Of a stretch of DNA of 64,000 bases, positions 1 to 64,000 are shown piece after piece. The DNA is from an uncultured Rhodospirillales bacterium (GTDB lineage Bacteria; Pseudomonadota; Alphaproteobacteria; ATCC43930; CGMCC-115725): contig CAIKMD010000007.1 of NCBI GenBank assembly GCA_903828515.1, positions 620,001-684,000 on the forward strand, written 5' to 3'. The notes under the pieces are model-generated. The model searched no databases. It saw only the letters and a program-made list of their open reading frames with translations, and was not told the DNA's origin. Each line of letters opens with the position of its first letter. Positions within the stretch are counted from its first letter, which is position 1. The position numbers were made by a program, and so were the translations under genes.

Positions 1-63
1 CGGTTCGAGCGCCGCAATGACTTCGGCCAGAAGGACGGGGATGTGGCCACTCGGGCCGCTCAT
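1..63 (-). CDS. rsmH: 16S rRNA (cytosine(1402)-N(4))-methyltransferase RsmH, N-terminal fragment
   Basis: Only the first 21 codons lie in the window; the gene runs off the left edge. The translation from the ATG at 63 begins MSGPSGHIPVLLAEVIAALE, which matches the conserved RsmH start (HxPVLLxEVIxxL). RsmH N4-methylates C1402 of 16S rRNA. Its start overlaps the mraZ stop by four bases, the usual mraZ-rsmH arrangement at the head of the division and cell wall (dcw) cluster. Confidence 0.9.
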   Translation of the reverse strand, partial: MSGPSGHIPVLLAEVIAALEP

Positions 64-518
64 GTCGGCGGAGCCCCGCGCGGCGGCAGGGTGAGGCCGC
101 GCACGAGTGCCCGCTCGCGCATGTCGGCCTGATGGCGGGTAAAGCGTTCGGGCTCCCAGATCTGGAAGGTGCGGCCTTGGCCGACGAAGGCGGCGTTCTC
201 GGTGATCTTGGCGTAGTCGAGGAGCGCCGCCGGCAGGATGATGCGGCCTTCGCTGTCGAAGGCGAGTTGCTGTGAATCAGGCAGGATGGATGCGAGCGCC
301 TCGCGCTCTTCGGAGAATTCGGGCAGCGCGTCGAGCCGATCGGTCAATTCTTCGAGCCGGTCGATGCCGCTGGCGTCGATCGCCGGAAGCTTGAGCGCGC
401 GGTAAGCGATGACGCCGGGGAATTCCTGACCCGCCAATGCGGCGCGAAAGCTCGCCGGCACGGACACCCGGCCCTTGCGATCTATCTTGTTGATATAGGT
501 GGATAAAAACAACGCCAC
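60..518 (-). CDS. mraZ: Transcriptional regulator MraZ
   Basis: A 152-residue MraZ, a double AbrB-fold (SpoVT-like) DNA-binding protein that regulates its own dcw operon. The start is placed at a GTG at 518 because the protein then begins VALFLSTYINKIDRKGRVSV, the normal MraZ N-terminus; the longer reading frame to 599 would add 27 atypical residues. The two halves each carry the swapped-hairpin signature: DRKGRVSVPASFR near residue 16 and DSEGRIILPAALL near residue 90. It lies directly upstream of rsmH. Four TGGG repeats lie 83-116 bases upstream of this start, fitting autoregulation. Confidence 0.93.
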   Translation of the reverse strand: MALFLSTYINKIDRKGRVSVPASFRAALAGQEFPGVIAYRALKLPAIDASGIDRLEELTDRLDALPEFSEEREALASILPDSQQLAFDSEGRIILPAALLDYAKITENAAFVGQGRTFQIWEPERFTRHQADMRERALVRGLTLPPRGAPPT

Positions 519-600
519 CGCAGGTCCCCGTTCCGCCGCCGACGCTCCAAGTCTTTGTCCCGGCGCCGCGCACCCGCCGTGCTGCGCAGCTCCCTGCATC

Positions 601-634
601 TGGGACTAAATGGGATACCATGGGTAAATATGGG
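601..634. promoter_or_regulatory. Four-copy MraZ box upstream of mraZ
   Basis: Four TGGG tetramers start at 601, 611, 621 and 631 on the plus strand, with an exact 10-bp period. MraZ is known to bind direct repeats of TGGGN separated by 5-nt spacers upstream of its own gene, commonly three copies; four are seen here. They read CCCA on the mraZ coding strand and fall inside the candidate promoter. Confidence 0.75.
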
Positions 635-641
635 CTGTCAA
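612..641 (-). promoter_or_regulatory. Candidate sigma-70 promoter of mraZ
   Basis: On the minus strand a perfect TTGACA (641-636) is followed after 18 bp by TATCCC (617-612), a weak -10. The MraZ repeats lie within and around this promoter, which would suit repression by occlusion. The -10 assignment is uncertain. Confidence 0.45.
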
Positions 642-736
642 ACATTTAGGCAGTAAAAATCAAGGCTTAGCGAGGGTTTCGGGGGATAATTCACTAATGC
701 CCGAGTAATCATTCAAATAAAGGAAGTTTCCTCTTT

Positions 737-775
737 TGTTCTCATTTGCACGGATGGTGCGTACGAATGAGAACA
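737..775. repeat. Perfect 10-bp inverted repeat downstream of rnpB
   Basis: TGTTCTCATT at 737-746 is exactly complementary to AATGAGAACA at 766-775, with a 19-base spacer that contains TGCAC/GTGC. It lies between the 3' end of rnpB and mraZ, in an AT-richer stretch. A U-tract (784-788) follows only on the plus strand and not immediately, so a terminator role is unclear; an operator is the alternative. Confidence 0.55.
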
Positions 776-799
776 TCCGAAATTTTTGCTGATTTGAAA

Positions 800-1207
800 G
801 TGCCAGACAGCCTGTAAGCCGGGTTCTGTCCGCACCCGAAGGTGCTGGATGACCATTCATCTGGGACGCCCGTTACCGGACGCCTCGCGCGACCGACCCG
901 GACGGCGGCGCGGAAACCCGCCTGGCTCCGGATCGAAACCCGGTGCCTGCCGTCCCTACTTGGTCTTGCTCCCGGTGGGGTTTGCCCTGCCGTCGCCGTT
1001 ACCGGAGACGCGGTGCGCTCTTACCGCACCATTTCACCCTTGCCACCCCGCCCGGACCGAAATCCGCGAAGGGTTAGGCGGTATGTTTCTGTGGCACTTT
1101 CCCTGAGGTCGCCCTCGCCGGACGTTATCCGGCACCGTGCTTCCGTGGAGCCCGGACTTTCCTCGATCCATCTTGCGATGAACCGCGGTCATCCAGCCGT
1201 CTGGCAC
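800..1207 (-). ncRNA. rnpB: RNase P RNA (type A)
   Basis: This is the catalytic RNA of RNase P, which matures the 5' ends of tRNAs. The minus strand carries the universal core GAGGAAAGUCCGGGCUCC near the 5' end (about 1166-1149) and a 3' region with GACAGAACCCGGCUUACAG. The ends are set by the P1 helix: GUGCCAGACGGCUGG at the 5' end pairs with the terminal CAGGCUGUCUGGCAC. The length of about 408 nt is normal for alphaproteobacteria. The ends are inferred from the helix and not from transcript data. Confidence 0.95.
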
Positions 1208-1213
1208 GGGCGG

Positions 1214-1243
1214 CAGTTAGGCAGGCCTAGATGGCCAAGTCAA
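1214..1243 (-). promoter_or_regulatory. Candidate promoter of rnpB
   Basis: TTGACT (1243-1238), 18 bp, TAACTG (1219-1214) on the minus strand. The predicted start, seven bases downstream of the -10, coincides with the 5' end of the P1 helix at 1207, which supports the assignment. Confidence 0.55.
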
Positions 1244-1277
1244 ACGACAGAAAAAGTAAGGAGATTTTGGCAAGGAT

Positions 1278-1955
1278 TCAGGAAATTCCTTGCGCAACGA
1301 TGGCCAACCGCCGGGCAGTTTCGGCGTCGACTTTGCCGTCGCAGAGGGCCGGCCGCCAGTGACGCTGGAAGGCCGCGATGGCGGCTTGTGGCCGGGCGAT
1401 GGGATAGCCGATGGTCGTCAACAGGATTTCGGGCGCGATACCCGGTGGCGCTGGGTCGTGGTCGAAGTCGGGCCAGAATCCGATTCCGGCGCGGGCGAGA
1501 TGCGGCCAGTCGAACAGCTCGCCCGGATCCTGTTTACGCTCGGGTGCCACGTCGGAATGGCCGAGGACATGGCGGGTGGGGATCGGATGGCGGGCGAGAA
1601 TGGCTCGGGCGAGTTCTTCGAGCGCCTGCATCTGTAGCTCGGGGAAGGGGCGATAACCGAATTCATGCCCGGGATTAACCAGTTCGATGCCGATCGAGGC
1701 GCCGTTGATGTCGGTGCGGCCCCGCCATGACGACACACCGGCATGCCAGGCACGGCGCCCCTCGTCGACCAGGCGCCAGATCGCGCCGCCTTCGTCGATC
1801 AGATAGTGCGCGCTGACCTTGGCCGCGGGATCGCAGAGCCGGTCGAGCGCGGCGGCGGCCGATTCCATGCCGGTGTAATGCAGGATCAGCATGTCGACCG
1901 TGCCGTCGCCGGGCCGGGCATCGTGATTGGGCGAGGCACGATCGAGGATGCGCAT
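1278..1955 (-). CDS. N-acetylmuramoyl-L-alanine amidase (Amidase_2 plus peptidoglycan-binding domain)
   Basis: A 225-residue protein. Residues about 18-150 form an Amidase_2/PGRP zinc amidase domain: the first zinc His is in LILHYTGM, with later ligands in HVLGHSDVAPERKQDPG. Residues about 165-222 resemble a PG_binding_1 three-helix domain. The family cleaves the amide between MurNAc and L-Ala, here most likely in anhydro-muropeptide recycling (AmiD/AmpD-like). No signal peptide is apparent, which favours an AmpD-like cytoplasmic role, although AmiD relatives are lipoproteins. It lies upstream of rnpB on the same strand. Confidence 0.85.
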   Translation of the reverse strand: MRILDRASPNHDARPGDGTVDMLILHYTGMESAAAALDRLCDPAAKVSAHYLIDEGGAIWRLVDEGRRAWHAGVSSWRGRTDINGASIGIELVNPGHEFGYRPFPELQMQALEELARAILARHPIPTRHVLGHSDVAPERKQDPGELFDWPHLARAGIGFWPDFDHDPAPPGIAPEILLTTIGYPIARPQAAIAAFQRHWRPALCDGKVDAETARRLAIVAQGIS

Positions 1956-2003
1956 GGTGTCATGCTAGGCTATTTTCGCCGCTTCTGGTGAGGGAGAACG
2001 CTG

Positions 2004-2798
2004 ATGATTTCGCCGACGGAACGGATCATTGCCGAGGTCGATGGCACAATCGGGTGGCTGACCTTCAACAACCCGTCGAAGCTCAACGCGATGTCGGCCG
2101 ATATGTGGGCGGCAATCGCCCCGGTCATCGATCATTTCGAGCGCGACCCGGCGGTGCGTGTCGTGGTGCTCAAGGGCGCCGGCGAGAAAGCCTTCATCTC
2201 GGGCGCGGACATCAACCGGTTCGAGGAGCGTAAAAGCTCGGCGGAAGCCGCGCGCAGCGACGGCGAGGCGATGCGCGACGGGCTCTCTCGGCTCGAGCAT
2301 TGCACGAAACCGACCATCGCGATGATCCGCGGGTATGCCTTGGGCGGCGGATTTCTGGTCGCGCTTCATTGCGACATGCGGATCGCCACCGAAAACTCTC
2401 GGGTCGGCATTCCGGCGGCGAAGCTCGGCATCGCCTACACGCTCTCGGGCGTGCAAAAGGTGCTCGATCTGGTCGGGCCCTCGACCGCCAAAGAAATCCT
2501 CTTCACCGCGCGCCAGTTCAACGGCGTCGAAGCGCAGGCGATGGGCCTGATCAATCGCGCGGTGGCCGATGGCGAACTCGAAAGCTTCACGCGTTCCTAT
2601 TGCCAGACCATAGCCGAGAACGCGCCCCTCTCGATCGCGGCGTCGAAAAGCATCATCGCCGAGTTGATGAAGTCGCGCGGCGACATCGATCGCGCGAAAT
2701 GCGAGGCGATTGCCAAGGCTTGCATGGACAGCGAGGATTTCGCCGAAGGCCGGCGCGCCTTTGGCGAAAAGCGCAAACCCGTTTTCAAGGGTCGCTGA
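2004..2798 (+). CDS. Enoyl-CoA hydratase/isomerase family protein (crotonase fold)
   Basis: A 264-residue crotonase. The oxyanion-hole segments are present (SGADINRF near 72; GYALGGG near 112). The two acid/base glutamates of classical enoyl-CoA hydratase are not: GGGCEL reads GGGFLV, and QPEILLG reads IPAAKLG. The protein therefore belongs to a crotonase subgroup whose reaction cannot be assumed to be simple hydration; decarboxylase, hydrolase or isomerase chemistry are alternatives. A purine-rich GAGGGAGA stands 7-8 bases before the ATG. A GCGGCG/CGCCGC hairpin (2812-2831) separates it from the next gene. Confidence 0.85.
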   Translation: MISPTERIIAEVDGTIGWLTFNNPSKLNAMSADMWAAIAPVIDHFERDPAVRVVVLKGAGEKAFISGADINRFEERKSSAEAARSDGEAMRDGLSRLEHCTKPTIAMIRGYALGGGFLVALHCDMRIATENSRVGIPAAKLGIAYTLSGVQKVLDLVGPSTAKEILFTARQFNGVEAQAMGLINRAVADGELESFTRSYCQTIAENAPLSIAASKSIIAELMKSRGDIDRAKCEAIAKACMDSEDFAEGRRAFGEKRKPVFKGR

Positions 2799-2855
2799 GC
2801 CCATCGCCTGAGCGGCGGTGCTTGACGCCGCGCGTCGACCCTGAATTGATTGGGG

Positions 2856-5800
2856 ATGGCGCGCGGCTGGCAATTCTGGATCGATCGCGGCGGCACTTTC
2901 ACCGATATCGTGGCGCGCGCTCCCGATGGCGCGCTGGTCACGAAGAAGCTCCTGTCGGAGGCGCCCGAGCGCTATGCCGACGCCGCCATTGCCGGCATAC
3001 GCGACATTCTGGGCCTGGCGCCCGATGTGAAGTTCCCGGCGGGCGCGATCGATTGCGTCAAGATGGGAACGACCGTGGCGACCAATGCCTTGCTGGAACG
3101 CAAGGGGGAGCGCGTCGTCCTGGTCACGACACGCGGTTTCGGCGACGCGCTGCGCATCGGTTATCAAAACCGCCCCAAGCTTTTCGCACGTCGGATCCTC
3201 CTGCCGGACATGCTCTATGAGCGGGTGATCGAGGTGACTGAGCGCATCTCGGCGTCGGGGGCGGTGTTGAGCCCGCTCGATCTCGATGCCGCGCGCGCGG
3301 GGCTGAAAGGCGCCTATGATGCCGGCATTCGTGCCGCCGCGATCCTGTTCATGCACGGCTATCGCTATCCCGAGCACGAGCAGGCCATCGCTGCCTTGGC
3401 GCGCGATATCGGCTTCACCCAGGTCTCGGTCAGTCATCGCGTCAGCCCGCTGATGAAATTCGTCAGCCGCGGTGACACCACGATGGTCGATGCCTATCTT
3501 TCGCCGATCCTACGCCGCTATGTCGATCGACTGGCCCACGAGCTGGGATCGACGCGGCTGATGTTCATGCAGTCGAACGGTGGCCTGGTCGACGCACAGC
3601 GTTTTGAAGGCAAGGACGCGATCCTTTCGGGGCCGGCGGGCGGCGTGGTCGGTGCTGCGCGCGCGGCCGAGCGTGGCGGGTTCGACAAGATCATCGCCTT
3701 CGACATGGGCGGCACCTCGACCGATGTGTCGCATTACACCGGCGCGTTCGAGCGCAACACCGAAACCACCGTCGCGGGCGTGCGGATGCGCGCGCCGATG
3801 ATGCACATCAACACGGTGGCAGCGGGCGGCGGCTCGATCTGCGTGTTTGACGGCGCCAAATATCGGGTCGGGCCGGAATCGGCCGGCGCCAATCCCGGAC
3901 CCGCCTGCTATCGCCGTGGCGGGCCGCTGACGGTGACCGATTGCAATGTGATGCTCGGCAAGCTGCAGCCTGAATTCTTTCCGGCGATTTTTGGCCCCGC
4001 CGGCGACCAGAAACTTGATCGCGACATCGTCGTCGAGAAATTCACGGTGCTTGCCGACGAAATCGCGGCGGCGACCGGCAATCGGCGTGCGCCCGAGGAT
4101 GTCGCCGCGGGGTTCCTGACCATCGCAGTCGAGAACATGGCGAACGCGATCAAGCAAATCTCGATCGAACGCGGTTATGACATCACCGCGCACACGCTGT
4201 GCTGTTTCGGCGGCGCCGGTGGCCAGCATGCCTGTCTCGTCGCCGACGCGCTCGGTATGAAGCGGGTGTTCATCCATCCGCTGGCCGGTGTGTTGTCGGC
4301 TTACGGCATGGGGCTTGCCGATCTTCGCATCATCAAGGAACAAGCCGTCGAGGCGAAACTGGCGCCCGCGATGCTGTCGGAATTGGAACGGGCGCTCGAC
4401 CGCTTGGGCGACGAAGGCGTCGCCGATCTGCGCGCGCAAGGCGTCGCCGCTGCCGATATCACCGTCTTGCGTCAAGTGCAGGTCAAATATGAGGGCACTG
4501 ATGCGCCATTGAGTGTCGATTTCGGAGACGCCGCGACAATCCATCAGGGTTTCGAGGCGGCGCATCAACAGCGTTTCGGCTTTCTCATGCCGGAGAAGCC
4601 GTTGATCGTCGAAGCGATCTCGGTAGAGATCGTCGGCCTGACCGAGACGATCGACGACACGATGGAGGAATTGCGTCCAGCCGCGGCCGCACCGGTATCG
4701 ACCGTCGCGTTGTTCAGCGGTGGCGCCGGGCATCCCGCACCGATTTATGATCGCGATGCGATGCACCCCGGCGAACTCGTCGAGGGGCCCGCGCTCATCC
4801 GCGAGGCGACAGCGACGACGATGATCGAACCCGGCTGGCGCGCGACCCTCGATGCGCGGTGTTATCTGGTGCTGGAGCGGGTCGTGGCCCGCCCGAGCCG
4901 TGTCGCCATCGGCACCGCGGTCGATCCGGTGATGCTCGAGGTATTCAATAACCTCTTTATGGCGATTGCCGAGCAGATGGGCGTGGCGCTGCAGAACACG
5001 GCCTATTCGGTCAATATCAAGGAGCGGCTCGATTTCTCCTGTGCGCTGTTCGATCGCGACGGTTCGCTGATCGCCAATGCGCCGCATATTCCGGTGCATC
5101 TGGGCTCGATGGGCGAGAGCGTGCGCACGATCAGCCACGCGCATGGCGTGGGTGGAACGGGACGGCGGATGAAGCCGGGCGACGTCTATGTTTTGAACGC
5201 GCCCTATAACGGCGGCACGCATCTGCCCGATCTCACGGTCATCACGCCGGTCTTCGCCGAAGAGGATCGTGGCGGCGTGTCGCCGCCGATGTTCTATGTC
5301 GCGTCGCGCGGGCACCATGCTGATATCGGCGGAATTACGCCCGGCTCGATGCCGCCCCTGAGCCGGACGGTCGACGAAGAGGGCGTGCTGATCGACGATT
5401 TCCTGCTGGTCGATGCGGGGCGGTTTCGCGAGGCCGAGATGATCGCGCTGTTGTCCGGGGCGCTGTATCCCGCGCGCAATCCGGCGCAGAACATCGCTGA
5501 CTTCAAAGCGCAGATCGCAGCGAGCGAAAAGGGCGTGCGGGAACTGCACCGCATGGTGCGGCATTTCGGACGCGACGTGGTCGAAGCCTATATGCAACAC
5601 GTCCAGGACAACGCGGAAGAGGCCGTGCGGCGCGTCATCGCCGGATTGAAGAGCGGCCATTTCGTCTACACGATGGACGACGGCGCCCGGATCGAGGTTC
5701 GTGTCGACATCGACGCGGCGCAGCGTAGCACCCGGATCGACTTCACCGGCACCAGTGGGCAATTGCCGACCAATTTCAATGCACCGTCGGCGATCTGCGT

Positions 5801-6476
5801 GGCGGCGGTGCTCTATGTCTTTCGCACACTGATCGACGACGACATCCCGTTGAACGGCGGGTGCCTGAAGCCGCTCGAGGTCACCATTCCACCGGGCTCG
5901 ATGCTCAATCCGCGTTATCCGGCGGCCGTTGTCGCGGGCAATGTCGAGACGTCGCAATGGGTGACCGATGTGCTTTACGGCGCGCTCGGGGTAATGGCGG
6001 CGGCGCAGGGCACGATGAACAATTTCACCTTCGGCAACGTGCGTCATCAATATTACGAGACGATCTGCGGCGGCTCCGGTGCGGGGCCGGGTTTCGACGG
6101 CGCCGATGCGGTTCACACGCACATGACCAATACGCGGCTGACCGATCCCGAAGTTTTGGAGTGGCGGTTTCCGGTGCTGCTCGAACGCTTTGCGATCCGC
6201 CACGGCTCGGGTGGGGCTGGGAGTTGGCGCGGCGGCGACGGCGTGGTGCGGCGCATCCGGTTTCTGGAGGCGATGACCGCCGGCATCCTGGCGACGCACC
6301 GCGACGTGCCGCCCTATGGTCTCGATGGCGGTGCGCCGGGCGCTGTCGCGCGCAATTGGATCGAGCGCAAGGACGGCGCACGTGAGGAATTCGGCGGCAC
6401 GCATGTCGCGGAGATGCGGACGGGCGATGTGTTCGTGATCGAGACGCCGGGTGGTGGTGGCTACGGGAAAGTATGA
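2856..6476 (+). CDS. Fused hydantoinase A/B (5-oxoprolinase-like) enzyme
   Basis: About 1206 residues, the size of an OplA-type 5-oxoprolinase. The N-terminal half is HyuA, an actin/ASKHA-like ATPase half: [12 protein letters not shown] at the start, then [29 protein letters not shown] and [12 protein letters not shown]. The C-terminal half, from about residue 690, is Hyu[40 protein letters not shown], ending [10 protein letters not shown]. The family hydrolyses cyclic amides with ATP; relatives carboxylate acetone or acetophenone, so the substrate is open. The ATG at 2856 is preferred; a TTG at 2850 is the alternative, and neither has a clear Shine-Dalgarno site. The stop overlaps the repeat that precedes the next gene. 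Confidence 0.9.
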
Positions 6477-6502
6477 CGGAGGAAAGAATGACGGAGGAAA
6501 GA
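6473..6502 (+). repeat. Tandem 15-bp duplication of a start/RBS unit
   Basis: ATGACGGAGGAAAGA occurs twice in a row (6473-6487 and 6488-6502) and is followed at once by another ATG. Each copy holds an in-frame ATG and a strong GGAGG. This gives three nested in-frame starts for the following gene, the first overlapping the HyuAB stop as ATGA. The first two starts would add [10 protein letters not shown] ahead of the signal peptide. Confidence 0.9.
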
Positions 6503-7300
6503 ATGATGAAGGTGATCGGCGGGGTCTTGGCGGCGGTCTTCGTGCTGTTGCCGGTGGCGGCGCGGGCCGACGGGCTGTGGGACCTCTACGCGACGCTGCA
6601 AACCAAGAAATTCGTCGATCTCACTCATCCGTTCGATGGCGACATTCCGCATTGGAAGGGCTTCGATCCGATGACCCGCAAGGTGATCTACGATTACGAC
6701 AAGGATGGTTTCCGCGCCGAGTTGTTTTGCCATGTCGGACAATGGGGCACGCATCTCGATCCGCCAGTGCATTTTCACAAGGGCGCGCGTACCGCCGACA
6801 AGATTCCGGTCAACCAGATGCTGTTGCCGCTGGTCGTGATCGACGTTCATCGTCAGGTTGCCAGGAACGCCGACTTCGTGCTGACGCTCAAGGACGTGAA
6901 GGCGTGGGAGGCCAAACACGGCGCGGTGCCGAAAGGCGCCTTCGTCGCGATGCGTACCGATTGGGCGAAGCGTTGGCCCGATCAGGATGCGATGCAGAAC
7001 GCTGACGCGCAGGGCACCGCGCATTATCCCGGCTGGACGATGGGCGCACTCAAATATCTCTATGAGGTACGGCACATCACCGCCTCGGGGCATGAGACGA
7101 CGGATGCCGATCCCGGCCTTGCCACGACGAAGGACGATTATTCTCTCGAAAGCTACATTCTCGGCATCGATCATTATCAGATCGAGCTGCTGGCCAATCT
7201 CGACAAGGTGCCGGAGACCGGCGCGCTGGTATCGGTGACCTGGCCCGATATCAAGGACGGCACCGGATTTCCCGCGCGCGTCTTCGCAATCCTGCCGTGA
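6503..7300 (+). CDS. Exported cyclase-family metal-dependent hydrolase
   Basis: A 265-residue protein of the cyclase family (PF04199: kynurenine formamidase, isatin hydrolase and relatives). The metal-binding signature HxGxxxHxDxxxH is visible as HVGQWGTHLDPPVHF near residue 80. The ATG at 6503 is chosen because it follows a perfect GGAGG and leads directly into a signal peptide (MMKVIGGVLAAVFVLLPVAA, cleavage near ARA-DG). The enzyme should therefore act in the periplasm. Translationally coupled to the HyuAB gene and overlapping the next gene by four bases, it may open a cyclic amide or N-formyl compound in the same pathway; the substrate is unknown. Confidence 0.85.
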   Translation: MMKVIGGVLAAVFVLLPVAARADGLWDLYATLQTKKFVDLTHPFDGDIPHWKGFDPMTRKVIYDYDKDGFRAELFCHVGQWGTHLDPPVHFHKGARTADKIPVNQMLLPLVVIDVHRQVARNADFVLTLKDVKAWEAKHGAVPKGAFVAMRTDWAKRWPDQDAMQNADAQGTAHYPGWTMGALKYLYEVRHITASGHETTDADPGLATTKDDYSLESYILGIDHYQIELLANLDKVPETGALVSVTWPDIKDGTGFPARVFAILP

Positions 7301-8658
7301 GCGAGAGCGACGACATCGCGGAAACGCTGGCCCGCGCGCGGTCGCTTGTCGCAAAAGGTGAGGACGAGTCGGCGAAGGCGCAATATATCGCGATCCTCGG
7401 CCGCGATCCGACCCATTTCGCGGCGCTGAACGAATTGGGCGCGCTCGCCTATGCCAGCGGCCACCGCTCGGCCGCACGCACTGCCTATGCCCAGGCGGTG
7501 CAATGCCATCCACGCGAAAAGGTCGCACGGGTCAATCTGGCCAATCTGCTGATCGAGGACGGCGAACTCGACGCCGCCCTCGCGCATTACCGCGTCGCGC
7601 TCGACATCGATCCCGATTTCGCGCCGGCGCATCAGGGGATGGCACGGGCTTTGAGCGAACTGGGCGATGAAGAAGCGGCCGCGCCGCATTGGCGCAAGGG
7701 CTTTACCGGCCACGCGATCGTCGCCAAGCGCTATCGTGGCGTGGGCAAGGGCGTGGCAGTGCTGTTGCTGGTCTCGGCGCGCGGCGGCAACATCCCGACC
7801 GAACAATGGCTCGATGACCGTATTTTCGCGGTGACCGCGCTCTATGCCGACTATCACGACACGACACAGCCATTGCCGTCGCATGACGTCGTGCTCAATG
7901 CGATCGGCGATGCCGATTTTTGCGGACCGGCTTTGGCGCGCGCGAAAGAAATTCTCGTACGCACGAAGGCGCCGGTCGTCAATTCGCCCAATTTAGTCGA
8001 AGTGACGGGGCGTGCCGCCAACGCCAAACGCCTTGCGTCCATCGATGGCGTCATCGCGCCTGCGATTGACGTGCTTTCAAAGTCGGCGATCTCGATTGCC
8101 GACGACCTCCGCTTTCCTTTCCTGTTGCGCGCGCCGGGGTTTCACACCGGGCAGCATTTCTATCGCGTCGAGGATCGCGACGGGCTTGCTGCGATCGTGG
8201 CCAGACTTCCCGGTAACGATTTCCTTGTCATCCAATATCTCGACGCGCGGGGCGCGGATGGACGGGCGCGCAAATACCGCGTGATGATCGTCGATGGCGC
8301 GCTTTATCCCTTGCACCTCGCAATCTCCGACGACTGGAAGGTGCATTACTTCACTTCGGCGATGGCTGGGGACGCGGCGCATCGCCGCGAGGAGCAGCTT
8401 TTCCTCGACGACATGCCGGCGGTGTTGGGCGCGCGTGCGATGAAAGGCTTGACGGAAATCGGCCGGGTTCTCGGTCTCGATTACGGTGGTGTCGATTTCG
8501 GCATCGGACCCGACGGGTCGGTCCTGCTGTTCGAGGCCAATGCGACGATGGTGATCAATCCGCCCGATCCCGATCCGATTTGGGATTATCGCCGCCCGGC
8601 CATCGCCCGTGTGCTCCATGCCGCCCGGCATATGGTGTTGGCGCGGGCGAAGCGGTAA
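7297..8658 (+). CDS. TPR protein with C-terminal ATP-grasp-like domain
   Basis: 453 residues from a GTG that overlaps the preceding stop (GTGA). Residues about 5-140 contain three to four TPR units (for example NELGALAYASGHRSAARTAY and LIEDGELDAALAHYRVALDI). Residues about 160-445 look like a RimK/glutathione-synthetase type ATP-grasp ligase, ending GGVDFGIGPDGSVLLFEANA, the usual metal-binding Asp...Glu-x-Asn region. ATP-grasp enzymes join a carboxylate to an amine or thiol through an acyl-phosphate; the substrates here are unknown. The overlap suggests it is co-expressed with the cyclic amide genes. Confidence 0.75.
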   Translation: MSESDDIAETLARARSLVAKGEDESAKAQYIAILGRDPTHFAALNELGALAYASGHRSAARTAYAQAVQCHPREKVARVNLANLLIEDGELDAALAHYRVALDIDPDFAPAHQGMARALSELGDEEAAAPHWRKGFTGHAIVAKRYRGVGKGVAVLLLVSARGGNIPTEQWLDDRIFAVTALYADYHDTTQPLPSHDVVLNAIGDADFCGPALARAKEILVRTKAPVVNSPNLVEVTGRAANAKRLASIDGVIAPAIDVLSKSAISIADDLRFPFLLRAPGFHTGQHFYRVEDRDGLAAIVARLPGNDFLVIQYLDARGADGRARKYRVMIVDGALYPLHLAISDDWKVHYFTSAMAGDAAHRREEQLFLDDMPAVLGARAMKGLTEIGRVLGLDYGGVDFGIGPDGSVLLFEANATMVINPPDPDPIWDYRRPAIARVLHAARHMVLARAKR

Positions 8659-8671
8659 GACATCGATCGCG

Positions 8672-10273
8672 ATGCTGCCGACCATTCAAATTCTGGTGCT
8701 ACTGCTGACCGTGATCGTCGTGATCGCGGTGATCGCGACGCGGCTGAAGATTCCGGCGGCGATCCTGTTGGTGATCACAGGGGTCATCCTCGCGCTGATT
8801 CCGGGCCTGCCGCCGGTCGAGCTGGCGCCGGAATTCGTGTTGCTGGTCGTCCTGCCACCGCTCGTCTACACCTCGGCGGTGGCGATGAGCTGGCGCGAAT
8901 TCCGGTTCAACCTGCGGCCGATCGGGCTTCTGGCTTTCGGCTGCGTTCTATTCACGGCCGCCGTCGTTGCCGCCGTCACGCATTACCTCCTTGGCTTTTC
9001 GTGGCCATTGGGTTTGGTGATCGGCGCGATCGTCTCGCCGCCCGACGCGGTGGCGCCCCTTTCGATCGCGCGACGGATGCAGATTCCGCGCCGCATCCTC
9101 GTCGTGCTCGAGGGCGAGGGGCTCGCCAACGATGCGACGGCGCTCATTCTCTATCGTTTTGCGGTTGCGGCGGTGAGCGTCGGGTCATTCTCGATCGGCG
9201 AGGCGGCCGGTACTTTCGCGATCATCGTCGTCGGCGAGATCGTCTGGGGTCTTGCCGTCGGCTGGGCGATGCTCCGCCTACGTCGTTGGGTTCACGATAC
9301 GAGTATCGAGATCATGCTCTCGATCCTGACGCCGTTCCTCGCGTTCTGGCCACCGCAATATCTCGGCGGTTCGGGTGTGCTGGCGACCGTGACCACGGGA
9401 CTCTATTTCAGTTGGAACGGCCCCCGCCTGATCAGCGCGGCGACCCGGCTCCAGGGCATCTTCTTCTGGGGCTTCCTGATCTATCTGATCGAGGGCATGG
9501 TGTTTCTGATCACCGGCTTGCAGGCGCGGACCTTGATCGAGAACATGGGTACGCATCTCACATCCGAACTGGCGATCTCCGCCGCCGCCGTGAGCGGAGT
9601 CGTGATCGTCGCCCGTTTCGTCTGGATGTATCCCGCGACCTATCTGCCGCGCTGGCTCGTGCCCGCGATCCGGCGCAAGGACCCGTCGCCGCCCTGGCAA
9701 TGGCCCTTTGCGCTGGCCTTCACTGGGGTTCGCGGCATCGTCTCGCTGGCGGCGGCGCTTGCCATTCCGTTCACCACCGCGACCGGCCAGGCATTTCCCG
9801 ACCGCGACATGATCCTGTTCCTCACCTTTTCCGTCATCCTGGTGACGCTGGTGGGGCAGGGATTGATGCTGCCATCGGTGATGCGCTGGCTCGGTCTCGC
9901 CAATGCGGGGCGGCGCGAGCATCGCAAGGATCGAAGCGAAGAATTCGATGCGCGACGGCAGGCGATCGAGGCGGCCATCGAACGGCTCGAAAGCCTGGCG
10001 AAGGAGCGCAAGTTGCCCGACGATCTCGTCGATCCGGTGCGGGCGCAGCATCGCGACCGCTTGAAGCGGGTCGCGCATCGCAGCGACGGCGACGAAAGCC
10101 ATACCCGGCGCATCGCCCATCTCGACGATATCGAGATCGAGCTGATCGCTGCCGAGCGCGATCTGATCAACGGGCTTTATCGCAAAGGCAAGCTCAAGGA
10201 CGAGGCGCGTCGCCGGATCGAGTTGGAACTCGATCTGCGCGACCGGCATCTCGCCAGTGTGCGCGAGGAATAG
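8672..10273 (+). CDS. Na+/H+ (cation:proton) antiporter, CPA1 family
   Basis: 533 residues with about 12 hydrophobic membrane segments in the first 420 and a charged cytoplasmic tail of about 110 rich in Arg, Glu and Asp. The CPA1 hallmarks are present: SPPDAVAP in the first inverted repeat and EGEGLANDATALIL with the Asn-Asp pair needed for ion exchange. The ATG at 8672 is chosen because the hydrophobic N-terminus MLPTIQILVLLLTVIVV begins there. It lies 13 bases after the ATP-grasp gene. It should exchange Na+ or K+ for protons at the inner membrane. Confidence 0.9.
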   Translation: MLPTIQILVLLLTVIVVIAVIATRLKIPAAILLVITGVILALIPGLPPVELAPEFVLLVVLPPLVYTSAVAMSWREFRFNLRPIGLLAFGCVLFTAAVVAAVTHYLLGFSWPLGLVIGAIVSPPDAVAPLSIARRMQIPRRILVVLEGEGLANDATALILYRFAVAAVSVGSFSIGEAAGTFAIIVVGEIVWGLAVGWAMLRLRRWVHDTSIEIMLSILTPFLAFWPPQYLGGSGVLATVTTGLYFSWNGPRLISAATRLQGIFFWGFLIYLIEGMVFLITGLQARTLIENMGTHLTSELAISAAAVSGVVIVARFVWMYPATYLPRWLVPAIRRKDPSPPWQWPFALAFTGVRGIVSLAAALAIPFTTATGQAFPDRDMILFLTFSVILVTLVGQGLMLPSVMRWLGLANAGRREHRKDRSEEFDARRQAIEAAIERLESLAKERKLPDDLVDPVRAQHRDRLKRVAHRSDGDESHTRRIAHLDDIEIELIAAERDLINGLYRKGKLKDEARRRIELELDLRDRHLASVREE

Positions 10274-10277
10274 AGGG

Positions 10278-10379
10278 TCAGCGCTGGTCGTCGTCCTCGC
10301 GGCTTTCCAGCCACATCGCGTTCAGCACGGCGAAAGTGCACGCAAAGCCGAGACCGAGAACCCAGGAAAAATACCACAT
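10278..10379 (-). CDS. cydX: Cytochrome bd oxidase small subunit CydX
   Basis: A 33-residue protein: MWYFSWVLGLGFACTFAVLN, then AMWLESREDDDQR. This is the canonical CydX/YbgT pattern: a single membrane helix with a MWYFxWxLGxG start and a conserved Glu after AMW. CydX stabilises the haem pocket of cytochrome bd. It starts 13 bases after the cydB stop with GGAGACC as ribosome binding site, so it is the last gene of the cyd operon. Confidence 0.92.
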   Translation of the reverse strand: MWYFSWVLGLGFACTFAVLNAMWLESREDDDQR

Positions 10380-10391
10380 CGCTTCGGTCTC

Positions 10392-11522
10392 CTAATACGC
10401 GCTCTTGGAGTTGGCGGTAATGTCGCTCGCCTTGACCGGCCCGCGCATGATGCGATAGGCCCAAGACGTGTAAGCGATGATGATCGGTAGGAAGATCGCC
10501 ACGCAGCCCAACATAATCGCCAGGGTGAGCCGGCTGGACGACGCGTCCCACACGGTCAGGCTGTGATTGGGATTGTTCGACGACGGCAGCAGGAACGGGA
10601 ACAGCGCCGTGCCGGCTGTCGTTATCGTGCCGAAGGGCACCAACGCCGACGCGATGAATGCGAGGCCGGGCCGATGCCGCAGCAGCACCGCACCTAACGT
10701 GCCGAGATAGGCGACCGCCACGGTCAGCCATAACGCCGGATGCGCTGCGACATTCGCGAACCATCCGCCGGTAACGACTGCCACGGTCTTGTTCAATGGA
10801 TTGGAAGGACCGTCATGTGCGATCGAGCCGACGATCTGCAAGGCCGGGAGGTGCGCCAGCCACCAGCCGGCCAACGCAAAGAGGACAGCATAGGTCAACG
10901 CGGCATAGGGAATGACCGCGCTCGCCCGCGCCTTTACCGCACTGTCGGTCTTGAGGTTGAGCCACACCGCGCCATGCAAGACGATCATCGAGAGGCTGAC
11001 CAGACCGGTGAGCAACGCGAAGGGATTGAGCAACGATAAGAGGGTGATCGTCGAATGCATGCGCAAATCGCTGTCGAAGCCGTAGGGCACGCCTTCGAAG
11101 AGATTGCCGAAGGCGACGCCGAAGACCAAAGCGGGTACGATGCCGCCGGAAAACAGCGCATAGTCCCAGAACGTGCGCCACAGCGGCGCTTCCATTTTGC
11201 TGCGGTATTTGAAGCCGACCGGCCGCAGGATGAGCGTCGCCAGGACCAGAAACATGGCGAGGTAGAAGCCGGAAAAGCTGGCGGCATAAAGCGCTGGCCA
11301 AGCGGCAAAAATTGCGCCGCCGCCGAGGATGAACCAGACTTGATTGCCCTCCCAGACCGGCGCGACGGTGTTGATCGTGATCCGCCGCTCGATGTCGCTG
11401 CGGGCGACGAACGGCAACAGCGCCGCCGTGCCAAGGTCGAAACCATCCATGATCGCGAAGCCGATCAGCAGAATACCGATCAGCGCCCACCAGATGAGAC
11501 GGAGGATTTCATACTCGCTCAT
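10392..11522 (-). CDS. cydB: Cytochrome bd ubiquinol oxidase subunit II
   Basis: 376 residues. The start at 11522 overlaps the cydA stop by four bases (ATGA) and gives MSEYEILRLIWWALIGILLI, the typical CydB N-terminus. GFAIMDGFDLGTAALLPF with the conserved Asp pair and the PVWEGNQVWFILGGGAIFAAWP block are both diagnostic. It is a multi-pass inner-membrane partner of CydA, needed for haem d assembly and proton supply. Confidence 0.95.
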   Translation of the reverse strand: MSEYEILRLIWWALIGILLIGFAIMDGFDLGTAALLPFVARSDIERRITINTVAPVWEGNQVWFILGGGAIFAAWPALYAASFSGFYLAMFLVLATLILRPVGFKYRSKMEAPLWRTFWDYALFSGGIVPALVFGVAFGNLFEGVPYGFDSDLRMHSTITLLSLLNPFALLTGLVSLSMIVLHGAVWLNLKTDSAVKARASAVIPYAALTYAVLFALAGWWLAHLPALQIVGSIAHDGPSNPLNKTVAVVTGGWFANVAAHPALWLTVAVAYLGTLGAVLLRHRPGLAFIASALVPFGTITTAGTALFPFLLPSSNNPNHSLTVWDASSSRLTLAIMLGCVAIFLPIIIAYTSWAYRIMRGPVKASDITANSKSAY

Positions 11523-13078
11523 GGGCGCGGCTCGACCATCGCGAGGCGCCGTCGCGGGTTTGCCTCCACCGTGTCGTCGGGGCCGAGGCGGATGTATTTG
11601 ATGAGCAGATAGAGATCGGCGACCAGCAGCGCCGTGTAGAAGAGCGCGAAACCCAGGAGGCTGAACAGGACATTGCCGGCATCGGTCGAGGAAACCCCCA
11701 GCGCGGTCGGCAGCACGCCTTCGATCACCCAGGGTTGGCGGCCATATTCGGCGACGATCCAGCCGAGATCGATGGCGATCCATGGTAGAGGAAGACTGAG
11801 TAGTGCCGCGCCGAGAAACCAGCGATAGCGATCGAGTTGGCGTTTGGCCGACAGCCAGAACGCAACCGTGAACAGCGCGATGAACCAGAAACCGATCGCC
11901 ACCATGAAACGGAAGGACCAGAAGAGAACCGGCACATTGGGGATCGTGCTGTTCGCGGCTTCCTGGATTTGCGCCGGAGTCGCGTGCTCGATGTCGGGGC
12001 GGATATTCTTCAGCAGCAAGGCGTAGCCGAGATCGGCGACATGAGCGTCGAATTTGTCGCGCAGGCCCGAATCATGGGGGCTGGCCTTGATGGCCACCAG
12101 GGTTTCATAGGCGACGAGGCCATTGGCGATCCGCGTCCGCGCCTCATCAACCAGTTCGATGATGCCGGGCACTGGCGTATTGACCGAGCGGGTGGCGATC
12201 AGGCCCAGCACCCAGGGCACGCTGACTTCATACCGCGTGGTGCGCGTTTGCAGATCGGGCAGTCCGAACACGGTGAAAGAGGCGGGGGCGGGTTCCGTAT
12301 GCCACATCGCCTCGATGGCGGCGATTTTCATCTTCTGGTTATGGCCGGCGGTGTAGCCGGACTCGTCACCGAGGACGACGACCGACAGCGCCGAGGCAAG
12401 GCCGAAACTCGCCGCGACCGTCATCGAACGCTTGGCGAATTCGATGTGGCGTCCGCGCAAGAGATAATAGGCGCTGATCGCGAGGACGAACACCGAACCG
12501 GTGACATACCCGGCGCTGATCGTGTGAACGAACTTCGCCTCCGCCACGGGGTTGAACAAGATGTCCATGAAATCGGTGGTTTCCATGCGCATCGTGTCGA
12601 CGTTGAAACGTGCGCCGACCGGATATTGCATCCAGCCATTGGCGATCAGAATCCATAGCGCAGAAAAATTGGTGCCGATGGCCAGTGTCCAGGTCGCGAT
12701 CAGATGCTGGACGCGCGAGAGCCTGTCCCAGGCGAAGAAGAACAGGCCCACGAAGGTGGCTTCCATGAAGAAGGCCATCAGACCTTCGATCGCCAGCGGG
12801 GCGCCGAAGACGTCGCCGACATAATGCGAGTAATAGGCCCAGTTCGTGCCGAACTGGAATTCCATGGTGATGCCGGTGGCGACGCCCATCGCGAAGTTGA
12901 TGCCGAACAAAATTCCCCAGAATTTGACCATCTCGCGCCAGATCGGCCGGCCGGTCATGACGAAAACGGTCTCCATGATTCCGAGCAGGATCGAGAGGCC
13001 CAGGGTCAGGGGAACGAAGATGAAATGATAAAGCGCCGTGACCGCGAATTGCAGGCGGGAGAGATCGACAATGTCCAT
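11519..13078 (-). CDS. cydA: Cytochrome bd ubiquinol oxidase subunit I
   Basis: 519 residues. The haem b595 axial His is in ALYHFIFVPLTLG near residue 18, and the haem b558 His is in FVHTISAGYVTGS. The quinol-binding Q-loop motif GDESGYTAGHNQKMKIAAIE is intact. It oxidises quinol and reduces oxygen to water with very high oxygen affinity, without pumping protons. It is the second gene of a cydP-cydA-cydB-cydX operon. Confidence 0.96.
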   Translation of the reverse strand: MDIVDLSRLQFAVTALYHFIFVPLTLGLSILLGIMETVFVMTGRPIWREMVKFWGILFGINFAMGVATGITMEFQFGTNWAYYSHYVGDVFGAPLAIEGLMAFFMEATFVGLFFFAWDRLSRVQHLIATWTLAIGTNFSALWILIANGWMQYPVGARFNVDTMRMETTDFMDILFNPVAEAKFVHTISAGYVTGSVFVLAISAYYLLRGRHIEFAKRSMTVAASFGLASALSVVVLGDESGYTAGHNQKMKIAAIEAMWHTEPAPASFTVFGLPDLQTRTTRYEVSVPWVLGLIATRSVNTPVPGIIELVDEARTRIANGLVAYETLVAIKASPHDSGLRDKFDAHVADLGYALLLKNIRPDIEHATPAQIQEAANSTIPNVPVLFWSFRFMVAIGFWFIALFTVAFWLSAKRQLDRYRWFLGAALLSLPLPWIAIDLGWIVAEYGRQPWVIEGVLPTALGVSSTDAGNVLFSLLGFALFYTALLVADLYLLIKYIRLGPDDTVEANPRRRLAMVEPRP

Positions 13079-13087
13079 GACCGATCT

Positions 13088-13243
13088 CTAACTCCGACCG
13101 CCGAGAAGATGTGCCGCTGTTGCTGTTCCGTCCGGTTCTGGCCGTGTCGCCGGTGCCATCAGTACATAATAAATGCCGGCCAGCACGACGACCTTGATGC
13201 AGATCAGCCAAATGATGTCGCGACGTACCGATTTGGGAAACAA
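13088..13243 (-). CDS. cydP: Putative cytochrome bd accessory small subunit CydP
   Basis: A 51-residue reading frame just upstream of cydA, starting at a TTG at 13243 (AGGCGAG upstream). The product has a basic N-terminus and one membrane helix: SVRRDIIWLICIKVVVLAGI followed by YYVLMAPATRP. This matches the pattern of CydP small subunits found ahead of cydAB: charged start, a Lys at the head of one helix, short Pro/Arg-rich tail. Position, size and topology support the call, but the sequence match is judged by eye. There is no ATG; the next ATG in frame is inside the helix. Confidence 0.6.
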   Translation of the reverse strand: MFPKSVRRDIIWLICIKVVVLAGIYYVLMAPATRPEPDGTATAAHLLGGRS

Positions 13244-13300
13244 GCTCGCCTGACCCCTAAGGTTTCGGAACGCGCCTTTTCGTCACCGCGCGATCCGCGC

Positions 13301-13342
13301 ACTATCGATCCCGAGCGGCGCGGCTGCCTTGACGCAGATCAA
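13301..13342 (-). promoter_or_regulatory. FNR/FixK-type box and class II promoter of the cyd operon
   Basis: TTGACGCAGATCAA at 13329-13342 matches the FNR consensus TTGAT-N4-ATCAA at 9 of 10 positions. If its centre lies at -41.5, the start is near 13294 and the -10 should lie at 13306-13301; the minus strand there reads GATAGT (4 of 6 to TATAAT). The start would be about 50 bases ahead of cydP. This fits oxygen-dependent induction of cytochrome bd. Confidence 0.65.
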
Positions 13343-13433
13343 TCCGGTGCAATCGCGGTTACCGGTTGCAGAGTGCGCTTGTATAGCCCGTGATCGCAAC
13401 AAATTCCGCCGGCCATCGATAGCGCCGCCGGGG

Positions 13434-14366
13434 TCAGGCCTTTCGGCGCCCACTCGTTGCCAACCAGACACCGAGGAGGATCGTGACAATGCCGACGGCG
13501 TGGAAGGGGTGCAGTTCCTCGTCCAGCAGAAGGACGGCGAGGATGGCGGTGAAAGCCGGCATCAGGTGCGTCGTGAACCCGGCGCGGTTGGCCCCCACCA
13601 ATTCGGCGCCGCGATTCCAGCAGAGATAGGCGCCGACCGAGGCGAAGGCGCCGGTATAGAACGCGGTGCCGGCCGTCGACCATGCCAAAGGGGCTGCCTG
13701 GAAATAGGCGGTTTCGAGCGCGTAGAACGGCGCCAGCGCGGCAAGGCCGAAAACGCTGATGATGAAGATCAGCGTTGTGTTGTCGATTTCTTGCGGTTTG
13801 CGGCGGACCATCACGGTGTAGAACGCCCAGAGCGGCATGACGGCCAGGATCGCGAGATCGCCGATGCTGAAGCGGAAGGCGGCGAATTGACTGAGCTCGC
13901 CGCGTACCATGATGACGATGACCCCGGCGAACGAAAGAGCGATCCCGAGCATCTGGCGCAGCGTCGCGCGCTCACCGTCGACCAGCCAGGTCGCCAGCAC
14001 GATGAAGAGCGGCGAGGCGGAGTTGAGCAGCACGGCGTTGACCGTCTCGGTATGGCGCAAACCGAAATAGACGGCGACCTGATAGATCGCGCCGCCGGTC
14101 ACGGCGAGGCCGAGCAGCAGCGGCCATGAGCGTTTCAGCACGAGCGCTTTGCCGCGCAGCCGCGGCAGTGCGATGGGCGCGAGGATGAGCGCCGCGACGG
14201 TCCAGCGCCAGAAGGTCATCGCGATCGGCGGCATGGTCTCGTGAAGTGCCCGGCCGAGGATCCAATTGCCGGACCACATCAACATGCAGCCCGCCAGGAG
14301 AAAATAGGGATAGATCGCGCTGAGACGCGTGATTGGGTTCGGCGCCGCGATGGGTTCGGCGCTCAT
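13434..14366 (-). CDS. DMT-superfamily (EamA) transporter
   Basis: 310 residues with about ten membrane segments in two EamA repeats. Repeat 1 starts PYFLLAGCMLMWSGNWILGR and repeat 2 starts near residue 160. The ATG at 14366 is chosen because it overlaps the upstream stop (ATGA) and leads straight into the first EamA helix. The family exports metabolites or amino acids; the substrate is unknown. It is the last gene of a three-gene minus-strand unit with the flippase-like and ferritin-like genes. Confidence 0.85.
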   Translation of the reverse strand: MSAEPIAAPNPITRLSAIYPYFLLAGCMLMWSGNWILGRALHETMPPIAMTFWRWTVAALILAPIALPRLRGKALVLKRSWPLLLGLAVTGGAIYQVAVYFGLRHTETVNAVLLNSASPLFIVLATWLVDGERATLRQMLGIALSFAGVIVIMVRGELSQFAAFRFSIGDLAILAVMPLWAFYTVMVRRKPQEIDNTTLIFIISVFGLAALAPFYALETAYFQAAPLAWSTAGTAFYTGAFASVGAYLCWNRGAELVGANRAGFTTHLMPAFTAILAVLLLDEELHPFHAVGIVTILLGVWLATSGRRKA

Positions 14367-15358
14367 TCCGACATCGAGCCCGTTTCGCGTTCGACGGCGC
14401 GGCGGCGCAGCAAGGCCCGGCCTTCGATGGTCTGCCACACCAGCAATGCCGGCACGCCGATCGTCAGGTCGCGGGCACGTTTCAGGAGTGAGAGCGCAAG
14501 CGCCGTTTCGGGCGGCAGTCCGAACAGCGCGCCGAGCATGACATAGGCGCCTTCCTGCACGCCGACGGCGTTGGGCACGGCAAATGCGACGCTGCGAATG
14601 GCATAGAGCAGGCTCTCGATCACCAGTACAGCGGCGAGGCTGAGTTCGACCCCCATGAAGTGCAGCGCGATCCAGGCTTCGATCGCGTTGGCAATCCATC
14701 CCAGCAGATGCAACAGGAAGCCCATGGCCAGCGCGAGCCGGTGGGCATAAATCGCATCGAGCGCCTGTTGCAGCGGATGGGTGCGTGCATTGGCGGGCAG
14801 CCAGGACGCGACGATGCGTTCGCTCAGCTTTTCGATCAGCGCCGCGCCGCGCCGTTGCGCCAGGACGAAGCCGATAATCCCGGCTACGCCGATGACGATG
14901 CCGATCGAGACGGGATAGATCAGGTCGGCGTCGGGGCGAAACTGTACCAACAGCGCGAGGCCGAGCGCGGTGTAGGCGAGTTGGCCCAGCACCTCCATGG
15001 TGACGTCGACCACGGTCGTCGCGATGGCGACGGAAAGCGTGATGCCGAAAAGCGATGCCGCGCGGGCGCCCATGATGAAGCCGCCGATCTGCGACAGCGG
15101 CAAAACCTCGGAGCCGGAATCGCGAATGAGGCGGCCGAAGACATAGGTATGTGCGTTGCCTTCACCTTTTGGCGCGATGACGTACCAGGCGATGCCCAGC
15201 GCCGCCATCACCACGAGATGATAGGCGCAGATCACTGCGAAGCCGCCCCAGCCGATCGCGACGAGGCCCTCGGCCACGGCGCCGAAGCCGTAATAGGCGA
15301 CGATTGCGGTGCCGAGGATCAGCCCCGCGATCGCCGCGAGGATGGTGGCGAGCTTCAT
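14363..15358 (-). CDS. Lysylphosphatidylglycerol-synthase-type membrane protein (HpnL-like)
   Basis: 331 residues, about eight membrane helices, of the LPG_synthase_TM/DUF2156-less family that includes YbhN and the hopanoid-associated HpnL. Family features are the GSEVLPLSQIGGFIMGARA block near residue 85 and the late SVAFAVPNAVGVQEGAYVML block. Members move lipids or lipid carriers across membranes; HpnL is linked to hopanoid delivery to the outer membrane. No hopanoid gene is visible here, so a specific HpnL role is inference. It lies 25 bases downstream of the ferritin-like gene. Confidence 0.7.
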   Translation of the reverse strand: MKLATILAAIAGLILGTAIVAYYGFGAVAEGLVAIGWGGFAVICAYHLVVMAALGIAWYVIAPKGEGNAHTYVFGRLIRDSGSEVLPLSQIGGFIMGARAASLFGITLSVAIATTVVDVTMEVLGQLAYTALGLALLVQFRPDADLIYPVSIGIVIGVAGIIGFVLAQRRGAALIEKLSERIVASWLPANARTHPLQQALDAIYAHRLALAMGFLLHLLGWIANAIEAWIALHFMGVELSLAAVLVIESLLYAIRSVAFAVPNAVGVQEGAYVMLGALFGLPPETALALSLLKRARDLTIGVPALLVWQTIEGRALLRRRAVERETGSMSE

Positions 15359-15383
15359 CGCACTGGAACGCTGGCTGCGTCGA

Positions 15384-17126
15384 TCAGGTCGGCGTGGCGG
15401 GACGGCGACGGAAATTCCACAGCCGCAGGCTCGACAGCGCGACGTCGGCGAGCGACGGCAGGAAGCTCGGGCGCAGCAGTTCGGCGTCGAATTCCTTCAT
15501 GCGCCGCGCGTTCTCGCCGTAGCAATCTTCGAGGAAGCGTCGGAACGTGAAACCCTCGAGGAACATGCTGGCCTGCGTCGCCGAGAAATCCTTACCGTCA
15601 TTGACCTGTGAGCCGCGCCGCGCGGTGCCGACGAGACGCTTCAGGGCGCGATAATAGAACCGCAGGCTCGCGCCGGCGCGCCACCACCAGCGGCCATGGC
15701 CCTGCTGCATCTGGCGATAGGCCATCCAGTTGACGAAGAACACGATGTGGCGGGTCTCTTCGTACATCAGGCGGTCGAAGATATCGAACATCGATTCCGG
15801 CAGGAATCCCGATTGCCGGGCGATCTTGAAGACGCCGAAGCCCAGGAAGGAGTCGACGCATTCGCCGTAGCCGAAATCCTTGAACGCGGTCTCAATATCG
15901 GCGGGCAATGTCTCGAGCGGGGTTTCGGTCGCGTCGATGTTGTAGCGCTTGATCATCACGCGGATGAGCTCGGCGTGGCGGGCTTCCTCGAAGCCCTGCA
16001 ACGCGACCGCTTCTTTCACGACCGGGTCGGTAATCGTCTCGGTGAAGGCCTTGACGATGGCGCCCGCGCGCTGCTCGGTGTGCAGGACTTCCTGCCAGAA
16101 CGGCACGGAGCGCAGCCGCGCGGCGGCTTCTTCGTCGAGTTCGGGCCACGGCAGGGTTTCGGGGTCGTAATCCTGATACGTGTCGTGGAAATGTTTGCAG
16201 AACATGTTCTTGTGCGCTTCGGTGCCGATGGCGACCGAAGGCTTTTTCTTGGGCATGAAGCGAACCGCGAGATTCACCATGCGCGGCACCAGACGCGGCC
16301 GCAGCAGGCGCTTGTCGTAACCGCCCAGGCGCTTTTCGTTTTCTTCAAGACAGATCTCCATCAGTTCGGCCGGCTGAATGTCGATGCCGACGGCCTTGCT
16401 GCCGGTGACGGTGAAATTGTTGTTGTTGGCGTCGTCGAGGCCGCGCGCGATGCCGATGCGCTCCCAGATCAGGTAGGCCCAGACCACGGCGACCTTGGCG
16501 GCGAACCACGGCCGGCGCCACCACGGCATATTGCGGCGGTGCCAAGCAACCCAGTTCACGTAGAAGAGGATATGGCGGCCCTCTTCCTGCATGACCGGTT
16601 CGAACGTGTCGACCAGTTCGGCGGGGAAAAAGCCCGACCGTTTGGCGATCTCGAACAGGCCGAAGGCGAAGAAACTGTCGATGCATTCGGAATAGCCGGT
16701 GACCATGAAGGCCCATTCGGCGTCGCGCGGCTTGATATAAGGCGGTTCGGGTTCGAGCTTGATGCCGTACGCGGCGACCATGTTGGCCAGCACATCCTTG
16801 TGGCGGCCTTCCTCATAGCCGTTCAAGGCAATCGCCTCGCGCAGCAGCTTGTCGGGGACGCATTCGCCATAGGTTGCGACGCGCAGCTTGGCCTTTCCTT
16901 CGGTCTGGACCGCGATATCCCAGATCGGCAGGCTGACCAGCCGCTCGCGCGCCTCGTCGTCGAGTTTCGGCCAGTCGATGACCGCGGGCTTGTAGGGATT
17001 GTAGGTGTCGAGCAGCATCCGGCAGAACATGGTCTTGTGCCGGTCGCTGCCCAACTTTACAGGGCCCGGTTCCGGCTCGCGCCAAAGCCGCGCGGCCTGA
17101 TCCGCCATCGCTGTTATATCGCTCAT
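15384..17126 (-). CDS. Tandem-duplicated ferritin-like diiron protein
   Basis: 580 residues made of two homologous halves of about 270. Each half has two EExRH metal-ligand motifs: GYEEGRHKD and MQEEGRHILFYVNW in the first, GFEEARHAEL and YEETRHIVFFVNWM in the second. Shared flanking blocks (MFCRMLLDTYNPY against MFCKHFHDTYQDY; GYSECIDSFFAFGLF against GYGECVDSFLGFGVF) prove the duplication. Four-helix ferritin-like diiron proteins include oxidases, oxygenases and hydroxylases; the reaction is unknown. No signal peptide is evident. It heads a unit with a flippase-like protein and a DMT exporter, which suggests membrane lipid or metabolite modification. Confidence 0.75.
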   Translation of the reverse strand: MSDITAMADQAARLWREPEPGPVKLGSDRHKTMFCRMLLDTYNPYKPAVIDWPKLDDEARERLVSLPIWDIAVQTEGKAKLRVATYGECVPDKLLREAIALNGYEEGRHKDVLANMVAAYGIKLEPEPPYIKPRDAEWAFMVTGYSECIDSFFAFGLFEIAKRSGFFPAELVDTFEPVMQEEGRHILFYVNWVAWHRRNMPWWRRPWFAAKVAVVWAYLIWERIGIARGLDDANNNNFTVTGSKAVGIDIQPAELMEICLEENEKRLGGYDKRLLRPRLVPRMVNLAVRFMPKKKPSVAIGTEAHKNMFCKHFHDTYQDYDPETLPWPELDEEAAARLRSVPFWQEVLHTEQRAGAIVKAFTETITDPVVKEAVALQGFEEARHAELIRVMIKRYNIDATETPLETLPADIETAFKDFGYGECVDSFLGFGVFKIARQSGFLPESMFDIFDRLMYEETRHIVFFVNWMAYRQMQQGHGRWWWRAGASLRFYYRALKRLVGTARRGSQVNDGKDFSATQASMFLEGFTFRRFLEDCYGENARRMKEFDAELLRPSFLPSLADVALSSLRLWNFRRRPATPT

Positions 17127-17264
17127 GGGGCGCTAGCCTCCCCATGACGCGGCGATTGTCAACCGCGCCTTTCGTCCCACCCGCATGCGTCGGGCGGGCG
17201 GGGAAGACTTGGCGAAATCACAAATTCCGATAGGATTGGGGTGTCATCCCAGGGAGGGGACTTC

Positions 17265-18383
17265 ATGGTTTCAGCAAAAGGCGTCAAGCGGGCCGGCTTC
17301 TTCGACTGCGACGGCGGTGGGCAGATCGTAGTCGAAAACGGCATCGGTTATATCGGCCACATTCATTCGCCGTCGGGCACCACCATCGTCGATTTGAAAG
17401 ACCCGAAAAATCCCAAGCAACTCGCCCATTTCCAGATGGCGCCCGGAACGCATTCGCATAAGGCGCGCTACGGCAACGGGCTGATGGTCATCAATCACGA
17501 AGTCGATCCGGCCAAGCCGGGGGATACGTCCACCTTCAAGGGCGGGCTCGGCATTTTCGACGTCAGCAACCCGGCCAAGCCCCGCCATCTGACTGACTGG
17601 CAGACCGAAGGGTCGGGCGTTCATCGCTTCGATTTCGATGGCCGCTATGTCTATTGCTCGCCGACGGTCGAGGGTTACCGCGGCAATATCGTGATGATCC
17701 TCGATCTCAAAAATCCGGAAAAGCCGGAAGAGGTTGGGCGCTGGTGGAATCCGGGCCAATGGACCGCGGGCGGCGAGACGCCGACCTGGAAGGCGGCGGA
17801 TACGCGCTGTCATCATCCGTTGCGTCTCGGCAACCGTCTCTATGTCAGCTACTGGCAAGGCGGCTTCCGCATCCTCGATATCGAGGATATGTCGAAGCCC
17901 AAATTCATCTCGGGCATGGATTGGAGCCCGCCCTTCGCTTGCCCGACGCATTCCTGCGTGCCGGTGCCGTTCGAGATTTTCGGCCGTAAATTCGCGATCG
18001 TCGCTGATGAGGACGTGCAGCGGCCCGAGACGGCGCTGCCCGCTTTTATGTGGATGCTCGACATCACGGTCGAGACCAATCCGGTCGTCGTCGGCACTTA
18101 TCAGGTCGAAGGCCTCGACCACGGCAATCACCCGAACAACACGGGGTGCCATCAGCCGGTCGAGAAGATCAAAGGCACCGAAGTGCCGTTCGCCTGGTTT
18201 GCGCAAGGCTTGCGGATCATCGACATCTCGCATCCGCATACGCCGAAGGAAGTCGCGCATTACCAGCCCGATCCGGCCCCGGGCGCGAAACGTTGCTCCA
18301 GCAACGACGTCTATCAGGATGAACGTGGCCTCATCTATCTGATCGACCGCGTGCGTGGCCTGGAGATTCTGGAACGGACCTGA
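17265..18383 (+). CDS. LVIVD-repeat beta-propeller protein
   Basis: 372 residues with repeated LVIVD-type blades, for example [76 protein letters not shown] and [19 protein letters not shown]. The spacing predicts a propeller. The ATG at 17265 is chosen because a strong AGGGAGGGG lies just upstream; a GTG at 17241 is the alternative. No signal peptide is clear. The stop overlaps the next ATG by one base (TGATG), so it is coupled to an FAD oxidoreductase. Molecular role unknown. Confidence 0.8.
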
Positions 18384-19492
18384 TGACCGACTCCGTCGAA
18401 TGTGTCGTCGTCGGCGGAGGGATCATTGGACTGGCGGTGGCGCGGGCGTTGGCCCGCGCCGGCCGCGAAGTTCTCCTGCTCGAGAAAGAACGCTGGATCG
18501 GTCAGGACACCTCCTCGCGCAGCAGCGAGGTGATCCATGCCGGTCTCTATTACCCTCAAGGCAGCCTGAAGGCGCGGTTCTGTGTCGAAGGACGCAAGGC
18601 GCTTTATGCCTATTGCGCCGAACGCGACGTCCCGCACCAGCGCGTCGGCAAGCTGGTGGTCGCCTGCAACGACGACGAGATCGCGATCTTACGCAAAGTC
18701 GTGGCACATGCCGAAACCGCTGGCGTCGATGATCTGATCTGGCTCGACGGCAAAGCAGCGCAGGCGATGGAGCCGGCGCTGCGCTGCGTCGCCGCGTTCC
18801 ATTCGCCGTCGACCGGCATCGTCGACAGTCATGCGCTCATGCAGGCCTATGAAACCGATGCTGAGCAGGCGGGCGCGACCGTCGTGCTGCGCGCACCGGT
18901 GCTGGCGGGCCAGGTGATGGGTGGCGGTTTCACCGTCGACGTCGGCGGAGCGGAGCCGATGCAGCTTGCCTGCAAGCTCTTGATCAACAGCGCTGGGCTT
19001 TATGCACCGTCGCTGGCGCGGCGTATCGCCGGCATTCCGGCACAGGCGATCCCGCCGGATTACTATTGTCGCGGCGTCTATTTCACACTGGCCGGCAAGA
19101 CGCCGTTCAAGCGTCTGGTCTATCCCGTGCCCGAACATGCGGGGCTCGGCGTTCACCTGACGCTCGACATGGCCGGCGCGGCGCGTTTCGGCCCTGACAC
19201 GGAATGGATCGACGGCATCGATTACACGGTCGACCCACGGCGCGGTGATAAATTCTATGCGGCGATCCGGCACTATTGGCCCGATCTGCCCAATGATTCG
19301 CTGATGCCCGGCTATGCCGGCGTGAGGCCCAAGATCAGCGGGCCCAAAGAACCCGGTGCGGATTTCATGATCGCGGGACCCGAGACCCATGGCGTGCCGG
19401 GCCTCGTCAATCTGTTCGGCATCGAATCGCCGGGCATTACGGCATCGCTCGCGATCGCCGATCACGTCGCGTCGCTGCTCGCGCGCGCCTAG
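18383..19492 (+). CDS. FAD-dependent oxidoreductase, L-2-hydroxyglutarate dehydrogenase-like
   Basis: 369 residues of the DAO/GlpD family. The N-terminal dinucleotide fold is [20 protein letters not shown] with a following LLLEKE. The [20 protein letters not shown] block and the C-terminal [12 protein letters not shown] and [15 protein letters not shown] blocks are characteristic of LhgO/L2HGDH-type enzymes. It probably oxidises an L-2-hydroxyacid and passes electrons to quinone at the membrane. Translationally coupled to the LVIVD gene. Whether L-2-hydroxyglutarate is the true substrate cannot be read from sequence. Confidence 0.82.
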
Positions 19493-19941
19493 CCGTTCGT
19501 GCCGTCGTCTTCGGGCCCGGCTTCGACGACCGCATTGATCGTGATGGTTCCTGCCTCGGCGAAACGCAGCGTCAGCGCAAACGTGTCGTCGAGGGCGAGT
19601 GGCGCTTTCAGATTGCGCAACGCGATGTAACGGCGGCCGGGACGAAGATTGACGGGCCGCTTCGGCAGGAGGTCGTAATATTCGAGCGGCGTTCCGTCAT
19701 GCGCGCGGAAGATCACGGGATCAGCGATTGGCGTGGATACCGCGATCAACCGATCGGGCCGTGGCCCGTCATTGCGAAGACCGAGAAACAAGGCGGCGAC
19801 GTCGCTGACGGAAGGCGCCGCCCAGGGATGGATGATGGTGATGTCGCCGAACTTGATGCTGTCGGGGGCGGCCGCGCGCGCTCCGAAAAGCGGCAAGCTG
19901 GCCAATGACAGCGGTACCAAGAGCAAAAAACGGCGTTTCAT
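19489..19941 (-). CDS. PCu(A)C-type periplasmic protein lacking the copper ligands
   Basis: 150 residues: signal peptide ([20 protein letters not shown], cleavage near ARA-AA) and a DUF461/PCuAC cupredoxin-like domain ([20 protein letters not shown], then [20 protein letters not shown]). PCuAC normally delivers Cu(I) to cytochrome oxidase with an H(M)x10Mx21HxM site. Here the mature chain contains no Met at all and only two His, so the usual copper site is absent. It may bind another ligand or be a divergent paralogue. It converges on the FAD oxidoreductase with a four-base overlap. Confidence 0.75.
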
Positions 19942-20005
19942 CCCGCGCGTATTTAAGCGCAGGCGATTGTACGAAACAATGGCGGTGGGGCTTGCCGTCG
20001 CTCTA

Positions 20006-20350
20006 TCAACGAGGGCGGATGCGGGCCATCAGCGTCGAAAGCTTGACGCCCAGCGTGACGTTGTCGCGCGATAATTCCTCGTTGGATTGTCGCAACCCGT
20101 CGATGAGCCAGCATACGAACAAGGCGATCACGACGAAGACGCCGAGATGCGCCAGATCGGTCAGACCCGGCATGCCGAAGCCGACGGGGGGAATGAAGAA
20201 AAACCATAGCCCTATGCTGCTCAACGTGAGCGCCCAGACGGCGAGGGTAAAACTGCCCAATGCGCAGGAACCGACGATTGCGGGCAGGAACGACAAATAA
20301 GGAGCGTTTATTTCAAGCTGATCCAGCCATTGCGCGAGCAAGCAGCACAC
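20006..20350 (-). CDS. Small DUF4118 (KdpD-type) membrane protein
   Basis: 114 residues from a GTG. The segment NAPYLSFLPAIVGSCALGS, then WFFFIPPVGFGMPGLTDLAH and a further helix, is the DUF4118 four-helix sensor unit seen in KdpD and many histidine kinases. No kinase domain follows: the frame stops about 20 residues after the last helix. The reading frame upstream of the GTG stays open for 20 codons and reads like the missing first helix (FRRPIVSTAAVGV) before a TAA at 20413-20411, so the N-terminus may be eroded or use an unusual start. Function unknown. Confidence 0.6.
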   Translation of the reverse strand: MCCLLAQWLDQLEINAPYLSFLPAIVGSCALGSFTLAVWALTLSSIGLWFFFIPPVGFGMPGLTDLAHLGVFVVIALFVCWLIDGLRQSNEELSRDNVTLGVKLSTLMARIRPR

Positions 20351-20552
20351 GCCGACGGCGGCGGTCGAAACGATCGGCCTGCGGAAAGGGACAACGGGGC
20401 TGGTCCGATCTTACATGAAACGAGTCTGCCTAAAGACCCCCGGCGACGCAATCCCAACATTGGGCAGACATAAGTGCCGGCCGGTTCGGGATTCGCCGAT
20501 GCTTCGCGGGCCGACTAAGATGCGGGTGCTGGACGTAACAGGCGGGGTTTTC

Positions 20553-20780
20553 ATGACCGAAGCCGCACGGGCCGATTGGATACCCTTGACGGCGATGTTC
20601 CGCCGCAGCGTGGACGAGGGTCGGACTCTCGACGGCACTTTCAGGTTGTGGCGTGCCCATGTCGTTCGCCGACGCCGGAAGATTACGCAATCGCTCTATC
20701 AAAAAGTGTTTTCACGCAATCGTGCGGCGCGCCTTTCGATCGGACCGCTGACCTATTCCGAGTTCGGGGAGACGGGGTGA
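20553..20780 (+). CDS. Hypothetical small basic protein upstream of ald
   Basis: A possible 75-residue protein starting MTEAARADWIPLTAMFRRSV. The ATG at 20553 follows AGGCGGGG at proper spacing and the stop lies five bases before the ald start. It is rich in Arg and has no domain I recognise. Existence rests on the ribosome binding site and position alone. Confidence 0.3.
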   Translation: MTEAARADWIPLTAMFRRSVDEGRTLDGTFRLWRAHVVRRRRKITQSLYQKVFSRNRAARLSIGPLTYSEFGETG

Positions 20781-20784
20781 AATC

Positions 20785-21903
20785 ATGCTGATCGGTGTCC
20801 CCAAGGAGATCAAGAATCACGAGTACCGCGTCGGCCTCGTGCCCGGCAGCGTGCGCGAGCTGGTGCATTACGGTCATCGCGTCGTGGTCGAGACCAATGC
20901 CGGCATGGGTATCGGCTTCGACGACGCGGCCTATGTGAAGGCGGGCGCCACCATCGCGGCCTCGGCCGCCGCCGTGTTCGCCGCCGCCGAGCTGATCGTC
21001 AAAGTGAAAGAGCCGCAGCCGCAGGAGATCGCGGCGTTGAAGCCGGGCCAGGTGCTGTTCACCTATCTTCATCTCGCCGCGGACAAGGCGCAGACCGAAG
21101 GCCTGATGCGGTCGGGCGCGGTGTGCATTGCCTATGAGACGGTGACCGACGTGCGCGGCGGCTTGCCGTTGCTCGCGCCGATGAGCGAGGTCGCGGGTCG
21201 CATGTCGATTCAGGTCGGCGCGCATTGTCTGGAAAAGGAACAGGGCGGCACCGGCATTCTCCTCGGCGGCGTGCCGGGCGTTGCCGCCGCGCATGTCGTG
21301 ATCCTCGGCGGCGGTGTCGCCGGGACCAACGCGGCGCGGGTGGCGATGGGCATGGAGGCTTATGTCACGGTGATCGACCGGTCGCTGCAGCGGCTTTACG
21401 AACTCGATCTGCAATTCGGCTCGCAGCTTCATACGCTCTTCGCCACGGTCGAGAATATCGAGCGCGAGGTGCTCGCCGCCGATCTCGTCATCGGCGCCGT
21501 GCTGGTGGCGGGCGCCGCCGCACCGAAGCTGGTCAGCCGCGCGATGGTCAAGGCGATGCGCCCCGGCTCGGTGCTGGTCGATATCTCGATCGACCAGGGC
21601 GGCTGTTTCGAAACGAGCCGGCCGACGACGCATGCCAACCCGACCTATATCGAGGAAGGCGTGATCCACTATTGCGTGACCAACATGCCGGGCGCGGTCG
21701 CGCGCACCTCGACGGTCGCGCTCAACAACGCGACGCTGCCCTTCACCTTGGCATTGGCGGGCAAGGGCTGGCGCAAGGCGTTGGCCGACGATGCAAACCT
21801 GCGCAACGGGCTCAACATCGCGGCCGGACAGGTCACGCACGCCGCCGTCGCGGGCGCGCTGGGCCTGACGCTGACGCCCGCCGATAAGGCGATCGGAAGT
21901 TAG
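20785..21903 (+). CDS. ald: Alanine dehydrogenase
   Basis: 372 residues, full length for the family. MLIGVPKEIKNHEYRVGLVP is the classic N-terminus. The pyruvate-binding Lys is in VKVKEPQ near residue 74, the catalytic His is in FTYLHLAADKAQ near 95, and the NAD fold is VVILGGGVAGTNAARVAMGM. The Asp of VDISIDQGG is present. It interconverts L-alanine and pyruvate plus ammonia with NAD. GGGGTGAA is a good ribosome binding site. Its stop overlaps the convergent atpF stop by two bases. Confidence 0.96.
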   Translation: MLIGVPKEIKNHEYRVGLVPGSVRELVHYGHRVVVETNAGMGIGFDDAAYVKAGATIAASAAAVFAAAELIVKVKEPQPQEIAALKPGQVLFTYLHLAADKAQTEGLMRSGAVCIAYETVTDVRGGLPLLAPMSEVAGRMSIQVGAHCLEKEQGGTGILLGGVPGVAAAHVVILGGGVAGTNAARVAMGMEAYVTVIDRSLQRLYELDLQFGSQLHTLFATVENIEREVLAADLVIGAVLVAGAAAPKLVSRAMVKAMRPGSVLVDISIDQGGCFETSRPTTHANPTYIEEGVIHYCVTNMPGAVARTSTVALNNATLPFTLALAGKGWRKALADDANLRNGLNIAAGQVTHAAVAGALGLTLTPADKAIGS

Positions 21904-22391
21904 TGCAGGGTCGGCGGAAGGGCGGCGATGGCTTCGTCGATCATCGCGTTCTTGCGCGATGCGTCGAGGTCCTGGACCAGCACATGGCCGAGCGCCGAGA
22001 TCGCGAGGTCGACCGCGCTGTTGCGGATGTCGGCGATGGCTTTCGCCTCGGTCAGGGCGATCTTCTCGATCGCCATCTGCTTGCGGCGCTCGATCGCCGC
22101 TTCGAGATCGCGCGCGCCCTGGGCGGCATTGCGCTCGGCCTCGATCTTGGCCTGCGCCACGATCTCTTCGGCTTCTTTCAGCGCGTCGCGCTGCTTGCGC
22201 TGGAACTCGGCCAGCCGCGCCTGGGCTTCTTCCTTGAGGCGTTGCGCCTCGTCGAGTTCGCTTTTGATCTTGCCCGCGCGCGTGTCGAGCGCGCCGGTGA
22301 GCATGCCGGTGGTCTTATAGACGAGGAACCCGACCGCGATGACGAAGGCGATCAGGACCCAAAATTCGGGATCGTGCATGAAATGAGGCAT
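21900..22391 (-). CDS. atpF: F0F1 ATP synthase subunit b
   Basis: 163 residues: one N-terminal membrane helix (FWVLIAFVIAVGFLVYKTTG) followed by a long charged coiled coil (KIKSELDEAQRLKEEAQARL onwards). It forms, with b', the peripheral stalk that ties F1 to subunit a. It is the last gene of the F0 operon and overlaps the b' stop by one base. Confidence 0.93.
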   Translation of the reverse strand: MPHFMHDPEFWVLIAFVIAVGFLVYKTTGMLTGALDTRAGKIKSELDEAQRLKEEAQARLAEFQRKQRDALKEAEEIVAQAKIEAERNAAQGARDLEAAIERRKQMAIEKIALTEAKAIADIRNSAVDLAISALGHVLVQDLDASRKNAMIDEAIAALPPTLH

Positions 22392-22882
22392 CAGCCGCGC
22401 TCCCGCATCGCCTGGTCGACGGCGGCGCCGGCGTGCTGGGCGTCGATGTCGCGGCCGGTGAGTTTCTGCGCCGCGGCGCGGGTCACCTCGATCGCAACCT
22501 CGCGCAGCGAGCCGAGCGCCTGGGTCTTCGCCTCGGCGATGCGCTTCTCCGCGGCCGTCGTCTCGCGCGCCAGTTCCTCGGCGACCTTGGCCTGACGCTG
22601 CGCCGCCTCGGCATTCAAGCGGTCGGTCGTCTCGCGCAGGGTGATCTGCGCCTGCATCCGCGCTTCGGCGAGAGCCTTCTCATAGGCCGCGATCACGGCC
22701 TCGGCCTCGCTTTTCATCTGCGTCGCCTTCTCGAGATCGCCGTCGATCCGGCCTTTGCGCGCGGCCAAGATACCGCGCACGCGCGGCAGGCCGACCCAAC
22801 TCATCACCGCGTAGAGCGCGAAGAAGGTGATGAGCAGCCAGATCAGCTGCGGCGGAAAGGTGGCGAGGTCGAGTTGCGGCAT
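22391..22882 (-). CDS. atpF': F0F1 ATP synthase subunit b'
   Basis: 163 residues. The N-terminus DLATFPPQLIWLLITFFALY then MSWVGLPRV is typical of the b' paralogue found in alphaproteobacteria and phototrophs. A long coiled coil follows (about residues 40-150). It pairs with b in a heterodimeric stator stalk. It sits between atpE and atpF. Confidence 0.93.
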   Translation of the reverse strand: MPQLDLATFPPQLIWLLITFFALYAVMSWVGLPRVRGILAARKGRIDGDLEKATQMKSEAEAVIAAYEKALAEARMQAQITLRETTDRLNAEAAQRQAKVAEELARETTAAEKRIAEAKTQALGSLREVAIEVTRAAAQKLTGRDIDAQHAGAAVDQAMRERG

Positions 22883-22893
22883 CGGACCCTAGT

Positions 22894-23115
22894 TCAGAAG
22901 ACGAACAGGATCAGGAAGGCGATGGCGAGACCGAACAGGCCGGTCGCTTCGGCGAGCGCGAAGCCGAGGAACGCGAACGGCGTGACCTGGGCTGCCGGGT
23001 TGCGGGCGAGCGAGGTGATGAGCGCGGCGAACACGTTGCCGATGCCGATACCGGCGCCGACGAGCGCGATACAGGCGAGGCCGGCACCGATCATTTTTGC
23101 GGCAGCGAGATCCAT
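22894..23115 (-). CDS. atpE: F0F1 ATP synthase subunit c
   Basis: 73 residues forming a two-helix hairpin. The glycine-rich first helix reads [17 protein letters not shown], the polar loop is ARNPAAQ, and the proton-carrying Glu is in [12 protein letters not shown] of the second helix. The protein assembles into the rotating c-ring. No sodium-type ligand set is apparent, so proton coupling is likely. Confidence 0.96.
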
Positions 23116-23142
23116 AGTAAGTCCCCTAGGTTGGCGTTGAGA

Positions 23143-23874
23143 TCAATGAAGGTGAATGGCGTCGCGGAGATAGAGGCAGGTCAGAATCGTGAAGACATAG
23201 GCCTGCAGCACCGCGACCAGGATTTCGAGGAAGATCAGCAGCACGTCGACGCCCAGCGGCACGAAGCCGAAAATTCCCATCGCGGTCACGAACCCGGCGA
23301 AGATCGCGAGCATCGTGTGGCCGGCCATCATGTTGGCGAACAGCCGGATCGAGAGGGTGAACGGGCGGATGAAATAGCTCAGCACCTCGATCGGCACGAG
23401 CAGGAGCAACAGAACCGGCGGCACGCCGTGCGGCACGAAGAAGCTGAGGAAGTGGAAGCCGTGGCGCGCGATGCCGATCACGGTCACGCCCAAAAACACC
23501 ACGCCCGCCATCGCGAAGGTGACGATGATGTGGCTGGTGAACGTGAAGCCATAAGGGATCATGCCGAGCAGATTGCCGAGCAGGATGAAGAGGAAAAGGG
23601 TGAAGATGAACGGGAAATATTCCTGGCCTTCATGGCCGACGTTTTCGTCGATCATCCCGGCGATGAATTCGTAAGCGATCTCGGTCAGTGACTGCCAGCG
23701 TCCGGGCACCAACGACGCGCGGCGCGAGCCCAGCACCATCAATGCCGAAGCGACCACGACCGCGGCGACCATGAACAGCGCCGAGTTGGTGAACGACGCG
23801 TCGACGTTGCCGAAATGAATCGGAATCAACGGCTCGATCGTGAATTGTTCCAGCGGATGCAGCTCTATCGCCAC
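23143..23874 (-). CDS. atpB: F0F1 ATP synthase subunit a
   Basis: 243 residues with about five to six membrane helices. The essential stator Arg is in RPFTLSIRLFANMMAGH near residue 175. The N-terminus LHPLEQFTIEPLIPIHFGNV is typical of alphaproteobacterial subunit a. It forms the two proton half-channels against the c-ring. Confidence 0.96.
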   Translation of the reverse strand: MAIELHPLEQFTIEPLIPIHFGNVDASFTNSALFMVAAVVVASALMVLGSRRASLVPGRWQSLTEIAYEFIAGMIDENVGHEGQEYFPFIFTLFLFILLGNLLGMIPYGFTFTSHIIVTFAMAGVVFLGVTVIGIARHGFHFLSFFVPHGVPPVLLLLLVPIEVLSYFIRPFTLSIRLFANMMAGHTMLAIFAGFVTAMGIFGFVPLGVDVLLIFLEILVAVLQAYVFTILTCLYLRDAIHLH

Positions 23875-23888
23875 GCCATTCCCCGTCT

Positions 23889-24251
23889 TTAGTCGTCGTC
23901 TTCGTCGTCTTTACCGACGACGGGGTTTGGTTGCCCCCGCCGATACCCCACCGCCATGCCCAGCCCGCTGACCGCGCGCCAGACATTGACCATGCCCGTC
24001 GCGATGCCGAGGAAGAAGAAAATGATGATCCCCCAAGGCCGTGTGCCGAGCCACCGATCGAAGGCCCAGCCGATCCCCACCGCGACCAGGATCGCGATGA
24101 TCAGTTCCAACCCCACCCGCCAGCCAAAGGCCAGCGCCGAGGCGGTTCCGTCGTTCGAGGGCGCCGCATTCGGCGCCGTCGGCCGCGCTCCCCGTGCCCG
24201 GTCGAGCCGTTCGCCCAGGCCCTTCAGCGAGTCGCTTTCGCGTTCGTTCAT
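23889..24251 (-). CDS. atpI: AtpI/AtpZ-type F0 assembly protein
   Basis: 120 residues with two membrane helices (LIIAILVAVGIGWAFDRWLG and IIIFFFLGIATGMVNVWRAV) and an acidic C-terminus ending KDDEDDD. AtpI helps assemble the c-ring. First gene of the F0 operon, 14 bases ahead of atpB. Confidence 0.88.
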   Translation of the reverse strand: MNERESDSLKGLGERLDRARGARPTAPNAAPSNDGTASALAFGWRVGLELIIAILVAVGIGWAFDRWLGTRPWGIIIFFFLGIATGMVNVWRAVSGLGMAVGYRRGQPNPVVGKDDEDDD

Positions 24252-24302
24252 CGTCGAACCGCCCGCAAAGCTTTGAAGGATTCCCCCTCGGGAAGCGCGC
24301 GC

Positions 24303-24332
24303 AAAATAAGGGGCGGGTTGGGCCTATGTCAA
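24303..24332 (-). promoter_or_regulatory. Candidate promoter of the F0 ATP synthase operon
   Basis: On the minus strand a perfect TTGACA (24332-24327), 18 bp and TATTTT (24308-24303), about 50 bases upstream of atpI. Confidence 0.55.
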
Positions 24333-24376
24333 GCCAACCGGGCCGGGGCGTTTTGCCGCGCTTTCCCTTTGGTTTT

Positions 24377-24976
24377 TCAAGGCCCTGCAGGGTCCGCCGG
24401 CGGGGCCAAAATTGGCTTTGTTTCGTAATTGTCAGGTTCGCGCGCGAAGGATGCCGAGTCGTCCATCCGGCTATCTTCAAGCCGATCGACCAGGATTTCG
24501 AGCGCCGGCGGCACAACCTCACCACGCCGGCGCGCCTGCCGCCGTTCCAGCATGACGGTCGCCCGGCGCAGCGACTGGTCGAGCGACGCCTCATAGCGCG
24601 ACAGGGTGGTCATGCTGTCGGGCACGCGAAGGAACGGCAGGGCCTGTTCGGTCTCGAAGACGGTTGGATTGGATGCGGTGTAGGTATTGTACAGCGCCGT
24701 TTCGGCAATGGCGGCCCGCCGCAACCGCCAGTAACAGAGCGCGATGCGCTCGACCATCTGCTCCTCGACGGCGTCCGCCGGATCGAATGCGTCCCGCATC
24801 TCGGCAAGCAGGCGCCGGAAGCCCGCTCGTATCTCGCGGTAAGTAACCACTTTTCGCGCCGTGAGCCCATGGCGCACGGCGTTGCCCGCGATCTTGGCCT
24901 TGCCCTCGGGGGTTTTGGGACCGGTGCTCAATTGGGCGTTGCGCCGGTTGGCCGCGATTTGGGATTCGGTGGTCAT
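24377..24976 (-). CDS. Conserved hypothetical protein of the SxGPKTPEGK...HGLTA type
   Basis: 199 residues. The N-terminus AQLSTGPKTPEGKAKIAGNA then VRHGLTA is a well-known bacterial motif of unassigned function. A helical middle follows (about 50-160), and the C-terminus is Pro-rich and low complexity. No catalytic motif is visible. It sits in the first part of a less GC-rich accessory patch between the atp operon and the MetE-like gene. Function unknown. Confidence 0.7.
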   Translation of the reverse strand: MTTESQIAANRRNAQLSTGPKTPEGKAKIAGNAVRHGLTARKVVTYREIRAGFRRLLAEMRDAFDPADAVEEQMVERIALCYWRLRRAAIAETALYNTYTASNPTVFETEQALPFLRVPDSMTTLSRYEASLDQSLRRATVMLERRQARRRGEVVPPALEILVDRLEDSRMDDSASFAREPDNYETKPILAPPADPAGP

Positions 24977-25000
24977 TTTGGCCCCTCGATTAAATGTACG

Positions 25001-25029
25001 CTTTTAACGTAAATTAGCGTAAATGTCAA
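25001..25029 (-). promoter_or_regulatory. Promoter of the 24.4-kb hypothetical gene with internal direct repeat
   Basis: TTGACA (25029-25024), 17 bp, TAAAAG (25006-25001) on the minus strand, just upstream of the 24377-24976 gene. On the plus strand the spacer holds ACGTAAAT/GCGTAAAT direct repeats (about 25007-25024), which could be an operator. Confidence 0.55.
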
Positions 25030-25278
25030 GGAGACTTGGGGAAATCGTCGCAAGGCGGCGCTAGCTGTGGAACGCGCAGAACGAGTCGCGTAGAATCGAC
25101 GGACATCGAGCGCCGCCGAGCGGATTTAAAGACTGGATGAAACGCTGACGAGTCATCGCGGAAATTTGGTGACGCGATCGGCAGGGGAATTTGGTGGTTG
25201 CATTAGTCTCCTTGAAATCAAACGTTAATGAAGATGGCTCACAACACGGGATGCCAAATTTAAAAGGCAAGGAAGACC
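25030..25278. other. Intergenic stretch with no recognised gene
   Basis: Between two divergent units. I see no convincing reading frame, tRNA or terminator. The right part (25200-25270) is AT-rich and probably holds the promoter of the plus-strand pair, with AAGGCAAGGAAGACC as ribosome binding site before the ATG at 25279. Confidence 0.5.
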
Positions 25279-25539
25279 ATGCCTGAAATTGACCGTGAAA
25301 TCGCAGCTTTCGATGCCATGCGCGAAAAGTTGGAAAAGGAGCACCTGGGAAAATGGGTGGTGCTTTACGAAGAAAAACTCGCTGGGGTCTTCGATACATT
25401 TGAGGCCGCCGCCGAGTCGGCAGTGTCTAAATACGGACGTGGTCCTTACTTGATACGACAAGTAGGTGCGCCGCCGATTACTCTGCCCGCTTCAGTGATG
25501 TATTATCCTGCTCATGCCGGAAACAAAGTGCGGGTTTGA
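25279..25539 (+). CDS. Small conserved hypothetical protein paired with a retropepsin-like protease
   Basis: 86 residues starting MPEIDREIAAFDAMREKLEK. The middle (GKWVVLYEEKLAGVFDTFEA then SKYGRGPYLIRQVG) resembles the short DUF5678-like unit (GKWVA...VLVRxV) that occurs next to small aspartyl proteases. AAGGAAG precedes the ATG. It overlaps the next gene by 26 bases, so the two are translated together. It may be a substrate or partner of the protease; that is inference. Confidence 0.65.
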   Translation: MPEIDREIAAFDAMREKLEKEHLGKWVVLYEEKLAGVFDTFEAAAESAVSKYGRGPYLIRQVGAPPITLPASVMYYPAHAGNKVRV

Positions 25540-25969
25540 TTCCGTCCCGGGAGGGGCATCTGGACAGGTCCTGTTGGTACAATACGGGCCTACGATAAAT
25601 GTCGATGTTGGATTCGATCCCACCTACACCGCGCCTCCAAATATTCCTCAGCCGGGCTTAAAGGGCATCCGGGCGTTAGTAGATACTGGAGCGACCGAAA
25701 GTTGCATCGATGCACTTTTGGCGACCCAGCTAAATCTTCCCGTAGTCGACAGACGTTCTGTTGCTGGAGTCCATGGTTCGCACGAAGTGAACATGGTTTT
25801 GGCGCAGGTAGCTGTGCCTAGTCTCTCGTTTATTATCTATGGGCAATTTGCGGCGGTTGATCTGGCTGCCGGAGGTCAAGTGCATCAAGTCTTGATAGGA
25901 CGCACTTTTCTAAGTGCGTTCACGATGGTGTACGAGGGTACGACGGGAACGGTCAAATTATCTCGTTAA
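25514..25969 (+). CDS. Retropepsin-like aspartyl protease
   Basis: 151 residues. The catalytic motif is ALVDTGATESCID near residue 55 (hydrophobic-Asp-Thr-Gly-Ala), followed by the second beta-hairpin region and the hydrophobic-hydrophobic-Gly element VLIGRTFLSAFTMVYEGTTG near the C-terminus. It is single-lobed, so it should work as a dimer like retroviral proteases. There is no signal peptide. Base composition is clearly less GC-rich than the flanking genes, hinting at transfer. Confidence 0.78.
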   Translation: MPETKCGFDSVPGGASGQVLLVQYGPTINVDVGFDPTYTAPPNIPQPGLKGIRALVDTGATESCIDALLATQLNLPVVDRRSVAGVHGSHEVNMVLAQVAVPSLSFIIYGQFAAVDLAAGGQVHQVLIGRTFLSAFTMVYEGTTGTVKLSR

Positions 25970-26057
25970 CTTGCTAATGAGTTGGTCAGCCGCTCATTGA
26001 GCAGCGTAGCCTAATATCCGAGAAACTTATCTCGGAACAAACTCCGAAATTGAAGCA

Positions 26058-26246
26058 ATGACCCAGGAAAAGATTGAAAAGGCGATGCAGAGTCACGCGG
26101 ATGCTCCTTCGACTGTGGAAGCGGGGCGGGAGCGCATACGCGGGATCCGGCGGGCGCAGGAAATCGTCGCGCGCCACAGCCGCAAAGATAGCGACCCCGT
26201 CGCAGACTTGATCGCCGAGCGCCGCAAGGAAGCCGAGCGCGAGTAA
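26058..26246 (+). CDS. Small charged hypothetical protein (antitoxin-like in size)
   Basis: 62 residues, strongly helical and charged, ending DPVADLIAERRKEAERE. The size and the basic/acidic helical C-terminus recall antitoxins of type II modules, but no toxin gene is adjacent and I recognise no family. A short CCGAGA/TCTCGG hairpin lies just upstream (26018-26035). Confidence 0.45.
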   Translation: MTQEKIEKAMQSHADAPSTVEAGRERIRGIRRAQEIVARHSRKDSDPVADLIAERRKEAERE

Positions 26247-26265
26247 TGCGCCGGCCGTAAGCGGC

Positions 26266-27066
26266 CTACCGCGCCGTCTTCCCCGCAAACAACCCGTGCT
26301 TCGTCAGAAACTCGATCATGAAGCGATCGAACAGCCACGGCTGTTCCATGTAGCAGGCATGGCCGGCGCCGGGCAGGACCTTGAGCTCGCAGTCGCGAAT
26401 ACGTTTTTGCAGCGCGAAGGCGGTCGGGTGCGCGCCGTCCTCGGTGCCGGTGAGGATCGTGGTCGGGCAGGCGATGCGCTCGAAATGGTCGGGCTTTTCG
26501 GGTTTCTGCAGCGCCTCGAACTGAAGGCAAATGGTGTCGACGTCGGCGGTGTTGTTGCGCTCGCCGAACAGCTCGGCGAAGTAATGCGCCATCGGCGTCG
26601 CGCGAAAGGCGGGGCTTAGGTCTTCGAACGTATAGGCCCAGCGATGGGTGACGCCGTTCTGGCGATAGGAATCGATGCGGCGCTGCGCGAAGTCGCGGTT
26701 GGGGGAATAGCCGGTGCCCGAGAGGATCAGCGCGGCGGTCCGGGCCGTTTGGTAATGCGCCATGTGTGGCAGAATGATCGAGCCGACCGAGCAGCCGACG
26801 AGGATCGCGCGCTCGCCCGGATAGGCGTCGTCGATCGCTTCCCAGCACGCCTGCGCCATGTCGGCGACGGTGAGGCCCGGTGTCGCCTTGGGCGAGCGGC
26901 CATAGCCCGGAATGTCGATCGCGATGCAGCGATACCAGGTCGAGAAATGCGCCATCTGAAAGAGCCAGCACGATTGATCCATCGGGTTCGGATGCACGAA
27001 GGCCATGACCGGCCCGCTGCGGCCCATGCGTTCGTAATAGAGCGGTCCCTCGATGTGTTGGGCCAT
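26266..27066 (-). CDS. Alpha/beta hydrolase
   Basis: 266 residues. The nucleophile elbow is GCSVGS near residue 97, the acid is in LTGTEDGAHPTA and the base His is in GAGHACYMEQP. The oxyanion region is FVHPNPMDQSCW. The ATG at 27066 follows AAGGAAGGACG; the longer frame to 27165 runs back through the palindromic element and is not used. It is of the general esterase/lactonase/MhpC type with unknown substrate. Confidence 0.85.
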   Translation of the reverse strand: MAQHIEGPLYYERMGRSGPVMAFVHPNPMDQSCWLFQMAHFSTWYRCIAIDIPGYGRSPKATPGLTVADMAQACWEAIDDAYPGERAILVGCSVGSIILPHMAHYQTARTAALILSGTGYSPNRDFAQRRIDSYRQNGVTHRWAYTFEDLSPAFRATPMAHYFAELFGERNNTADVDTICLQFEALQKPEKPDHFERIACPTTILTGTEDGAHPTAFALQKRIRDCELKVLPGAGHACYMEQPWLFDRFMIEFLTKHGLFAGKTAR

Positions 27067-27084
27067 CACGTCCTTCCTTAAGCC

Positions 27085-27168
27085 GTCATCGCCGGACTTG
27101 TTCCGGCGATCCACGTCTTGCTGCGAATGGTTCAAGTCGTGGATGACCGTGACGAGCACGGTCATGAC
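27085..27168. repeat. Cloverleaf-like palindromic element of 84 bp
   Basis: Four inverted repeats tile this stretch without a gap. GTCAT (27085-27089) pairs with ATGAC (27164-27168). Inside are CGCCGGA/TCCGGCG (27090-27108), ATCCACGTCTTG/CAAGTCGTGGAT (27109-27144, one mismatch) and GACCGTG/CACGGTC (27145-27163). The first hairpin plus ATCCACG resembles dispersed palindromes that I remember from alphaproteobacterial genomes. It lies between two minus-strand genes. Confidence 0.7.
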
Positions 27169-27183
27169 GAACTAAAAAACATA

Positions 27184-28320
27184 TCAGCTCGCCGGCCATA
27201 TCTCGCCGGCGATGTCGACGACGTGGCGCAGTTTCGCCCATTGCTCGGCTTCGGTGAGGATGTTGCCGCCGGTGTGGCTGGCGAAGCCGCATTGCGCGCT
27301 CAGACAAATCTGATCGAGCGGCATGTATTTCGTCGCTTCCTCGATGCGGCGCTTGATCTGGTCTTTCGGTTCGAGGGCGCCGAATTTCGAGGTGATGACG
27401 CCGAGCACGATCCGGAGCTTGCCCTTCGGCACGAAGCGCAGCGGCGCGAAATCGCCCGAGCGCGCGTCGTCGTATTCGAGGAAGAACCCGTCGACCTTCA
27501 AGGCGTTGAACATCGCCTCGGCGACCGGCTCGTAACCGCCTTCGGCAAAGCCCCGGCTCAAGGAATTACCGCGGCAGAGATGCACGGTGATCTTCATGTC
27601 GGCCGGCCGGTCGGCGATCGCCGCGTTGATGATCCGCGCATAGAGCAAGGGTAACTGGTTCGGGTCTTCGCCCATCGTCGTGACGCGTTCGCGCTGCTTC
27701 AGGTCGCAGAGATAGGCGAGGTTGGTATCGTCGAGCTGAACATAGCGGCAACCGGCGGCGGCGAGGTCCATGATCTCGGCACGCCAGACGGCGGTCACGT
27801 CGGCGAAGAATTTTTCCATGTCGGGATAGGCGGCCTGATCGACGCCGCCGCGCCCGCCGCGAAAATGCAGCATGCTGGGCGAGGGGATGGTGACCTTCGG
27901 CGTGCGCGTGGTCAGGCTCTTGAGGAACTGGAACGATTTGCGCTGGATGCCGCCGGGCCAGGCGAGCGTCGTGGTGACGCGCGGCGTATTGGGTTGCCAG
28001 TTTTTCACGACGGCGCCCAGCTTGTCGTCGGCGGTGGGCTGCGATCCCTGTTCGGACATGGCGACGCCGGGAATGGCTTTCAGGAAATCGCCCGACCACG
28101 ATTGGCGGCGGAAATCGCCGTCGGTGATCGATTGCAGCCCGGCTTCTTCCTGGCCTTTGACGGCGGCGCGGATCAGCCGGTCTTCGACCGCCGTGAGATC
28201 GGCCGCGCTGATCTCGCCTTTGGCTTGTCGGTCGCGCGCGGTCTTCAATTCGGGCGGACGCAGCAGGCTGCCGACCTGATCGGCGCGGAACGGAGCGTGG
28301 TCTTGCATGGGGATCGCCAT
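27184..28320 (-). CDS. Cobalamin-independent methionine synthase (MetE C-terminal)-like methyltransferase
   Basis: 378 residues, equal to the catalytic half of MetE without the N-terminal barrel. Zinc-ligand regions are VHLCRGN near residue 248 (His and Cys) and LSAQCGFAS near 340 (Cys). LDDTNLAYLCD is another core block. Such short MetE relatives transfer methyl groups to a thiol from folate or other donors, and many are not true methionine synthases. No folate-cycle gene is adjacent. The ATG at 28320 is used; an ATG four codons later is possible. No good Shine-Dalgarno site is seen. Confidence 0.8.
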   Translation of the reverse strand: MAIPMQDHAPFRADQVGSLLRPPELKTARDRQAKGEISAADLTAVEDRLIRAAVKGQEEAGLQSITDGDFRRQSWSGDFLKAIPGVAMSEQGSQPTADDKLGAVVKNWQPNTPRVTTTLAWPGGIQRKSFQFLKSLTTRTPKVTIPSPSMLHFRGGRGGVDQAAYPDMEKFFADVTAVWRAEIMDLAAAGCRYVQLDDTNLAYLCDLKQRERVTTMGEDPNQLPLLYARIINAAIADRPADMKITVHLCRGNSLSRGFAEGGYEPVAEAMFNALKVDGFFLEYDDARSGDFAPLRFVPKGKLRIVLGVITSKFGALEPKDQIKRRIEEATKYMPLDQICLSAQCGFASHTGGNILTEAEQWAKLRHVVDIAGEIWPAS

Positions 28321-28323
28321 TGC

Positions 28324-28365
28324 TGAGGGAGGAGGGAAAGCGCGTGTCGCGCCTATCCTCCCTCA
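28324..28365. repeat. Composite inverted repeat just upstream of the MetE-like gene
   Basis: TGAGGGAGGA (28324-28333) pairs exactly with TCCTCCCTCA (28356-28365), and an inner GCGCG/CGCGC hairpin (28340-28352) sits in the loop. There is no U-tract. On the transcript of the MetE-like gene it lies immediately before the start, so it may act as a leader structure or mark the end of the smc transcript. Confidence 0.6.
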
Positions 28366-28411
28366 CCCGAGGGCGGTTTCGCAATGAGGCTCTTGCCCAC
28401 TGAAAGTGGGG

Positions 28412-31400
28412 CTAACCGGCCTTGCGCAAGAGCTCGATGTTTTGCAGATCGACCGAGACGAGCTGCGAGATGCCCTGTTCGGCCATGGTGACGCCGAAGA
28501 GGCGATGCACCCGCGACATGGTCAGGCGGTGATGGGTGATGATGAGGAAGCGCGTCTGCGCGGTCTCGGCGATTTCCTCGACCAGCCGGCAGAAGCGATC
28601 GACGTTGGCGTCGTCCAGCGGCGCGTCCACCTCGTCCAGCACGCAGATCGGTGCGGGGTTGGTGAGGAACACGGCGAAGATCAGCGCCAGCGCGGTCAGC
28701 GCCTGCTCGCCGCCCGACAGCAGCGTCAGGTTCTGCATCTTCTTGCCCGGCGGGCTGGCGAGAACCTCGAGCCCGGCTTCGAGCGGATCGCGCAGATGGG
28801 ACATCTCGCCGTCGACGCCCTCGGCGCCTTCTTCCGCCGCGGCGGCGCCGAAATCGAGCTTCAGATAGGCCTTGCCGCCACCGAAGAGCCGGGTGAAAAG
28901 GCTGGTGAAATGCTCGTTCACCTGGGTGAACGCGGCGAGCAGGCGCTCGCGGCCTTCGCGATTGAGAGCGGAAATGCCCTGGCGCAATTTGGCGATCGCA
29001 CCGGTCAGGTCTTCGCGCTCGTGGACGAGGCCGGCGAGGCGTTCCTCGATCTCGGCCGCTTCGCTTTCGGCGACGAGATTGACCGGACCCATGTTGTCGC
29101 GTTCGCGCACCAGCCGGTCGAGGCGGGTTTGCGCGTCGTCGATCGGCGGCAGTTCTTCGCTCGCCTCGATCTCGACCGTGGCGAGGATCGCATCCGGCGC
29201 GCAATCGAGCCGTTCGGTGATGAGTTGGGTCAGCGCGGTTTGCGCCTCTTGTGCCTGATCGCGGCTGCCCTCGCAGCGCACGCGTTCTTCGCGGGCGAGC
29301 CCGAGCGCGGCATCGGCCGCCTTTGATTCTTTTTCGGCCTCGGTCAGCAGCGTCTCGCCTTGCGCGAGCGCGTCGCCGGCGTGATTGCGGCGCGCGGTCG
29401 AGCCGGCGATGGTCTCGGCCAAACGCTCGCGCTGCTCGGCGATTTCGGCCGGACGGCGCTGCAGGTCGGCGATCTCGCGTTCGAGGTCTTCGCGTCGCGT
29501 CGCCAGCATCGCGCATTGGCGTTGCGCGGCTTCTTCGCGGCCGTGCCACGAGGCCAGTTCGTTGTCGATCGCGCCGATGCGTTCGCGCCTTGATCGTGCC
29601 TCGCGCACCAGCCGGTCGTGCTCGCCCTGATGCTGCAGCAATTCGCCACGCCGTTCGGCCAAGGCGTTGCGCGATTGCGCGGCCTGTTCGCGGCCGAGCG
29701 CCGGATCGGGCAGAATTTCCTGCGCGCGGGCGGCGAGCGCGTCGGCGGCGCGGGTTTCCTCGATGTCGCGCGCCAGTCGCTCGGCGGCTTCGGTCAGCGC
29801 GGTGAGGCGCGAGGCGATGCCGGCGGCTTCGCGCGCGAGGGCGGCTTCCTTGTCGCGGGCTTGCGCCAACGCACCCAAAGCTTCGTGGGCGGCTTCGCGT
29901 GCGGCGCGTTCCTCGTCGCTCGCGTGGCGCGATGAGGCTTGCGCCGCTTCGAGCGTGGCGGCGGTGTTCTGGAACTCGCTTTCGGCGGCCGGCAGCAAGG
30001 CTTCGATCTCGCTGACCCGGTTGCGCTGGCGCAGGCGTTGCGCGGCAGCGGTCGGGGTGCCGGCGGCGCGGCGGAAGCCGTCCCAACGCCACAGACCGCC
30101 ATCGCGGCTGACCAGACGCTGGCCGGGTTTCAATTCGCTTTGCAGCCGGTCGCCTTCGTCGCGATCGGCGACGACGCCGATCTGCGCCAGACGCCGCGCC
30201 AAGGCGACGGGACCTTCGACATGCGCCGCCAAAGGCGCGGCGCCCTCGGGCAAGGTCTGGTTCACGTCGTAATCGGGCAGTTCGAGCCAATGGGTCGGCG
30301 CGGTCGCATCGAGCGGCGCGGTGAGGTCTTCGCCCAAGGCGGCGCCCAACGCGGCTTCGAAGCCGCTTTCGACCCGCACGGTGTCGAGCACCGGCGCGTA
30401 ACGCTTGTCGACCATCGCGGCGAGAAGTTCGGTGAGGGCGACGCGCTCGGCGGTCAGCTTGGCGCGTTCGGCCTCGGCCTGTTCCTTCGGCGCGCGCGCG
30501 GCGCGCTCTTCCTCTTGCGCCTGGCGCAAGGCGGTTTCGGCGGTCTCGGCGGCTTGACGCGTGCGCGCCACGGCTTCGTCAGCCTCGCGTGCGGCCTCGG
30601 CGACTTCGGCGGCGATCTCGGCCGCGACTTTTTCCGCTTCGAGCGCGGCCATGTCGCGGGCGATTTCCTGTTCGCGCTCGCCGAGGCGGGCAAGCCGCGT
30701 CGCCGCTTCGTCGCGCTGGCGCAGCAACGAGGCGCGCTCGGCTTCTTCCGCGGCGATGCGCTGGGTCAGTTGGGTGAGTTCGCTTTCGCGCGTCGCGACG
30801 TCGGCGGAAACCGCGTTGAGCGCGGCCTCGGCTTCTTGGCGCGCGGCGCCTTCCTGCGTCTGCGCTTCGGCCAGCACGGCGCGTTCGTCTTCGAGCCGCG
30901 CCAGTGCCTCGCGCGCATCGGCGGCGAGGGATTCCTCGCGCACGATATCGGCGGCGACCTGCTGCAGGCGCGCGTCGGCGTTGGCCAATTGCGCGGCGAT
31001 GCGGCGTTCTTCGTCTTCGAGCGTCTGGCGCGCGATGACGAGGCGTTGCAGCTCGGCGGCGGACGATGCCTCGGACTGGCGCAGGCCCGGCAATTCGCCG
31101 GCAGTGGTTTCGCGCTTACGATCGGCGGCGAGCGAGATCTGAGTCTTGTCAGCGACGTCGAGTTCCGCCGCGCGCAGCCGCGCCGACGCGGCCTCGAGTT
31201 CGGCCATCGCGCGTTGCCAGCGCAGATGCAGCACCACGGCTTCGGCGCGACGGATGTGTTCGCTCAGGCGGCGATAGCGCAGAGCTTGCTTGGCCTGTTT
31301 ACGCAGGCCTTCGAGCTGGGTTTCGAGCGCGCGCAGCACGTCGTCGAGGCGCGTCAGGTTGAGTTCGGCGGCCTTTAACCGCAGCTCGGCCTCGTGCCGG

Positions 31401-31927
31401 CGTGAATGAAGCCCGGTGATGCCCGAGGCTTCCTCGAGCAGCATGCGGCGTTCGCTGGGCTTCGCCGCGATGATCGCGCCGACCCGGCCCTGGCTGACCA
31501 GGGCGGCGGAATGCGCGCCGGTGGCGGCGTCGGCGAACAGCAATTGCACGTCGCGGGCGCGGACTTCGCGGCCGTTCACCCGGTAGTCGGAGCCCGAACC
31601 GCGCTCGATGCGACGGACGATCTCGATCTCGGGCAGTTCGTCATAAGGTTTCGGCGCGTCGAGATTGGGGTTCTCGAGCGAGAGGGTCACCTCGGCGAGA
31701 TTGCGCGCGGGGCGCGTGCCGGTGCCGCCGAAGATGACGTCGTCCATCTCGCCGCCGCGCATGCGCTTGGCCGAGTTCTCGCCCATCGCCCAACGCAATG
31801 CCTCGACGAGGTTGGACTTGCCGCAGCCGTTCGGCCCGACGATGCCGGTCATCCCAGGCTCGATGATGAGCTCGGTCGGATCGACGAACGACTTGAAGCC
31901 GCTCAGCTTGAGTTTGGCGAATTGCAC
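28412..31927 (-). CDS. smc: Chromosome segregation protein SMC
   Basis: 1171 residues. The Walker A is IVGPNGCGKSNLVEALRW near residue 30. Long coiled coils (about 170-500 and 650-1000) flank a hinge near 500-620. The ABC signature LLSGGEQALTALAL lies near 1070 and Walker B is VLDEVDAPLDDANV. It is the condensin ATPase core working with ScpA/ScpB. The start is a GTG at 31927. It is downstream of a dsbA-like gene, the usual alphaproteobacterial order. Confidence 0.96.
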   Translation of the reverse strand: MQFAKLKLSGFKSFVDPTELIIEPGMTGIVGPNGCGKSNLVEALRWAMGENSAKRMRGGEMDDVIFGGTGTRPARNLAEVTLSLENPNLDAPKPYDELPEIEIVRRIERGSGSDYRVNGREVRARDVQLLFADAATGAHSAALVSQGRVGAIIAAKPSERRMLLEEASGITGLHSRRHEAELRLKAAELNLTRLDDVLRALETQLEGLRKQAKQALRYRRLSEHIRRAEAVVLHLRWQRAMAELEAASARLRAAELDVADKTQISLAADRKRETTAGELPGLRQSEASSAAELQRLVIARQTLEDEERRIAAQLANADARLQQVAADIVREESLAADAREALARLEDERAVLAEAQTQEGAARQEAEAALNAVSADVATRESELTQLTQRIAAEEAERASLLRQRDEAATRLARLGEREQEIARDMAALEAEKVAAEIAAEVAEAAREADEAVARTRQAAETAETALRQAQEEERAARAPKEQAEAERAKLTAERVALTELLAAMVDKRYAPVLDTVRVESGFEAALGAALGEDLTAPLDATAPTHWLELPDYDVNQTLPEGAAPLAAHVEGPVALARRLAQIGVVADRDEGDRLQSELKPGQRLVSRDGGLWRWDGFRRAAGTPTAAAQRLRQRNRVSEIEALLPAAESEFQNTAATLEAAQASSRHASDEERAAREAAHEALGALAQARDKEAALAREAAGIASRLTALTEAAERLARDIEETRAADALAARAQEILPDPALGREQAAQSRNALAERRGELLQHQGEHDRLVREARSRRERIGAIDNELASWHGREEAAQRQCAMLATRREDLEREIADLQRRPAEIAEQRERLAETIAGSTARRNHAGDALAQGETLLTEAEKESKAADAALGLAREERVRCEGSRDQAQEAQTALTQLITERLDCAPDAILATVEIEASEELPPIDDAQTRLDRLVRERDNMGPVNLVAESEAAEIEERLAGLVHEREDLTGAIAKLRQGISALNREGRERLLAAFTQVNEHFTSLFTRLFGGGKAYLKLDFGAAAAEEGAEGVDGEMSHLRDPLEAGLEVLASPPGKKMQNLTLLSGGEQALTALALIFAVFLTNPAPICVLDEVDAPLDDANVDRFCRLVEEIAETAQTRFLIITHHRLTMSRVHRLFGVTMAEQGISQLVSVDLQNIELLRKAG

Positions 31928-31945
31928 GGTCTGACGATCCGATAC

Positions 31946-32590
31946 TTACTGTGCTTGCGCGGTCCGTATCGTGGGCGCGATCGAAGCGCTGGCGCTCTCA
32001 AGCGCTTTGACGAAATCCGGGTACGGCAGGGCGCCGACGAGTTTCTTGCCGTTGATGAAGAAGGTCGGCGTCGAATCGACGCCGTATTTCTGCTGCGCTT
32101 CGTATTCGGCGCCGACGATCGCCTTCGAGGTCGCGTCGTCGTTGACGCATTTGTCGAACTGGTCATCGCCGATGCCGCCCAGACGCGCGATCTTGCGCAA
32201 GGCTTCGGTCGGGTCGGGCTGAACGCCCCAGATCAGTTGCTGCTTGAACAGCGTCTCGACGAAGGCGGGATAACGCTCGGGCGGACCGCAGCGCGCGACC
32301 ATCGCGGCTTTGAGCGCGTTCTTGTCGAGGGGATAGTCGCGATAGACCAGCTTCGCCTTGCCGGTGTCGATCCATTCCGCCTTCAGCTTGGGGAAGCTCT
32401 CTTGCGAGAACTCGGCGCAATGCGGGCAGGTCAGCGAGAAGAATTCGAAGATCGTGATCTTTGCGTCGGCTTTGCCGAGGACGCGATCGTCGGGCGTGAG
32501 CTGGGGCACGTCGGCCGCGCGCGCCGGGGCGCCTGCGAGCAGCGTTCCCAGCAGCACGAAAGCCGCCAGCGCCAACCAAATCTTACGCAT
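31946..32590 (-). CDS. DsbA-family thiol:disulfide oxidoreductase
   Basis: 214 residues with a signal peptide (MRKIWLALAAFVLLGTLLAG, cleavage near ARA-AD) and a thioredoxin fold with active site FSLTCPHCAEFSQ (CPHC, as in E. coli DsbA). The cis-Pro loop is GVDSTPTFFINGKKL. The ATG at 32590 is chosen over the longer frame because GGAGG stands before it. It should form disulfides in periplasmic proteins. It lies 18 bases upstream of smc. Confidence 0.9.
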   Translation of the reverse strand: MRKIWLALAAFVLLGTLLAGAPARAADVPQLTPDDRVLGKADAKITIFEFFSLTCPHCAEFSQESFPKLKAEWIDTGKAKLVYRDYPLDKNALKAAMVARCGPPERYPAFVETLFKQQLIWGVQPDPTEALRKIARLGGIGDDQFDKCVNDDATSKAIVGAEYEAQQKYGVDSTPTFFINGKKLVGALPYPDFVKALESASASIAPTIRTAQAQ

Positions 32591-32642
32591 CGAAATCCTC
32601 CGAACCACTAGATGTTGATGCTAGGGCCAGTTTCCACCTGTT

Positions 32643-33146
32643 TCAACCCCGCCGCGTTCCAACCACGGCAGCGCCGAGTCGCTGCAATGCGTCACGCAAG
32701 GCGGGATCGGCGATGCTGGCGAGCTTCTGATCGAGTGTGCGGTTTTCCTCGGGCGTCAGCGGGCGAGGCTTGGTGACTTTCGGCGGCGAGGCGAGCGGCG
32801 GGCCCTGCACCAGCACGATGCGCGCGATCGCCTGATAGCCGAAGAAACCGTTGATGCGCTCGATGATGACCGGCTCGAGATGCTGCGCCTCGATCGCGAA
32901 GGCTGATGAGACGCGCAGGCGCAGCGTGCCCTGGCGCCGCTCGCCGCGCGAGAAGACCAGACGCTCGGGCGAAATCTCGGCCGCGAGTTCGGCGCCGACG
33001 ACGGTTTCCCATTGCGTGACCATCTGCGCTTCGCCGAAGCCGCGCTTGCCCAGCGCCGCGCCGGCGATTTTCGGAACCTCGGCCGCGATGGCGCGCAAAT
33101 AGCCGCGCCGGCGCGTCGGGTCGGTCCTGCTGGTCTCGTCCGCCAT
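32643..33146 (-). CDS. DUF721 (DciA-like) protein
   Basis: 167 residues. The DUF721 core spans about residues 20-120 (VTQWETVVGAELAAEISPER, then GTLRLRVSSAFAIEAQHLEP). DciA-type DUF721 proteins load the replicative helicase in bacteria without DnaC, so a role at DnaB is likely but not shown. The ATG at 33146 is chosen because the frame upstream of it has no family similarity and runs under mutY. Divergent from mutY across 37 bases. Confidence 0.78.
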   Translation of the reverse strand: MADETSRTDPTRRRGYLRAIAAEVPKIAGAALGKRGFGEAQMVTQWETVVGAELAAEISPERLVFSRGERRQGTLRLRVSSAFAIEAQHLEPVIIERINGFFGYQAIARIVLVQGPPLASPPKVTKPRPLTPEENRTLDQKLASIADPALRDALQRLGAAVVGTRRG

Positions 33147-33183
33147 CGCGTGCAATGCTAGCGCTGCAAGCCCGATCCGTCGA

Positions 33184-34293
33184 ATGTCCCGCACAACACA
33201 AAAAGCCTCGCCAAAACCGCCCGCGCTCGCGGCAACGCTGCTGCAATGGTACGACCGCCATCGCCGCGTGCTGCCGTGGCGCGCGTTGCCGGGAAAGCGC
33301 ATGGACCCGTACCGCGTCTGGCTCAGCGAGATCATGCTGCAGCAGACGACGGTGGCGACGGTCGGTCCCTATTTCACGCGGTTTCTCGAACGCTGGCCCG
33401 ACGTGAAAGCGCTGGCGGCCGCGCCGCTCGACGACGTGCTCCATGCCTGGCAGGGGCTCGGCTATTACGCGCGGGCGCGAAATCTGCATGCCTGCGCGCG
33501 TGTCGTGGCGACCGAGCACGGCGGAAAATTTCCCGATACTGAAGAAGGCCTGCTGACGCTGCCGGGCATCGGCGCTTATACCGCGGCGGCGGTCGCCGCG
33601 ATCGCGTTCGATCGCAAGGCCGCGCCGGTCGACGGCAATATCGAGCGCGTGGTGGCGCGGCTCTTTCTCGTGCGAACGCCGTTGCCCGCCGCCAAGCCCG
33701 AATTAAGGCGTCTCGCCGCGTCATTGGTGCCCGAGACGCGCGCCGGCGATTTCGCGCAAGCGGCGATGGATCTCGGCGCCACGATCTGCACGCCGAAGAA
33801 ACCCAAATGCGTGCTCTGCCCGTGGCGCGAGGCGTGCCGCGCGCGACAAGAAGGCGTTGCCGAAACCCTGCCCGCGCGAATGCCGAAAAAGACCAAGCCG
33901 ACGCGGCGTGGCGTCGCGTTCTGGGCGGTGCGCGGCGACGGCGCTGTGCTGCTGCGCCGTCGGCCCGAGAGCGGCTTGCTCGGCGGTATGATGGAAGTGC
34001 CGTCGACCGAATGGCGCGGCGAGCCGTGGAGCGATGCCGAGGCGCGCGAGGCGGCGCCGGTCGCCGCGCGCTGGCGCGCGCTGACCGGCGTGGTGCTCCA
34101 CAGCTTCACGCATTTCGATCTCGAACTGCGCATCCTGGTGGGCAAGACCGCCGCCCGCACCGCAACAGGGAAGTGGGTTCAGCCCCAGGCGCTCGGTGGC
34201 GAAGCGTTGCCGACGGTGATGAAGAAGGTGATAGCGTTTGCCTCGGGTGCCCCGGTTGGGGCACCATCGCGCAAAGTTCGCGAAGAAGAATAA
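33184..34293 (+). CDS. mutY: A/G-specific adenine glycosylase
   Basis: 369 residues. The HhH-GPD domain has EIMLQQTTVATVGPYF, the hairpin LPGIGAYTAAAVAAIAF and the catalytic Asp in APVDGNIERV near 155. The 4Fe-4S cluster site is C-x6-C-x2-C-x5-C (CTPKKPKCVLCPWREAC). The C-terminal part is the NUDIX-like 8-oxoG recognition domain. It removes adenine mispaired with 8-oxoguanine. Confidence 0.95.
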   Translation: MSRTTQKASPKPPALAATLLQWYDRHRRVLPWRALPGKRMDPYRVWLSEIMLQQTTVATVGPYFTRFLERWPDVKALAAAPLDDVLHAWQGLGYYARARNLHACARVVATEHGGKFPDTEEGLLTLPGIGAYTAAAVAAIAFDRKAAPVDGNIERVVARLFLVRTPLPAAKPELRRLAASLVPETRAGDFAQAAMDLGATICTPKKPKCVLCPWREACRARQEGVAETLPARMPKKTKPTRRGVAFWAVRGDGAVLLRRRPESGLLGGMMEVPSTEWRGEPWSDAEAREAAPVAARWRALTGVVLHSFTHFDLELRILVGKTAARTATGKWVQPQALGGEALPTVMKKVIAFASGAPVGAPSRKVREEE

Positions 34294-34304
34294 GGGAGGC
34301 CGTC

Positions 34305-35312
34305 TTGCCGCGCGTTGCGCCCGTCGCCGGGATCATGCTGTCCGCCGTGCTCGCGCTCGTCGCGTGCCGGCAAGCCATTGCGCTCGACAAGATCACGATC
34401 AATTACGTCGAGCCGGCGCCTTATTACTCTCCGCTGTTCATCGCGATCGACCAGGGTTATTTCGCCGAGGAAGGCATCGAGGCCGAAACCATCCAGGCGG
34501 GCGGCGGCGTCGCGACACCGGCCTTGCTCGCGGGCGATCTTTCCTTCAGCACGTCCGGGTCGGTCGCGATCAGCGCGATCATGAAGGGCGCCAAGCTCAA
34601 GGTTCTCTTCATCACCAGCGACCGGCCAGCCTTCGAAATCTGGGCACAGAAGGCGATCACGAAAGTCGAGGACCTGAAAGGCCTGCAGGTCGGCATCATC
34701 ACGCGCGGCGACACCAGCGAGATCGCGATGCGCTATTACCTGAACCAGCACGGGCTGCCGGCCGATTACGTCGCCTATACGCCGCTCGGCACCGGCACCG
34801 CCCGGGTCGCGGGCATCACCTCGGCCACGTTTCCGGCGGCGCTCTTGGGCACCAGCGAAATGGCGCAGCTCAAGGCCTCAGGCAAGATCGACTCGCTGCA
34901 TCAACTCGCCGATCTCAGCAAAGAGGTCCGCATGGTGTTCAGCGGCCTCGCCGCGAGCGACGCGATGATCAAATCCAAACCCGATCTCGTGCGTCGCGTG
35001 TTGCGCGGGTTGCTGAAGGGCATGCGTCATACCAAGGCGTCGCGCGCTGACGCGATGGCGGCGATGATCAAGCGCGGCGCCGATGCACCGACCGCGGGCG
35101 CGCAATGGGACGACACCAACGCGCTCCTGAGCGAAAGCGGCCGGACCACCGCTGCGGTCGAAACCGCCGAGCTGAAACTGCGCGCCGACCTGCTCGGCAT
35201 ACCGCGCGATCAGATCCCGCCCGACGCGGCGGTGTTCGATTTCAGTTTCGTCGACCAGGCCGGGGCCGCGCTCAAGGCCGAGAACTGGAAGCCCAAGACA
35301 GGAAAACCATAA
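34305..35312 (+). CDS. NMT1/TauA-type periplasmic substrate-binding protein, paralogue 1
   Basis: 335 residues. The TTG at 34305 is taken as start because GGGAGG lies five bases upstream and the product then has a normal signal peptide, with mature start near ALDKITINYV. Family features are GYFAEEGIEAETIQAGGGVA, then STSGSVAISA, RGDTSEIAMRYYL, PLGTGTARVAG and the C-terminal FDFSFVDQA...LKAENWKP. An LVAC lipobox-like stretch sits in the signal but the paralogues lack it. It groups with paralogue 4. Such proteins capture small organic ligands for ABC importers. No importer is near. Confidence 0.88.
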   Translation: MPRVAPVAGIMLSAVLALVACRQAIALDKITINYVEPAPYYSPLFIAIDQGYFAEEGIEAETIQAGGGVATPALLAGDLSFSTSGSVAISAIMKGAKLKVLFITSDRPAFEIWAQKAITKVEDLKGLQVGIITRGDTSEIAMRYYLNQHGLPADYVAYTPLGTGTARVAGITSATFPAALLGTSEMAQLKASGKIDSLHQLADLSKEVRMVFSGLAASDAMIKSKPDLVRRVLRGLLKGMRHTKASRADAMAAMIKRGADAPTAGAQWDDTNALLSESGRTTAAVETAELKLRADLLGIPRDQIPPDAAVFDFSFVDQAGAALKAENWKPKTGKP

Positions 35313-35314
35313 AG

Positions 35315-36292
35315 ATGTTGCGTTACCTCTTCGCGATTACCCTCGCGTTTATCGGATCGTCGTCAGCGTTCGCGGCCGACAAGGTCACGTTCTCCTATGT
35401 CGTGCCGGTGACGATCTATGGCGACCTGCTGCTCGGGGTCGACAAAGGGTTCTTCGCCCAGGAGGGCATCGACGGAAGCCTTCTGCAAGCCGGCGGTGGT
35501 GCTGCGACGCCGGCGCTGATCTCCGGCGACGTGCAGTTCTCGGGCTCGCCTGCCGCCGCGATCAGCGCGATCCTGAAAGGCGCCAAGCTCAAGGTGCTCT
35601 TCATCAGTTCGGATCGCGCGGCGTATATGCTTTATTCGCGCCCCGACATCAAAACCTTTGCCGATCTCAAGGGACAGGCGGTCGGCGTCATCAGCCGCGG
35701 CGACACCACCGAGATCGCATTGCGCTATTACCTGGCGCGCCATAACCTGCCCGAGGATTTTCTGTCCTACGTTCCGCTCGGCACCGGCGCCCCGCGCGTT
35801 GCCGCGATCACCTCGGGCTCTTATGCCGCCTCGATGATCGACAAGCAGGAAATCCAGCAATTGAAGGCCAATGGCGGACTCGACAAGCTGCATCTGCTGG
35901 TCGACATGCATAACGACGTGCATATGACCTTCAGCGGCATCGCGACCTCGGACGCGCTGATCGCTAAGAATCCGGATCTGGTCCGGCGCGCGATGCGCGC
36001 GGTCATCAAGGGCATGATGTACACAAAGGCGCATCGCGACGAGATGATCGACTCGCTGCTCCGCCACGGCGTCGCCGACCGCAAGGCTGCCGAAAGCGAC
36101 TACGACGGCGACATCCCCGTCATGAGCGTCACCGGGACCATGCCGGTCGAAGACCAGAAACTGGAACTGGAAGTGCGCGGCGAAATGCTCGGCATCGCCA
36201 AGGACAAGGTCGCGCTCCCCTCGCAAGTGTTTGATTTCAGCTTTGCCGAAAAAGCGGCTGCCGAATTGAAAGCGGAGAACTGGAAGCCATGA
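35315..36292 (+). CDS. NMT1/TauA-type periplasmic substrate-binding protein, paralogue 2
   Basis: 325 residues, starting two bases after the previous stop; signal peptide MLRYLFAITLAFIGSSSAFA. Mature start ADKVTFSYVV. Family blocks: KGFFAQEGIDGSLLQAGGGA, FSGSPAAAISAILKGAKLK, RGDTTEIALRYYLARHNLP, PLGTGAPRVAA and FDFSFAEKAAAELKAENWKP at the very end. It belongs to the SGSP subgroup with paralogues 3 and 5. Its stop overlaps the next ATG by four bases. Confidence 0.9.
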   Translation: MLRYLFAITLAFIGSSSAFAADKVTFSYVVPVTIYGDLLLGVDKGFFAQEGIDGSLLQAGGGAATPALISGDVQFSGSPAAAISAILKGAKLKVLFISSDRAAYMLYSRPDIKTFADLKGQAVGVISRGDTTEIALRYYLARHNLPEDFLSYVPLGTGAPRVAAITSGSYAASMIDKQEIQQLKANGGLDKLHLLVDMHNDVHMTFSGIATSDALIAKNPDLVRRAMRAVIKGMMYTKAHRDEMIDSLLRHGVADRKAAESDYDGDIPVMSVTGTMPVEDQKLELEVRGEMLGIAKDKVALPSQVFDFSFAEKAAAELKAENWKP

Positions 36293-37275
36293 GCAAGATA
36301 CTGCGTCACGCATTCGTCGCGGCCGCCGCGCTTCTCGCGCTGTCGCCGCAATCCCGCGCCGCCGATAAGGTCAAGGTCAGCTATGTCGTGCCGACCGTCC
36401 AGTACGGCTCGCTGATGGTCGGCATCGACAAGGGCTTCTTCGCCCAGGAAGGTATCGAGGTCGAGCTGGTCCAGGCCGGCGGCGGGGTGGCGACGCCCGC
36501 GCTCATCGCCGGCGATCTGAATTTCTCGGGCTCGCCCTCGGTCGCGGTCAGCGCCAATCTGAAGGGCGCGCATCTGAAAGCGATCTTCGTCGGCTCCGAT
36601 CATTCGGCTTTCCAGCTCTGGGCGCAGCCCGACATCAAGACCTTCGACGATTTGAAGGGCAAGCCGATCGGCATCATCAGCCGAGGCGATACCACCGAGA
36701 TCGTGATCCGGTACATTCTCGCCAAGCACAGCCTGCCCGACGATTTCGTGTCCTATACGCCGCTCGGCACCGGCACGGCGCGCATCGCCGCTCTGGCGAC
36801 CGGCAGCTTTCCGGCCGCACTCCTCGATGCCGGCGACGTCAAGGACATGCACGAGGCGGGCAAGATGGGTAAACTCCATCTCCTGATGGATATGGCCAAG
36901 GAAGTCCGCATGACCTTCGGCGGCTTCGCGACCTCGGACGCGATGATCAGCAACAATCGCGACGTCGTCCGGCGCACCGTGCGCGGGCTGATGAAGGGCC
37001 TGGTGGTGGTGCGCTCCGATCGCGCGGCGACGATCGCGTCGCTGGTCAAGCACGGCTCGACCGAAACGGCGGCCAACGCAGATTACGAGCTCAATTCGCC
37101 GAGCCTGTCGCCGACTTCGGTCGTCTCGGACGAGGATCAGGCCTTCGAGTTGAAGCTCCGCGCCCGTATGCTCAGCGTGGACGATACCAAGATTCCGCCG
37201 GCGTCGAATTTCTTCGACTTCAGCTTCGTCAAGCAGGCGGCGGCCGAATTGAAGGCCGAAAACTGGAAACCGTGA
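36289..37275 (+). CDS. NMT1/TauA-type periplasmic substrate-binding protein, paralogue 3
   Basis: 328 residues, ATGA overlap with paralogue 2. Signal peptide MSKILRHAFVAAAALLALSP, mature start near ADKVKVSYVV. It shares KGFFAQEGIEVELVQAGGG, RGDTTEIVIRYILAKHSLP, PLGTGTARIAALATGSFPAA and FDFSFVKQAAAELKAENWKP with its neighbours. EGIEVELVQA is identical in paralogue 5. Some central positions differ from the others (SPSVAVSANLKG), which may reflect ligand change. Confidence 0.9.
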   Translation: MSKILRHAFVAAAALLALSPQSRAADKVKVSYVVPTVQYGSLMVGIDKGFFAQEGIEVELVQAGGGVATPALIAGDLNFSGSPSVAVSANLKGAHLKAIFVGSDHSAFQLWAQPDIKTFDDLKGKPIGIISRGDTTEIVIRYILAKHSLPDDFVSYTPLGTGTARIAALATGSFPAALLDAGDVKDMHEAGKMGKLHLLMDMAKEVRMTFGGFATSDAMISNNRDVVRRTVRGLMKGLVVVRSDRAATIASLVKHGSTETAANADYELNSPSLSPTSVVSDEDQAFELKLRARMLSVDDTKIPPASNFFDFSFVKQAAAELKAENWKP

Positions 37276-38279
37276 GTGAGGCAATGACAACAATGCGCGT
37301 ATTAGCGGCGGCGGTGGCGGTATTTTTTCTCGGCGCCGTTCTGCCGGCGTCGGCTCTCGACAAGGTGAAGCTGAGTTATGTCCTGAGTTCGGTCGAATAT
37401 GCCGATCTGTTTTTCGCGATCGACAAGGGCTATTTCGCCGAAGAGGGGATCGACCCGCAACTCGAACAGGCCGGCGGCGGTGTTGCCGTTCCGGCGACGA
37501 TCGCGGGCGATCTCGATTTCACGACGTCCGGCTCGGTCGCGATCAGCGCGATCATCAAAGGCGCCAAGCTCAAGGTCCTGTTCGTGGTCGACGCGCATCC
37601 GGCGATGCAGGTCTGGGCCCAGCCCGACATCAAGACCTTCGCCGATCTGAAGGGCAAGCCGATCGGCATCATCAGCCGCGGCGACACCACCGAGGTAGCG
37701 CTGCGTTACTACCTCGCGAAGCACAATTTGCCGGCGGATTACGTCTCCTATACGCCGCTCGGCACGGGTGCGGCGCGCGTCGCCGCCATCGCTTCGCGCA
37801 CCTTCCCGGCGGCGCTCGTCAACGCCAGCGAAGTCGAGGATCTGAAAGCGGCCGGCAAGCTCGGCGATCTCCATCTGCTGATCGAATTGCGGAAGGAAAT
37901 CACCATGGCCTACAACGCGCTTGCGACGTCGGACGCGCTGATCGCCAAGAACCCCGATCTGGTTCGCCGCATGGTGCGCGCGATCCTCAAGGGCGTGCTC
38001 AGCGTCAAGGCGTCGAAGGCCGAAACCATTGCGACGCTGTTGCGCCACGGCCAGACCAACGCGGCCTCGGTCGGCACGGAATACGACGCGCTGATCGATT
38101 CGATCACCACGACCGGCGTGATGCCGGCGGCCGATGCCGCGATGGACGTCAGCCTGCGCGCCGACATGCTCGACGTGCCGAAAGACAAGGCGCCGCCGGC
38201 CTCGACGGTGTTCGATTTCAGCTTTGCCGAAAAGGCGCTGGCCGAATTGAAGGCCGAAGGCTGGAAACCGAAGCCGTGA
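37272..38279 (+). CDS. NMT1/TauA-type periplasmic substrate-binding protein, paralogue 4
   Basis: 335 residues from a GTG that overlaps the previous stop; ATGs at 37284 and 37293 are equally possible and would give a tidier signal peptide (MRVLAAAVAVFFLGAVLPAS). Mature start near ALDKVKLSYVL. TTSGSVAISAIIKGAKLKVL and GYFAEEGIDPQLEQAGGG place it with paralogue 1. The C-terminus is FDFSFAEKALAELKAEGWKP. Followed with a four-base overlap by the flavin reductase gene. Confidence 0.88.
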   Translation: MSEAMTTMRVLAAAVAVFFLGAVLPASALDKVKLSYVLSSVEYADLFFAIDKGYFAEEGIDPQLEQAGGGVAVPATIAGDLDFTTSGSVAISAIIKGAKLKVLFVVDAHPAMQVWAQPDIKTFADLKGKPIGIISRGDTTEVALRYYLAKHNLPADYVSYTPLGTGAARVAAIASRTFPAALVNASEVEDLKAAGKLGDLHLLIELRKEITMAYNALATSDALIAKNPDLVRRMVRAILKGVLSVKASKAETIATLLRHGQTNAASVGTEYDALIDSITTTGVMPAADAAMDVSLRADMLDVPKDKAPPASTVFDFSFAEKALAELKAEGWKPKP

Positions 38280-38848
38280 GTCGAAATGACGCGTCGGCGC
38301 CGGTGCTGCTCGTCGGCGGCACGCTGGCGGATGGGTCGGCCACCGCGATCCTGATGAAGCACACGGCGGGGTTGCTCGCCGATCGCGGCTTCGCCGTTGA
38401 AGTGATGGGGGCAACGGCGCTCGAATTGCCGATGTATCACCCCGATCTGCACGAGCACGAAGCGCCCGATGCCGACGCGCTGCTCGCCGCGTTTCGCCGG
38501 GCGCGCGCCTATATCTGGTTCACCCCGGCCTATCACTACAGCATCAGCGGCTTGCTGAAGAACGCGCTCGACTATCTCGAACTGATGGGCAACGACGACC
38601 CGCCCTATCTCGCTGGGAAACTGGTCGGTCTCGTCGCGGCCTCGAGCGGTCCGATCGCCGCGATCCACGCGATCGGCGCGATGGAACAGATCGTTCATGC
38701 CCTGCGCGGCTATGTCGTGCCGGCGACGGCGCCGATCTGTCCGATCGAACGCGCGGTCGACCGTAAGGCCGGCACGGTGATCGACGAACGCACCAAGCTC
38801 AAGCTCTCCCAACTGGTCGACGAAATGCGCGACGCACTCGCGAGGTAA
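38276..38848 (+). CDS. NAD(P)H-dependent FMN reductase family protein
   Basis: 190 residues, flavodoxin-like fold. The FMN-binding and active-site region is WFTPAYHYSISGLLKNALDYL near residue 85, and LVGGTLADGSATAILMKH near the start takes the phosphate-binding role. Starts at a GTG overlapping the previous stop. The family includes SsuE-type reductases that supply FMNH2 to monooxygenases and chromate or quinone reductases. It interrupts the row of binding-protein paralogues between numbers 4 and 5, suggesting reductive or oxygenative use of the captured compound. Confidence 0.85.
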   Translation: MSRNDASAPVLLVGGTLADGSATAILMKHTAGLLADRGFAVEVMGATALELPMYHPDLHEHEAPDADALLAAFRRARAYIWFTPAYHYSISGLLKNALDYLELMGNDDPPYLAGKLVGLVAASSGPIAAIHAIGAMEQIVHALRGYVVPATAPICPIERAVDRKAGTVIDERTKLKLSQLVDEMRDALAR

Positions 38849-38853
38849 AACTC

Positions 38854-39828
38854 ATGCGTATCTTCCTCATTCTTCTGGCCCTCGTCCTTGCCCTGCCGGC
38901 CAGCGCCGCCGACAAGATCCGCTTCAGCTATGTCGTGCCGACCATCGATTACACGCCGCTGCTGGTCGCCATCGATCGCGGATTTTTTGCCCAGGAAGGT
39001 ATCGAGGTCGAACTGGTTCAGGCGCAGGGCGGCATCGCCACGCCGGCGCTGATTTCCGGCGATCTCGATTTCAGCGGTTCGTCCTCGGCCGCGATCAGCG
39101 CGATCCTCAAAGGCGCGCATCTGAAGGTGCTCTATGTCGGCGAGGACCATTCGGCCTATGAGCTGTGGGTCCGGCCCGACATCAAGTCGCTCGACGAATT
39201 GAAGGGCCAGCAGGTCGGCGTCATCAGCCGCGGCGACACCACCGAGATCAGCGTCCGCTACGTCCTGGCGCAGCGCCATCTGCCCGACGATTTCGTCTCC
39301 TTCACGCCCTTGGGCGCGACCGCCGCGCGGATCGCCGCCCTGACCACCGGCACCTACGCCGCCGCCGTCATCGATGGCGGTGAGAGTTCCGATATCGAGG
39401 CGCTGCAAAAATCCGGCAAACTCAAGATGCTGATCGACATGCACGAGGAAGTGCGGATGGCCTTGAGCGGCTTTGCCACCTCCGACGCGCTGATCGCCAA
39501 GAACCCCGACCTGGTCCGCCGCACGATGCGCGCGATCTACAAAGGCATCTCGCAAATCAAGGCGACGCCGCATGTCGCGAGCGAGTCGATGATGAAGCAC
39601 GGGCACGAGAAGGCGGCCGCCGAATTCTCCGAAAGGGAATTCGTCCCGCGGATGCTGGCAACCGGCACGATTCCGCGCGACCTGCAGGAGAACGAACTGG
39701 TGCTGCGCGCCGACATGCTGAGCGTGCCCAAGGACAAGATTCCCGCGCCGTCGGGGGTGTTCGATTTCAGCTTCGTCGAGCAGGCGGCGGTCGCCGTGAA
39801 AGCCGAAGGCTGGAAACCGACACCCTGA
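38854..39828 (+). CDS. NMT1/TauA-type periplasmic substrate-binding protein, paralogue 5
   Basis: 324 residues. Signal peptide MRIFLILLALVLALPASA, mature start ADKIRFSYVV. It carries RGFFAQEGIEVELVQAQGG, FSGSSSAAISAILKGAHLK, RGDTTEISVRYVLAQRHLP and FDFSFVEQAAVAVKAEGWKP. Closest by eye to paralogue 3. It starts five bases after the reductase gene, so it is part of the same operon. A GC-rich hairpin and then a HyuB gene follow. Confidence 0.9.
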   Translation: MRIFLILLALVLALPASAADKIRFSYVVPTIDYTPLLVAIDRGFFAQEGIEVELVQAQGGIATPALISGDLDFSGSSSAAISAILKGAHLKVLYVGEDHSAYELWVRPDIKSLDELKGQQVGVISRGDTTEISVRYVLAQRHLPDDFVSFTPLGATAARIAALTTGTYAAAVIDGGESSDIEALQKSGKLKMLIDMHEEVRMALSGFATSDALIAKNPDLVRRTMRAIYKGISQIKATPHVASESMMKHGHEKAAAEFSEREFVPRMLATGTIPRDLQENELVLRADMLSVPKDKIPAPSGVFDFSFVEQAAVAVKAEGWKPTP

Positions 39829-39845
39829 TAGTGGTATCGGTTTCT

Positions 39846-39860
39846 GCGGGCTCCGCCCGC
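39846..39860 (+). other. Short perfect hairpin between the binding-protein row and hyuB
   Basis: GCGGGC-TCC-GCCCGC, six base pairs with a three-base loop, in the 66-base gap before hyuB. There is no U-tract, so termination is doubtful; a mild processing or attenuation element is possible. Confidence 0.4.
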
Positions 39861-39894
39861 GGGGCGGTCTCTACGATAAAAGATGGAGCGAGCG

Positions 39895-41649
39895 ATGGAT
39901 AAGGCCCTCGACCCGGTCACGCTGGAGGTGCTGCGCAACGCGCTGCCGGCGATCGCCAACGAAATGGCCGCCGATCTTCAGCGCACCTCCTACAACATGA
40001 TGATCTACGAGGTGCGCGATTTCTGTACCGCGCTGGTCGGGGTCGACGGCGAATTGCTGTGCCAGAACGTCGGCGGCGTGTCGCATTTCGTGGCCGACCT
40101 CGGCGTCATCATCACCGACGGGATGAAGGTCTACGGCAAAGACGGGTTCGAGCCGGGCGACGCCATCATCATGAATCACCAGGCGGTGGCCGGACAGCAC
40201 CTCAACAACATCGTCATCTACATGCCCTATTTCTTCGCGGGCGAGTTGATGCTGTTCTCGATGGTGCGCGCGCATTGGATCGATGTCGGCGGGACGAGTA
40301 CTGGATTCGGCGGCGGCCGCGACACGGTCGATCCCTGGCAGGAAGGGCTGCAGTTCAATCAGCTCAAGATCTACAAGGGCGGCAAGCTCGACGACACGCT
40401 TTATCGCATGATCCGCGACAATGTGCGTTTCCCCGAGGCGTCGATGGGCGATCTCAAATCGCAGATCGCATCGTGCAAGCTGGCGCTGCGCCGGGTCGAC
40501 GAGTTGTTCCAGCGTTACGGCAAGGACACGATGCGCCACGGCATCGCGCGCATCTTCGACGAGACCGAGGCGAAGTGCCGCAACATCGTTTCCGGTATCA
40601 AGGACGGCGTCTACGAAGCCGAATCCTTCGTCGAGGATCATTCCGCCGCTGGCCTCGACAAGATCCGCATCCACGCCAAGGTCACGGTCGATCATGGCCA
40701 CATGATCATCGATCTCTCCGAGTGCGCCAAGGAGCGCAAGCGCGGCCTCAATTCGCGCACGCTGGCCGGCGCGCGCATCGCTTATAAGGCGCTGACCCAG
40801 CCGCTCGCGGCGGTCAACGAGGGCTCGTTCCGCGCCCTCGACATCGTGCTGCCCGAAGGCAGCATCATGATGGCGCGCCATCCCGCGCCGATGACCGGAT
40901 GGAGCCTGGTGCTGCCGACCGTCGTCGATACCGTGGTGACGGCCTTGGCGCCGGCGATGCCCGACCGCATTCCGGCGGCGCATCACGGCGTGATGGGCGG
41001 CGCCTCGATCGTCTTCTTCGGCAATGATCCGAAAACCGGCAAGCGGTTCGTCACCCAAAGCATCGAAGGCGCGGGCTGGGGTGGCCGTCCGACCGAAGAC
41101 GGCGAATCCGGCAGCGTCTCGATCTGCCAGGGCGACGTGCGCAACGCCTCGATCGAAGGGATCGAGATGAAATCGCCGATCCTCGTCGAAAATCGCGGCT
41201 ACCGCGCGGATTCCGGCGGCGCGGGACGGTTTCGCGGCGGCGTGGGTCTCGAGATCCGCGCCTCGAGCTTCGTCGAAGGCCGCTGGAACATGGACCGGCC
41301 GGCGCGCACGCTCTGCCCGCCCTGGGGATTGTGGGGCGGCAAGGCGGGGGTCACCGCCGAGTTCTTCACCCGCAAGCCGGGCGAGAACGCCTATCAGCCG
41401 ACCTACGGTTTCCGCCTGCCGATGCCGCCGACGACGCAGGTTCTGTTGCGGACGAGCGGCGGCGGCGGCTGGGGCGATCCGCTGGAACGCGATCCCGATC
41501 GCGTGCGCTTCGACGTAGTCGAAGAACTCGTCTCGCGCGAGGCGGCGTCGAAACTCTACGGCGTGGTGCTGCGCGAGGACCTGTCGCTCGACGAGGGTGC
41601 TACCGCGTCGTTGCGCCGCGAGATGCAAGCGAGTCCGGCAGCGGAGTAG
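39895..41649 (+). CDS. Hydantoinase B/oxoprolinase family protein (stand-alone HyuB)
   Basis: 584 residues. Start MDKALDPVTLEVLRNALPAI, then RTSYNMMIYEVRDFCTALVG; the middle has IIMNHQAVAGQHLNNIVIYM and the end LLRTSGGGGWGDPLERD, all typical of HyuB. The ATG at 39895 follows GGAG at five bases; an ATG at 39883 is less well placed. HyuB normally works with HyuA, but no HyuA gene is adjacent, only binding proteins and a flavin reductase. A HyuA-HyuB fusion lies 33 kb away at 2856. The substrate is unknown. Confidence 0.88.
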   Translation: MDKALDPVTLEVLRNALPAIANEMAADLQRTSYNMMIYEVRDFCTALVGVDGELLCQNVGGVSHFVADLGVIITDGMKVYGKDGFEPGDAIIMNHQAVAGQHLNNIVIYMPYFFAGELMLFSMVRAHWIDVGGTSTGFGGGRDTVDPWQEGLQFNQLKIYKGGKLDDTLYRMIRDNVRFPEASMGDLKSQIASCKLALRRVDELFQRYGKDTMRHGIARIFDETEAKCRNIVSGIKDGVYEAESFVEDHSAAGLDKIRIHAKVTVDHGHMIIDLSECAKERKRGLNSRTLAGARIAYKALTQPLAAVNEGSFRALDIVLPEGSIMMARHPAPMTGWSLVLPTVVDTVVTALAPAMPDRIPAAHHGVMGGASIVFFGNDPKTGKRFVTQSIEGAGWGGRPTEDGESGSVSICQGDVRNASIEGIEMKSPILVENRGYRADSGGAGRFRGGVGLEIRASSFVEGRWNMDRPARTLCPPWGLWGGKAGVTAEFFTRKPGENAYQPTYGFRLPMPPTTQVLLRTSGGGGWGDPLERDPDRVRFDVVEELVSREAASKLYGVVLREDLSLDEGATASLRREMQASPAAE

Positions 41650-41930
41650 GCTGCCGGCATCATCGTCGGACGGCGTTTGTCGGCAAAGCAGATGGAGGTC
41701 GGCTTTGCCCCAAAAAGCAGACATGCAGCAGCCGTTGGATGATTTCTGCTTCGTGCCGCTTGGAGACACCTCCAATGGGCGCTTGCGTGCCGGCAGAGCG
41801 GGCGTCCACAACGTCGGCGCGCTTCCACGCGTGGGCACCTCATGTCGTGCATCGTGACCCAGTCACCCAATTTTATTGGCAGGTCGCAATTAGCTCTTGC
41901 AGTCTTTGTCCGAGTTTATGACTATGCTTG
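41650..41930. other. Intergenic stretch ahead of the FkbM gene
   Basis: 281 bases with no reading frame I trust. The left part holds the repeat-like tract at 41699-41724; the right part is AT-richer and probably contains the promoter of the FkbM gene, though no clear -35/-10 pair stands out. Confidence 0.5.
41699..41724. repeat. Possible dispersed repeat remnant
   Basis: The tract TCGGCTTTGCCCCAAAAAGC followed by AGACAT resembles a short sequence that I remember recurring in intergenic regions of Bradyrhizobium-like genomes. Only one copy is seen here, so the call rests on memory and needs a genome-wide search. Confidence 0.35.
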
Positions 41931-42749
41931 ATGTCCAACAATATTGCTGCCCTGATAGACTATTTTGCGAGCCTTATTACCTCGCCGATGAAGCCGCAGC
42001 GCCGCATGATGGCGCTGGAGCTTGCCTCCGAAAGATTGCAACAGACCGCCAGGGTTGAGACTTCCCGTGGCACCATGCGCTTTGTTTGTTCATCCGCGCG
42101 CGCACTCCACGATCCACTCGCTTTCCATTATAGCGAACCCGAAACGGTGGCATGGATTGATGACTGGATAAAGCCCGGCGAGGTTTTGTGGGACGTCGGC
42201 GCGAATATCGGCGTTTATACGATATATGGCGCGCTCGCCGACGGCGTAAGGGTCATTGCGTTTGAACCCAGCGCGGCGAGTTTCGGTGCTCTCGTCGGCA
42301 ATATCGAGATCAACCAAATGGGAAGCCGAGTCCAGGCGTTTTGTCTTGCGCTCGCCGACCGTACGGGAATTGATTACCTGCATATGTCTGACACCTCTGT
42401 TGGTCAGTCGATGCACGCTTTCGGACAACTGGAAACGGTAGGTGGTATTGTTGCACCTGCATTTTCGCAAGCCGTGCCAGGAATAGCGATTGACGATGCG
42501 TGCTCAATATTTGGCATAGATCGTCCCGATCACATCAAGCTCGATGTGGATGGTACCGAAGAAAAGATTCTTCGCGGGGGAAGCCGGACCTTGTCCGAGG
42601 TGCGTACAGTTTCGATGGAGGTGTCGGGAGAGAGTGGTCGTGCCGCCGCTAATTTCTTGCAGGAGGCAGGCTTCTTCCGCGTTGGCGATCTGGCATCGGC
42701 CGCACGCAACCAACTCTTCGTCAATCGTTCAAAAGTCTCAGTGCCCTAA
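41931..42749 (+). CDS. FkbM family methyltransferase
   Basis: 272 residues. SAM-binding motif I is LWDVGANIGVYTIYGAL near residue 88; motif II is FEPSAASFGALVGNI; the FkbM-specific end motif is IKLDVDGTEEKILRGG near 200. FkbM enzymes O-methylate polyketides, sugars or other small molecules. The gene stands alone, is visibly less GC-rich than its neighbours and has no clear ribosome binding site, suggesting acquisition by transfer. The ATG at 41931 is used; a TTG directly before it is an alternative. Confidence 0.85.
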   Translation: MSNNIAALIDYFASLITSPMKPQRRMMALELASERLQQTARVETSRGTMRFVCSSARALHDPLAFHYSEPETVAWIDDWIKPGEVLWDVGANIGVYTIYGALADGVRVIAFEPSAASFGALVGNIEINQMGSRVQAFCLALADRTGIDYLHMSDTSVGQSMHAFGQLETVGGIVAPAFSQAVPGIAIDDACSIFGIDRPDHIKLDVDGTEEKILRGGSRTLSEVRTVSMEVSGESGRAAANFLQEAGFFRVGDLASAARNQLFVNRSKVSVP

Positions 42750-42922
42750 ACCTTATTCGCCGAGCTCGACAAATCGGAACGGTCCGCTTTGAGTCGATAG
42801 CTGTAATCGCCAGCCCGAGCAGATGTTGTCCGCTTCGCCTCCAAGACCGGACATTCTGCCCGGCTGGCTGGTCTACCGCGTCGTTGCGCCGCGAGTTGCA
42901 AGCAAGCGCGACGTCGTCGTCG

Positions 42923-44077
<1,155 letters not shown>

Positions 44078-44103
<26 letters not shown>

Positions 44104-44701
44104 CGAGGGTTAGCTGACACGGCGCGAAGCTCATGCGGTGATGCCGGGTGGGGCCCAGCGCGAGGATCGCGTTGCGGTGTTCCAGCGTGCCGTAACCGAC
44201 ATTGGTTGCCCAACCATAGCCGCCATAGCGCTGAGCCAGCGCGTGCATCAGCCGGTCGCGCGTGACCTTGGCGACGATCGAAGCCGCGGCGATCGACAAT
44301 GATTTGCCGTCGCCGCCGACGATCAGGTGCGTCTTGCAGCCGAGCCCCGGTTCGCGATTGCCGTCGACCAAGGCCATGTCGGGTGTCACGCCGAGGCGCG
44401 CGACGGCGCGGCGCATCGCGATGAAGGTCGCCTGAAGGATGTTGTGGCGATCGATCTCGCCGGTGCTGGCGGCGCCGATGCCGATGCGCGCGCAGCTTTT
44501 GAGCAGCAGCGCATATTCGACGCGCGCCGCGTGGCTCAACTTTTTCGAATCGTCGAGTTCGCGTTTGAGGTGCTTGGGCATCGCCGCCACGTTGAGGATC
44601 ACGGCGGCGGCGACCACCGGCCCGGCCAGGGGTCCGCGTCCGACCTCGTCGATGCCGCAGACGATGCCGGTGAATCGGCGCTCGAAGGAAAAATCGGGCA
44701 T
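44078..44701 (-). CDS. rnhB: Ribonuclease HII
   Basis: 207 residues. The first catalytic Asp-Glu pair is in [19 protein letters not shown] near residue 17, the next Asp is in [11 protein letters not shown], and [15 protein letters not shown] with the [10 protein letters not shown] block completes the family pattern. It cuts RNA-DNA hybrids and misinserted ribonucleotides. It is one base from the SAM hydrolase gene upstream. Confidence 0.95.
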
Positions 44702-44702
44702 T

Positions 44703-45443
44703 CTAGGTCGTTACCGCGACGGCGCTGCCGATGGCAAGACCCAAGCCGGTATCGGCGCGCCCGCGATTGACCGCGATCTCGGCGAGGCCATTGGAATTCG
44801 CGTACCAGAATGCGGCGCCCGTTGGTACCGAGGCGAATGTTTCCGCGCGGGCGATGCGGCGCTCCGCCGCGACCGACAGGATCGCGTCGTTCGACAACGC
44901 GCTCGCGCGCAACCCGGTCATCGCGTTGCCGTAGTGATCGACATAGACGATCTCGGTGAGATCGTCGGGCCAGAGCGGGTGACGCAAGGGTGCGTGTTCG
45001 CGTGTCGCCGGTGCTTCGCCGCACGCCAGCATCGCCGCGATCGGCGCAAAGAGGTCGCGACCGTGAAAGCTCGATGAGAGCGTCGCGGGCCGCCACGCAA
45101 TCTCCGAAACGCGCGTGTTCGCGCCGCGACGCAGCACCAATTCGAACAGCCCGTTATCGGGACCGACGAAATGCTTGCCGTCCGCCTCGACGATCAACGG
45201 TGCGCGGTCGCTGCCGACGCCCGGATCGACGACGCAGAGATAGACGGTGCCAACCGGAAACCACGCGGCATAGGCGGCGAGGAGATAGGCGGATGCGCGC
45301 GGATTGCCGATTGGCGCATCGGCGAAGAGATCGACGATGTCGCAACCCGGCGCGTCGCGGCGCAGCACTGCCTTCACCTGCCCCGTATAGGGACCGGCGA
45401 GACCGAAATCGGTGAAGAGGACGATGCTGGGTGGCGTGGTCAT
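44703..45443 (-). CDS. S-adenosyl-L-methionine hydrolase (adenosine-forming), DUF62 family
   Basis: 246 residues. The N-terminal SAM-binding [19 protein letters not shown] with the conserved Asp, the [20 protein letters not shown] block and the hydroxide-activating [14 protein letters not shown] block (Arg-Asp-His type) are all present. The family hydrolyses SAM to adenosine and methionine; halogenase relatives are less likely. Directly upstream of rnhB and ccrM, so the unit combines a SAM-using methylase and a SAM-consuming enzyme. Confidence 0.88.
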
Positions 45444-45471
45444 GCCGCAAAATTATGCGGCAGGCGGGGCT

Positions 45472-46557
45472 TCAGAACAACGAGAGCTGTCCGCCGACTT
45501 TCACCGGCGCCTTGAATTGCGAGGAATCGAGTCGCCAGGCTTCGCGGCGTTTGTCGAGACCGAGGCGGTGGATCGCGGCCTCGAAGCGGATGCGCAGCAT
45601 CTCGGCGTAAGGGCCGGTGCCGCGCATGCGGGTGCCGAATTCCGATTGATAGGCCTTGCCGTCACGGCTCCGCTTGATCAGCGACATGACGTGCTTGGCC
45701 TTGTTCGGGTAGTGCACGCCGAGCCATTCCTCGAAAAGCGGCGCGATCTCCAAGGGCAGGCGCACGAGGATGTAGCTCGCCGCGCCGGCGCCGCGCGCCG
45801 CACCGGCTTCAAGGATGTTCTCCATCTCGGAATCGTTGAGTGCCGGGATCATCGGCGAGGCGAGCACCGCGACCGGAATGCCCGCCGCGTGCAGCGCCGC
45901 GATGGTCTCGAGCCGGCGTTCGGGCGTCGCGGCACGGGGTTCGAGCTTTCGCGCCAGTTCGCGGTCGAGCGTCGTTACCGACACGGCGACGCTCGCCAGC
46001 CGGTCGCGCGCCATCGCCGCGAGAATGTCGATGTCACGCTGCACGAGTGCCGATTTGGTGACGATACAGACCGGATGACGAAACTCTTTCAGCACTTCGA
46101 GGATGCGCCGCGTCAGGTTGATCTTGCGCTCGATCGGCTGATAGGGATCGGTGTTGGCGCCCAGCGCCACCTGCTTGCAGCGATAGGACGGCTTCGACAA
46201 TTCGGCGCGCAGCAATTCGGGCGCATCTTCCTTGACGAAGATGCGGCTCTCGAAATCGAGACCGGGCGACAGGCCGAGATAGGCGTGGGTCGGCCGGGCG
46301 AAGCAATAGATGCAGCCATGCTCGCAGCCGCGATAGGGATTGATCGAGCGGTCGAACGGCACGTCAGGCGAATCGTTGCGGGCGATGATCGTCTTTGCCG
46401 CGTCGCGCAGGTAATGCGTGTCGAGCCGCGGCGCTTCGGCATCGGCCAGGCCCCAGCCATCATCGGTCGCGATGCGCGTCTCGCGCTCGAACCGCCCGGT
46501 CATGTTGGCGACCGCGCCGCGTCCTTTACGTGCCTGAGGCTGAAGTGCCTGGTCCAT
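45472..46557 (-). CDS. PA0069-family radical SAM protein
   Basis: 361 residues from the ATG at 46557 (371 if a TTG at 46587 is used). The cluster motif is GCEHGCIYCFARPTHAY, a C-x3-C-x2-C typical of radical SAM enzymes, near residue 80. CKQVALGANTDPYQPIERK and LASPMIPALNDSEMENILE are family blocks. The group resembles spore photoproduct lyase in fold, but the substrate is unknown. Confidence 0.85.
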   Translation of the reverse strand: MDQALQPQARKGRGAVANMTGRFERETRIATDDGWGLADAEAPRLDTHYLRDAAKTIIARNDSPDVPFDRSINPYRGCEHGCIYCFARPTHAYLGLSPGLDFESRIFVKEDAPELLRAELSKPSYRCKQVALGANTDPYQPIERKINLTRRILEVLKEFRHPVCIVTKSALVQRDIDILAAMARDRLASVAVSVTTLDRELARKLEPRAATPERRLETIAALHAAGIPVAVLASPMIPALNDSEMENILEAGAARGAGAASYILVRLPLEIAPLFEEWLGVHYPNKAKHVMSLIKRSRDGKAYQSEFGTRMRGTGPYAEMLRIRFEAAIHRLGLDKRREAWRLDSSQFKAPVKVGGQLSLF

Positions 46558-46637
46558 CCTCTGAATATGTGCCCTCTTCTGGAACAAATCAAGAACGAGG
46601 CTGCGGCAATGCGGTTCTCCGATTAAACTGTCATCCG

Positions 46638-47027
46638 ATGCGTCCGTTCCTCGTCGTCATTCCGCGGTATCCCCGCGCCGCCATCGACGGGCGTTTGCGC
46701 GCCGCTGCCAAAGCGCGCGGTTGGCGGCTGGTCGTCGGCGCTATTCCACCGCGCGGCCGGGTCGTGGTGGTGAACGCGCATCCGCCGGTCTTCGCGCTCG
46801 CGACGATTCTCGCCGTGTTCCGGCTGCTCGATACGCAGGACGCAGTGTTCGCGCCGACGGAGGATGACGGTTATTGGCTGGTGGGATTGGCGCAGCGGCG
46901 GCGGCTGAAGCCGGTGCCCTGGCCGGCGGTGCTCGACGACGCGTTGGCGCTGTTGCTGCCCGCGCTCAAGGTCGAGTTGCTGGCGACGGAGGAGGCCGAA
47001 CCGCTCCGCGTCAGTTCTTTGTCGTGA
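46638..47027 (+). CDS. Short, degenerate TIGR04282/DUF2064-type glycosyltransferase
   Basis: 129 residues. The block AVFAPTEDDGYWLVGLAQRR matches the PxEDGGYWLxGL signature of the glycosyltransferase family linked to arsenosugar synthesis, which is usually near 200 residues. Here the N-terminal nucleotide-binding part (the KTRL region) is missing and the middle is short. No ribosome binding site is evident. It is either a minimal paralogue or a decaying gene. It overlaps the convergent moaB gene by 17 bases. Confidence 0.6.
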   Translation: MRPFLVVIPRYPRAAIDGRLRAAAKARGWRLVVGAIPPRGRVVVVNAHPPVFALATILAVFRLLDTQDAVFAPTEDDGYWLVGLAQRRRLKPVPWPAVLDDALALLLPALKVELLATEEAEPLRVSSLS

Positions 47028-47556
47028 GGTGTTCCTGCAGGCGCGGCATCAGCTCGACGAGATTGCAGGGGCGGAACCGGTTGTCGAGCTGGTGCTTGAT
47101 GATGTCGTCCCAGCCGTCGCGGCAGGCGCTGGGCGATCCCGGTAACGCGAAGAGATAAGTCCCGCCGGCGACGCCCGCGGTGGCGCGGCTCTGGATCGTC
47201 GAGGTGCCGATCTTCTGGTACGAGAGCCAGCGGAAAAGTTCGCCGAAACCGGCGATCTCCTTCTCATAGACGGAATGGAACGCCTCGGGCGTCACGTCGC
47301 GGCCGGTCACGCCGGTGCCACCGGTCGAGATCACCACGTCGATCAGCGGATCGGCGATCCAGGTTTTGAGCTGTTTGACGATCGCGGCCTGATCGTCGCG
47401 CACGATCAGCTTGGCGGCGACCTTGTGGCCGGTCGCCTCGATCATCTCGACCAGGGTGCGACCCGATTTGTCGTCGGCTTCGCTCCGCGTGTCGGAGACG
47501 GTCAGGACGGCGATGTGGACGGCGAGGAAGGGTCGGGTTTCGTCAATTTTGGGCAT
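47011..47556 (-). CDS. moaB: Molybdenum cofactor biosynthesis protein MoaB
   Basis: 181 residues. The MoaB/Mog fold is shown by [37 protein letters not shown] and the C-terminal [19 protein letters not shown]. It adenylates or binds molybdopterin in Moco synthesis. The ATG at 47556 is chosen because the family sequence begins just after it; it overlaps the slt stop by 14 bases. Confidence 0.92.
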
Positions 47557-49417
47557 GGCGACGATCCGTGACGACGGTATTTCCGTCGAGCGCGGTATAG
47601 GTCGGCCAATGTCCGGCGGCAAGCGCGTCGAGATCGGGCGTCTTTTGATCGAGCCGCTCGCGATAGATCCAATAATTGGTCAGCACGCGCAGGGTGAAGA
47701 CGCGCGATTGCTGCGCCGGAATGCTTTCGAGGAACAGGAGCGGGTCGTCGCGGTATTCCGAACGTGCGCCGAGCCAGCGCGAGATGGCCGACGGACCGTG
47801 GTTATAAGCCGCGGCGAACAGGATCAGATTGCCCTTGATGCGATCGTCGCCGAGCAGTTCTTCCACGTATTCCTGCGCCAGCATCAGATTGAATTCGGGA
47901 TCGGTGAGTTGCTGGTGCGCGGCTTTGCTTTTGCCCGAGGCGATGGTCGTGCCGGTGCGCTTGGCCATCGAGCGGGCGGTCGCCGGCATCAATTGCATCA
48001 GGCCGGTGGCGCCCGAGCGGTTGGAGGCGGCGGGCACGAACTGCGATTCCTGGCGCATCAGCGCGAAGATCAGGGCGCGGTCGACGGTGAAACCGCCCAG
48101 CGGCTCCCAGCGCGGTACCGGATAAAGCGCGGGATCGTGCCGCGTGCCGTCATTGCTGCTGAGTGTTGCCGCGAGTTGCAGGCTCGCCGCCGGCAGGTTG
48201 GCGCGATCGGCCAGCGAGGCGAGCGATTGCACCAAAGCGGGCGAGCCGTGGCTGGCGAGCTGGCGCAGTTCCAGGGCGGCGAGCGAGCGCTCGTCGATCG
48301 CGATCAGCGCCAGGGTCCGGCGGCCGGCCTCGGTGTTGATCAGAAGCTGCGCGTCGAACTGGGTGAAGGGATCGGCGGGGAAATTCTGGATCTGGTCGAC
48401 GCCGAGGAGACGCCGGGCGAGGAGGCCATAGAAGGTGCGTGGGCTCTCGGCCGCGATGCGCAGCCAGTAGGAGTAATTTTCGGGGCGGCGTTGCTTGAGT
48501 TCGACCCGCGCGGCCCAGAACGCGGCGGCGGATTTGATCCAGGGCGATTGGTTCGGGCTGCGCGCCAGGGCCTGGAAATGGCCGCGCGCCTCGTCGAGGC
48601 GGCTGAGCCGCCAGGCGGCGAGGCCGGCATTCCAGTTGGCGATCGGCGCATAGGCCGCGCTCTCGGTGCCGGCGGACAGGGTGAGGGCTTCCTGCGGCTC
48701 ACCCTGGGCGAGGTAACCCTCGGCGATCGCGGCGCGCAATTCGTCGCGCATGCCGACATCGATCAGGAGCTTGGCTTCGCCGCCGGCCATCATCTGCTCG
48801 GCTTTGCGCGGCTGGCCCTGGGCGAGGCCGCGGATCTGGCTGACCAGCGCGTCGGCGCGATGGTTGCTGGAGGGGACGAGAACGCTGGGGCTGCGCCCGG
48901 CGGTCGGACGCGGTTCGAAATCGGAATCGTCGTTGCCGGCGGCGAGGTTTCCGGTTGCGGTCGGCTTCGGCACGGGCGGTGCGCCGGCGGGATGGCGCTT
49001 GACCGCCATGGCATAGATCGCCTTGGCCGCCGGCTCGTCGCCGTATTTCTCGAGCCACTGCGCCAACTCGGGATAGGTCGCTTTGTAGGAACTCGACCGA
49101 TAGCGCTCGCCCAGAACCTCGCCGAGCAACAGCTTGTCGCTCAGACCGGCGATCTCGCGATCGGCATCGCTCCAACGCCCGGATTGCTGCGCTGCAAAGA
49201 TGTGATGGTAACGGGTGATATCGGCGGCTGAGAGGATCGTCGGCGGATCGGCTTCGCGTAAAACTGATGAACCAGGGGTTAAAGCGGCGGTCCGAACGTC
49301 TTGCGAAGATTGCGCGAATGCCTCATGCGAAAACGCAAGAGAAGCTAACGCGGACGCAATAATCCACAGGCTGTGCAAAGTCCTGCGGGCGTCCAAGCCG
49401 GTTCCCCCTGTGATCAT
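47543..49417 (-). CDS. slt: Soluble lytic murein transglycosylase (Slt70-like)
   Basis: 624 residues with a signal peptide (hydrophobic LWIIASALASLAFS, cleavage near AFA-QS). Residues about 60-440 form the alpha-helical superhelical U domain. The C-terminal SLT domain has the catalytic Glu in ALMRQESQFVPAASNRSG and the GLMQLMPATARSMA motif, near residue 475-505. It cleaves glycan strands to 1,6-anhydro-muropeptides in the periplasm. Confidence 0.92.
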   Translation of the reverse strand: MITGGTGLDARRTLHSLWIIASALASLAFSHEAFAQSSQDVRTAALTPGSSVLREADPPTILSAADITRYHHIFAAQQSGRWSDADREIAGLSDKLLLGEVLGERYRSSSYKATYPELAQWLEKYGDEPAAKAIYAMAVKRHPAGAPPVPKPTATGNLAAGNDDSDFEPRPTAGRSPSVLVPSSNHRADALVSQIRGLAQGQPRKAEQMMAGGEAKLLIDVGMRDELRAAIAEGYLAQGEPQEALTLSAGTESAAYAPIANWNAGLAAWRLSRLDEARGHFQALARSPNQSPWIKSAAAFWAARVELKQRRPENYSYWLRIAAESPRTFYGLLARRLLGVDQIQNFPADPFTQFDAQLLINTEAGRRTLALIAIDERSLAALELRQLASHGSPALVQSLASLADRANLPAASLQLAATLSSNDGTRHDPALYPVPRWEPLGGFTVDRALIFALMRQESQFVPAASNRSGATGLMQLMPATARSMAKRTGTTIASGKSKAAHQQLTDPEFNLMLAQEYVEELLGDDRIKGNLILFAAAYNHGPSAISRWLGARSEYRDDPLLFLESIPAQQSRVFTLRVLTNYWIYRERLDQKTPDLDALAAGHWPTYTALDGNTVVTDRRHAQN

Positions 49418-49515
49418 GATGATCCGAAATAACTATCTCCGGCGGGTTTGGCAAGATTAATCTGCACCCGGCCCAATCACTTTTAACGTTCTAATCAAAC
49501 GCTTAGATTTTTACT

Positions 49516-50337
49516 TTATTTTTTCTGCAGCGATTCAAGTTTTGACTGAAGTTCTAGGAAATCGCGCCACGTTTCACTTTTACGGGGCGGGGCGCGCAAC
49601 AAAAACGAGGGATGATATGTAGTCAAGGCGGGAACCGGGCGGTCGAGGCCCGGAACCGACAATTCGAACCATTTGCCGCGAAGTTTAGTGATCCCCTCGC
49701 TACGTCGAAGGATCGCGCTGGTAGCGGTGCCGCCCGAAAGCAAAACCACCTGTGGGGCATTGAGCGCGATCTGACGCCACACGAACGGCAGGCACGTGGC
49801 AATCTCGTCGTCGGTCGGCTTGCGGTTTCCGGGCGGTCGCCAGAACAGGATGTTCGAAATGTAAACGTCGCGCTGCCGGTCGAGCCCGATCGCCGCCAGC
49901 ATCTTGTCGAGCAGATGCCCGCTGCGCCCGACGAAGGGTTTGCCGACCCGATCTTCGTCGGCGCCGGGCGCCTCGCCGATGATCATGAGCGGGCTGTGCG
50001 GTATCCCATCCGCGAAGACGGTATGCGTGGCGGTCTTCCGCAACGCACAACCCTCGAACGCATCGATCGCCGCGTAGAGTTCGTCGAGCGTCGTGGCGGC
50101 CTCGGCGAGCTTGCGGGCGTCACCGACATGGGCGCCGGCGGCCGGCGGGCTCGCCGAAATCGCGATGGGGGGCGTCGGCCGACGTACCGCCGGTGATGGT
50201 GGAGCGACTTCCGTCACGGCGGCGGGTGCCGGCGGCGGCAGGGCGAACCGGTCGATGGCGGTGTCGCCGATCGCCTCATCGACGCCGATCGCGACGTACC
50301 AGCGCAGCAACTCGGCCAGTTCGGTGGTCCCGTTCAT
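49516..50337 (-). CDS. Type 4 uracil-DNA glycosylase with an incomplete iron-sulfur site
   Basis: 273 residues with a Pro/Ala-rich N-terminal linker (about 30-70). The UDG core has IIGEAPGADEDRVGKPFVGR near residue 118, NILFWRPPGNRKPT, and the YHPSFLL motif. In standard type 4 UDGs four Cys hold a 4Fe-4S cluster. Here the CxxC reads FEGC and the CRPPGNR Cys is Trp, leaving only two Cys in the whole protein. I recall the same changes in other alphaproteobacterial members, so this is probably clade-wide. It removes uracil from DNA. Confidence 0.85.
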   Translation of the reverse strand: MNGTTELAELLRWYVAIGVDEAIGDTAIDRFALPPPAPAAVTEVAPPSPAVRRPTPPIAISASPPAAGAHVGDARKLAEAATTLDELYAAIDAFEGCALRKTATHTVFADGIPHSPLMIIGEAPGADEDRVGKPFVGRSGHLLDKMLAAIGLDRQRDVYISNILFWRPPGNRKPTDDEIATCLPFVWRQIALNAPQVVLLSGGTATSAILRRSEGITKLRGKWFELSVPGLDRPVPALTTYHPSFLLRAPPRKSETWRDFLELQSKLESLQKK

Positions 50338-50403
50338 GCGGCAAGCCTAGCACCGCGCCGGCCCCACTTTAAGCGGGCCGCGCAATCCTTATAGTGCGCG
50401 ACC

Positions 50404-52044
50404 ATGGAAGCAGAGGCGCCGATCGACCGCGAACGGATGGAATACGACGTCGTGATCGTCGGCGCCGGGCCCGCCGGGCTCGCGGCCGGAATCCGGCTGA
50501 AGCAGCTGGCGGCCGTCGCCGGCCGCGAGGTTTCGGTCTGCATCATCGAAAAAGGCTCGGAAGTCGGCGCGCACATATTATCGGGCGCGGTATTCGAGCC
50601 GCGCGCGCTCGACGAGCTGATCCCGGACTGGCGCGACCGTGGCGCGCCGCTGACAACCCCGGCCGTCGAGGATCGTTTCGTGCTGCTGACCAAGGCGCAC
50701 GCCTTCCGCCTTCCGCCGCCGCCCCAGATGGACAATCGCGGCAATTACATCATCAGCCTCGGGAATCTCTGCCGTTGGCTGGCGACGGAGGCCGAGGCGC
50801 TGGGGGTCGAAATCTATCCCGGCTTCGCCGCCGCCGAAGTCCTCTACGACGAGAAGGGTGCGGTGCGCGGCGTCGCCACCGGCCCGCAAGGGGTCGCCAA
50901 GGACGGCACCCCGACCGCGCAGTTTCAGCAAGGCGTCGAACTGATCGGCCGCGAAACGCTTTTCGCCGAAGGATGTCGTGGCTCTTTGACCAAGACACTC
51001 GAGGCGCGCTTCGGTCTGCGCGACGAGAGCGGCCCGCAGACCTATGGGCTCGGGATCAAGGAACTATGGGAGGTCGACCCGGCGCAGCATCGTCCGGGTC
51101 TCGTCGTCCACACGATCGGCTGGCCGCTTGATGCCGCAACCTATGGCGGCTCGTTCCTCTATCACCTTGAGAACAACCAGGTAGCGGTCGGCTTCGTGGT
51201 CGGGCTCGACTACGCCAATCCCTATCTCAGCCCGTTCGAAGAATTTCAGCGCTTCAAGACTCATCCGGCGATCAAACCGACTTTTGTCGGCGGCCGTCGG
51301 ATCGCTTATGGCGCGCGCGCGCTCAACGAAGGCGGGTTCCAGGCCATTCCGCGTCTCTCGTTTCCGGGCGGTCTGGTCATCGGCGACGCCGCCGGCTTCC
51401 TCAACGTCGCCAAGATCAAGGGCAGCCATACCGCGATGAAGTCGGGCATGGTCGCGGCCGAGACGCTGTTCCGTCGTCTCGATGGCGACGCGGCGGCGGA
51501 TTATCGCGCCGCGCTCGAAGCGTCCTGGGTCTGGCCCGAGCTGCAGGGCGTGCGCAACATCCGGCCGGGCTTTCGTTGGGGTCTCTGGGCCGGTCTCGCT
51601 TACGCCGCGTTCGACACTTATATACTGCGCGGCCGCGCGCCCTGGACGCTGCGCCATCACGCCGATCACGCGCAGTTGAAGCCGGCCGCGACATGCCGGC
51701 CGATCGACTATCCCAAACCGGACGGGGTGGTGAGCTTCGACCGGCTGTCCTCGGTGTTCATCTCGAACACCAATCACGAGGAGAACCAGCCGGCGCATCT
51801 CCATCTGCGCGATCCGGCCAAGGCGATCGCGGTCAATCTCGCGATCTATGATTCGCCCGAGCAACGCTATTGCCCGGCCGGGGTTTATGAGATCGTGAGC
51901 GACGGCGCGGCGGGCGGCCGGCGGCTGCAGATCAACGCCCAGAACTGCGTTCACTGCAAAACCTGCGACATTAAGGACCCAACCCAGAACATCGATTGGG
52001 TGGTACCTGAAGGCGGTGGCGGTCCCAATTACCCGAATATGTGA
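50404..52044 (+). CDS. Electron transfer flavoprotein-ubiquinone oxidoreductase
   Basis: 546 residues, full length. The FAD-binding start is [20 protein letters not shown] near residue 15. The ubiquinone/FAD region contains [20 protein letters not shown], and the 4Fe-4S ferredoxin-like end has [18 protein letters not shown]. It accepts electrons from ETF (fatty and amino acid oxidation) and reduces ubiquinone at the membrane. No etfAB gene is in the window. Confidence 0.95.
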
Positions 52045-52047
52045 TCG

Positions 52048-52061
52048 CACAATATATTGTG
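52048..52061. promoter_or_regulatory. Perfect 14-bp palindrome CACAATATATTGTG
   Basis: A perfect, AT-centred palindrome three bases after the ETF-QO stop and 56 bases before the TPR lipoprotein start. Its form suits a dimeric helix-turn-helix repressor. No regulator gene is adjacent. Confidence 0.55.
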
Positions 52062-52116
52062 TCGCGATGCGGGCTTTACGCCTAAACTCAGTAGATAACG
52101 TGATGGGTCTGGAACG

Positions 52117-53829
52117 ATGATCGAGTGGATGCGGACACTCTGTTCGCTGATGGCGACGAGTTTACTCGCTGGGCTGATGGCGTGCACCACGGGCCATCAG
52201 GAGCCGGTCGTCACGGCGCCGAAGAGCGCGCTCGGCTCATACCTCGCCGCGCGCCATGCCCAGGTCCAACATGACTATGGCGATGCCGCGCGCTTTCTCG
52301 ACAACGCGCTCGCGGGCGACAGCGGCAATTACGATCTCGTCCGTCGCGCTTTCCTGCTCCGCCTTTCGGAAGGCCGCATCGGCGATGCGGTACCGCTGGC
52401 GCAAAAGATCGTCGATATCGACGGCCGCTCCGGTCTCGCCGGGTTCCTGCTGCTCGAACAGGATTTGAAAGCCGGCAAATACGATCAAGTCGTCACGCAG
52501 GCGATGGCGATGCCGCGGGAGGGCGGGCAACGCTTCTCGGTGCCGCTGGTTCTCGCCTGGGCCGAGGCGGCGCGCGGCCATCCCGCACCGGCGCTTCAGG
52601 CGCTGGACGGCATCGGCGGCGTGAACGGCCTGCAACCGCTGCGCGATCTTCATGCCGCGCTGATCGACGACTATTCCGACCGCGTCGACGACGCGAGCGC
52701 GGCTTACGATAAACTGGTCAGCGGAACGCAGGCCTCGACCTGGCGGGTGATCGAACTCGCGGGCAATTTCTACGAGCGCCACGGCCGCGCCGCCGATGCG
52801 CGTAAGCTTTATGAACGCAGCGCCCAGCAGGCGGGGCTCGGCGACGTCACCGAACTCGCGATCGCGCGCGTCGACAAGGGCGTCGTGCCGCCGAAGCTGA
52901 TCGCATCGCCGGACGACGGCGTGGCCGAGGGATTGTTCGATCTCGCGGGTCTGCTCAATCAGACCGACACGGCCGAGATTGCTTTGGTCTATGCGCGCCT
53001 CGCGCTCGACCTGGCGCCGCATTTCGCGCTGGCGCAACTTCTCGTCGGCGAGATCCGCGACGGCGAGGGACGCCAGGCCGACGCGCTTGCGCTCTATCGC
53101 GCGGTCGATCCGGCGTCGCCGTTTTCGTGGATGGCACGCTTGCGCGCGGCGCTCGAACTCGATGCGCTCAGTCGCACGGACGAAGCGGTCTCGGCATTGA
53201 AGGCGATGGCGGCCGAACGGCCGCAAACCGCCGAGCCGCTGGTCGAACTGGGCGATCTGCTGCGCGGGCACAAGCGCTTCGCCGAGGCGGTGACGGCTTA
53301 CGATGGCGCGCTCGCCCGCACGCCGACGCCCAAGGCCGGCGATTGGCGACTGTTTTACAGCCGCGGCGTCGCGCTCGAACGCGTCAATCAATGGCCCCGC
53401 GCCGAGGCCGATCTAAAACGCGCGCTCGAATTGCAACCCGAGCAGCCGCTGGTGCTGAACTATCTCGGCTATTCGTGGATCGACAAGGGCGAGAACCTGC
53501 AGGATGCGCTCGGCATGATTCAGCGCGCCGTGCGGCTGCGGCCGAATGACGGCTATATCGTCGACAGTCTCGGCTGGGCTTATTTCCGGCTGGGCGATTA
53601 CGACAAGGCGACGGTATTCCTCGAACGCGCGATCGAATTGCTGCCCGAGGATCCGACCATCAACGATCATTTGGGCGATGCCTATTGGCGCAGCGGCCGG
53701 CTTGCCGAAGCGCGTTACCAATGGCACCGCGCGCTGCAATTCGAACCCGAGGCCGACGAGGTTCAGGGGCTCGAGGGCAAGCTCAATCACGGGCTCGGCG
53801 CCGTACCCGCCGCGGTGAAGGGCGGCTGA
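52117..53829 (+). CDS. TPR-repeat outer-membrane-type lipoprotein
   Basis: 570 residues. LLAGLMACTTG is a lipobox, with Cys at residue 23 as the modified residue. The rest is TPR superhelix, clearest at the end: VLNYLGYSWIDKGENLQDAL, GYIVDSLGWAYFRLGDYDKA and INDHLGDAYWRSGRLAEARY. Such proteins act as scaffolds in periplasmic or outer membrane complexes. It is followed 11 bases later by ispE, a neighbourhood seen in other alphaproteobacteria. Partner unknown. Confidence 0.85.
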   Translation: MIEWMRTLCSLMATSLLAGLMACTTGHQEPVVTAPKSALGSYLAARHAQVQHDYGDAARFLDNALAGDSGNYDLVRRAFLLRLSEGRIGDAVPLAQKIVDIDGRSGLAGFLLLEQDLKAGKYDQVVTQAMAMPREGGQRFSVPLVLAWAEAARGHPAPALQALDGIGGVNGLQPLRDLHAALIDDYSDRVDDASAAYDKLVSGTQASTWRVIELAGNFYERHGRAADARKLYERSAQQAGLGDVTELAIARVDKGVVPPKLIASPDDGVAEGLFDLAGLLNQTDTAEIALVYARLALDLAPHFALAQLLVGEIRDGEGRQADALALYRAVDPASPFSWMARLRAALELDALSRTDEAVSALKAMAAERPQTAEPLVELGDLLRGHKRFAEAVTAYDGALARTPTPKAGDWRLFYSRGVALERVNQWPRAEADLKRALELQPEQPLVLNYLGYSWIDKGENLQDALGMIQRAVRLRPNDGYIVDSLGWAYFRLGDYDKATVFLERAIELLPEDPTINDHLGDAYWRSGRLAEARYQWHRALQFEPEADEVQGLEGKLNHGLGAVPAAVKGG

Positions 53830-53840
53830 CGCGTCGTCCG

Positions 53841-54698
53841 ATGCCGCGCTGGTGGCAGGCACACGCCAAGCTCAATCTCTATCTCCATGTGGTCGGTCGC
53901 CGTGCCGACGGATTTCATCTGCTCGATAGCCTGGTCGGCTTCGCCGATATCGGCGATCGGATCGCGGTCGCGCCGGCATCGCGCCTGAGCCTCAGCGTCG
54001 AAGGACGCTTCGCCGCCGATCTGGCGAACGACGATCCGGGCAATTTGGTGTGGCGCGCCGCCGAGACACTGGCGCGGCGATTGGGGCGCACGCCCGATGT
54101 AGCGCTGACGCTCGAAAAAAATCTGCCGGTGGCATCGGGGATCGGTGGCGGATCGAGTGACGCGGCGGCGACGTTGAAGGCGCTGATCGATCTCTGGCAG
54201 GCCAAGCTCGAGCCGTCCGAACTCAACGATATCGCGGCCTCGCTTGGCGCCGATGTTCCGGTCTGTCTTGGCGCTCAGTCGTCCTGGATGGGCGGCATCG
54301 GCGAACAGGTCGAGGCGGCGCCGGTGCTGCCGCATGCGCCGCTGGTGCTGGTCAATCCCTGCGTGGCCTTGCCGACGCCCGCCGTCTTCAAGGCACGGCG
54401 CGGTCCGTTCTCGACGCAAGCACGTTTCACCGAAGTGCCCGCCGATGCGGCGGCGCTCGCGGCGCTGATCGCCGCGCGGCACAACGACCTGACCGAGCCG
54501 GCGATCGCGACATTACCGATCGTCGCGCATGTCCTCGAACGGCTCGGCGACCAGGCCGACACCCTGATCGCACGCATGAGCGGCAGCGGCGCCACCTGCT
54601 TCGCGTTGTTCGCGACCTCGGCGGCGGCCGAGGCCGCCGCCGCGCGGCTTCAAGCCGACGAGCCGGGCTGGTGGGTCGCGGCCGGGCACCTCGTGTGA
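53841..54698 (+). CDS. ispE: 4-(cytidine 5'-diphospho)-2-C-methyl-D-erythritol kinase
   Basis: 285 residues, GHMP kinase. HAKLNLYLHVVGRRADGFH is the IspE N-terminus, LPVASGIGGGSSDAAATLKA is the ATP-binding loop near residue 92, and RMSGSGATCFALF is the third GHMP motif. It phosphorylates CDP-ME in the non-mevalonate isoprenoid pathway. The ATG at 53841 is chosen because the family begins there. Confidence 0.95.
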   Translation: MPRWWQAHAKLNLYLHVVGRRADGFHLLDSLVGFADIGDRIAVAPASRLSLSVEGRFAADLANDDPGNLVWRAAETLARRLGRTPDVALTLEKNLPVASGIGGGSSDAAATLKALIDLWQAKLEPSELNDIAASLGADVPVCLGAQSSWMGGIGEQVEAAPVLPHAPLVLVNPCVALPTPAVFKARRGPFSTQARFTEVPADAAALAALIAARHNDLTEPAIATLPIVAHVLERLGDQADTLIARMSGSGATCFALFATSAAAEAAAARLQADEPGWWVAAGHLV

Positions 54699-54701
54699 GA
54701 T

Positions 54702-54733
54702 AAAAAAAGAGGGGCCGCTTTTGAGGCGGCCCC
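54702..54733 (-). terminator. Intrinsic terminator of the PEP-CTERM gene
   Basis: GGGGCCGC (54711-54718) pairs exactly with GCGGCCCC (54726-54733) around a seven-base loop. On the minus strand the stem is followed by TCTTTTTTT (54710-54702). It could also end the ispE transcript weakly from the other side. Confidence 0.85.
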
Positions 54734-54770
54734 TTGGAGTGGGTCGAGGAGGGTTGGCTAAAAGGTCGAG

Positions 54771-55529
54771 TTAGGCGATACCGGCGGTACCGAGATCCTT
54801 GCGTTGCCAGGTCTTGACGCCGAACCAGCCGAGGAGAGCCGTGAGGAAGATGGCGACGGTGCCCGGTTCCGGAACGCCCGAGCCACCGCCCGACGAACCG
54901 CCACCGCTGCCGCCACCGCTGCCGCCGCCACTACCACCGCCGCTGCCGCCGCCTGAACTCAGGTTCACGAAGTCGACGAACGACGTACCGAACGTGCTGC
55001 CACCGAGGAAGGCGACGCCGATATTGTCGCTCAGGTAGGGATTGGTCAGCGACGACCACGTGAAGCTGTCGAGACCGAAGCTGTCGGCTCCCGGCGCGCC
55101 GATCGTGAAGGACGCGAGCTGCTGGCTGATATTTCCTTCGTACAGAACCGCCTGCAATCCCGAGAACGCGTTGACCAGGTCTTGTCCGACATAAAAGCTG
55201 AGCGTGTAGTTCGTGTTGGTCTGGAACAGCGTGCCGGACGTCTGCGAAATTGTTGCTCCGGTCGTGAGGTAGGCGACCTGATTGCCATCCGGGGCATTGA
55301 CGGTGAAGAGCCCCGGCGACGGAATATTGATGACGCCGGCGATGCCCGTGCCGCCCGTCGTCCAGTTGGTAATCAGACCGGCCGGACCGATCCCGCCGGG
55401 AACCTGCGTCGGCAATTCGAACGAAGCATTGTTGAGGGTAATCGGGCCCGCTTGGGCGTGGCCGGCAAACGCCAGGGCACCCAGGGCAACCGCCGCGGCC
55501 ATCGCGGGCCGCGTCTTGTTTGCACGCAT
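54771..55529 (-). CDS. PEP-CTERM sorting-domain protein
   Basis: 252 residues. Signal peptide (MRANKTRPAMAAAVALGALA, cleavage near AQA-GP), a beta-rich DUF642-like domain (NNASFELPTQVPGGIGPAGL at its start), then an SGGG-repeat linker of about 28 residues, and the sorting tail VPEPGTVAIFLTALLGWFG followed by KTWQRK. This is the Val-Pro-Glu-Pro signal, membrane helix and basic end recognised by exosortase. The ATG at 55529 follows GGAGGATATGAG. No exosortase is in the window, so EpsH-like machinery must be elsewhere. Confidence 0.9.
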   Translation of the reverse strand: MRANKTRPAMAAAVALGALAFAGHAQAGPITLNNASFELPTQVPGGIGPAGLITNWTTGGTGIAGVINIPSPGLFTVNAPDGNQVAYLTTGATISQTSGTLFQTNTNYTLSFYVGQDLVNAFSGLQAVLYEGNISQQLASFTIGAPGADSFGLDSFTWSSLTNPYLSDNIGVAFLGGSTFGTSFVDFVNLSSGGGSGGGSGGGSGGGSGGGSSGGGSGVPEPGTVAIFLTALLGWFGVKTWQRKDLGTAGIA

Positions 55530-55630
55530 CTCATATCCTCCATCTGACGGCCCGGATGTACGGGCCGCGGTTTCAGTGGCGCCTCGTTTCGCACCGGGAT
55601 GGGCGAAGCCGAGGCCTCGCGGATAGAAAC

Positions 55631-55645
55631 GCAAAACTTGGGCCA
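55631..55645 (-). promoter_or_regulatory. Candidate sigma-54 promoter of the PEP-CTERM gene
   Basis: On the minus strand TGGCCCAAGTTTTGC fits the RpoN consensus TGGCAC-N5-TTGC, with the invariant GG and GC in the correct 10-bp phase. The start would be near 55619, about 90 bases before the ATG. PEP-CTERM genes in other proteobacteria are reported under RpoN with the PrsK/PrsR system. Confidence 0.55.
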
Positions 55646-55761
55646 GAGGCGTTTTTCCAAGGAATGGAAGCATTTGGCCGCGCGTCAGGCGCGGCATTGT
55701 CAATTTCGCCGACGCTCGTTGACGGTCTTTACGGTGGCGACACGGCTGATCGCCGCCGCGT

Positions 55762-57222
55762 CTAGTTGCTGGCGGGCGCCGCGGCGTCGCCGGTCACGTG
55801 GATCGCGAAATGAAACGCGGGGAGATCCTCGCCGGGATGATCGGCGGCATAGGTGAGCTGCGGAATGCGGAAATTATTCGGCCGCGTTTCGACGCCCTTG
55901 TAGATGCCGGGATAGAGATCGATGAAATGCCAGCCCGGATCGCCGGTCGCGGGCAGATCGATCGAGATATCGCCCGCGCTGTTCACGCCGCACGCGAAGC
56001 CGACATAGTTGTTGTCGTAGACGAGATTATAGATGTTCCCGGTGTCGCCCCACCCGGTGCCCTTCAAATGCACCGTAAGGGTCGTGCCCGGCTGCGCCGT
56101 CGTGACATTGAGTGGCAAGGCCGTCGGCGTTAACCAGAAGCTTCCGATTTTCTTTTTGGCGCCGTCCTGCACGAAGATATTGTGCGCGCCGCCGAGATCG
56201 TCCGGCACCTTGAATTGAAACGCGACGCGGCCGGCGTTATCGGCCTCGGCCTTCGCGACGACGCTGATGCGCTCTTCCCAGGCGCTGGTCGCGGTCAAGC
56301 GGTTGCCGGTAAAGGTCGCCCAGTTGAGCTCATAGGTCTTGCCCGGTGCGAAGCCTTCGCCGCCGACCTTGACCAATTGATCGATGCCGGCGAAGGCCGG
56401 CGACGCGACGAGTTCGCCGGTCTTTGGCAAGTTGTGTACGCTCGTCTGGATCTGTTGCTCGGGTGGCGGTGGCAACAATGCCTCGCCATGCGTGACGTCG
56501 AAATTCGTCTTGAAGCGCGGCCGGTCCGGCACCGGATTTTGTTGCGGGTTCATATAGGGAAAGGTGAACTCGCCGTGAATGAGCTGCAGCACATGCGTGC
56601 CGGCGGCACCGGTGGCGGGAATGGTGAAGTGCGCTTCGCCCGCCGTCGACACCGCGGAGATCCAGCCGGTGAAGTTGTTGTCGTAAACGAGCATCCAACT
56701 GTTCTCGAGTTCGCGCCAGCCGATGCCCTCGACGTCGACCGCGATCGGCGTGCCCGGCGGCCCGTTCTCCGGCGTGATTTTCATCGTCATGTCGAGATTG
56801 AAGCCGGCCTGGGTAAAGAGCCGCGCGCCCTGCTGAAGCACGATGTCGTGCATGAAGCCGAAATCCGCCGGCACGGTGAAATGCGCCGCGAGCTTGCCGG
56901 CGGCGTCGCTCGTCACCGTCGTGATGCGATAACCGACGGGATCGTAGGCGCGGCCTTTATATTCGCTGTTGGCCGCTTTCCAACTGCCTTTGACGGTGCG
57001 CCACACCAGATCGAATTTTTGATTGGCGGGAAGTCCTTCGGCGCTGACCGTGATCGATGTGCCGACGGTTGCGTGTGACGGCGTGACGGCGAGCTTGCCG
57101 ACAAAGCCGCCCGCGGTCTCGGCTTGGCCGATCTCGGGCCCGAATGAAGAGGCGGCCGGCGCCGCCCAAGCGGGACTGAAGGCGGCAAGCGACAGGCCGA
57201 ATGCGATCACGAAGTTCTTCAC
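55762..57222 (-). CDS. Secreted protein made of a duplicated Ig-like module
   Basis: 486 residues from a GTG at 57222 preceded by GGGGGAGG. The signal peptide is KNFVIAFGLSLAAFSPAWA. The rest contains two copies of a two-domain module: GLPANQKFDLVW near 65 against GFAPGKTYELNW near 285, and WMLVYDNNFTGW...IPATGAAGTHVLQL near 180 against YNLVYDNNYVGF...LPATGDPGWHFIDL near 400. The fold is probably a string of beta-sandwich (IPT/Ig-like) domains. I recognise no enzyme motif. Function unknown; likely a surface or periplasmic binding protein. Confidence 0.8.
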   Translation of the reverse strand: MKNFVIAFGLSLAAFSPAWAAPAASSFGPEIGQAETAGGFVGKLAVTPSHATVGTSITVSAEGLPANQKFDLVWRTVKGSWKAANSEYKGRAYDPVGYRITTVTSDAAGKLAAHFTVPADFGFMHDIVLQQGARLFTQAGFNLDMTMKITPENGPPGTPIAVDVEGIGWRELENSWMLVYDNNFTGWISAVSTAGEAHFTIPATGAAGTHVLQLIHGEFTFPYMNPQQNPVPDRPRFKTNFDVTHGEALLPPPPEQQIQTSVHNLPKTGELVASPAFAGIDQLVKVGGEGFAPGKTYELNWATFTGNRLTATSAWEERISVVAKAEADNAGRVAFQFKVPDDLGGAHNIFVQDGAKKKIGSFWLTPTALPLNVTTAQPGTTLTVHLKGTGWGDTGNIYNLVYDNNYVGFACGVNSAGDISIDLPATGDPGWHFIDLYPGIYKGVETRPNNFRIPQLTYAADHPGEDLPAFHFAIHVTGDAAAPASN

Positions 57223-57309
57223 GTTTAGGCCTCCCCCGACGGCATTCGGTATTTTAGCGGGGTGCATGGCCGTTTTGCCAATCGCAATCGCCCATCGCAA
57301 TTGCAGGGC

Positions 57310-57340
57310 AAAAAAAACGGCGACCCGAAGGCCGCCGTTT
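57310..57340 (-). terminator. Intrinsic terminator of the Sel1/PodJ-like operon
   Basis: AAACGGCG (57315-57322) pairs exactly with CGCCGTTT (57333-57340). The minus-strand transcript ends in eight U residues (57317-57310). It lies just after the Sel1 gene stop. Confidence 0.9.
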
Positions 57341-57362
57341 GATCGCGTTGATGAGCGAGGGT

Positions 57363-59504
57363 TTAGGGTTTTGCCGACGCGGGTTTTGCCGCACCGAGAC
57401 CCTGTGCCGGCGCGGCCGCGGCGGCCGGCAAGGTCGCCTGAAGCTGCGTGGCGCGGGCTTGTGCTTCCTTGAGGGTCGACGGCGAGAGCGAACCGGCAAG
57501 CCGGTCGCGACGCTGACCCGCACCGGTGTCGCCACGCGCGGCGGCAGCGGTGTACCAGGCATAGGCCTCGACCTGGCTGACGGGCACGCCGTCGCCGCGT
57601 TCGTAAAGCAGGCCGAGATTGAACTGTGCGTTGACGACACCCGAGCTGGCCGCGCGGCGGAACCACTGCGCCGCCTGATCCATGCTCTGCTGGACGCCGA
57701 CGCCGTTCGAATAGGCGACGCCGAGATTGAAGGCGGCGTTGGCGTTCCCCTGACCGGCGGCTTTGCGATACCACTGGACGGCTTGCACCGGGTCGCGATT
57801 GATGCCGAGGCCTTCGCCGTACATCACGGCGATATTGTATTCGGCTTCGGCGACGCCGCCTTCGGCCGAGGTTTTGAACAGCGACGCCGCGTGCTGGTAA
57901 TCCTGCGTGACGCCTTGGCCGAGCGCGTAGAGCACGCCGAGGCGATATTGCGCGATGACGTCGCCTTTGGTGGCGCGCGCTTCGAGCCACGGCGCCAGTT
58001 GTTTCGGATCGGTCGGCGCGTTCTCGTCGCCCGGCTTGCCTTTGGCGGTGACCGAGGGCGGGACGGCGGCGGCGGACGCGACCTGCTTCGATGCGTTCTT
58101 GTCGGGTTTGGCGGGCGTTACCGGCGCGATCGAGGCGACGGGCGGCGCCGGCGGCGGTGCTGCTCGCGTCGGAGCTGCCACCACGGGCGGCGGATTATTC
58201 GCGGCCATCGACGGCGGCATGGCGTTGGTCGGCAGCGACGACAGATTGGGGCTCGGCGTCGGTACCGGTGTCGGCATCGGCGCTTGAGTCGCCGCCTGCG
58301 AATTGAGCGGCGGCAATGACGGCAGGCCCGGCACCGGCGGCAAATTGGTCGGCGCGATGTTGTTGCTGTTGCTCGGGCTCACGTTCGAGGAGGACGACAG
58401 CGGCGGCAGGTCGGGGATCGAGGTGCTGGACGGCGGCAGACTCGGCAAGCTCGGCAGCCCCGGAACCGGCGCATTCGAGACATTGCTGTTGTTGAAGTTC
58501 TGCAACGGCGGCGGGTTGCTCGGCGCCGGCGCGAACATCGGCTGATTGCCCGGATTGGCCGGAACCTGCGATGTCGACGCGACGAAGCGTCCGTTGCTGC
58601 GATCGGGAATCAGGTAATGCGCGCTCACCGCACCGGCGAATATCGCGAAGGCGACGCCGATGCCGGTCAGGGCCCAACGCTTGGTGCTGCGCGGCAGTAG
58701 CGGACGCGCGTCGTCCTCGTCGTCGTGAACCTGAGGACGATTGCCGGCGGCGACGGGTGCTTCTTCGTTTTCCTCGTCGCGGTTGGCCCAGAGCTTGAAC
58801 AGCCCGCCCTTTGCCGCGCGACGCGGCGACGAACGGTCGTCGAACTCATCGTCATCGGCATTGGCGGCTTCGAGCGCGGAATCGTCCCACGCGCGTTCTT
58901 GCGGCTGCGGCAAGGGGCGACGAACCGGCGGTTGATCCTCGAAATTCTGCGGTGCGACGCGTTCGGCCAAAGACGGGCTGCGCCGCAATCCGGCGGGCGG
59001 CTCGGCGGCCGGCATCGGCATGGAAACCGGAGCGGGTGCCTGCATCGGTGCCGGTTGGGCGACGGGACGCTGGACGATCGGACGCGGCAACGGGGCCGGG
59101 GCGGGTGTCTGCGCGGCGGCGGCAACGGAATCGCGGTCGCGCGCGGCCATCGCCAACAAGGCGGTGAGCGAGGCTTCGATTTCCTGCGGCTGGATCGCCG
59201 GACGAGCGGGCGGCGGCGGTGCAACCGGACGCAGCGCGGCTTGCGCCTGCGCGAACGGATTGACCGAGGGCTGTGCAGGCGGCGTATAGGCTTGCGGCGC
59301 CGGTGCGGGCTGAGGCGCGGCGACGGGCGCGGCGCGGAATGCGGTCGGGACGGCACGACGAATGGCGCGCTCGAGCCATTCTTCGACCGACAGTCCGGCG
59401 GCCGACGCGGCGTGCTCGGCGAGACGGCGCGTCGTCGGATCGAGCTGAACTTTTTCCCAGGGATCGATGCCCTCGACGGCGAGAGGCGGAATATCGCGGA
59501 TCAT
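57363..59504 (-). CDS. Sel1-repeat, single-pass membrane protein with PodJ-like N-terminus
   Basis: 713 residues. Residues 20-50 hold a helical motif (LDPTTRRLAEHAASAAGLSV then EEWLERAIRR) like that at the start of PodJ-type polarity proteins. A long Pro/Ala-rich cytoplasmic linker follows, one membrane helix (RWALTGIGVAFAIFAGAVSA, about 276-298), a Pro/Asn/Ser-rich periplasmic linker, and four to five Sel1 repeats (about 545-690, such as GDVIAQYRLGVLYALGQGV). PodJ localises stalked-pole factors in Caulobacter; this protein lacks its long coiled coils. It is coupled to the ParB-domain gene by a four-base overlap. Confidence 0.75.
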   Translation of the reverse strand: MIRDIPPLAVEGIDPWEKVQLDPTTRRLAEHAASAAGLSVEEWLERAIRRAVPTAFRAAPVAAPQPAPAPQAYTPPAQPSVNPFAQAQAALRPVAPPPPARPAIQPQEIEASLTALLAMAARDRDSVAAAAQTPAPAPLPRPIVQRPVAQPAPMQAPAPVSMPMPAAEPPAGLRRSPSLAERVAPQNFEDQPPVRRPLPQPQERAWDDSALEAANADDDEFDDRSSPRRAAKGGLFKLWANRDEENEEAPVAAGNRPQVHDDEDDARPLLPRSTKRWALTGIGVAFAIFAGAVSAHYLIPDRSNGRFVASTSQVPANPGNQPMFAPAPSNPPPLQNFNNSNVSNAPVPGLPSLPSLPPSSTSIPDLPPLSSSSNVSPSNSNNIAPTNLPPVPGLPSLPPLNSQAATQAPMPTPVPTPSPNLSSLPTNAMPPSMAANNPPPVVAAPTRAAPPPAPPVASIAPVTPAKPDKNASKQVASAAAVPPSVTAKGKPGDENAPTDPKQLAPWLEARATKGDVIAQYRLGVLYALGQGVTQDYQHAASLFKTSAEGGVAEAEYNIAVMYGEGLGINRDPVQAVQWYRKAAGQGNANAAFNLGVAYSNGVGVQQSMDQAAQWFRRAASSGVVNAQFNLGLLYERGDGVPVSQVEAYAWYTAAAARGDTGAGQRRDRLAGSLSPSTLKEAQARATQLQATLPAAAAAPAQGLGAAKPASAKP

Positions 59505-60604
59505 GGTTTGGCTCCCTTGGCCGGCGCAGCCAAACGCTGGCGCGCGGCTTCGACACTGAGATGCTCGGCGATGATGGCATCGGCGAGCGCCTCGGGATTG
59601 GGCGCATCAAGAAGAAGATAGGCATGCTCGCGGCCGAGCAGCCCGGCGGAAACGAGATGGCGCACCAGCGGCGGCAGGCCGAGCAGCCGCATGCTGCGCA
59701 CAATGTGCTGACGGTCGCGGCCGGTCGAGGCCGTGACGAGTGACGCGTCGGTCGCACAATGCGTCAGGAGGCGCAGATAGGCTTGCGCCTCTTCGATCGG
59801 CGACAGATTTCCGGTTTGGAGATTTTCGCTCAACGACGCGAGAATCGATTGCGCCTCGTCATGGTCCACGACGATCACCGGGACCTGGCCCAGGCCGACG
59901 CGTTGCGCGGCACGCCAGCGGCGATGACCGTTGATGATTTCATAATGCTCGGCGTCGGCAGCACGGCGGACCAGCAGAGCCTGGCGCACGCCGCGCGTGG
60001 CGATATCGGCGAGCAGGCTTTCGGGAACGTCGTCGCCGCGTCGCGTGCCGAGATTGGCGACGACGAGGGCGGTTACCGGAAGCATGATCGCCGCGGTGGC
60101 AGCCGGTTGGCTCGGCGTGGCGGCATCGTTGGCCGGCGCAGCGGCGACAGGACGCGGCGGCATCGGTGCCGGGGCCGGCACCGCAGAAGGCGTCGGTGGA
60201 AGGGGGGCGGCCGCCGGGGTTGGCGGCACCTGAACGAGTTGGGGCGCGGGTATCGGCATCGCGACAGGCGCGGGTATCGGTGCCGGTGGCACGACCTGCG
60301 GCGGCGGCGCGACCGATTGCGGCGCGATGGGCGGTGGTGCGACGGCTTGCGGCGCCGGTGGAACCGGCGCTGTGATGAACGGACGAGGTGCGGCCGGCGC
60401 GCGATCGCGCGGTTCGCGGGTGAATTCGAGGATTTTTGGCGGTTCGATCGTCGGCGCGACGCCTTCGGCGGCGCAACTATCGCCGATCAGGCGCGCGAGC
60501 CAGGCGGATAACGACATGCCGGCACCCAGCGAAGCGATTTCAGCCGCTTCACGGGCGTTGGCTGATAGACGATCAAGCTGCCAGTTGGCGGCCGATGAAC
60601 TCAT
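59501..60604 (-). CDS. ParB-domain protein with PodJ-like N-terminal motif
   Basis: 367 residues. Residues 13-40 (LSANAREAAEIASLGAGMSL then SAWLARLI) repeat the helical motif found in the downstream Sel1 protein. A Pro/Ala-rich linker (about 75-165) leads to a ParB N-terminal CTPase-type domain (about 172-290) with INGHRRWRAAQRVGLGQVPV and SENLQTGNLSPIEEAQAYL, equal to ParB boxes I and II, then a helix-turn-helix-like region. The order is unusual: the ParB domain is C-terminal. It is not the housekeeping parAB ParB. Target sites unknown. Confidence 0.78.
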   Translation of the reverse strand: MSSSAANWQLDRLSANAREAAEIASLGAGMSLSAWLARLIGDSCAAEGVAPTIEPPKILEFTREPRDRAPAAPRPFITAPVPPAPQAVAPPPIAPQSVAPPPQVVPPAPIPAPVAMPIPAPQLVQVPPTPAAAPLPPTPSAVPAPAPMPPRPVAAAPANDAATPSQPAATAAIMLPVTALVVANLGTRRGDDVPESLLADIATRGVRQALLVRRAADAEHYEIINGHRRWRAAQRVGLGQVPVIVVDHDEAQSILASLSENLQTGNLSPIEEAQAYLRLLTHCATDASLVTASTGRDRQHIVRSMRLLGLPPLVRHLVSAGLLGREHAYLLLDAPNPEALADAIIAEHLSVEAARQRLAAPAKGAKP

Positions 60605-60770
60605 CGCAGCGTGCTCCTTACGCCTGCGGCCATGCAGTATAGCCGCAAATTCCCCTCAGAGGCCGGTCGAGGACATATGCCCCTGACCGATTCGGATATT
60701 CACTCTCCGTTGACCATAATCGGCCAGGGATTAACGAATGGTTGATCATGTCAATAAAAGCGGGGCCTCG

Positions 60771-60798
60771 TTGACCTTTCGCCAAGTATCGGAATAAT
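60771..60798 (+). promoter_or_regulatory. Candidate promoter of the DUF4164-zapA-6S unit
   Basis: TTGACC (60771-60776), 16 bp, AATAAT (60793-60798; 5 of 6 to TATAAT), 29 bases upstream of the DUF4164 start. Confidence 0.6.
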
Positions 60799-60826
60799 CT
60801 GACGAATCGGATGCGGGGTGGAACGA

Positions 60827-61015
60827 ATGGCGAGTGTGGACGACGCGGCCAAGCGGTTGGAAGAGGCGGTTGCGCGCCTCGAGACGGCGTCACGGCAAGT
60901 CGGCGACGTGAAGACGACCGCCAAATCGAGCCCGGCCATGGCGGACGCGACCGCGGCGGTCGCTGCCCGTCTCGAAGAAGCGATCTTAAGAATCGACCGG
61001 TTATTGGAGGGCTGA
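60827..61015 (+). CDS. DUF4164-family small coiled-coil protein
   Basis: 62 residues, mostly one amphipathic helix or coiled coil (VDDAAKRLEEAVARLETASR ... RLEEAILRIDRLLEG). This small protein is found just before zapA in alphaproteobacteria and is thought to belong to the division machinery. The ATG at 60827 is used; a GTG three codons earlier is possible. Its stop touches the zapA start codon. Confidence 0.75.
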   Translation: MASVDDAAKRLEEAVARLETASRQVGDVKTTAKSSPAMADATAAVAARLEEAILRIDRLLEG

Positions 61016-61342
61016 GTGCCGCAAGTCACGATCACGATCAATGGGCGATCCTATCCGGTTGCCTGCGACGAAGGTGAAGAAGAGCGCATTCGCGACCTGG
61101 CGCGCGGCATCGACGCCAAGGTCGGCGCGTTCGCCCGGCAGGTCGGTCAGGCCGGCGAGGCGCGGCTCCTCGTCCTGGTGGCCCTGGTGCTCGCCGACGA
61201 ACTGAGCGAAGCCAACGCGGCGCTCCGGGACATGGGCAATCAGGCGCCGCCGCGCGACGATACGGTCCTCGCGGCCGGTGTCGATCGGCTCGCGCAGCGG
61301 ATCGAAGCGGTTGCGGCCCGTCTCGAAACGTCCCATATCTGA
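61016..61342 (+). CDS. zapA: Cell division protein ZapA
   Basis: 108 residues from a GTG immediately after the preceding stop. VTITINGRSYPVACDEGEEE is the typical ZapA start, followed by a C-terminal helix (about 45-108). ZapA tetramers bundle FtsZ filaments at the division site. It is followed three bases later by the 6S RNA gene. Confidence 0.9.
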   Translation: MPQVTITINGRSYPVACDEGEEERIRDLARGIDAKVGAFARQVGQAGEARLLVLVALVLADELSEANAALRDMGNQAPPRDDTVLAAGVDRLAQRIEAVAARLETSHI

Positions 61343-61345
61343 ATC

Positions 61346-61512
61346 GAGAAGGTGGTGCTGCGGGGTGCGTTAGGCCGCAATACCCCGGGGCCGATAAGTA
61401 CCTCAAGGGGACTGTCCCTGACGAAACCCTGGTTTCGTTATATGGTTCCCACCTGCGTAAGCGGGCCACGAGGGTTTAGCCATGCCGACGGCTTCTGCGG
61501 CTCCACTTTCTC
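61346..61512 (+). ncRNA. ssrS: 6S RNA
   Basis: About 167 nt directly downstream of zapA, the conserved place of 6S RNA in proteobacteria. GAGAAGGTGGTGC (61346-61358) pairs with GCTCCACTTTCTC at the 3' end (12 of 13 pairs), forming the closing stem. GCCGATAAGTACCTCAAGGG and CCCACCTGCGTAAGCGGGCC resemble the conserved arms around the central bubble. 6S RNA binds the sigma-70 holoenzyme in stationary phase. The exact ends are inferred from the stem. Confidence 0.78.
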
Positions 61513-61544
61513 ATTCTCTCCTGACATTCGGGCGGTGACGGACG

Positions 61545-62384
61545 ATGCGGCTGCTGCTCCTCGGTGACATCGTGGGGCGCGCCGCGCGCGAGGCGGTGGT
61601 TGCCGCAGTGCCCGGATTGCGTCGTTCGCTCGGCCTCGACTTCGTCGTCGCCAATGGCGAGAACGCCGCGCACGGCTTCGGCATCACCGATACGATCTGC
61701 GCCGAGCTTTATGCCGGCGGGGTCGATGTCATCACCACCGGCAATCACATCTGGGATCAGCGCGCGATCATGGCGTATATCGCCACCGACCCGCGCCTGC
61801 TGCGGCCGATCAATTTTCCCGCCGGCACGCCGGGCAATGGATCGGGTGTCTATGCGCTGCCCGACGGACGCAGGATCATGGTCGCCAACGCGATGGCGCG
61901 GCTCTTCATGGAGACGCTCGACGATCCGTTCGCCGCGATCGACAGACTTTTGGGCGAGCATCGGCTCGGACCGTTGGCCGCGATCCTGCTCGATTTCCAC
62001 GGAGAGGCCAGTTCGGAAAAGACCGCGATGGCGCATTTTTGCGACGGGCGCGTATCGGCGGTGGTCGGAACCCATTGCCATATTCCGACCGCCGATTATC
62101 GCGTGCTGACGAAAGGCACGGCCTACATCACCGATCTCGGCATGTGCGGCGACTACGATTCGGTGATCGGCATGAAGAAGGAAGCGGCGATCGCCCGCTT
62201 CATCAAGAAGGTGCCCGGCGAGCGGCTCGAAGTCTCGCTCGGCGATCCGACGCTCTGCGGCGTCGTGGTCGAAACCGATGACGCGACCGGTCTGGCGCGG
62301 GCGATCTGGCCGTTGCGCGTGGGCGGCAAGCTCGATCCGGTCATGCCGCCCGCATCCGCGAAGATTTCCGCCCCGGCTTCGTGA
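61545..62384 (+). CDS. ymdB: TIGR00282-family metallophosphoesterase (YmdB)
   Basis: 279 residues. RLLLLGDIVGRAAREAVVA is the N-terminal metal site, VANGENAAHGFGITD and ITTGNHIWDQ follow, and VGTHCHIPTADYRVLTKGTA holds later metal ligands. The B. subtilis relative is a cyclic-nucleotide phosphodiesterase that affects development and biofilm. In many alphaproteobacteria a 5-formyltetrahydrofolate cyclo-ligase gene stands between 6S RNA and this gene; it is absent here. Confidence 0.9.
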   Translation: MRLLLLGDIVGRAAREAVVAAVPGLRRSLGLDFVVANGENAAHGFGITDTICAELYAGGVDVITTGNHIWDQRAIMAYIATDPRLLRPINFPAGTPGNGSGVYALPDGRRIMVANAMARLFMETLDDPFAAIDRLLGEHRLGPLAAILLDFHGEASSEKTAMAHFCDGRVSAVVGTHCHIPTADYRVLTKGTAYITDLGMCGDYDSVIGMKKEAAIARFIKKVPGERLEVSLGDPTLCGVVVETDDATGLARAIWPLRVGGKLDPVMPPASAKISAPAS

Positions 62385-63022
62385 ACGGGGCCGGCGCTCT
62401 TATCCTGCGCGGCTTCGTCCTCGGCTGGTCGGTCGCCTGGCCGCCGGGTCCGATCAATGCCGAGATGATGCGTCGCGGCCTCGCGCGCGGTTTTGCCTCG
62501 GCCTTCGCGGTGGGTTTGGGTGCCTGTTCGGGCGATGCGCTCTGGGCCATCGCGGTGACGCTGGGCGCGGGCGTCGTGATCGGCCCGTGGTCGCACGTCG
62601 CGTTGGGTCTGTTCAGCATCGCTCTCCTGTTGCTGCTCGCCGGGGTTTTCCTGAATGGCGCGCGGCGGGCGTGGCGCGACCGGCGCCAGGCGGCGGCCGA
62701 GCCGCCGCGCTTTCAGAGCGGACGCGGCGGCTATTTCCTGGGGCTCGGCATGGCACTGACCAGCCCGTGGAACATGGCGTTCTGGCTCGCCGTGATCGGC
62801 GGTTCCGAAAGCCAGGGCAACACGCTGGCCGGCGCGCTGCTGCTCGCGGCTTCCGTCATCCTCGGCGCGGCGAGCTGGTGTCTCGTCATCGGCGCGGCCA
62901 CCGCGTTTCTCGGGCTGCGTTTCGGCGGACCGCTCTGGGACATCGTCGCCAAAGGCGCGACCGGTCTTTTAATGCTGGGTTTTGCCGTCGAGAGCGGATG
63001 GAAGCTCACAACCGGCAGCTAG
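62381..63022 (+). CDS. LysE/RhtB-family exporter
   Basis: 213 residues, about six membrane helices, start GTG overlapping the ymdB stop (GTGA). The family signature WSVAWPPGPINAEMMRRGL near the first helix and the SGDALWAIAVTLGAG block fit LysE exporters of amino acids or their derivatives. Substrate unknown. Confidence 0.85.
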   Translation: MNGAGALILRGFVLGWSVAWPPGPINAEMMRRGLARGFASAFAVGLGACSGDALWAIAVTLGAGVVIGPWSHVALGLFSIALLLLLAGVFLNGARRAWRDRRQAAAEPPRFQSGRGGYFLGLGMALTSPWNMAFWLAVIGGSESQGNTLAGALLLAASVILGAASWCLVIGAATAFLGLRFGGPLWDIVAKGATGLLMLGFAVESGWKLTTGS

Positions 63023-63154
63023 CCGCAAATCCGCCATATTGGCCCGCTATGTACCCCGTCCCAGCGGAATTTTGAGACATTTTTTGGCCGATGGCGGGTA
63101 TTTCGCAACATATGGTATGGTTCCCCGACCCACCCTCATCACCTAGCGATCGTC

Positions 63155-63904
63155 ATGGCAGGCCATTCCCAATTCAAGAACATCATGCACCGCAAGGGCG
63201 CGCAGGACAAAAGGCGCGCCAAGGTCTTCACCAAGCTCATCCGCGAGCTCACGACGGCGGCGCGGACGGGCCTGCCCGACCCGGCGGCCAACCCCCGATT
63301 GCGTGCCGCGATGATGGCCGCGCGCCAGGCCAACATGTCGAAGGACACGCTCGAGCGCGCGGTCAAGCGCGGCGCGGGCGGCGATGACGGCGAGAATTAC
63401 GAGGAAATGCGGTACGAGGGCTACGGCCCCGGCGGGGTCGCGGTGATTGTCGAAAGCCTCACCGATAATCGCAATCGCACCGCGAGCGACGTGCGTACCG
63501 CCTTCACCAAATCGGGCGGCAATCTCGGCGAGACCAACAGCGTGAGCTTCCTGTTCGATCGAGTCGGCCAGATCGCCTATCCGGCCGCGACCGCGACGAC
63601 CGACGCGATGTTCGAGGCCGCGGTCGAGGCGGGCGCCGACGATGTCGACAGCGGTGCCGACGAGCACCTCATCCTTTGCGCGCCCGAACAGCTCAACGCC
63701 GTGCGCGACGCGCTCGATAAGCGCTTCGGCCCGCCGGCCTCGGCCAAGGTGGGGTGGAAAGCCAAGACCGCCATCCCGGTCGATGGCGAAACCGCCGAGA
63801 CGCTGTTCAAACTTCTCGAGGCGCTTGAAGACAGCGACGACGTGCAGAACGTCTTCGCCAATTTCGAAGTTTCCGACGACGTCATGGCGCGTTTGAGCGC
63901 CTAA
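63155..63904 (+). CDS. yebC: YebC/PmpR-family transcriptional/translational regulator
   Basis: 249 residues. [20 protein letters not shown] is the family hallmark, with the following [19 protein letters not shown]. YebC-like proteins act as DNA-binding regulators and, in newer work, help ribosomes at proline stretches. Upstream of ruvC, the conserved order. Confidence 0.94.
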
Positions 63905-63912
63905 GGATCTTG

Positions 63913-64000
63913 ATGCGTCTTATCGGTCTTGACCCGGGTTTGCGCCATACCGGCTGGGGCGTCGTCGATGCCGACGGCAACCGGCTGTCGCATGTCGCCG
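63913..64000 (+). CDS. ruvC: Holliday junction endonuclease RuvC, N-terminal fragment
   Basis: The first 29 codons are present before the window ends: [20 protein letters not shown] then [21 protein letters not shown] with the catalytic Asp at residue 6 is the RuvC start. RuvC cuts Holliday junctions with RuvAB. AAGGATC lies upstream of the ATG. Confidence 0.93.

Follow-up and report, generated by a model that had tools for sequence, protein, structure and literature searches.

Five tandem NMT1-type binding-protein genes in an uncultured Rhodospirillales bacterium, with one-to-one counterparts in a second species and no ABC transporter detected in the surrounding 64 kb

The window—the whole 64-kb stretch of DNA analysed here, from an uncultured Rhodospirillales bacterium—carries at positions 34305–39828 five intact plus-strand open reading frames for NMT1/THI5-type (PF09084) solute-binding proteins (SBPs), arranged head to tail with one FMN reductase gene among them. 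In row order, the intergenic spacings are +2, −4, −4, −4 (SBP4 into the reductase), and +5 nt. The features are as follows, with the counterparts in a second species of the genus given as locus coordinates and percentage identity.

33184–34293, plus strand: mutY-like A/G DNA glycosylase (PF00730 and PF14815), 11 nt upstream of SBP1
34305–35312, plus strand: SBP1, NMT1/THI5-like solute-binding protein (PF09084, 77.7 bits); counterpart L084:15536-16717, 64% identical
35315–36292, plus strand: SBP2, NMT1/THI5-like solute-binding protein (PF09084, 71.7 bits); counterpart L084:13564-14568, 66%
36289–37275, plus strand: SBP3, NMT1/THI5-like solute-binding protein (PF09084, 80.3 bits; AlphaFold2 pLDDT 90.7); counterpart L084:12416-13576, 58%
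37272–38279, plus strand: SBP4, NMT1/THI5-like solute-binding protein (PF09084, 84.0 bits); counterpart L084:11409-12407, 68%
38276–38848, plus strand: NADPH-dependent FMN reductase family protein (PF03358, 87.2 bits), between SBP4 and SBP5
38854–39828, plus strand: SBP5, NMT1/THI5-like solute-binding protein (PF09084, 86.6 bits); counterpart L084:9197-10171, 83%, the most conserved of the five
39883–41649, plus strand: hydantoinase B/oxoprolinase (PF02538, 435.9 bits), 54 nt downstream of SBP5

SBP1 reads from a TTG start at 34305, with GGGAGG 5 nt upstream. Its N-terminus is signal-peptide-like and contains, by eye, a possible lipobox (LVAC), which is not seen in the sister-species counterpart; the N-termini of all five, judged in the same way, suggest that the proteins are exported. 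SBP1 begins just 11 nt past the stop codon of the mutY-like gene. A scan for sigma-70-like promoters found none in 33000–42000 and is uninformative, because 1.5 sites were expected there by chance.

All five proteins pass the PF09084 cut-off of 20.5 bits, scoring 71.7–86.6 (SBP1 taken from 34317 and SBP2 from 35312), and they can be aligned over their whole length at 47–56% pairwise identity (SBP1 taken from 34341). The original prediction—five paralogous binding proteins in a row, with near-zero gaps or four-base overlaps and a flavin reductase as the sole interruption—is thus borne out. In a Pfam scan (E 0.001), the five matched NMT1, NMT1_2, and Phosphonate-bd only, with no match to the TctC-type family of TTT receptors (PF03401). 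The AlphaFold2 model of SBP3, the sole member modelled, predicts a two-lobed periplasmic-binding-protein fold. Its best solved match is 3qsl (Z 29.2, 21% identity); ThiY-type 3ix1, thiamin-binding 4nmy, CmpA, TauA, and SsuA also match, and Z scores against 3qsl, 3ix1, 4nmy, and the TauA and SsuA entries span 22.2–29.2.

How far do these resemblances identify the proteins? SsuA identity was rejected, as the five score 49.9–62.4 bits against the SsuA_fam model (TIGR01728) vs. a cut-off of 163.5. SsuE identity (TIGR03567) was likewise rejected for the reductase (29.6 bits vs. 164.05); it falls far below every cut-off of the SsuE, MsuE, and ArsH models, and we therefore assign no sulfonate ligand on its account. 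Could the five be enzymes built on the same fold rather than receptors? The fold matches of SBP3 do include Thi5, DszB, and 4,5-dihydroxyphthalate decarboxylase, and a flavin reductase sits within the row. However, THI5 has catalytic His and Cys residues, and Thi5 and DszB require such residues; the invariant columns of the five contain neither Cys nor His, which counts against a THI5 HMP-P synthase identity, and the signal-peptide-like N-termini also speak against enzymes, a reading that we regard as very improbable.

Neither an ABC permease nor an ATPase turned up in the 64-kb window, in line with what had been claimed from the sequence. A search of the host's own genome placed the nearest PF00528 permease domain about 72.9 kb from the row, and no window ORF of at least 100 aa had a match (E 0.001) to the ATPase or permease profiles derived from neighbors of related SBPs. 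A canonical ABC importer operon, with permease and ATPase adjoining the row SBPs, was rejected on both searches.

How does the number of receptors compare with that of transporters across the genome? The host has at least 150 NMT1-like SBP genes, with no fewer than 224 places in the union of three genome searches, vs. 116 permease domains of all kinds; 56 of those 224 places have a permease domain no more than 3 kb away. Receptors of one family therefore far outnumber membrane partners, as in the orphan-receptor (Bug-like) expansions. The five-gene row is one of several in the host, the others having 11, 9, and 6 genes; called unusual at the outset, it is so against most genomes among the counts listed but ordinary inside its own genome. 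Of four genomes identified via distant matches, three showed the same SBP excess in first-look counts, so it may be more widespread among uncultured bacteria.

The SBPs of the row might instead hand ligands to sensors in the membrane, or retain them in the periplasm and not import them, a role put forward for orphan Bug proteins. Fold matches of SBP3 include the sensory SBPs AioX and ArrX at lower Z scores (14.5–14.8), and PMC5812351 suggests a signalling role for overrepresented TTT receptors. By contrast, no sensor gene was recognised by eye beside the row in either species, and several row relatives adjoin a permease and an ATPase. We consider this sensing or scavenging role unlikely.

Is the row kept beyond a single genome? 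The locus recurs in the second species of the genus (G001), where each of the five SBPs has a one-to-one counterpart and the order is the same; the counterpart pairing is starred in 5/5 cases in a careful 27-row tree and in 4/5 in a quick 64-row tree, the latter built from SBPs above 215 bits. The FMN reductase also keeps its place (L031:11995-12582), as does the mutY-like neighbor (L031:5661-6761), both by eye. The hydantoinase B gene was not seen among the ORFs listed for this sister locus and is thus perhaps a later-arrived neighbor. Copy number differs between the two species (5 vs. 6 in the row, 11 vs. 17 in the long row), and the 11-gene row of the host has colinear counterparts within the 17-gene row of the second species. 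This row comparison covered host (G000) SBPs above 225 bits, which excludes one member of the nine-gene row and the lone SBP next to the six-gene row; in the G001 stretches it covered SBPs of at least 200 bits.

Because each row member pairs with its own sister-species counterpart, the duplications predate the separation of the two species. The proposed history, repeated duplication of a pair, is not supported: no group of SBP1 and SBP4 appeared in the trees, although an AU test does not reject it (p-AU 0.512), and the careful tree instead groups SBP3 with SBP5 (92/89). The two subgroups on which that history was built (1 and 4 vs. 2, 3, and 5) are visible in one loop, but as a clade they are neither supported nor rejected. 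A tree had been proposed as a check on whether the row is monophyletic: with 11 genes from two species, monophyly received 84% SH-aLRT in the quick tree, and it was neither recovered nor rejected (p-AU 0.455) in the careful tree, where the long-branched paralogues L088 and L091 join a polytomy.

Counterparts differ by dN of 0.12–0.32 and dS of 0.67–1.03; the latter is about as high as dS between paralogues, which makes dN/dS rough and leaves the duplications undatable from dS. Tandem duplication could be redundant, with copies for the same ligand retained by dosage or drift: unequal recombination easily yields tandem rows, and copy number does vary between the species. Against this, the members share only 47–56% identity and have nevertheless stayed colinear, each of them retained in both species, and dN is well below dS. 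We find redundancy quite improbable.

Do the ligand pockets differ between members? In hand-chosen putative pocket loops, identity is 89% between counterparts and 57–58% between paralogues, compared with 68% and 50–53% outside the loops (random-window test, p = 0.0004), and 10 of 25 specificity-like columns fall within these loops (p = 0.0016), which were picked after the column list had been seen. With a rule-based loop set, conservation of the loops between counterparts is still significant (p = 0.0086), but the contrast between counterparts and paralogues is weaker and not significant (p = 0.22). The idea of a ligand-diversification array therefore finds signs in the hand-chosen loops that the rule-based set weakens.

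Where might a partner transporter be encoded? Two candidates are the ABC systems at G000:C6:334566 (L078) and G000:C7:551087 (L068), which adjoin row relatives in both species of the genus. Permeases at L078/L087 and L068/L086 form one clade (99/97); the SBPs of these loci lie on opposite sides of the midpoint-rooted subfamily tree, with the row attaching between them. At L068 and L086, transcription of the SBPs converges on that of the permease/ATPase genes, tail to tail, which leaves L078/L087 as the only same-strand operon of that permease clade, and the evidence for a partner comes from two loci in two species. A further relative, at L079, shares its strand with an unrelated permease and an ATPase that follow directly; at L089, the locus of its counterpart, there was no match to the permease profile. 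A single clade of all subfamily-linked permeases (five rows, including that of L079) was rejected (p = 8.8e-39). With one group convergent and the L079 relative beside an unrelated permease, the partner assignment is tentative.

A dedicated transporter that is unlinked or of an unrecognised kind—another permease type, or an ABC pair such as that at L079—might serve the row instead. The nearest permease domain is some 73 kb off, the genome-wide importer search covered PF00528 only, and the L079 relative adjoins a permease from a different clade. However, one permease clade accompanies two other groups of relatives, and the Pfam scan placed the five in NMT1 and in no TTT receptor family; we judge such a transporter rather unlikely.

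Our preferred reading, to which we give about an even chance, is that the row encodes receptors of differing specificity that feed a shared permease from another locus, which would make it the ABC equivalent of the Bug expansion. The five would be exported ABC-type SBPs of NMT1/SsuA/ThiY fold; ancient duplication in place would have produced them, their ligand pockets would since have diverged, and selection would have kept each one. Their ligands would be small molecules that differ but are chemically related, delivered in trans to a permease and ATPase of TauC/SsuC type (family PF00528), with the L078 and L068 systems as leading candidates that are named and open to testing. Enzymes encoded beside row relatives hint, more faintly, at aromatic or heterocyclic acids, amides, or lactam-like compounds as ligands. 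More tentatively, the exported ABC receptors of the genus might form an ordered library, its head-to-tail rows reaching 11 genes in one species and 17 in the other, with positions conserved one-to-one and a small number of shared importers.

How does the row compare with known systems? SsuA/TauA sulfonate and ThiY pyrimidine binding proteins, known with cognate importers, share its fold and family (matches in structure and sequence to 2x26, 6ssy, and 3ix1), and the five differ from SsuA in falling below its model cut-off. The closest solved structure to the SBP3 model, 3qsl, is exported protein CAE31940 of Bordetella bronchiseptica, whose matched record gives no function. A word search of titles and abstract starts in one open-access library, in which the slashed family name is unsearchable, found no description of an NMT1 hyper-expansion or of such tandem rows. 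The Family 1 SBP set of Bifidobacterium longum subsp. infantis is much smaller than the NMT1 set of the host. Its overabundance likewise expands a single ABC-SBP family in one genome, but for oligosaccharide import in a Gram-positive organism (PMC3057974). DppA1–A5 of Pseudomonas aeruginosa are five SBPs of different but overlapping specificity for one DppBCDF importer (PMC4206461)—as proposed for the row, although there the importer is known and the family binds peptides. The surplus of binding proteins over transporters in some bacteria is a puzzle debated for the Bug (TctC, TTT) receptors; Bordetella, Ralstonia, and Cupriavidus carry dozens to more than 100 per genome, most without a nearby membrane partner (PMC5812351). 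Both expansions combine, in one genome, exported receptors of one family with far fewer membrane components. The Bug receptors belong to the TctC family, whereas the host rows are NMT1, ABC-type, and head to tail in 5–17 genes with individually conserved members, which allows comparison of ligand specificity one position at a time. If our reading is right, uptake range would evolve here by gain of receptors rather than transporters, as in the Bug systems but within an ABC family and in ordered arrays.

The row is a real, conserved and somewhat striking receptor expansion. Five intact NMT1/THI5-like solute-binding protein (SBP) genes, SBP1 to SBP5, occupy the + strand at 34305-39828 (PF09084, 71.7-86.6 bits), sharing 47-56% pairwise identity. 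Counting the FMN reductase gene between SBP4 and SBP5, the gaps along the row are +2, -4, -4, -4 and +5 nt, which bears out the original observation of head-to-tail binding-protein genes with near-zero gaps or 4-nt overlaps and an inserted flavin reductase.

34305, + strand: TTG start of SBP1, preceded by GGGAGG; the stop of a mutY-like gene lies 11 nt upstream
38276-38848: FMN reductase (PF03358)
39883-41649: hydantoinase-B gene, a separate gene 54 nt downstream of the row

Directly after the hydantoinase-B gene, at 41928-42749, is a gene of lower G+C content (0.55 versus ~0.65) that is FkbM-type methyltransferase-like by eye and possibly an insertion. An additional 1208-aa ORF at 2850-6476 resembles, by eye, a fused 5-oxoprolinase/hydantoinase A-B.

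The equivalent locus in a second species of the genus (L031 in G001, the uncultured Rhodospirillales MAG Umea2_bin-0321) shares flanking SMC, DsbA-like, mutY, N6/N4-methyltransferase and RNase HII genes with the window, where Pfam confirmed the mutY and methyltransferase names; the other window names and all those in L031 were assigned by eye. L031 holds six SBP genes, with the FMN reductase gene ahead of the last one, and no hydantoinase B was seen there. Each of SBP1 to SBP5 has a one-to-one G001 counterpart, in the same order and at 58-83% identity; these pairs were well supported in five of five cases in one tree and four of five in the other. Within a phylum-wide sample of 398 genomes, with no more than five candidates scored in each, the subfamily was found at E <=1e-60 in one, the row's own genome, and at E 1e-70 it was found in 2 of 61 relatives.

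Is there a transporter close to the row? None of the 116 permease domains recovered by a PF00528 search of the own genome falls in the window, and ~72.9 kb separate the closest of them from the row. No window ORF of at least 100 aa was matched by profiles of the ATPases and permeases encoded next to related SBPs. These results agree with the lack of a permease or ATPase noted originally.

The NMT1 family is very large in this genome (4.83 Mb, 11 contigs). With 150 candidates scored in each search, PF09084 gave at least 150 matches, all above the cut-off, PF13379 at least 150, and the five-gene profile at least 147 (E 0.001). Their union covers at least 224 places, of which PF13379 alone contributed 39, PF09084 alone 17 and the five-gene profile alone 11. 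Because single-search matches include short partial ones, 150 is the safest lower bound on gene number. A permease domain lies within 3 kb of 56 of the 224 places. Same-strand consecutive rows comprise 11, 9, 6 and 5 genes, along with three triplets and 23 pairs.

The 11-gene row (L064) matches a colinear, head-to-tail 17-gene row of G001 (G001:C48:85208-103208), pieced together from stretches of 12 and 6 ORFs (L092 and L093) with one ORF in common. All 11 genes have G001 counterparts in the same order, as ten pairs (nine well supported) and one three-row group. The six-gene and nine-gene rows each form a clade of their own (eight of the nine genes in the tree for the latter).

L083:4199-13312 (G000:C2:190198-199311, own genome): nine-gene SBP row, with 4-nt overlaps at 5 of 8 junctions

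Hydantoinase-B and FAA-hydrolase genes lie ~2 kb from this nine-gene row, and its closest permease domain is ~41 kb away. Given the colinear counterparts and row-specific clades, the rows are old and have lengthened by local duplication, with members retained individually wherever this could be tested.

Which permease might such receptors use? In L078 and its counterpart L087, genes for an alpha/beta hydrolase, an SBP, a permease, an ATPase and an amidohydrolase make up an operon on one strand; the L087 permease was identified in a G001 permease-domain search. At L068 and L086, the SBPs are flanked on one side by a gene for a large protein of molybdenum-hydroxylase type, recognised by Pfam in L068 and by eye in L086. 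On their other side is an ATPase/permease pair in convergent orientation, identified by profiles and PF00528 in L068 and by Pfam in L086. The permeases of these four loci form a single clade (support 99/97) among 27 sampled. The row attaches between the two SBP groups retaining this permease type (L078/L087 and L068/L086), so on the simplest account the ancestor of the row would have used that type too. Partners can differ, as at L079, where a permease directly after the SBP on the same strand falls outside that clade; its counterpart locus, L089, had no permease-profile match. A five-member permease clade including that of L079 was rejected in the permease tree test. At L077, another relative, Rieske, LigB and FAA-hydrolase genes lie beside the SBP; from such neighbours we would hazard, as a weak guess, that the ligands are aromatic or heterocyclic acids or amides. 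An ABC ATPase (PF00005, L077:4085-4843) adjoins the L077 SBP—half an importer—and the PF00528 search placed no permease domain within 50 kb.

How widespread is the excess? First-look counts across genomes, which are candidates rather than confirmed genes, gave 251 for the own genome by the five-gene profile among 61 genomes, 230 for the sole other genome of the genus, 122 for one genome of the family and 0-44 for the remaining 58. With PF09084 the own genome had 279, the next highest being 50 among the 114 listed of 289 genomes of the class. G014, of another genus in the family, had 121 NMT1 candidates and 122 by the five-gene profile, versus 20 in its congener G005, a strong variation in numbers. 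The excess is not unique to the own genome, because three of the four genomes reached through distant matches (G326, G327 and G328, MAGs labelled Deltaproteobacteria or Proteobacteria, the genomes of L033, L034 and L035) carry 264-281 candidates each; the fourth, Xanthobacter autotrophicus, has 36. From these counts, it may have arisen more than once. At E 0.001, with 150 candidates scored per genome, G001 had at least 150 NMT1 matches and G327 at least 151; their permease domains number 84 and 80.

The SBP3 model has a two-lobed fold (pLDDT 90.7), best matching 3qsl (Z 29.2), 3ix1 (26.6) and 4nmy (26.6), followed by CmpA, NrtA, Thi5, TauA and SsuA. We counted 25 specificity-like columns, each conserved within four or more of the five counterpart pairs and showing at least three residue kinds between paralogues. 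Of these, 10 fall within putative pocket-lining loops (p 0.0016), which were picked after the column list was seen and with neither ligand nor coordinates as a guide. Identity in these putative pocket loops is 89% between counterparts and 57-58% between paralogues; outside them, it is 68% and 50-53%. A random-window test on the hand-chosen loops gave p 0.0004. For loops fixed by a secondary-structure rule, the counterpart/paralogue contrast gave p 0.22 and conservation between counterparts p 0.0086. The RGDT-E and PLG blocks originally noticed across all five proteins hardly vary, and a common part of the ligand may be held there.

In the literature searched, we found no report of such an ordered-row expansion in the NMT1 family, which does not prove its absence. 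The row resembles the Bug expansion (PMC5812351) and DppA1-A5 (PMC4206461) in its working principle, but the family here is NMT1 and its members stand in ordered rows.
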